From positions 1 to 20,031 of the IMG/VR virus record IMGVR_UViG_3300020141_000039: 20,031 nucleotides of DNA, one strand, 5' to 3'. The notes beneath the pieces are model-generated. The model was not told the origin of the DNA, did no database searches, and worked only from the letters and a program-made list of their open reading frames with translations. The position numbers and the translations under genes were made by a program. Origin of the DNA: a virus. Within the stretch, counting starts at the first letter, position 1. The number at the start of each line of letters is the position of its first letter. This document shows, one piece after another, positions 1-20,031 of this stretch.

Positions 1-1006
1 TGCTTGTGTCAACGTGCTTGTTAAACCAAGGAATAGGAGTTGACTTAGGAGCACTGGCCTGATACTTGATGCCAATCTCTTTTAGTGCGCTAACTGCGGT
101 GTAGTCTACAAAGTCACGAAGGATGTTTGCATTCAACCCGATTACTGGACCCATCTTAAACAAGTATGTAGCCCAATCTTTTTCTTCACGAATAACATCC
201 ATATATAGTGCATATACTTCTTGTTCACATTCTATTTTGGCAGCGGCAAAGCGTGGGTCTTCTTTAACCACTTGATTGATCAAATAAGCTGTCCAACCTT
301 TATGCAGTAGTTCGTCTTGTAAGATCAACTGTATAATGTTACCATTGCCCATAAAGATTTTGTTTTCTACCATTGCTAAACTTGTAGCAAACGATACCAT
401 GAAGCGGAACGCTTCTAAAGCATAGCTGGCATGTAGCGCCATGTAGATTGCTTTGATGTGTTCTTTCTCATTAACTGATCCGTCCATTTCTTTCATACAG
501 TTAATTCGATGTAACCTTTCGTAGTGTTCTCCAACACTCGATGCCATGTCTACAATTTCTTTAGTGTCGTGGATAGTGTTGAACACATCCTTTGGTACGT
601 TATAGATGTTACGAATAATATGGCTGTAGCTCTTTGAGTGAATGTTAGTTTCAAAGAATGTCCAGTTATATATCAATGCTTCTAGTTCAGGCAATGATAC
701 CACAGGCATAAAGATTTGGCTTGGGCCGCGTCCTTGTAAACTATCTAATGCTGTTTGACGTAGCAAGTTACTGGTGAAGATGTGTTTAACAGCATCACTA
801 GCATCTTTGAAGTCGTTACTATCTTTAGTAAGACTAATCTCTTCTGGTTGCCAAAAGAAGCCACGTGCAGTTGCTTCAAAGTCTGCAATCTTCTTGTACT
901 TAACTTCTTCAAAACGTTGAATAGTAACTGGGCCAGCTGGGTCCAGAAACATCTTACGATTAAGATAGTCTGTCTTTGTGTTTAAGTTATATTGTTGTTT
1001 GCTCAT
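1..1006 (-). CDS. nrdB: Ribonucleotide reductase class I beta subunit (NrdB), C-terminus beyond window
   Basis: Small, radical-harbouring subunit of aerobic class I ribonucleotide reductase; with NrdA it reduces ribonucleotides to dNTPs for phage DNA synthesis. I translated 335 codons from the ATG at 1004-1006; the gene runs off the left edge. Visible metal and radical residues: D88 (in ALDSLQGR), E119, H123, Y127 (in NIHSKSY), the later carboxylate in AMVEN, and the QDELLH helix pair. Relative to E. coli (D84, E115, H118, Y122) the D-to-E and H-to-Y spacings match, but one extra residue lies between E119 and H123. The start directly abuts the aldolase stop (TAA-ATG), and its ribosome site (AGGAAAA) lies inside the end of that gene, implying co-translation. 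Family assignment is secure. Confidence 0.96.
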   Translation of the reverse strand, partial: MSKQQYNLNTKTDYLNRKMFLDPAGPVTIQRFEEVKYKKIADFEATARGFFWQPEEISLTKDSNDFKDASDAVKHIFTSNLLRQTALDSLQGRGPSQIFMPVVSLPELEALIYNWTFFETNIHSKSYSHIIRNIYNVPKDVFNTIHDTKEIVDMASSVGEHYERLHRINCMKEMDGSVNEKEHIKAIYMALHASYALEAFRFMVSFATSLAMVENKIFMGNGNIIQLILQDELLHKGWTAYLINQVVKEDPRFAAAKIECEQEVYALYMDVIREEKDWATYLFKMGPVIGLNANILRDFVDYTAVSALKEIGIKYQASAPKSTPIPWFNKHVDTS

Positions 1007-1657
1007 TTAATATTTTCCTGATGCAAGTACTATCTTGCAAATGTGTTCTAGTCTTTCTATGTGTTCGTATGCTCGCCATGGACTTGTGTCAATAGCAACC
1101 ACCCCGTGTCCTTTGATGCCTACAATATCGTAAGCAATATTTCCGTCTTTATCTAGCTGTAAATTCTCATGACAACGATCAGCAAGTTCTTGACTAATCG
1201 GAGCCACATCTCCTACATTAGGTGCTACCTTAGTATATCGATTGAGTTCTGGAAAAGACTCACTGATAGTACTAAGTTCAATACCGGCATGCATGGCCGC
1301 AATACAGTAGGTCGGGTGTACATGGACTACAACACGGACCTCACCTGTATGCTGACCCATTTCTTTTTGCAATCCAAAGTGTAACGGAAGTTCTCCACTA
1401 GGCTTTAGGTTCTTACTAATCTCAGTGTAGTCTAGTTCTACACTAGCATGATACCTAGTCGGTGGCTGATCGTAGTAGCCTGTTTCAATACCAATCTTCT
1501 TGAACTGATCAGGCTGTAGTGTTTGTTTACGTACACCGCTGGGCGTGATGTAAAAGTGATCACGGTCATGATGTCGTATGCTGACATTACCATCACGACT
1601 AGTGATCCAGTTACGCTTATAAGCGTCTACCATTATGTCACAGATTGTTTCTAACAT
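1007..1657 (-). CDS. Class II aldolase/adducin-family enzyme between nrdA and nrdB
   Basis: A 216-residue zinc-dependent class II aldolase/epimerase-type protein, the normal length of the fuculose-phosphate aldolase / ribulose-phosphate epimerase / MtnB group. Visible motifs: DGNVSIR (22-28) and TPSGV (38-42) for phosphate binding, SGELPLH with the likely catalytic E89, the HVHP zinc pair H112/H114, and a third zinc histidine in KGHG (H184). All expected catalytic positions are present, so the enzyme is probably active; the substrate cannot be read from sequence, but a C3-C5 sugar phosphate is likely. Its ATG overlaps the nrdA stop by one base (TAATG) and its stop abuts the nrdB start, so the three appear to be one translational unit. 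Being placed inside the ribonucleotide reductase operon is unusual and suggests a link to nucleotide or pentose metabolism (inference). Confidence 0.88.
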   Translation of the reverse strand: MLETICDIMVDAYKRNWITSRDGNVSIRHHDRDHFYITPSGVRKQTLQPDQFKKIGIETGYYDQPPTRYHASVELDYTEISKNLKPSGELPLHFGLQKEMGQHTGEVRVVVHVHPTYCIAAMHAGIELSTISESFPELNRYTKVAPNVGDVAPISQELADRCHENLQLDKDGNIAYDIVGIKGHGVVAIDTSPWRAYEHIERLEHICKIVLASGKY

Positions 1658-3984
1658 TATAGTTTACAGGCTTCGCAGTCTTCTTCTTCAAAGTCAACTT
1701 CAACATAAGTTTGTGCAACACTCTGTACAAGTTCCTCTTTGGCCTTACTACCTGCTTTATTGATTAGGCTGTAGTAGAATGTTTTCAATCCCCAATAGTG
1801 AGCTTGCATTAGATTTTTTGCAATCAATGTGGTTGGCACCTTACGATCTGCAAAGTGTGCAGGATTGTAAAATGTGTTAGTACTAATACTTTGATCAACG
1901 TATGCGGCCAGTACTGCGGCAGTTTTTAAATAACCGTCACAGTCCTTTTGATCCCACATCATTTGATATTTGCTCTTGAGTTTATGATACTCAGGGACAA
2001 CTTGGACAAAGGAACCTGCTTTGCTTTCCTTAACTGAAATAAGCGACATAGGCATTTCAATGCCATTAGTGCTATTAATAACAACACTAGAACTTTCAAC
2101 AGGGGCAATAGCCATAAGTGTAGCATTTCTAACTCCATGCAATTTCATATTAACTCGTAATGTTTCCCAATCTAGTTCAGGTGTAAAGTCAGCAAGTTCG
2201 TTTGATCCTTTGGCACGTGTCTCCCAAGGAAAGATGCCTTGTCCGTAGCGTGTCTTCTCACTATGTAAGCAAGCGCCACGTTCTTTGGCTAGTTCAACTG
2301 TTGCTTCTGTTAGATAATAGGCCTGATGTTCCATCCATGCCTTAACATCTTGTAAGGCATCTTTCTCCCCGTACTTCATGCCACGTTTAGCATGCCAATA
2401 GGCCAAGTTAGTAACGCCGATACCCAATGGCTGAATCTCATCATTGCTTAGTTTACTCTGTATACTTAAGAAGTCTTGATAGTCAAGTATGTTGCATAGA
2501 CTACGTTGTAAAATGCGGCAAGCACGGCGCATGTCTTCCGGATTCCGGAATGCTCCCCAGTTGATAGATCCTAATGTACATAACGCTATGCGACCTTCAG
2601 CGTCATCTAGACGTTTGAAAGATTTTGTGGGCAGTAGGATTTCACAACATAAGTTACTTTGATAGATAGTATGGTACTCTGGGTCGAACGGACCCTGGTT
2701 CATCACATTGTCAATGAACACTAGATAGATACGTCCTGTATCAGTACGTTCTTTCAGTATGCCTGACTTGAATACTTCTTCGGCTGACATTGTCTTTGTA
2801 CGCAAATCTTTACGCTTTTCGTACTTGACATACAGCTCTTCAAAACGTTCAGTGTTTTTATAAAATGCTTCATACAAGTCAGGAACTTCGTTTGGATCAA
2901 AGAAAGTTATGTTTTCTTTGTTCTTAAATCTTCTCCAGAAGAAGGCACTAAGCACAACCCCATAATCCATATGACGGACTCGGGTTTCTTCTGTTCCTTG
3001 GTTGTTCTTAAGCACAATAAGGTCATCAAACTGATGATGCCAAATAGGATAGAATACAGTAGCACTAGCATTACGAATGCCTCCTTGACTGCAACTACGT
3101 AGGTCTCCAAACCATTTCTTTAAAAAAGGTATCATACCTGTGTGCATGATCTCCCCACCTCTGATGGGACTACCTAATGGACGTAAGCGACCAATCTCCA
3201 AACCAATACCTGCACGTTTGCTAGCATACTTGGCCATCATCTCACCTGAAGCAAAGATGCTGTCTAGGTCGTCGTCTGATCTGATGAGGACGCAACTTGA
3301 GAACTGCTTGGTAGGAGTCCCCAGGCCAGCAAGTACAGGAGTAGCGAGAGTAAATAGACCGTCTGAAGCTGCCTGATAATATTCTTTGATAAATCGCATA
3401 CGAGCTGTGTTAGGTTCTTCTTTGTGGAAGACTGTAGCGGCTGCGACAATGTAACGTACTTGAGGTGTTTCATAAATTTCCTTTGTGGCGCGATTACGCA
3501 CTAGGTACTTTTCGATTAGTTGTTCAATGCTGGCGTATCCATACTCTTCATCTTTCTCATGATCCAGCATGTCATCCATTTTATTCCAATCTTCTTGTGT
3601 ATACCATGTTAGTAGTTCTTGAGTATACAATCCGGTAGCCACATTCTTTTTAACTATTTCATAAAGGTGAGGAGGCTCATAACTGCCATAGACATCTTTA
3701 CGTAGCATCGACAGTCGTTGTTTGCCTGCTACATATTGATAGTTGGTGTGTCCAATATCGGGATTTGATTCTACATCGATTAGGTCCACAATAGCACGTA
3801 GAGTTATTTCGTCAATCTCTTGTGTTGTGATACCGTCATAAAAATGTGGCTGGGCTTTGATTTCGATCATACTCTGACTTACGTCAGCTATACCGCTACA
3901 AACCTTTGCAATCTGTGTCTGCCATTTTTCTATTGTTAGTGGCTCTTTTAGGCCACTTCGTTTTGTTACTGTTATTGTTGTCAT
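1657..3984 (-). CDS. nrdA: Ribonucleotide reductase class I alpha subunit (NrdA)
   Basis: Large catalytic subunit of class I ribonucleotide reductase, 775 residues from the ATG at 3982-3984. A longer reading uses TTG at 3999; I prefer the ATG because MTTITVTKRSG gives a normal N-terminus. An ATP-cone-like allosteric domain occupies about residues 1-90. Catalytic residues: C231 in QFSSC, N444/C446/E448 in SNLCCE (thiyl-radical cysteine with its Asn and Glu partners), C469 in LCTLGSIN, the paired tyrosines in FYYSLI near the C-terminus, and a terminal CEACKL thiol tail. Spacings among C231, C446 and C469 match E. coli NrdA closely (225, 439, 462). The stop overlaps the aldolase start. Expression probably comes from the CTAAATA motif about 25 bases upstream. 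Confidence 0.97.
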   Translation of the reverse strand: MTTITVTKRSGLKEPLTIEKWQTQIAKVCSGIADVSQSMIEIKAQPHFYDGITTQEIDEITLRAIVDLIDVESNPDIGHTNYQYVAGKQRLSMLRKDVYGSYEPPHLYEIVKKNVATGLYTQELLTWYTQEDWNKMDDMLDHEKDEEYGYASIEQLIEKYLVRNRATKEIYETPQVRYIVAAATVFHKEEPNTARMRFIKEYYQAASDGLFTLATPVLAGLGTPTKQFSSCVLIRSDDDLDSIFASGEMMAKYASKRAGIGLEIGRLRPLGSPIRGGEIMHTGMIPFLKKWFGDLRSCSQGGIRNASATVFYPIWHHQFDDLIVLKNNQGTEETRVRHMDYGVVLSAFFWRRFKNKENITFFDPNEVPDLYEAFYKNTERFEELYVKYEKRKDLRTKTMSAEEVFKSGILKERTDTGRIYLVFIDNVMNQGPFDPEYHTIYQSNLCCEILLPTKSFKRLDDAEGRIALCTLGSINWGAFRNPEDMRRACRILQRSLCNILDYQDFLSIQSKLSNDEIQPLGIGVTNLAYWHAKRGMKYGEKDALQDVKAWMEHQAYYLTEATVELAKERGACLHSEKTRYGQGIFPWETRAKGSNELADFTPELDWETLRVNMKLHGVRNATLMAIAPVESSSVVINSTNGIEMPMSLISVKESKAGSFVQVVPEYHKLKSKYQMMWDQKDCDGYLKTAAVLAAYVDQSISTNTFYNPAHFADRKVPTTLIAKNLMQAHYWGLKTFYYSLINKAGSKAKEELVQSVAQTYVEVDFEEEDCEACKL

Positions 3985-4008
3985 TAGTCTCTCTTGCAAA
4001 GTGTTGAA

Positions 4009-4015
4009 TATTTAG
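4009..4015 (-). promoter_or_regulatory. Late-promoter-like motif before nrdA
   Basis: CTAAATA on the minus strand, about 25 bases upstream of the nrdA ATG and overlapping the stop codon of the preceding gene. It matches the motif repeated before many genes here and resembles the T4 late promoter core TATAAATA. The overlap with a TAA stop makes a chance match possible. Confidence 0.4.
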
Positions 4016-4437
4016 TGTGTTGTCGGAAGCTCTATGATCTTTTGTATATGTATACTTTTTGGAACTTGGGTTATATGCACACTTTTTTCTAAGTCAACAC
4101 CTAGCACACTATCGTTGATAATACACATATAATACAGTCTTGATTGACTTTTGTCAATGCCTACTTTGAATACAGGTTGCCAATCTATAAACCGATCAGT
4201 TAATTGTAACGTGTATACAATGGCTAATGTTCGAGTGTATTCACAATAGGCATTCTCTTCAATCATCTGCCAAGGGCCAGGCCAGGTGGCGAGATCATAC
4301 GGATCTATGTTGCGACTAGTTTCGGGAGCTTGGTTCCAAAAGTCTATTGCAGACTGTATTGGATTAGGGTCGTTAGATAATGCTACTCTAAAGTCGTGCC
4401 ATGCTCTGAGACGATCTTCAAACTTTTTATCAAACAT
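4012..4437 (-). CDS. Conserved phage protein of unknown function
   Basis: A 141-residue soluble protein with no signal peptide, membrane segment or catalytic motif that I recognise. It has an N-terminal charged helix, then a WPGPWQMIEENAYCEY stretch (about residues 52-67) and beta-rich sequence with DWQPVFKVGID and YYMCIINDSVLGVD. From memory, a protein with a similar tryptophan/proline-rich core occurs beside fibre genes in T4-like marine phages, but I know no function for it. It starts three bases after the stop of the tail-spike gene and ends just before nrdA, so it probably shares the spike transcript. It could be a fibre assembly or accessory factor, on context only. Confidence 0.8.
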   Translation of the reverse strand: MFDKKFEDRLRAWHDFRVALSNDPNPIQSAIDFWNQAPETSRNIDPYDLATWPGPWQMIEENAYCEYTRTLAIVYTLQLTDRFIDWQPVFKVGIDKSQSRLYYMCIINDSVLGVDLEKSVHITQVPKSIHIQKIIELPTTH

Positions 4438-4440
4438 TGG

Positions 4441-6129
4441 TTAACTTAATATTTCGTACCAATAATTAATATAACCAGATTCAATACCTGTACTGTTTGA
4501 ATATTTTATATAAACAGTTTCTGCATTGCCGTCTCCAACTGTTGCAGGCAATACTGGCTGGTCTTGTAGTGTTGCAGTAAATGATAGACTTTCAAATCTT
4601 GCAGGATTACCTGTGATATCATACTCGTCAGTTAGTTTTACAGCATTATTAAATTTGTCAACAGTGATGTATAGTGTACCTTGACGTACTACCATAGTAC
4701 TCTGACTACGATAGATATAGTGCAAATTAATTCTTGAACTAACGTTGCCTGGTAAACGAGCAAACGTACTGTTAATTGCACTGGCTTGGACTAACACCTG
4801 TAAATTGTATTTGTGATTACTATGAGCTACACCACTAATTTCGCTAATGTATCTATAATCACGGAATCCTGTTTTGTTAGTTAATTCTTCACTACGTTGG
4901 AAATAATCGTTATCACTAACGTTACTTCCTTGTCCAAAATGTATTACGCTATATGCGGCTGTTGAACTATTGCCGCCATCGTTGCCTACTTTAAAGTATT
5001 TGTTACCTTGTGATAGGTTATTTCTTCCGGCAACAATATTAATCCCATGTTCGTTAATTAAATCAAAGCGTGAATTTAAAAACGAATTGCTTCGTGGACC
5101 TTCTTGTTGGCCAGGTGCGTATTGATCGATAGATTGACCAAACAGTACGCCTTGACCTAAATTATAAAATAAACAATTGTCAAAAGTATTTGATATAATG
5201 TCAAAGGTACTGTTAACGGCATAGCTGGCATTAACAAAATCACAATTGATAAACATATTATCTTTACTAGTGATTACTCCGCTAGTTGCACGTAACTGAA
5301 CACATGAATCTGCTTCAACTTTAGTACTGTCTATTAGATCAAATGAGCTTTGAAATTTAACATTGTTAAAATTTGAATCTGTTGTAGAATCTAAAATCAT
5401 AACAGGAGCCAGTGACTGCGTACTTCTCAATGTCATGCCGCTAACTTCTATAAATTTTGGTTGGTTTGAATTGGTCATGTTAACTAGAGTAACATATCCC
5501 ACAACACCAACAGTTGGACTACCAACTGTTTGAAATACAGGGGCATTGGCAGTTTGCACAATAACTGTTTTATCCTTGCCCGCGCCTCTTAATACAGCAA
5601 ATGGAGGAACTTTTATACTTGCACTAATTTTGTAAATCCCGGGCTCGATGTTTATTATAATTCTATTTGATTCAGAAACATGCTCACCTGCTGGAACACC
5701 TTTAATGTACAGCTCATCAATTGCACGTTGCAAAGCCGCAGTATCGTCATTGGTAAATGTGTATATATCTGTTGATACATTATAAGAGCCGCCACCAATT
5801 GCTCCAAAACTTCTAGTGCTAACTGTGTCATCTAGACGCTGTTGGAATGTACGTTGAACAGGAGTACCAGCAGTGGGACCTGTTTGAATAGTTCCTAGTG
5901 TACGTTTGTACTCATACTGTAATGCTAGGTCAAGAATGTTATCATGCTCAGTAAGAATCTTAGTATTGCCTACATAGGGCGATCCTTCTTGTATTGATCC
6001 GTTACCGATGAACAGTTCTTGACTATCGATAGCCCAGCCCATCTCTCCGCTGGCTAACTGCGGAACACTTGTTCCTGAATTTTTACGCCCTCTTCGGACT
6101 TGTACGCGACTTATTTGGACTACGGCCAT
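4441..6129 (-). CDS. Tail spike/fibre with pectate-lyase-like beta-helix
   Basis: Virion receptor-binding or depolymerase protein, 562 residues from the ATG at 6127-6129, with GGAG upstream; a GTG nine bases further out also opens the frame but is less likely. The N-terminal ~60 residues (VQISRVQVRRGR, then LASGEMGWAIDSQELFIGNG) match the short fibre attachment module also seen at the start of two other fibre genes in this window. Residues ~105-180 carry the pectate-lyase-3 style entry to a right-handed beta-helix (FGAIGGG, then TNDDTAALQRAID, and later a VLRGAGKDKTVI turn). The middle is rich in Asn/Ser/Phe rungs typical of beta-helix proteins; the C-terminus looks like a separate beta-domain. 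Whether it cleaves polysaccharide cannot be told from sequence. Confidence 0.87.
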   Translation of the reverse strand: MAVVQISRVQVRRGRKNSGTSVPQLASGEMGWAIDSQELFIGNGSIQEGSPYVGNTKILTEHDNILDLALQYEYKRTLGTIQTGPTAGTPVQRTFQQRLDDTVSTRSFGAIGGGSYNVSTDIYTFTNDDTAALQRAIDELYIKGVPAGEHVSESNRIIINIEPGIYKISASIKVPPFAVLRGAGKDKTVIVQTANAPVFQTVGSPTVGVVGYVTLVNMTNSNQPKFIEVSGMTLRSTQSLAPVMILDSTTDSNFNNVKFQSSFDLIDSTKVEADSCVQLRATSGVITSKDNMFINCDFVNASYAVNSTFDIISNTFDNCLFYNLGQGVLFGQSIDQYAPGQQEGPRSNSFLNSRFDLINEHGINIVAGRNNLSQGNKYFKVGNDGGNSSTAAYSVIHFGQGSNVSDNDYFQRSEELTNKTGFRDYRYISEISGVAHSNHKYNLQVLVQASAINSTFARLPGNVSSRINLHYIYRSQSTMVVRQGTLYITVDKFNNAVKLTDEYDITGNPARFESLSFTATLQDQPVLPATVGDGNAETVYIKYSNSTGIESGYINYWYEILS

Positions 6130-6149
6130 TGTAAACACTCCATTATAGA

Positions 6150-6158
6150 GTATTTATG
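6150..6158 (-). promoter_or_regulatory. Late-promoter-like motif before tail spike
   Basis: CATAAATAC on the minus strand, about 20 bases upstream of the tail-spike ATG and outside any coding sequence. It fits the T4 late core TATAAATA at seven of eight positions. A second, weaker copy (CATAAAT) lies just upstream at about 6161-6167. Confidence 0.6.
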
Positions 6159-6162
6159 CCAT

Positions 6163-6879
6163 TTATGCTAGGCGATAGTACTCTGATACCCGTGTACACC
6201 AGCGTTCTGTCCAATAATCAAAATCTGCAGATTCTAGAATAAACTCCTGATATTGCGGATCCGACCAAACTCCGGGTGTAATTTCTTCTGGCTTAACGCA
6301 CATTAAAATAACACCTTTACGTATGTTAGTTCCGTGTACTTCGTTATGAGCCATGGCATATGCAGTTAACTGAATAAAGTAGTCGTCAATAAACTCACGC
6401 TTTTTAGGCTTGTTAGTTTGTTTAAAGTCTAGAATACTTTGCTCACCTTTGTGTATGCCCACGCAGTCTGTAGTGCCTGCATACAGTTCCGGAAAATATA
6501 AAGGTACTTCACTGCCCCATACTTCGTCAACATGAATCATGCCTTCTGCAATAACCTTCTTGGCCATTACTAGGCTTTGTTGTGCATAGGGATTAGTTAC
6601 TGTGTCTTTTAAAGTTTCACCTTTAATATAGTTTTCCAAGTAGGTGTGCATCCTAGTACCACGATTAGCCGCTTCAGTGGTAATCTGTTGCGCCTTAGCT
6701 TCACCTACAGCTTTACGCCAGTTTGCTAGTGCAATACGGCTTTCTGCTGGTTTTGTTTTGTCTAGGATTGTGGTTACTGACGGAACCTTGTGTCCATCGG
6801 GCGTTGCATATAAACGCTTGCCCGATGATTCATCTCTAGTCAGTTTGGTATAGGTATATCGTTCTTGTAATAATGTCAT
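6163..6879 (-). CDS. PD-(D/E)XK superfamily exonuclease
   Basis: A 238-residue RecB/Cas4-like nuclease of the kind T4-like phages use in DNA replication, recombination or host DNA turnover. Motifs: a GTRMH helix (about 74-78) typical of the RecB-family N-terminus, E124 in GSEVPLY, the metal-binding D138 in TTDCVG, the catalytic ILDFK with D151 and K153, and the Q170...Y174 helix (QLTAY) that marks the RecB-like subgroup. All core residues are present, so activity is expected; there is no iron-sulphur cysteine cluster as in Cas4. A sigma70-type promoter ends five bases before the ATG, so transcripts may be leaderless. The neighbouring structural genes are late-type, whereas this gene appears to have host-polymerase (early/middle) control. 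Confidence 0.88.
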   Translation of the reverse strand: MTLLQERYTYTKLTRDESSGKRLYATPDGHKVPSVTTILDKTKPAESRIALANWRKAVGEAKAQQITTEAANRGTRMHTYLENYIKGETLKDTVTNPYAQQSLVMAKKVIAEGMIHVDEVWGSEVPLYFPELYAGTTDCVGIHKGEQSILDFKQTNKPKKREFIDDYFIQLTAYAMAHNEVHGTNIRKGVILMCVKPEEITPGVWSDPQYQEFILESADFDYWTERWCTRVSEYYRLA

Positions 6880-6884
6880 ATGCT

Positions 6885-6913
6885 ATAATAACATCTAGAA
6901 CTAAGGGTGTCAA
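6885..6913 (-). promoter_or_regulatory. Sigma70-type promoter for the exonuclease
   Basis: On the minus strand TTGACA (6908-6913), a 17-base spacer and TATTAT (6885-6890). The -35 box contains the TGA stop of the upstream gene. The -10 box ends only five bases before the exonuclease ATG, so initiation would fall at or next to the start codon, suggesting a leaderless mRNA. Confidence 0.7.
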
Positions 6914-7128
6914 CCCCTGGCTTTCCTCAAAGCGTGTTTTGCCATTTGACTTACACCCGAACCATCTAACTTAGCATCACTTGGTGCTGTGTCAGTTTTG
7001 GTTACTTTGGTTTTTAGTTCTACACCGTTTTGGTCAAAGCGTTGAGTAAGGCCTTGTGTAAGTGGATCGCTATCATAGGCCTGTTTGAATGAGTCATATG
7101 TAAACTCTTCATCGCCAACATTTTGCAT
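6910..7128 (-). CDS. Small unknown protein; probably the tail of a -1 frameshift product
   Basis: The ATG-initiated reading gives 72 residues (starting MQNVGDEEFTYDSF), hydrophilic and ending in a basic helix (AKHALRKARG). It has no known motif. Protein-like sequence continues upstream of this ATG in the same frame without ATG, GTG or TTG back to the slippery site at 7236-7242, including LTWDEVNRYM just before it. The more natural product is therefore a 108-residue C-terminal extension of the 296-residue upstream protein, made by -1 frameshifting (404 residues in all). Independent initiation at this ATG is possible: GAGG lies upstream, but 11 bases away, a poor spacing. A one-base assembly error in the A-run could also have split a single gene. 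Confidence 0.7.
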   Translation of the reverse strand: MQNVGDEEFTYDSFKQAYDSDPLTQGLTQRFDQNGVELKTKVTKTDTAPSDAKLDGSGVSQMAKHALRKARG

Positions 7129-7236
7129 GTAACGATTTACCTCATCCCAGGTAAGAACGGCAGGGCGACCTTTTTGATCTGCCCTGCCGATGAGTTGCTT
7201 TAATACTAGATTAAGTTGATTAACTTCTTCTGTTAC
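7129..7236 (-). other. Start-less open segment linking two genes in the -1 frame
   Basis: Between the TAA of the 296-residue gene and the ATG at 7128, the -1 frame is open for 36 codons and reads like real protein (VTEEVNQLNLVLKQLIGR, then GRPAVLTWDEVNRY). The frame is closed upstream only by a TGA at 7288-7290, and no ATG, GTG or TTG occurs between that stop and 7128. Translation of this segment would require a frameshift from the upstream gene. Confidence 0.65.
7158..7189 (-). other. Strong GC-rich stem-loop within the transframe segment
   Basis: In the minus-strand transcript CGGCAGGGC pairs perfectly with GCCCTGCCG. Inside this, GATC pairs with GGTC (one G-U pair) around an AAAAA loop, with a single bulged A. 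No U-tract follows, so it is a poor intrinsic terminator. It lies 46 bases beyond the slippery heptamer, farther than a usual frameshift stimulator. It may affect frameshifting, mRNA stability or processing. Confidence 0.6.
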
Positions 7237-8123
7237 TTTTTTTTTGGTGCTAGTAAGGTTGCTAGTTTGCGACCATACTCTCGGCTTTCACGTGTCATAC
7301 GACCAGCGGCTTCTTCACCACCTGCGGCTGTTGCATCTGCGGCAAACTCATCAGTTGGTTCGTCGCCCATTCCTTCGCCTGGCATAGCATCGTCTGGATT
7401 AGACATGTCTTCTTCGCCGCCGACTTCCATGCCTGGTTCTGCACCCATCATGTCGCCACCGTTTTCACCTGTTAGTAAGCCTACGCTTTGTGTAAGTGCC
7501 TGGCGTGATGATTCTAGTGCTGTGTAGATTGTGGCCAGTGAAGGTTTCACCACTGACTCAAATTCCATGGCTAAATCAGATCCCATTTCGTCTCTTATAG
7601 AGTCTACTAGTTCTAACATTGCTTCGGCCTGCATATTTGCTGTGTCTTCCATCCAGCCTGTAATGCGGTCAACCATGTCGCGAGCGGCCATGATTAATTC
7701 GGCTTTTTCTTCTTCGCCTTCTGTGATTACATCTTCTTTTAAGCCTGCCATTTTGGCACGGATCTCTGCCTTCTCTTGTAGCTCTTGAGGAATATCTTCA
7801 AATGCGATTAGGCCTTCTTCTACTTTGGCTAGTACTAATGATTCCATTTGTGTTAGCTGTGGAGCACTTGCTTCACGCTCTTCAATGGCTGTGTTTAGTA
7901 CATCTAAGAACATTTTATTCTTAGTAAAGTTTTCGTTGTTGATAACTGCATCATAGTTAGATGCACTTTCAAACTGACTAACTTTTGTTCGTAGCTTGTT
8001 GCGGGCGTCGAGCATTTGCTCTAGCGTAAAGCTGTCTAAGTTTAGCTTCTGGCCAAACATCTGAGCCGCGCTTTCATTCAAAGCCTTTGCTGTAGGTTTT
8101 TGGTGAAATTCTGTAATTCGCAT
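7233..8123 (-). CDS. Virion/head-type structural protein with acidic tail ending at a slippery site
   Basis: A 296-residue protein, largely helical, with a Gly/Met/Glu/Asp-rich acidic disordered region (about 220-275) and a basic end (LAPKKK). The central part (AARDMVDRITGWMEDTANMQAEAM, through DSIRDEMGSDLAMEFESVV) resembles, from memory, a conserved virion structural protein of T4-like cyanophages. The N-terminus MRITEFHQKP resembles T4 capsid-targeting leaders, and LNE-S at residues 15-18 fits the T4 prohead-protease pattern (L/I-X-E before A/S/G). It may be an internal or scaffold-like head protein (inference). The start has a good ribosome site (AGGAAG). The last two sense codons plus the preceding base form A AAA AAG followed immediately by the stop, permitting extension into the -1 frame. 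Confidence 0.82.
   Translation of the reverse strand: MRITEFHQKPTAKALNESAAQMFGQKLNLDSFTLEQMLDARNKLRTKVSQFESASNYDAVINNENFTKNKMFLDVLNTAIEEREASAPQLTQMESLVLAKVEEGLIAFEDIPQELQEKAEIRAKMAGLKEDVITEGEEEKAELIMAARDMVDRITGWMEDTANMQAEAMLELVDSIRDEMGSDLAMEFESVVKPSLATIYTALESSRQALTQSVGLLTGENGGDMMGAEPGMEVGGEEDMSNPDDAMPGEGMGDEPTDEFAADATAAGGEEAAGRMTRESREYGRKLATLLAPKKK
7236..7242 (-). promoter_or_regulatory. Candidate programmed -1 ribosomal frameshift site (A AAA AAG)
   Basis: In the phase of the upstream gene the mRNA reads AAA AAA AAG TAA, giving the dnaX-type heptamer A AAA AAG directly before the stop. A one-base backward slip continues with GTA ACA GAA into 108 open codons. A weak five-base-pair hairpin (AAGTT, loop AATC, AACTT) begins about nine bases downstream, at a suitable stimulator distance, and a stronger stem follows at 7158-7189. 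The run is nine A's, so a sequencing indel is the main alternative. Confidence 0.6.
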
Positions 8124-8154
8124 ATTAGTTCTTCCTAAATGGTATTGTTAAGTT

Positions 8155-8161
8155 TATTTAT
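8155..8161 (-). promoter_or_regulatory. Late-promoter-like motif before the 296-aa gene
   Basis: ATAAATA on the minus strand, 31 bases upstream of the ATG at 8123, overlapping the stop of the previous gene. It matches seven bases of the T4 late core TATAAATA. Confidence 0.55.
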
Positions 8162-8616
8162 CTCAGCGATGCATAGAAGATGCCGTCTATTCGGCTCTTG
8201 GCATCCTTGACTTGCTCTGTGACTAGTTCCCAGCGCCAAAGTGCTGTGTCTTTAGTAACATAATCTTTGCTTACTTTCATGGTGTTTTTGTAAAATACTG
8301 AATCCATATAGTTTTTTTGAAAACGTTTATCTTCTTTTTCAATGTCATCAATTCGGGTAGACCACTTCTTATCGTGCAGTTTTGCTATGGCAAATGCTGA
8401 TACTTTTAAGTAGGTTGTTGCTATTAGTATTTTACGGGGCATTTGGAATACATTCCACATGTCATCAGGACCTCTGACGATCATGTAGTTTTTATATTTG
8501 GTAGATCGGGCATTGATGGGAACAAACATGCCACTTCTCACAGCCATGTCATATATCTGTGCTTCTAACTTTTCTGAGTCCATTATTTTATGTGTTTGGG
8601 TAGATATAGGTTTCAT
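8158..8616 (-). CDS. Hypothetical phage protein, basic, about 150 aa
   Basis: A soluble protein of 152 residues with no motif I can name. It is rich in Lys, Asp and aromatic residues, has a central beta-rich part (YKNYMIVRGPDDMWNVFQM) and a long charged helical region (DDIEKEDKRFQKNYMDSVFYK). The longer start at 8616 overlaps the preceding gene by 29 bases and has a weak AGGG eight bases upstream. A start at 8583 (MDSEKLEAQ), just after the preceding stop, would give 141 residues by coupling but lacks a ribosome site. It is part of the tightly packed 9854-to-8158 operon whose other members are nucleotidyltransferase-fold and small unknown proteins. No function can be assigned. Confidence 0.78.
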   Translation of the reverse strand: MKPISTQTHKIMDSEKLEAQIYDMAVRSGMFVPINARSTKYKNYMIVRGPDDMWNVFQMPRKILIATTYLKVSAFAIAKLHDKKWSTRIDDIEKEDKRFQKNYMDSVFYKNTMKVSKDYVTKDTALWRWELVTEQVKDAKSRIDGIFYASLR

Positions 8617-8791
8617 TATTGTTGCCCTGTACTTTAATTACAAGACTTTTCCTGATTAGGCTCTCGATTATGAAACGCTCGTGTTCTTCAAATGTTTTCA
8701 TAGACACTAACCCCTTGAGAGTTTCTAGGATAGCACGTTCTTCGCGGCTAGTCCAAGTATCAAGGCTTCTAACAAGTTCGTTTAGTTTCAT
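8588..8791 (-). CDS. Small hypothetical protein with winged-helix-like pattern
   Basis: A 67-residue protein: helices around ELVRSLDTWTSREERAIL, EHERFIIESLIRKSLVIKV, then a short beta hairpin ending NETYIYPNT. The order (helices, then 'LIRKSLVIKVQGNNNETYIYP') is reminiscent of a small winged-helix domain, but this is an impression without diagnostic residues. The N-terminus MKLNELVRSL is short and amphipathic like its neighbours' leaders. Its ATG overlaps the stop of the preceding gene by one base (TAATG), so it is translationally coupled. Confidence 0.72.
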   Translation of the reverse strand: MKLNELVRSLDTWTSREERAILETLKGLVSMKTFEEHERFIIESLIRKSLVIKVQGNNNETYIYPNT

Positions 8792-9135
8792 TATAGTTGT
8801 GTTAGTTGTCTGCGTAGATCAGTTAACTGTTTAGTTACAGCGGTAATCTGATCTTGAATAGCTTTACGCTGTTCTAGGCGTTGCTTTTGTTGTTGTGCCA
8901 TCATAGCACTTTGTATTTTTGGGTCATTAGATGTTGCTGGCATAGCCGCTGCCATACCCGCGGCAGTTTGTAAAGCGCCTGTTCCTGCTTTACCTATTGC
9001 GCCGCCTACAGCTTGAGCACCTTTTGCCAGTGCGCCGCCTACCGCAGAGCCTACTCTTGCCGCTCCGGCGGCAACTGCTGGCAGAAACTCATTTAGTTGT
9101 TTATCATCTTCGTTTACTATGTCTTGTAATCTCAT
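8791..9135 (-). CDS. Small Ala/Gly-rich protein with coiled-coil end; possible internal virion protein
   Basis: A 114-residue protein in three parts: a leader MRLQDIVNEDDKQLNEF; a strongly Ala/Gly/Val-rich stretch (about 18-66) with GAARVGSAVGGALAKGAQAVGG-like periodicity, long enough to insert in or associate with membrane; and a Gln/Arg/Leu-rich coiled coil (about 78-114). Leader, glycine-zipper-like middle and coiled coil suggest a virion-internal or membrane-interacting protein, but no homologue is recognised. Its ATG overlaps the stop of the nucleotidyltransferase-like gene (ATGA) and its stop overlaps the next start. It could alternatively be a pilot- or holin-type membrane protein; confidence in function is low. 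Confidence 0.75.
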   Translation of the reverse strand: MRLQDIVNEDDKQLNEFLPAVAAGAARVGSAVGGALAKGAQAVGGAIGKAGTGALQTAAGMAAAMPATSNDPKIQSAMMAQQQKQRLEQRKAIQDQITAVTKQLTDLRRQLTQL

Positions 9136-9854
9136 TGTCTGCCCTCAATACTTAAATCTTTATCTACGATGTTATTCATATGATCCTGTAGTCTTTCAAT
9201 CCATTTTTTGTTACGTAGCATTTTGTATACTAGATTCTCTGTGCTAAACTCACTTGCGGCACTTTCTAATCCTGACTTACGCATACGTTTGATGTCATCC
9301 CACATGTGTTTAGCAATGTCATGATCATCTTGTTTTAAGACTAACTTTACTCTATCTCTGTAGTTAGTGTATTTACGCTGTACGTCTTCACTGTCTACGT
9401 CTATATCGGTTCGTTCTGCTTGTGATACCCACTCGTCATTTAATACACTATAGATTCCTACGCTGTGATGATCTTGTCCCACATCTTGTGCATATAGTTC
9501 TACAGGTATATCCCTAACTGTAATGTCATGTCGAGCATTGTAGTCATTCTTCTTGGCATCGAGCAACTGCTTGTATTCTTCAGTATCAGGCACTTGCACT
9601 ATAATGTGTAGATCTATATCACTGTGACTTGTATAGCTATAAGCCGCATTACTACCACTGATAGTAATGTCAACTACATCTAGTTCAACGCCAATGAACT
9701 CTTCAAAGTGTTTGGCTATCTTAAGTAGGCCTTGTCTAATCTCTGGAATCAGTTGTTGGTTGGCAAATAGTTTGGGATTTAGTTCGTCGTGAAACTGCAC
9801 AGCATGGTCAATGCTGAACTCGCGTACAATATCAGTAAACTCTTTTATAAGCAT
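9132..9854 (-). CDS. Nucleotidyltransferase-fold (Pol-beta-like) phage protein
   Basis: A 240-residue protein with the signature of the DNA polymerase beta-like nucleotidyltransferase fold: ISGSNAAYSYTSHSDIDLHI, giving G67-S68 and the metal-binding carboxylates D79 and D81. A third carboxylate is likely in the following strand (DIPVELYAQD). The family transfers nucleotides to proteins, small molecules or RNA; the substrate here is unknown. From memory, related proteins are widespread in T4-like phages. The leader MLIKEFTDIV resembles T4 internal-head-protein targeting peptides, raising the possibility that it is packaged and injected (inference). A CTAAATA motif lies only four bases before the ATG. 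It leads a four-gene overlapping operon (9854 to 8158). Confidence 0.8.
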   Translation of the reverse strand: MLIKEFTDIVREFSIDHAVQFHDELNPKLFANQQLIPEIRQGLLKIAKHFEEFIGVELDVVDITISGSNAAYSYTSHSDIDLHIIVQVPDTEEYKQLLDAKKNDYNARHDITVRDIPVELYAQDVGQDHHSVGIYSVLNDEWVSQAERTDIDVDSEDVQRKYTNYRDRVKLVLKQDDHDIAKHMWDDIKRMRKSGLESAASEFSTENLVYKMLRNKKWIERLQDHMNNIVDKDLSIEGRQ

Positions 9855-9858
9855 ACTG

Positions 9859-9865
9859 TATTTAG
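9859..9865 (-). promoter_or_regulatory. Late-promoter-like motif abutting the nucleotidyltransferase gene
   Basis: CTAAATA ends four bases before the ATG at 9852-9854. If used like a T4 late promoter, the transcript would begin at or just inside the start codon and be leaderless. Confidence 0.45.
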
Positions 9866-9889
9866 CGTGTTAAAAGGCCTGCGGAGTTT

Positions 9890-10318
9890 TTAAAGTCCTA
9901 GGAACTTTAGGACGTGTGGAAAACTAGTTGCGTTTAACCATCCAGTACCTGCGGCAAATGCCAGTGCTACCATAGCATACATTGTGTATTTGTTTTTGAG
10001 CTTTTCTATTTCGCCAATACGTCCTGCAAGTTTGCTGTGTGCTTCTTGATCTTCTGCGTGTAGCTTATCTGCATGTTCAAAATACTTGCCGCTGTTGGCA
10101 CGATATTCTTCCTGCATTTTTTCTAGTTTGTCTGCTAGTAGGTCGCGTGTGTTGTCTAGACAGTCGTGCATTTCCTTAACATCTGCTTTAAGGTCGCTGA
10201 TCTGTTCTTTGATCGATTCTACTTTAGTTTCAACTATGCCTACTCGCTCGGGTAATGCTGATAGTTGAGATACTGCTTCTGTATCTACTCGCGGTTTTTT
10301 TGCTGTTGCTGTGGCCAT
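9890..10318 (-). CDS. Coiled-coil protein with C-terminal membrane anchor
   Basis: A 142-residue protein: an N-terminal basic tail, a long heptad-rich coiled coil (about 20-110, starting LPERVGIVETKVESIKEQI), and one hydrophobic segment near the C-terminus (YTMYAMVALAFAAGTGWL, about 112-129). This layout resembles XhlA-type and other holin-associated phage membrane proteins, but there is no diagnostic motif. It would sit in the inner membrane with the coiled coil in the cytoplasm or periplasm. The last codons overlap a hairpin (GTCCTA...TAGGAC, 9895-9913) followed by TTTAAAAAC, a possible weak terminator. A CTAAATA motif lies about 90 bases upstream; GGAG precedes the start at somewhat long spacing. 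Confidence 0.78.
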   Translation of the reverse strand: MATATAKKPRVDTEAVSQLSALPERVGIVETKVESIKEQISDLKADVKEMHDCLDNTRDLLADKLEKMQEEYRANSGKYFEHADKLHAEDQEAHSKLAGRIGEIEKLKNKYTMYAMVALAFAAGTGWLNATSFPHVLKFLGL

Positions 10319-10408
10319 CTTAGGCTCGTCTCCAATAAGTTAAGTTCGCTCAGAACTGTGTATATTACTGTGGCCTAGTGATGTGTGATTGATAGTTGCC
10401 TATGCTAG

Positions 10409-10415
10409 TATTTAG
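10409..10415 (-). promoter_or_regulatory. Late-promoter-like motif upstream of the coiled-coil gene
   Basis: CTAAATA followed by C on the minus strand, just after the stop of the 138-residue gene and about 90 bases before the coiled-coil gene. The intervening ~95 bases hold no other recognisable feature. Confidence 0.5.
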
Positions 10416-10832
10416 TCATTCCAAGTAAACTATGGTGTTTCGGTATTGACCGGCTTGTGTGTCAAACATAGAGATAGCCAGTTCTGCAGTTTCTGTTAGG
10501 CCCACTATCATAGGTACAAAATGTAAGTCTTCAACTAGCAGGCCTTCTTCACGGCCTAATGCATCTGTAAAGCCGCCGTCGTATTCTATTTCAAAGTTGA
10601 AAGTCCATACTCTGTGAGTATTCTTATAGGCATGGCCAAACTGATAGTCTTTTAGATTAACTTCATCTACTTGTGGACTAAGTCTATATAACGGATTGAC
10701 ACGTAGTCCTATTACCTGCAATAACATTTGAAAGTTTTGTTGCTGTTGCCACTCAAGCTCGCGTCCAGGTTCTTTTCTGTATTGTTTGGTTTCAGTGACG
10801 TCAAGTAATGTTAGTATAGAGAATCTTTGCAT
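10416..10832 (-). CDS. Conserved T4-like phage protein of unknown function
   Basis: A 138-residue beta-rich protein with motifs LTLLDVTETKQYR (7-19), QQNFQMLLQVIGLRVNPLY (31-49), and VWTFNFEIEYDGGFT. From memory this pattern, with 'N-x-L-x-x-IGLRxNP' and a later 'VPxIxGLxET', recurs in T4-like cyanophages as a conserved unknown. No enzyme motif is visible and the composition suggests a structural or assembly role. It lacks a clear ribosome site; a TTAAATA motif lies five bases upstream of the ATG, so a near-leaderless late transcript is possible. The preceding gene ends in a strong terminator, so it is independently transcribed. Confidence 0.82.
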   Translation of the reverse strand: MQRFSILTLLDVTETKQYRKEPGRELEWQQQQNFQMLLQVIGLRVNPLYRLSPQVDEVNLKDYQFGHAYKNTHRVWTFNFEIEYDGGFTDALGREEGLLVEDLHFVPMIVGLTETAELAISMFDTQAGQYRNTIVYLE

Positions 10833-10837
10833 GACAG

Positions 10838-10844
10838 TATTTAA
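10838..10844 (-). promoter_or_regulatory. Late-promoter-like motif before the 138-aa gene
   Basis: TTAAATA followed by C, five bases upstream of the ATG and just downstream of a terminator. The position supports a separate transcription unit with almost no leader. Confidence 0.5.
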
Positions 10845-10850
10845 CAGTCG

Positions 10851-10878
10851 TAAAAAAGCCCACTATAAAAGTGGGCTT
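10851..10878 (-). terminator. Intrinsic terminator after the 116-aa gene
   Basis: On the minus strand AAGCCCAC, loop TTTTATA, GTGGGCTT, then TTTTA: an eight-base-pair GC-rich stem with a U-tract, 27 bases after the stop of the 116-residue gene. Confidence 0.85.
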
Positions 10879-10904
10879 AGTCTTCCCATCCCAGGGTAAG
10901 TCGA

Positions 10905-11255
10905 TTATAGAGCTGGTGCAAATACTGCAATGATATCGATAGTTGGTGTACCTGTTAGGGCTTCAACTGTACCATCTGTAAAGTCACCTGTGCCTTGCAA
11001 GCGTAGGAATACAACGTCTGTAGTTCCGCTAACAAAAGCTGAACCGTCTGCTGTACCAAAACCTGCTACTGTAAAAGCAGAGTCACCAGTACCGCCAGCA
11101 CCGTGTGCTGTAGTAAAATAATCAACATAAGCATTAAGCTCTGTGTGAGTCATGTTTGTCTTGCTGATTTTAACGATAAGTGTACGACCTGCGTCACTTG
11201 TTGCATTGCTAAACTTTTTCCAGTTTACAATGTTTGCTGAGTCCATTTGTGCCAT
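10905..11255 (-). CDS. Putative abundant virion structural protein, 116 aa
   Basis: A 116-residue beta-rich protein, high in Thr, Gly, Ala and Asp, with no signal or membrane segment (MAQMDSANIVNWKKF at the start; a GTGDFTDGTVEALTGTPT turn-rich stretch late). The composition resembles phage coat, decoration or tube-type proteins, but no family is recognised. The gene stands alone: a CTAAATA motif, a leader hairpin, a strong ribosome site (GAGGAGA) and a strong terminator enclose it as a monocistronic unit. That organisation is typical of highly expressed late proteins, so an abundant virion component is the best guess. Confidence 0.78.
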   Translation of the reverse strand: MAQMDSANIVNWKKFSNATSDAGRTLIVKISKTNMTHTELNAYVDYFTTAHGAGGTGDSAFTVAGFGTADGSAFVSGTTDVVFLRLQGTGDFTDGTVEALTGTPTIDIIAVFAPAL

Positions 11256-11283
11256 AATATTATCTCCTCGTTTATGGTTTTTA

Positions 11284-11300
11284 GACCACCCTCTGTGGTC
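11284..11300 (-). other. Leader hairpin of the 116-aa gene
   Basis: GACCAC, loop AGAGG, GTGGTC in the minus-strand transcript, between the CTAAATA motif and the ribosome site. It is a six-base-pair stem and no U-tract follows, so an mRNA-stabilising 5' hairpin is more likely than a terminator. Confidence 0.55.
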
Positions 11301-11310
11301 CTTGTAATAT

Positions 11311-11317
11311 TATTTAG
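11311..11317 (-). promoter_or_regulatory. Late-promoter-like motif of the 116-aa gene
   Basis: CTAAATA followed by A on the minus strand, 55 bases upstream of the start and in noncoding sequence, ahead of the leader hairpin. Confidence 0.55.
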
Positions 11318-11330
11318 CCAAAGACTAAAA

Positions 11331-11600
11331 TTATTCTTCTAATGGGGGAGTTTTACGGCTTTCTTGTATTTTGAGTACGCCACGCTTAAACTTACGTGCA
11401 TCTGCTGTACGGATAGCATTTAGGAAACGGCGCTCTAGTTCGGCGCTTTCTTCTTCGTTAAACTGCTGTTTAATCAAAGCCATAAGATTGATTGCGCTCT
11501 CTATGATATTGGCACCACGGTTTTCTATCAATAGCTCAGTGTTACGGCTATTGCCTAAACTATTGAGTTCCTCTAAGATAGAGCGTGTTCTTCTTTTCAT
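11331..11600 (-). CDS. Small basic conserved phage protein
   Basis: An 89-residue, mostly helical, charged protein from the ATG at 11598-11600, which has a good ribosome site (AGGAAA). A longer frame to 11648 is rejected because the -10 box and putative transcription start fall inside it. Sequence blocks RTRSILEELNSLG, ENRGANIIESAINLMALI and ERRFLNAIRTADARKFKRG resemble, from memory, a small conserved unknown of marine T4-like phages. No DNA-binding motif is diagnostic, though the Arg/Lys-rich C-terminal half could contact nucleic acid. A sigma70 promoter (11637-11665) and a late-like GTAAATA (11621-11627) both precede it, suggesting expression early and late. Confidence 0.82.
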   Translation of the reverse strand: MKRRTRSILEELNSLGNSRNTELLIENRGANIIESAINLMALIKQQFNEEESAELERRFLNAIRTADARKFKRGVLKIQESRKTPPLEE

Positions 11601-11620
11601 ATTAGTGTTTCCTGTAGTAT

Positions 11621-11627
11621 TATTTAC
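11621..11627 (-). promoter_or_regulatory. Late-promoter-like motif before the small basic protein
   Basis: GTAAATA followed by A, 20 bases upstream of the ATG at 11600 and downstream of the sigma70 promoter on the same strand; a weaker match than the CTAAATA/ATAAATA sites. Confidence 0.4.
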
Positions 11628-11636
11628 CCTAAGTGT

Positions 11637-11665
11637 ATTATACAACATAGTTTGGTTAAAGTCAA
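11637..11665 (-). promoter_or_regulatory. Sigma70 promoter, minus-strand arm of a divergent pair
   Basis: TTGACT (11660-11665), a 17-base spacer and TATAAT (11637-11642) on the minus strand: near-consensus. It would transcribe the 89-residue protein gene with a leader of about 30 bases. Confidence 0.82.
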
Positions 11666-11670
11666 ATCTG

Positions 11671-11699
11671 TTGACTTTTTGTGCGGTCGCACATATACT
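11671..11699 (+). promoter_or_regulatory. Sigma70 promoter, plus-strand arm of a divergent pair
   Basis: TTGACT (11671-11676), a 17-base spacer and TATACT (11694-11699). Its -35 box lies five bases from that of the opposing promoter. A perfect palindrome fills most of the spacer. It probably drives the 11757-onward early-type genes. Confidence 0.82.
11680..11693. repeat. Palindrome in the promoter spacer (operator candidate)
   Basis: TGTGCG-GT-CGCACA, a perfect 6+2+6 inverted repeat lying wholly between the -35 and -10 boxes of the plus-strand promoter. It is more GC-rich than its surroundings. The placement suits a repressor or a MerR-like spacer-binding regulator; the regulator is unknown. 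Confidence 0.6.
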
Positions 11700-11702
11700 A
11701 GA

Positions 11703-11709
11703 CTAAATA
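11703..11709 (+). promoter_or_regulatory. Late-promoter-like motif on the plus strand
   Basis: CTAAATA followed by C, immediately downstream of the sigma70 -10 box and 47 bases before the ATG at 11757. It may allow the same genes to be transcribed late as well. Confidence 0.45.
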
Positions 11710-11756
11710 CATCAGTAGAAACCATGAGTCTCTACACACACTTACAGAGGACTAAA

Positions 11757-11933
11757 ATGAAATATCTATCAGAAAAGATGCAGACTATCCTAGAACGTTT
11801 AAGCGAAATGTTCCCAGGATCTAGCTATCAATCAAGTCTAGATCACTATCTAGCAGACAAAGGCATTACCGATGCCGCACAGTTGGAAAACTACATCCGA
11901 CAATTCAATTCTCAAAAGGAATCTTATCTATGA
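11757..11933 (+). CDS. Small hypothetical protein, 58 aa
   Basis: I use the ATG at 11757 (MKYLSEKMQTILERL), which follows AGAGGA at proper spacing. An upstream frame opening at 11652 runs through the promoter and is not credible. The protein is helical and acidic, with an amphipathic first half and a helix-turn pattern (SSLDHYLADKGITDAAQLENYIRQF) that looks like a small adaptor or binding domain. It is the first gene behind the plus-strand sigma70 promoter and overlaps the next gene by four bases (ATGA). The early position suggests a host-takeover or regulatory role, with no sequence proof. Confidence 0.75.
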   Translation: MKYLSEKMQTILERLSEMFPGSSYQSSLDHYLADKGITDAAQLENYIRQFNSQKESYL

Positions 11934-12052
11934 AAAACTTTTTAAACGCACTTTACGAAATCAGTATAAGCATTGGTCAAGCTCGTGCCGCGGCCGCATT
12001 GGCTCGCTCAGGCATGTACAACGAAGCCAAAGCGTTAATGCTATCTAAGTAA
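11930..12052 (+). CDS. 40-residue small protein (helical)
   Basis: The reading MKNFLNALYEISISIGQARA... ending MYNEAKALMLSK has 40 residues. Its ATG overlaps the preceding stop (ATGA) and AAAGGA lies nine bases upstream, so translation is well supported. It is Ala-rich, with an amphipathic N-terminal helix and a second helix (AAAALARSGMYNEAKALML) resembling short bacterial and phage proteins ending 'ARxGxYxEAKxLM'. No function is known. It is co-transcribed with the 58-residue gene. Confidence 0.7.
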   Translation: MKNFLNALYEISISIGQARAAAALARSGMYNEAKALMLSK

Positions 12053-12072
12053 ATATTGCGCCGCAAGGTGTA

Positions 12073-12079
12073 ATAAATA
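12073..12079 (+). promoter_or_regulatory. Late-promoter-like motif before the cupin gene
   Basis: ATAAATA followed by A on the plus strand in a 48-base noncoding gap, 21 bases upstream of the cupin ATG. It suggests the cupin and hydrolase genes can be transcribed late, apart from the preceding small genes. Confidence 0.5.
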
Positions 12080-12100
12080 ACACACACAGAAGGAGTAGCA

Positions 12101-12517
12101 ATGACTACAAAGTTTTCACACGTCAAAGGATCTGAAGTAGAGTTTAAGGGTGGCGGACTTCGCGACTTTTTTCTATACAAGGATCTCGGAGTAGCAGATG
12201 CAACTAACGGGCGTGTCCTAGCACACATTACCAAAGCCAATTTACCCCCAGAGAATTCGGGAGGCACAGGCTGGCATATTCACGTGGCAGAGTTCCAAAT
12301 CGTTTACATGCTAAAGGGTTGGGCCAAGTTCATGTACGAAGATAAAATACACCTAGTCGAAGCAGGCGATTGCGTACAGCAACGTCCTGGCATTGTACAC
12401 TATTTGTACGACTACAGCCCGGACATGGAGTATTTGGAAATCATAACTCCAGCAGACTACGGAACAGTGCCGGCTGAAGGTCCTTGCGATATACCCAATC
12501 CCACACCTTGGGAGTAA
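12101..12517 (+). CDS. Single-domain cupin protein
   Basis: A 138-residue cupin with a strong ribosome site (AAGGAG). Motif 1 is GTGWHIHVAEFQ with metal-binding H59 and H61 and a nearby E64/Q66; motif 2 is EAGDCVQQRPGIVH with the third metal ligand H100. Both beta-barrel motifs are intact, so a metal site is likely. Cupins include dioxygenases, isomerases and small-molecule binding proteins, and the substrate cannot be inferred. The C-terminus (PCDIPNPTPW) is unusually Pro-rich. The gene is followed three bases later by an alpha/beta hydrolase; the pair looks like an auxiliary metabolic cassette of bacterial origin. Confidence 0.88.
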   Translation: MTTKFSHVKGSEVEFKGGGLRDFFLYKDLGVADATNGRVLAHITKANLPPENSGGTGWHIHVAEFQIVYMLKGWAKFMYEDKIHLVEAGDCVQQRPGIVHYLYDYSPDMEYLEIITPADYGTVPAEGPCDIPNPTPWE

Positions 12518-12520
12518 GCT

Positions 12521-13096
12521 ATGACCCTAGTTTACATACATGGCGCCAGTGCCACTAGCGAAAGCTTCAACTATGTTAGAAGTAAGTTGGGCAAGGGTGT
12601 TGACATCAACTACGACAGTCGAAATGGTTTTGAAAACAACCTAAAAGACATGCAGTCAACTTTGAGTAACTACACTGACATAGTGTTCATTGCCCATAGC
12701 TTGGGCGGCATCTACAGTTTACACTTAGCCAATACAATGCCCATGAGTGTAAAGGGTGCTGTAACCCTAAGCACTCCATATGGTGGTGCTGAAGTAGCAG
12801 ACTATGCTCAATACTTCTTGCCATTCAGCAGACTGATGCGTGACATCGGTCCTAGTTCGTGGGTTATGAAGCAGGCAAGAAATATCAAAATACAGCATCC
12901 TTGGACTAACATTGTTACTGTAAAGGGACAAAGTGCGTTTATGCATGAGCCTAACGATGGTGTAGTTACTATCGCTAGTCAAAAGCATCACGAGGATATG
13001 GAACTAGTAGAAGTGGACTATAATCACTATGAGGTTGTTCTAGCTGAGCCAGTGATTAAAATCATTAAAGAACGAGTAAAAAAGTTCGGAAAGTAG
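12521..13096 (+). CDS. Alpha/beta hydrolase (lipase/esterase-like)
   Basis: A 191-residue alpha/beta hydrolase, compact for the fold, with a complete catalytic set: the IHGAS oxyanion region (6-10), nucleophile elbow AHSLGG with S60, acid D146 in EPNDGVV, and H169 in DYNHYEVV. It lacks a signal peptide, so it acts in the cytoplasm, on esters, lipids or acylated small molecules; the order resembles PGAP1/lipase-type family members. It begins three bases after the cupin stop, implying co-transcription and possibly a shared pathway. The stop is followed at once by the promoter of the next gene. Confidence 0.88.
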   Translation: MTLVYIHGASATSESFNYVRSKLGKGVDINYDSRNGFENNLKDMQSTLSNYTDIVFIAHSLGGIYSLHLANTMPMSVKGAVTLSTPYGGAEVADYAQYFLPFSRLMRDIGPSSWVMKQARNIKIQHPWTNIVTVKGQSAFMHEPNDGVVTIASQKHHEDMELVEVDYNHYEVVLAEPVIKIIKERVKKFGK

Positions 13097-13125
13097 TTGC
13101 TTTTATTCGTAAAAGCATATATAAT
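13097..13125 (+). promoter_or_regulatory. Sigma70 promoter with hairpin-forming spacer
   Basis: TTGCTT (13097-13102), a 17-base spacer and TATAAT (13120-13125), 60 bases before the next ATG. The spacer contains most of a perfect inverted repeat, TGCTTTTA-TTCG-TAAAAGCA (13098-13117). As RNA from the upstream genes this is a UUCG-loop hairpin without a U-tract; as DNA it may be an operator. Confidence 0.7.
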
Positions 13126-13185
13126 AGTAACATAGAGAAAAAGAAGTATCTATGTTAATACAGACATTACACACAGGAGATTATT

Positions 13186-13452
13186 ATGTCATTCGAAACA
13201 CCAAAACTACCAGAAGTTAAATTCAACAAAAACGGATACGAAATCCGTGCAGACATCCTAGCATTAGCTAAAGATGCTGTCCAAGCAGAGTACAGCTACA
13301 AGTTCCAAGGTTGGGAAATGTCAACTGCCAAAGATGAAAAGACTGGCAAGTTGATTACTACAGTAGGTATGCCAGAGTTTCCAGGAATCGATAAGGTTCT
13401 AGAAGCGGCTGAGAAAATGTACGGCTTTGTTAATCAAAGCACAAAGAAATAA
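13186..13452 (+). CDS. Small conserved T4-like phage protein, 88 aa
   Basis: An 88-residue acidic protein with the pattern KFNKNGYEIRADILALAKD near the N-terminus, YSYKFQGWEMS in the middle, then TTVGMPEFPGIDKVLEAAEKMYGFV. From memory this layout is widespread among T4-like marine phages as a conserved unknown. It has no catalytic motif and a mixed helix/strand fold is likely. It forms its own transcription unit: a sigma70 promoter upstream, a ribosome site (AGGAG), and a UUCG terminator shortly after the stop. Its independent host-type promoter suggests early or constitutive expression. Confidence 0.87.
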   Translation: MSFETPKLPEVKFNKNGYEIRADILALAKDAVQAEYSYKFQGWEMSTAKDEKTGKLITTVGMPEFPGIDKVLEAAEKMYGFVNQSTKK

Positions 13453-13490
13453 TATAAAATAATAATACGGGCATAGCCTATACTATAAAA

Positions 13491-13518
13491 GAAAAGCACC
13501 TTCGGGTGCTTTTTCTTT
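13491..13518 (+). terminator. Intrinsic terminator with UUCG loop
   Basis: AAAAGCACC, loop TTCG, GGTGCTTTT followed by TCTTT: a nine-base-pair stem capped by the very stable UUCG tetraloop common in T4 terminators, about 40 bases after the stop of the 88-residue gene. Confidence 0.92.
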
Positions 13519-13597
13519 GGCCCTATGTAAACTTATTTGCGGGCTAAGGCGTTGTATATATAGCAGATGAATTTCTGCCTTAACCTAAGGAAATATT

Positions 13598-13810
13598 ATG
13601 AAAGCACTTATCGCAACTATCGTATCAGCATTTGCATTGACAGCATTTGCCGCAGAGCCAGCCAAGGCCCCTGCAACTCCAGCACCTGCCGCATCAGCGC
13701 CAGCTAAGGCAGAAGTTAAGAAGGACGAAAAGAAGCCTGCAAAAAGCGAACCTGCTAAGAAAGAGCCAGCTAAAACAGACGCCAAAGCCGCTACACCAGC
13801 CGCTAAGTAA
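13598..13810 (+). CDS. Exported Ala/Pro/Lys-rich small protein
   Basis: A 70-residue protein with a clear Gram-negative signal peptide (MKALIATIVSAFALTAFA, cleavage likely before AEP) followed by a low-complexity tail of Ala, Pro and Lys with KKDEKKPAK-type repeats. It would be periplasmic and unfolded, possibly wrapping peptidoglycan, membrane or nucleic acid. Similar peptides are common in Betaproteobacteria, so host origin is plausible. AAGGAA gives a good ribosome site; a weak AT-rich -10-like TATATA lies about 35-45 bases upstream without a convincing -35. The frame ends at TAA 13808-13810, exactly where a conserved-looking ORF opens in the +1 frame. Confidence 0.75.
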   Translation: MKALIATIVSAFALTAFAAEPAKAPATPAPAASAPAKAEVKKDEKKPAKSEPAKKEPAKTDAKAATPAAK

Positions 13811-13985
13811 ACTCGACCTAGAAGACAGTGATCTCATTGTTGATGATGAGATCACATTTGGTCGTAATCTAAAGGCTCGCGATTTTGGTAGGGTTATCGA
13901 AGATGACTTATCAGACTATGTAAAGTTTAGATTATGGCTAGCTAGACAACTAGCTATGAGAGCATATGATAAAGCCCACGCATAA
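13806..13985 (+). CDS. Conserved-looking phage ORF lacking a start codon
   Basis: In the +1 frame relative to the Ala/Pro/Lys-rich gene, a well-formed protein segment of 59 residues reads SKLDLEDSDLIVDDEITF through VKFRLWLARQLAMRAYD. From memory, a small T4-like phage protein of this type ('FGRNLKARDFGRVIEDDLSDYV') exists in marine phages. No ATG, GTG or TTG begins it: the codon before SKLDL is CTA, and the only in-frame ATG upstream (13647) gives implausible sequence. Either it is fused to the signal-peptide protein by a +1 shift, or its start codon has been lost (ancestral ATGAGTAAA would fit), or the assembly has an indel. A terminator wraps its stop codon, as expected for a real gene end. 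Confidence 0.55.
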   Translation, partial: SKLDLEDSDLIVDDEITFGRNLKARDFGRVIEDDLSDYVKFRLWLARQLAMRAYDKAHA

Positions 13986-13999
13986 GTGGGCTTTTTCTT
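13971..13999 (+). terminator. Terminator at the end of the plus-strand island, possibly bidirectional
   Basis: AAAGCCCAC, loop GCATAA (holding the ORF stop codon), GTGGGCTTT followed by TTC and TTT. The minus-strand reading has a weaker T-tract, so it may also stop the convergent nuclease transcript. Confidence 0.9.
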
Positions 14000-14019
14000 T
14001 GAACAACGTCTTTGTAAAA

Positions 14020-14460
14020 TTAGTTACACCAACTTTGTTTAGCGTCACCGTAGTATTCACGAGCCAAGCCGTTAGTAATAAGTCCTTGACGAATGCTTTG
14101 TCCGTTTACCAGGATATCTCCCAATATACGGCCACCAAACTTATCCCATCCGTAGATAATAACTTGATGCTTTGGGTGGGATTGTAAGGCTTGAGTTGTA
14201 AATTTACTCGCCAGTTGCGCCCGCTGGTCTTCTTGTGGACATTGAGCTCTGTGTCCTTTTTCCGGTGTGTCGACTCCGTAGATTCTAACAGCAAGTTCGG
14301 GCTTGAGCGGTAGTGGTAGAAAGGGGGCGGCGATTACAATAGTATCGCCATCACTCACTCTAATAACTTGTGCATCGTATGTTGCTGATTTTGCAGGCAT
14401 CTTGCCTTGTGCAAATGTCAGTACTGGTACTGCTAATAATAGTAATAAAAACTTCTTCAT
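14020..14460 (-). CDS. Secreted thermonuclease (SNase-like)
   Basis: A 146-residue staphylococcal-nuclease-family enzyme with a signal peptide (MKKFLLLLLAVPVLTFA, cleaved before QG), so it would act in the periplasm or outside the cell. Catalytic signature: RVSDGDTI with D37/D39, VRIYGVDTPE with R59, D64 and E67, and R111 in FGGRILG, matching the family's Arg-Glu-Arg and Asp set. It cleaves DNA or RNA with calcium. A pair of cysteines (C74, C145) could form a disulphide. Strong ribosome site AAGGA; ATAAATA upstream. The phage role is uncertain: degrading released or incoming DNA, or nutrient scavenging. Confidence 0.9.
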   Translation of the reverse strand: MKKFLLLLLAVPVLTFAQGKMPAKSATYDAQVIRVSDGDTIVIAAPFLPLPLKPELAVRIYGVDTPEKGHRAQCPQEDQRAQLASKFTTQALQSHPKHQVIIYGWDKFGGRILGDILVNGQSIRQGLITNGLAREYYGDAKQSWCN

Positions 14461-14484
14461 TTGGTATCCTTAATCTAAGTACTT

Positions 14485-14491
14485 TATTTAT
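14485..14491 (-). promoter_or_regulatory. Late-promoter-like motif before the thermonuclease
   Basis: ATAAATA on the minus strand, 25 bases before the ATG at 14460 and overlapping the stop of the preceding gene, with AAGGA between motif and start. Confidence 0.55.
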
Positions 14492-15123
14492 TGCCATGCG
14501 ACCATTTTAAACCGCTCACGAGGTATGCCAAAATAGTCGCACTTCCAGTGACTTTGTGCAAAGAAGTCTAAATGATGCCACTCGTCTTTATGTGCTAGTA
14601 TTTGCTTGGCGGCATGCTTCCAATCAATGGCTAAGAGCACAGGTTCTACAGTAGCTTTTATTTCTGCTACTTCTTCATAGATAAAGCTATCCCATTCCCA
14701 GTGTAGAACTTCAAAGGCGTTGCCCTCACGATCAGCATAGTCCATAGAGAAGTCCAAGCCCCACTTGGGACGTAGTGCTATGATCTTGTTGACTAGGGGT
14801 AGTGTCTTTGCCCAATGATTAAGTTCTATTAGAGCTTGCCCTGTGTAGCCCTTACGTTCAAATAAGAGACTGTGGTTAAGGTGTGCGCCCTCTATTGCGG
14901 GCAGGTGTGTAAACCAATCTTGTTTAAGAGCTCGAAGATGTTCTCTATGCTTTTTGGGCTTGATTCTATTGCCGTAGGCAAAGTGTTGTTCTAGTTGGGT
15001 AAGATCGTAACCGTTCTGATCAAATAGATCTAGGTCTTCTACTGTGGGTTGATAAAGCAGTTTTTCTATGGGCTTGTCCCAATAACCGTTTGAATCAAAC
15101 TTATTATCACTGATTGATAACAT
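14488..15123 (-). CDS. Conserved phage protein of unknown function, 211 aa
   Basis: A 211-residue soluble, Trp- and His-rich protein without signal or membrane segment. Recognisable stretches are WGLDFSMDYADREGNAFEVLHWEWDS (about residues 120-145) and HLDFFAQSHWKCDYFGIPRERFKMV at the end. The acidic/His pattern might bind metal, but no family signature is present. From memory, similar proteins with 'DxxDxEGNxFEVLHxExD' occur in T4-like cyanophages as hypotheticals. The start lacks an obvious ribosome site but follows the 121-residue fibre gene by 12 bases, suggesting coupling within that transcript. Confidence 0.8.
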   Translation of the reverse strand: MLSISDNKFDSNGYWDKPIEKLLYQPTVEDLDLFDQNGYDLTQLEQHFAYGNRIKPKKHREHLRALKQDWFTHLPAIEGAHLNHSLLFERKGYTGQALIELNHWAKTLPLVNKIIALRPKWGLDFSMDYADREGNAFEVLHWEWDSFIYEEVAEIKATVEPVLLAIDWKHAAKQILAHKDEWHHLDFFAQSHWKCDYFGIPRERFKMVAWQ

Positions 15124-15135
15124 GTTACTGTAGTT

Positions 15136-15501
15136 TTAGCCCATTATGATTGCGGCTACAAAGGCATCTTCTTGTGATATGGCGCTGATGTTTAATCGAG
15201 CCTGTGCCTGTTGCTCTGTAGTTATTGTTTGTGAAAGATAACTCACTGCCGAAGTTGCTCCACTAGTTACCCACGATAAGTTACCTGATGAGTCTGTTTG
15301 AAGTAGTTGTCCGTTAGTTCCGCCTGTTGGGAACGACTGTAGTGTTACTATTGATTCTACACTTGCTACGGATTTTTTAAGGTATATTCGGCCGTCATAG
15401 GTGTTTAAGGCTAGTTCACCTAGTGCTAAGTCACCTGTTGCTGGTACTCTACCCGCAACTGCGCTTCGTTTTAACTTAACGACGTTTGCCGTTGTAGCCA
15501 T
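15136..15501 (-). CDS. Small tail-fibre-like structural protein, 121 aa
   Basis: A 121-residue protein whose first ~42 residues (VVKLKRSAVAGRVP, ALGELALNTYDGRIYLKK) are the fibre N-terminal module shared with two other fibre genes here. It continues with a Gly/Thr/Gln-rich part (FPTGGTNGQLLQTD, LSWVTSGA) typical of fibre shafts, then a short helical end finishing FVAAIIMG. It is probably a short fibre or fibre-associated adaptor of the virion. The leader contains two palindromic hairpins and an ATAAATA motif, making it a separate late unit. Confidence 0.8.
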   Translation of the reverse strand: MATTANVVKLKRSAVAGRVPATGDLALGELALNTYDGRIYLKKSVASVESIVTLQSFPTGGTNGQLLQTDSSGNLSWVTSGATSAVSYLSQTITTEQQAQARLNISAISQEDAFVAAIIMG

Positions 15502-15520
15502 GTGGCATCCCTTTATAATC

Positions 15521-15557
15521 CGCTATATAGCGAGGTTTTTACAAGAGTATATACTCT
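15521..15557 (-). repeat. Two palindromes in the leader of the 121-aa fibre gene
   Basis: CGCTATATAGCG (15521-15532) and AGAGTATATACTCT (15544-15557) are perfect palindromes between the late motif and the ribosome site. They may form stabilising 5' hairpins in the transcript. Confidence 0.5.
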
Positions 15558-15562
15558 CACTG

Positions 15563-15569
15563 TATTTAT
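15563..15569 (-). promoter_or_regulatory. Late-promoter-like motif of the 121-aa fibre gene
   Basis: ATAAATA followed by C, in noncoding sequence about 60 bases upstream of the ATG at 15501. Confidence 0.6.
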
Positions 15570-15589
15570 TGTTTTAGGGGGATTAGGTG

Positions 15590-15943
15590 TTACCCGATGA
15601 TTACTGAAGACACAATCCCACTAGAAGCACCGTGTCCGGCAACTAATGAAATATATGGAGCAATCATACCGCCACCGCCGGTTGCAGGATCAGCAATAGT
15701 TGTAGTGTAAGTTGTGCCACTGATCACAAATGAGATTGGTGTTCCGGGAGTCAGTGAGCTATAAACTGCCCAAAGGGCGGCTGCGTTGGTACTGTCATTA
15801 ACTTGAAGGTTATTACCTGACAAGTATACACCTTGACCGTATACTAGAGGCCAACCTGTGTAAGTTATAGAACTAGGAGGAACAAACCCATTCAAGGTTA
15901 CCCCAGCATTGATGGTCATTCCTGGTCCGATAGTTAAAGCCAT
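15590..15943 (-). CDS. Small virion structural protein, 117 aa
   Basis: A 117-residue protein rich in Gly, Ser, Thr and Ala, with a repetitive N-terminus (LTIGPGMTINAGVTLNG) and beta-rich remainder (FVISGTTYTTTIADP). It has no signal or catalytic motif. Its C-terminus (GIVSSVIIG) resembles that of the neighbouring 121-residue protein (FVAAIIMG). It starts one base inside the stop of the long fibre gene (TAATG), so it is co-translated with it and may be a fibre tip, chaperone or adaptor. The exact role is unknown. Confidence 0.78.
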   Translation of the reverse strand: MALTIGPGMTINAGVTLNGFVPPSSITYTGWPLVYGQGVYLSGNNLQVNDSTNAAALWAVYSSLTPGTPISFVISGTTYTTTIADPATGGGGMIAPYISLVAGHGASSGIVSSVIIG

Positions 15944-18525
15944 TAGTATGTACCGCCGTCTAAATCAGCCCAAACAGGTAATCCTTCTTGTAACTGTAGA
16001 GTTTGTCCATTTGTGCCGGCTGTTAACTTGCTCAGTGTGTTTGAGGCACTTGCGTATAGTAAGTCACCCTTTGCATAACTACTCTGACCAGTACCACCGT
16101 AGGCATAAGTGATCACGTTAGCTTGCCAAGTACCAGTTCCGACAGTGCCAAGTGTAGTGATTGTGTTTTGACCAACATATGTGCTGGCAATGTCAACCGC
16201 ATTAGCAGTTACACTAATCCTATCAGCTGTACCAACTACATCCAATACACCATTTGTGTAAGTTAAACCGTTACCAGCTACTGTACTTGCTAGTTGTACA
16301 TTATCCCCGGATATTTCAATACCGTTAGCAACGTTTACATCTAGTGTGTTACCAGTCTTGCTTAATCCCTGACCTGCTGTAATCTGTCCTGCACCACTGA
16401 ACTGTACGAATGATAACGCTGTAGTTCCAACAGTAATAGCACCGTCAGTTGTTAATACAAATCCGCTGTCAGCGTTTGTTGTGCCTTCTTCAACGAAGGT
16501 AAACATTCCGCTAGTAACTTCTACTCCCGGAGTATTATCACAATCTTCTGCACGAGTCCATGCACCACTTGCAACAACGTAAATACCGTTGTCTTCACCT
16601 GTTGTTTGATTCTTGACTAACACACGATTGCCAACTGCAAGCGCCACACCGTCAATAGTTTGTGTATTGCTCAGTGTAATGTTAGCAGTGGTTGCCGCAC
16701 GTACAGATGCTTTGACATCCAATCCTGAACGAGTAGCATCAACATAGGCCTTAGTTGCCGCGTCTTGTGCGCTAGTTGGATCTGTAAGATTAGTTATTTT
16801 TCCTGATACTGACAAGTTCCCGTCAGTACCAAATGTCCATGTCTTTGAGTTGCCAGCATCGATTACAACGTTACCAGCAGTAGAGCCGGTAATACTGTCA
16901 ATGCCAACTAGGCTAGTGTCTAGTTCAACTACACCACTAGTGACTGCAAAGTTAGTACTGAACTGAGCAATACCTTTGTTACTAGTACTTGCATCTTCAC
17001 CAGCAACTGTTATAGTAGTGCCAGAGTGTGTTACATCAATGCCTTCACCGCCTAGTATGCTGATAGCATTACTAGCAACAGTTAATGCACCACTGTCAGT
17101 AGTAACTGACTGTACAACATTTGTTTTTAGTGCAACGTCACCGCTAGTAACTACAAATCCACTGGTATTAAATGTTGCAACACCTTTTACGCTTGATGTA
17201 GCTGTGGCTACGCTGATTGCCACTTGGTTATCTGTTACTGCTGTGCTGATTGCTCCGCTACCAGTGATAGTTAATGTATCACTACCTAACGCAACTCCGT
17301 CAGTTCCTGTGTTGCCAGCAATATTAAGCGTGGTGCTTATAGATGCTGTTGTTACTGCTGTAATTAAGCCCTTACCATTAACAGTAATAACTGGTATTGC
17401 TGTTGAACTACCAAATGATCCAGTGTTTGTGTTTACTGTGTCTAGGGTAACTGTAATAGTTGTGTCACCCAAGTTGGTCATTGTGGCAAAACCGTCCGCA
17501 TCGCCAGCAATGGTAATAACAGGATCACTTACATTAAAGTCTAACTTACCATTTGTGTCATCATAAGTTACGCTAATACCGCTTTCAGTATTAGAGTCAA
17601 TCATTCCGCCTACGATGTCTTGTATTCTTTCTGTTTTTAATGTAACTGCACCAGTGGTAACTGTAAAGTCTGTTACATCAAAGCTGGCAATACCTTTGTT
17701 AGTATCTGTTGCATCTTCGCCGGATACTGTTACTGTACCTGCTGTATCGTCATAAGTTACATCAATGCCTTCGCCGGCTACTACTTGTCCACCTGTTGCG
17801 TCTTGAATGTACTCAAGTAACGAAGTACTAGCATCAGTATAGATGTTACTGATAATGGACTTACCAGTACCATTTGGAGTAACTGTGATATTACCGTTTG
17901 TATCTGTAGATGTAATGGCATTGCCGTCAATGCTGATATTGTCTACAGTTAATGCTGTGAATGAGCCGGTACTAGGTGTAACGTTACCAATAGGTGTATT
18001 ATTAATACTAGTAAAACTGGCGGCTCCGGCGCTGATAGTGCCGCTTACAAATAATGCGCCACCAACACCAACACCACCAGTTACAACCAATGCACCAGTA
18101 CTGGTGCTTGTGCTGACTTTACTAGAAGTTAATAATACGCTGCCAGTACCGTTAGGAGCAAGTGTTAAGTCTCCATTGACATCTGTAGTGATTATACTGT
18201 TGCCATTAAATGACAAGTTATCAACTAATAGTTCGTCTAGCTTTTTATTAGCATCAACAACTAACGCTGAACTGGCTGTTAGTAAGCCACGTTCGTGATC
18301 TAGTAGATCTGTAAAATACTTACCACCAATAACAATAACGTCATTGGCATTACCAGTGCCGCCGTTGACACCGTTTGCTCCGATGAATAACCTGTCACCA
18401 CCGTTGCTAGTAGGGTTGCCGCTGGCAGTTAAGTAGCTGTAGGCTAACTCACCTAGTTTTAACGATGCTGGTGCACCTGAGGTACCTGATCGTTTAATCT
18501 TTATAATATTTGATTCAATAGCCAT
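15943..18525 (-). CDS. Long tail fibre protein with repeated modules
   Basis: An 860-residue fibre. The N-terminus (IIKIKRSGTSG, then LKLGELAYSYL and DRLFIGANG) is the attachment module shared with two other fibre genes. The shaft contains repeated modules: two 'NGNxI-TD-NGDLTLxPNGTG' units (about 105-135 and 195-225), two GEGIDVT...GEDAxxxNKGIAxF units, and further 'VKGVATF' and 'GVVELDT' variants. Residues about 600-720 (DPTSAQDAATKAYVD, NRVLVKNQTTGEDNGIYVV) match a domain commonly found in phage fibres. The C-terminus (GGTGQSSYAKGDLLYASASNTLSKL) is another common fibre motif. Start ATG at 18523-18525 with GGAG upstream. It is likely the main receptor-binding or shaft protein; the host ligand is unknown. 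Confidence 0.9.
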   Translation of the reverse strand: MAIESNIIKIKRSGTSGAPASLKLGELAYSYLTASGNPTSNGGDRLFIGANGVNGGTGNANDVIVIGGKYFTDLLDHERGLLTASSALVVDANKKLDELLVDNLSFNGNSIITTDVNGDLTLAPNGTGSVLLTSSKVSTSTSTGALVVTGGVGVGGALFVSGTISAGAASFTSINNTPIGNVTPSTGSFTALTVDNISIDGNAITSTDTNGNITVTPNGTGKSIISNIYTDASTSLLEYIQDATGGQVVAGEGIDVTYDDTAGTVTVSGEDATDTNKGIASFDVTDFTVTTGAVTLKTERIQDIVGGMIDSNTESGISVTYDDTNGKLDFNVSDPVITIAGDADGFATMTNLGDTTITVTLDTVNTNTGSFGSSTAIPVITVNGKGLITAVTTASISTTLNIAGNTGTDGVALGSDTLTITGSGAISTAVTDNQVAISVATATSSVKGVATFNTSGFVVTSGDVALKTNVVQSVTTDSGALTVASNAISILGGEGIDVTHSGTTITVAGEDASTSNKGIAQFSTNFAVTSGVVELDTSLVGIDSITGSTAGNVVIDAGNSKTWTFGTDGNLSVSGKITNLTDPTSAQDAATKAYVDATRSGLDVKASVRAATTANITLSNTQTIDGVALAVGNRVLVKNQTTGEDNGIYVVASGAWTRAEDCDNTPGVEVTSGMFTFVEEGTTNADSGFVLTTDGAITVGTTALSFVQFSGAGQITAGQGLSKTGNTLDVNVANGIEISGDNVQLASTVAGNGLTYTNGVLDVVGTADRISVTANAVDIASTYVGQNTITTLGTVGTGTWQANVITYAYGGTGQSSYAKGDLLYASASNTLSKLTAGTNGQTLQLQEGLPVWADLDGGTY
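16916..17783 (-). repeat. Divergent repeated modules within the long tail fibre gene
   Basis: About 50-residue units beginning GEGIDVT and continuing GEDAxxxNKGIAxF, then alternating FxVTxGxVxLxT, occur near 17783-17638 and 17058-16916; a related VKGVATF unit lies at about 17190-17100. They are clear at protein level and partly at DNA level (both have a run like ACATCAATGCCTTC on the plus strand). Confidence 0.65.
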
Positions 18526-18541
18526 TTAACCGCTCCGTATT

Positions 18542-19372
18542 TTAGAAAAACCCACCGTCCATCTCATTGGATCTTAAATTCTGTATTGTATCCCAACGTT
18601 CACTGCTGGCGTTATAAATCAACAATGCACCATCATCTAGTGCCGCGCCACCAGCCGTTGAGTTAACATCTGGGATATCCACTACTGTATTTATTCCAGC
18701 CCCTTTACTTACGCTGATCGAGCCAAACTCGTCAATATTGACGTTTGTACCTGCTTTTACCACACCCAAAGTGCTGGTAGTTGCTACGGGAACGCTGACA
18801 GTGCCGTCAACTGCAACATTGATATTATCGCCAACAATAACACCACCGAGAGTGGTAGTTGTAGCAGGAGTCAGTGAGTATTGTTCAATACTAGACCACT
18901 CTACATCGTAATCTGTGGTTGTTGCTTTTACTAAGACCTGCCCAGGTACTCCACCTTCAGGGAGGGGAGTTAGATCTACTGGCAGACCGGTTGCTGGGCT
19001 AGTTGCGTTAACAGTTCCTGAAACAACTAGATCAATCGGAGCTCCGTCGTTAGTGATAGATAATTTGTTAGTTTCAGTGTCAACACTAAATCTAACGCCA
19101 CTGACATATAAGCTACCTGGACCAACATATATGTCTTTCCATTGCTTTTCTACTGTACCCAGTGAGTAGACATTATCTACAGAGGGAATAATATTTCGAT
19201 TAACTGCACCTAAATCAACAGTACTAGTGATAAAAGTATTAATAGCAGTACTGATGCCGCCAAGTTCTGCGGCAAAATCTACAAAGTTACCGTTGATCTT
19301 GCGAAAGGCTTCGCGAACAGTATCGCCATCTCTAGCGTTGGGTGTACCAAGATTAATTGTTTCGATTGTCAC
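18542..19372 (-). CDS. Tail fibre/virion structural protein, 276 aa
   Basis: A 276-residue fibre-type protein. The start INLGTPNARDGDTVREAFRK followed by INGNFVDFAAEL is the common phage fibre N-terminal motif ('GDTxRxAFxKxNxNF'). Next comes SVDNVYSLGTVEKQWKDIYVGPGSLYVSG, a shaft motif seen in many T4-like structural proteins. The rest is Thr/Val-rich repeats (TTTTLGGVIVGDNINV and TTSTLGVVKAGTNVNI, an internal duplication), ending EMDGGFF. It is separated by 16 bases from the long fibre gene, in the same orientation, and shares its transcript. Confidence 0.87.
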   Translation of the reverse strand: MTIETINLGTPNARDGDTVREAFRKINGNFVDFAAELGGISTAINTFITSTVDLGAVNRNIIPSVDNVYSLGTVEKQWKDIYVGPGSLYVSGVRFSVDTETNKLSITNDGAPIDLVVSGTVNATSPATGLPVDLTPLPEGGVPGQVLVKATTTDYDVEWSSIEQYSLTPATTTTLGGVIVGDNINVAVDGTVSVPVATTSTLGVVKAGTNVNIDEFGSISVSKGAGINTVVDIPDVNSTAGGAALDDGALLIYNASSERWDTIQNLRSNEMDGGFF

Positions 19373-19399
19373 TTTCTGCTCCTGCTATGCTCTTTTCAA

Positions 19400-19406
19400 T
19401 ATTTAT
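19400..19406 (-). promoter_or_regulatory. Late-promoter-like motif before the fibre operon
   Basis: ATAAATA on the minus strand, 27 bases upstream of the ATG at 19372, in the short gap between two structural genes. It would drive the 19372-to-15590 fibre operon. Confidence 0.55.
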
Positions 19407-19413
19407 CGTTATC

Positions 19414-20031
19414 TTATATATGCTCCTGCCAAGTAACTACGCCCACAGCATCATCATTGTTGGTAGTAGCAATAGCAGCCAAACACCATATGTCCGATAC
19501 GCCTGCAATAGTGCGGCCTATCTGTTGACTAAAGTCTACTTCATTTGAAGTAATAGCGGCTGATCCACCTTTGTTAGATCCTACAAAGATACCTTGATCG
19601 ATTACAGTTCCACCTGACAATGCCGTGGAGGCAAGGTCATACTCTACCGAACTGTCTGATCCAGAACTAGTCCAACTAGCATCAGTCAATGTTGGGTTTA
19701 TGATTATGCGATAGACAAACGCGGCCTGTTGTAGGCCATACACATCAAACTTAACAGGGACCACAACCGATTCGAGATTGGCTGCTTTGAGCCTAATACA
19801 TACTAGAGGTCTATACACAGTATCGCTGATATTTTTACCTGTTAGACTGGTTCCAATACTGCGGGTAACGCTACGATTCATGTAGCCACCTTCGGATATC
19901 ACAGTGGAGCAGATAGCTCGCATGGTGCCTGCGGCTCCTGTACTGGTCAGTTCATATCTAACGGGCAATGTGGCAGTGGTCATGTAAACTCTGTCAAAGC
20001 CAACTCGATTAGCGTGATGGAAGGTGTGACA
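19414..20031 (-). CDS. Virion structural protein, N-terminus beyond window
   Basis: The open frame continues past the apparent ATG at 19983 to the window edge: 16 further codons read CHTFHHANRVGFDRVY, joining smoothly to MTTATLPVRYELTSTG. The true start is therefore outside, and 205 residues are visible. The 'HxFHHAN...YMTTAxLPxRYE' region resembles, from memory, a conserved virion structural protein of T4-like marine phages, next to fibre genes. The rest is beta-rich (VYRPLVCIRLKAANLESVVVP) with no enzymatic motif, ending AVGVVTWQEHI. It is followed by an ATAAATA motif for the next genes, so its transcript may continue or restart there. Confidence 0.82.
   Translation of the reverse strand, partial: CHTFHHANRVGFDRVYMTTATLPVRYELTSTGAAGTMRAICSTVISEGGYMNRSVTRSIGTSLTGKNISDTVYRPLVCIRLKAANLESVVVPVKFDVYGLQQAAFVYRIIINPTLTDASWTSSGSDSSVEYDLASTALSGGTVIDQGIFVGSNKGGSAAITSNEVDFSQQIGRTIAGVSDIWCLAAIATTNNDDAVGVVTWQEHI

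Follow-up and report, generated by a model that had tools for sequence, protein, structure and literature searches.

A conserved putative frameshift site joins a winged-helix-like extension to a predicted head protein in a family of T4-superfamily jumbo phages

Frameshift-extended capsid proteins are known from gene 10 of phages T7 and T3 and from the head protein of Lactobacillus phage A2 where a -1 shift near the end of the gene yields a minor form of the virion protein that carries an additional domain at its C-terminus (PMC5009743). The same review describes retroviral Gag-Pol, in which the shift fuses a domain to the carrier of a particle-entry signal, and E. coli dnaX, in which the heptamer A_AAA_AAG is followed by a 3' stem-loop and the shift shortens the product. 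The gene reported here is of this known kind, while its carrier, its domain and a testable purpose are new. It resembles T7/T3 gene 10 and A2 in the position and consequence of the shift but differs in that, without a direct sequence comparison, the added domain is winged-helix-like and is borne by a protein that is predicted to lie inside the head and has a capsid-targeting-like leader. The heptamer is identical to that of dnaX, and a 3' hairpin is predicted in many family members. The likeness to Gag-Pol is an analogy only, as the present gene belongs to a dsDNA phage and no polymerase was seen in the extension.

The window, that is the whole stretch of DNA analysed, is a virus record of 20,031 bases that is probably a fragment, and the gene lies on its minus strand, with the following features:

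7233..8123, minus strand: main gene in the 0 frame, 296 aa, start at 8123 and end at 7233
7236..7242, minus strand: slippery heptamer A_AAA_AAG, within the A9 run 7237-7245, with the stop adjoining
7233..7235, minus strand: 0-frame stop TAA
6910..7236, minus strand: extension in the -1 frame, 108 codons followed by TGA (6912-6910)

The 3' end of the main gene reads CCA AAA AAA AAG TAA, with nine A's at 7245-7237 followed by a G at 7236, and -1 reading from the heptamer gives PKKK-VTEEVNQLNLVLK... as the start of the extension, so that the sequence specifies an unshifted product of 296 aa and a shifted product of 404 aa. An earlier note made from the letters alone had claimed that the gene ends with an in-phase A AAA AAG directly before its stop, and that the -1 frame stays open for 108 codons without an ATG, GTG or TTG before 7128; both claims were recomputed and are exact, the earliest such codon being the one at 7128. 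Two more contigs (L002 and L003) have the identical sequence, with nine A's, and may represent the same virus as the window.

Relatives were fetched from IMG/VR viral contigs in several scans. Three broad scans each contributed the best 80 of 473-551 confirmed relatives, in overlapping sets, and smaller scans gave 54, 13 and 10 loci; the sample therefore leans toward relatives of the queries used. From a total of 311 loci, HMMs recognised the main domain together with the extension in 307, and four (L197, L256, L257 and L303) were dropped as one of the two parts was missing. In 268 of the 307 loci the gene closes with an in-frame A_AAA_AA[A/G] and the extension follows in the -1 frame, a count that includes L094 and its copy L265, which were reclassified as separate-start forms; 33 loci had no slippery heptamer, and six (L021, L026, L027, L028, L030 and L054) carried A11 or CA10, which places their extension in the +1/-2 frame. 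Because many loci are overlapping fetches of one contig, they were de-duplicated at 90% on 150 nt around the run, leaving 148 loci, of which 130 are frameshifters, 17 have a separate extension start (including L094) and one is a +1 form. As a measure of chance, elsewhere in the same ORFs an in-frame A_AAA_AA[AG] occurred at 38 of 38,827 codon positions, and among the other plus-strand ORFs of at least 100 aa in the same loci a heptamer at the end was found in 3 of 866, and such an end followed by a -1 frame open for at least 90 codons in only 1 of 866. A chance origin of the conserved heptamer and -1 extension is excluded. Comparison with homologues, which the earlier note had proposed as a check, thus found both elements kept across a wide family, and its inference of a programmed -1 frameshift in a virion-type protein is well supported.

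The same note had allowed that ten A's in the raw reads would reduce the arrangement to a single continuous gene, and the homopolymer is indeed long. That alternative fails, and an origin in sequencing or assembly error or in gene decay, which retains practically no probability, is refuted for the family as a whole by an identical arrangement in 130 of the 148 non-redundant loci from many samples, by purifying selection on the extension and by conservation of the main protein. The selection was measured as dN/dS values of 0.06-0.23 in 14 of 14 relative pairs, three of them from the +1 clade, although the pairs are not independent and dS exceeded 1.4 in three. The extension is under purifying selection. 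The clade with A11 or CA10 retains the predicted hairpin as well as the selection in spite of its different frame, so that in this clade another type of shift, or polymerase slippage, must serve.

Among the titles and abstract openings listed in searches of the open literature, which did not cover subscription papers, none describes the family. A scan of genome contigs for the main protein gave no relative. Among phage isolates, relatives of the main protein were found only in Sinorhizobium phage Phosso and then, via Phosso, in two records of Agrobacterium phage Atu_ph07; with the L123 main protein or the L150 extension as the query, none was found.

The extension was modelled with AlphaFold2, which gave a pLDDT of about 90 over residues 1-80 and a disordered tail, and the folded part corresponds to the following stretch:

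6997..7236, minus strand: folded, winged-helix-like part of the extension, AlphaFold2 residues 1-80

A winged-helix fold has the order helix-strand-helix-helix-strand-strand. The modelled order is helix-strand-helix-helix-helix-strand-strand, with one short helix more than this pattern, and many of the 50 structure matches listed for the extension were winged-helix domains, with Z up to 7.1, among them those of MCM8, JetC, PhoB, MukE and Rok. According to the tool's own warning, matches at this level of Z may reflect merely a common arrangement. Sequence searches of the window extension against Pfam and PHROGs reached best E values of 0.019 and 0.055, respectively, without a match to a winged-helix family, the families at these values not being known as winged-helix, and the extension family profile against PDB sequences had no significant match (best E 0.19). 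The extension thus models as a winged-helix-like domain shaped like DNA-binding ones, while contact of its winged helix with DNA is an inference for which there are no binding data.

In order to assess RNA structure 3' of the heptamer independently of the encoded protein, folding was compared with a synonymous-codon null in 111 loci, a set that includes L094. The mean fold z was -1.71 for codons 1-15 and -2.00 for codons 3-17, with only 39-41% of loci below -2 beside the heptamer; farther on it was -1.08 (codons 5-19), -0.25 to -0.43 (windows at 8-26), -0.78 to -0.89 (codons 16-34) and -0.08 to -0.49 (windows from codon 30 onward). Two subgroups, both selected because hairpins were present, were aligned. 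In the first, of 16 sequences, a 9-bp helix begins 8 nt past the heptamer in 14 rows and 11 nt past it in L102 and L104. Of its cells 99.3% were paired, against 29-43% in slid controls, and 4 of 9 pairs showed double changes. In the second, of 11 sequences, a 13-pair helix had 93.4% of cells paired, and its count of double-change pairs was within that of the shuffles (85 of 500 were as high). Structure 3' of the site is thereby supported in a large subset of the family at the level of predicted folding. A Shine-Dalgarno (SD)-like core upstream of the heptamer was sought but found in only 17 of 130 frameshifters, which is a difference from dnaX.

A 3' structure that stimulates a -1 site lies about 5-9 nt from it. 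The strong hairpin of the window gene does not lie at this distance but at 46 nt:

7158..7189, minus strand: hairpin of 13 bp within the mRNA of the extension, 46 nt past the heptamer on its 3' side

It was found in an 86-nt stretch with an MFE of -28.2 and a z of -5.9. In six sequences 98.7% of its cells were paired with one double change, and covariation in these six did not exceed that of shuffles (72 of 500 as high). In the window clade, 12 non-independent pairs gave a fraction of identical synonymous codons of 0.79-0.86 in extension codons 0-36, compared with 0.63-0.67 later in the extension and 0.58 for the main gene. This hairpin is a possible frameshift stimulator with an unusual spacing.

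The run of A's also raises the question of which enzyme would slip. The length of the run was A9 in 112 of 131 slippery rows, A10 in 13, A8 in four, A11 in one and A6 in one, the last being L094, which is not a frameshifter, and the last base of the heptamer was G in 108 rows and A in 23. In transcriptional slippage, RNA polymerase would add one A to, or drop two from, the A9 run, and the altered mRNA would be translated into the extended form. Nine A's are a known slippage site, established for bacterial RNA polymerase (PMC5009743), and the prevalent A9 is longer than a ribosomal site requires and meets the criterion of about nine A/T for slippage of this kind. The lysine codons are preceded by TCA in 97 of 131 rows, though TCA makes up 30% of serine codons in these genes, and the excess of TCA and CCA stretches the A run past the heptamer; the A11/CA10 clade, moreover, fits an mRNA one A shorter better than a -1 ribosomal slip. 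Against this, the covarying helix 8 nt past the heptamer in one subgroup and the fold signal adjoining the site under the codon null both resemble a ribosomal stimulator, whereas the context hairpin for polymerase slippage sits 5' rather than 3' in the review (PMC5009743), and the terminal G of the heptamer stands at the exact phase in most rows while four loci have merely A8. Slippage by the polymerase as the source of the extended form is accordingly rated rather unlikely though not excluded, and -1 ribosomal frameshifting, itself inferred, is clearly favoured over it as a matter of judgement, although both may act. L094, with its six A's, had been considered as a disproof of polymerase slippage, an argument that was abandoned because the extension of this locus starts at a separate ATG and bears a leader.

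The main protein is predicted to be helical, with an acidic disordered linker near its C-terminus (mean pLDDT 66). Its matches are phrog_14154 (E=5e-12), annotated 'virion structural protein', and the core of Atu_ph07 gp044, which bears the same annotation in RefSeq, and it had no match among PDB sequences. T4-type leaders have a consensus that ends in (L/I)xE, and the main protein begins with a leader of similar form:

8073..8123, minus strand: 17-residue leader MRITEFHQKPTAKALNE, like a T4 capsid-targeting propeptide, ending in an LxE site

In relatives the leader takes the form M-x-[IL]-x-[ED]-[FL]...LNE/S, with the stroke after the glutamate; N16 and E17 do not vary in any of the 24 relatives aligned, and LNE is present in 98 of 117 rows, with another motif or none in 19. 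Short leaders ending in hydrophobic-x-Glu are described for T4 internal proteins, and for T4 IPIII the first 10 residues suffice for capsid targeting while residues 8 and 10 govern processing (PMC9026906); prohead proteases of giant phages also cleave after Glu (PMC5694885). By this analogy the leader is inferred to be a capsid-targeting propeptide with prohead-protease-like cleavage after LNE, with the difference that it has 17 residues and that there are no targeting or cleavage data. The Atu_ph07 study (PMC6102473) includes mass spectrometry of virions, in which detection of gp044 itself is unconfirmed.

Head genes were also searched for. A T4-type major capsid protein and portal were found in 3 of 13 records (a 278-kb contig, a 400-kb contig and Phosso), with no capsid or portal match in the other 10, and an S77 prohead protease in 5 of 7 records (four large contigs and Phosso), a search that left out the 20-kb window record. 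The protease was absent in two of the seven, one of them 212 kb long, in which no T4-type capsid, portal or prohead protease was found. Identity of the main protein with the gp22 scaffold was considered and rejected, because by eye the interval from portal to capsid genes in four large contigs holds other acidic proteins and the frameshift gene lies elsewhere.

The main protein probably lies inside the virus head, which is inferred in the absence of protein data. The frameshifted protein could be real and nonetheless belong to the tail, the neck or another part of the virion, or be a non-virion factor, with a leader that is not capsid-targeting. The gene is indeed distant from head genes, since in the 278-kb contig about 150 kb separate it from the genes for portal and capsid, and in the window it is near tail-spike-like and exonuclease genes. 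The leader, however, ends in LxE and most of the records searched have the protease that would be expected to act on it; similar leaders are frequent on the genes upstream (111 of 628 ORFs compared with 5 of 347 background ORFs of contig G014), and they are found on every standalone form of the extension. A location or role outside the head is consequently considered unlikely, though not to be set aside lightly. The control and upstream ORFs were called mechanically (ATG, at least 60 aa), so that spurious ORFs dilute both counts.

The standalone forms bear most directly on what the frameshift may be for. In 35 of 307 loci (17 of 148 non-redundant) the extension starts at a separate ATG close to the main stop. 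This ATG overlaps the stop as ATGA in L019 and as TAATG in the L164 clade; otherwise it lies 4-15 nt from the stop's first base, and many such starts follow an AAGGAT-like ribosome site. A capsid-targeting-like leader was present on 35 of 35 of these extensions, compared with the same 5 of 347 background ORFs; examples are MKISDIINE/G, MKLFDLVKE/A, MRVSDIILE/E and MKVFELYEE, which are of the same kind as the leaders of neighbouring genes (MRLQDIVNE in the window). The leader pattern was drawn from examples and fixed before a later scan, which supplied 21 of the 35 (13 non-redundant), one of these, L265, duplicating the already fetched L094 contig. Among the 268 slippery loci a leader-like extension start occurred only in L094 and its copy L265, both with six A's, and the other 266 had none within the first 30 extension codons. 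As only these six-A loci combine a heptamer with a leader, a complete slippery site and a leader of the import-like kind are mutually exclusive in this sample. In L019 (5855-6475) the standalone extension continues for about 90 residues without a counterpart in the aligned extensions, and the locus ends inside it.

An independent start for the downstream protein in homologues had been named in the earlier note as evidence that would refute the frameshift. That condition is fulfilled in the 35 loci, but an in-frame heptamer is missing from 33 of them, the other two are L094 and L265 with only A6, and all 35 carry their own leader. Separate production of the extension in frameshifters themselves, by re-initiation or from an internal start such as the 72-aa ORF with ATG at 7128, could in addition appeal to TAATG at the stop in a few of them (e.g. 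L022 and L079). It is made very improbable by the lack of a leader-like start in the 266 loci, by the finding of any ATG within the first 10 extension codons in only 12 of 130, and by the model, in which a start at 7128 would remove helix 1, strand 1 and part of helix 2.

In a FastTree tree the standalone forms made up five clades within the frameshifters, with six Fitch changes including the +1 form. Two of the five are on weakly supported forks (0.64 and 0.48), and L019 was inside a well supported frameshifter clade in a separate quick tree. The tree was rooted by choice, and the direction, with the frameshift ancestral and the standalone form derived, depends on this; on the chosen rooting, Fitch parsimony would derive the standalone forms from frameshifters. 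Relatives without the slip look, from their sequences, as if they give the extension a head-entry tag of its own. Read most simply, the extension has to reach the destination of the leader, and through the frameshift it can make use of the leader that the main protein already has.

The isolates Phosso (XYS97615, phrog_14154) and Atu_ph07 (gp044) have a homologous core domain, with E values for the main HMM of 2.5e-21 and 5e-16, respectively, in small searches, and no significant match to the extension was found in the Phosso stretch (six frames) or in Atu_ph07 gp043-gp045. The gene after the core (L056:10666-11064 and L253:6345-6731) encodes a protein of 128-132 aa with the leader MRLSEIINE or MRLIDLLE. 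These two proteins are 31-34% identical (blastp E 4e-8 in a four-sequence set), a likeness that tblastn at 1e-3 missed, and scans of viral contigs with the two genes gave none and one (Atu_ph07 itself). Homology of this neighbour gene to the extension was considered and is not shown (hhalign 2%).

Immediately downstream of the extension, a promoter-like sequence was noted by eye:

6885..6913, minus strand: sigma-70-like promoter TTGACA-N17-TATTAT, overlapping the extension stop

A PD-(D/E)XK exonuclease gene (6163-6879, minus strand) begins 6 nt past the -10 element, and its mRNA may for this reason be leaderless; in 56 of 130 relatives a similar promoter pattern begins at the stop of the extension or shortly past it. 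Elsewhere in the window, a gene at 1657-3999 (minus strand) resembles by eye the large subunit of ribonucleotide reductase. Of the four genes that immediately precede the main gene (window 8588-9854, minus strand), three have leader-like starts by a looser pattern (MKLNEL, MRLQDIVNE and MLIKEF) and encode proteins of 67, 114 and 240 aa, the 240-aa one weakly nucleotidyltransferase-like, and this cassette may encode further head-internal proteins. Upstream of the frameshift gene in L120 (1085-1893) are two small, very basic proteins with the leaders MLVREITE and MRFAELTE that look by eye like internal DNA-condensing head proteins. In contig G014 (L241:10369-13611) the looser leader pattern recurs in a second group, of six ORFs, far from the frameshift cassette.

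Taken together, the favoured account, somewhat better than an even proposition and without protein or RNA data, is that the gene is decoded in two ways and that the frameshift ferries a winged-helix-like domain into the prohead by means of a shared leader. Most ribosomes would stop at the TAA and produce the helical, acidic protein of 296 aa, while a fraction, in a ratio that is only inferred, would slip by -1 on A_AAA_AAG and produce the 404-aa form ending in the winged-helix-like domain, with the 3' RNA hairpin aiding the slip in many relatives. The shared leader (...LNE/S) would bring both forms into the prohead in the manner of a T4 capsid-targeting sequence, and a T4-type prohead protease would then remove it. 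In this way the frameshift would tether a minor amount of an extra domain to a head-internal protein, as Gag-Pol brings in Pol.

Whether the frameshift is a capsid-import device in general, a dsDNA phage analogue of Gag-Pol that has been exchanged repeatedly (five clades, one tree) for a leader-bearing gene, is evenly balanced on present evidence; the repeated swap of the frameshift for an own leader is proposed to mean that the two are interchangeable ways to internalise one protein. The gene belongs to a large recoded family in T4-superfamily jumbo phages that is known here almost only from environmental contigs, and ordinary gene calling would truncate its product at the 0-frame stop. The repeated exchange between frameshift and leader offers a direct test of the purpose of virion frameshifts, and the family provides a sequence handle on the head-packaged proteins of uncultured giant phages.
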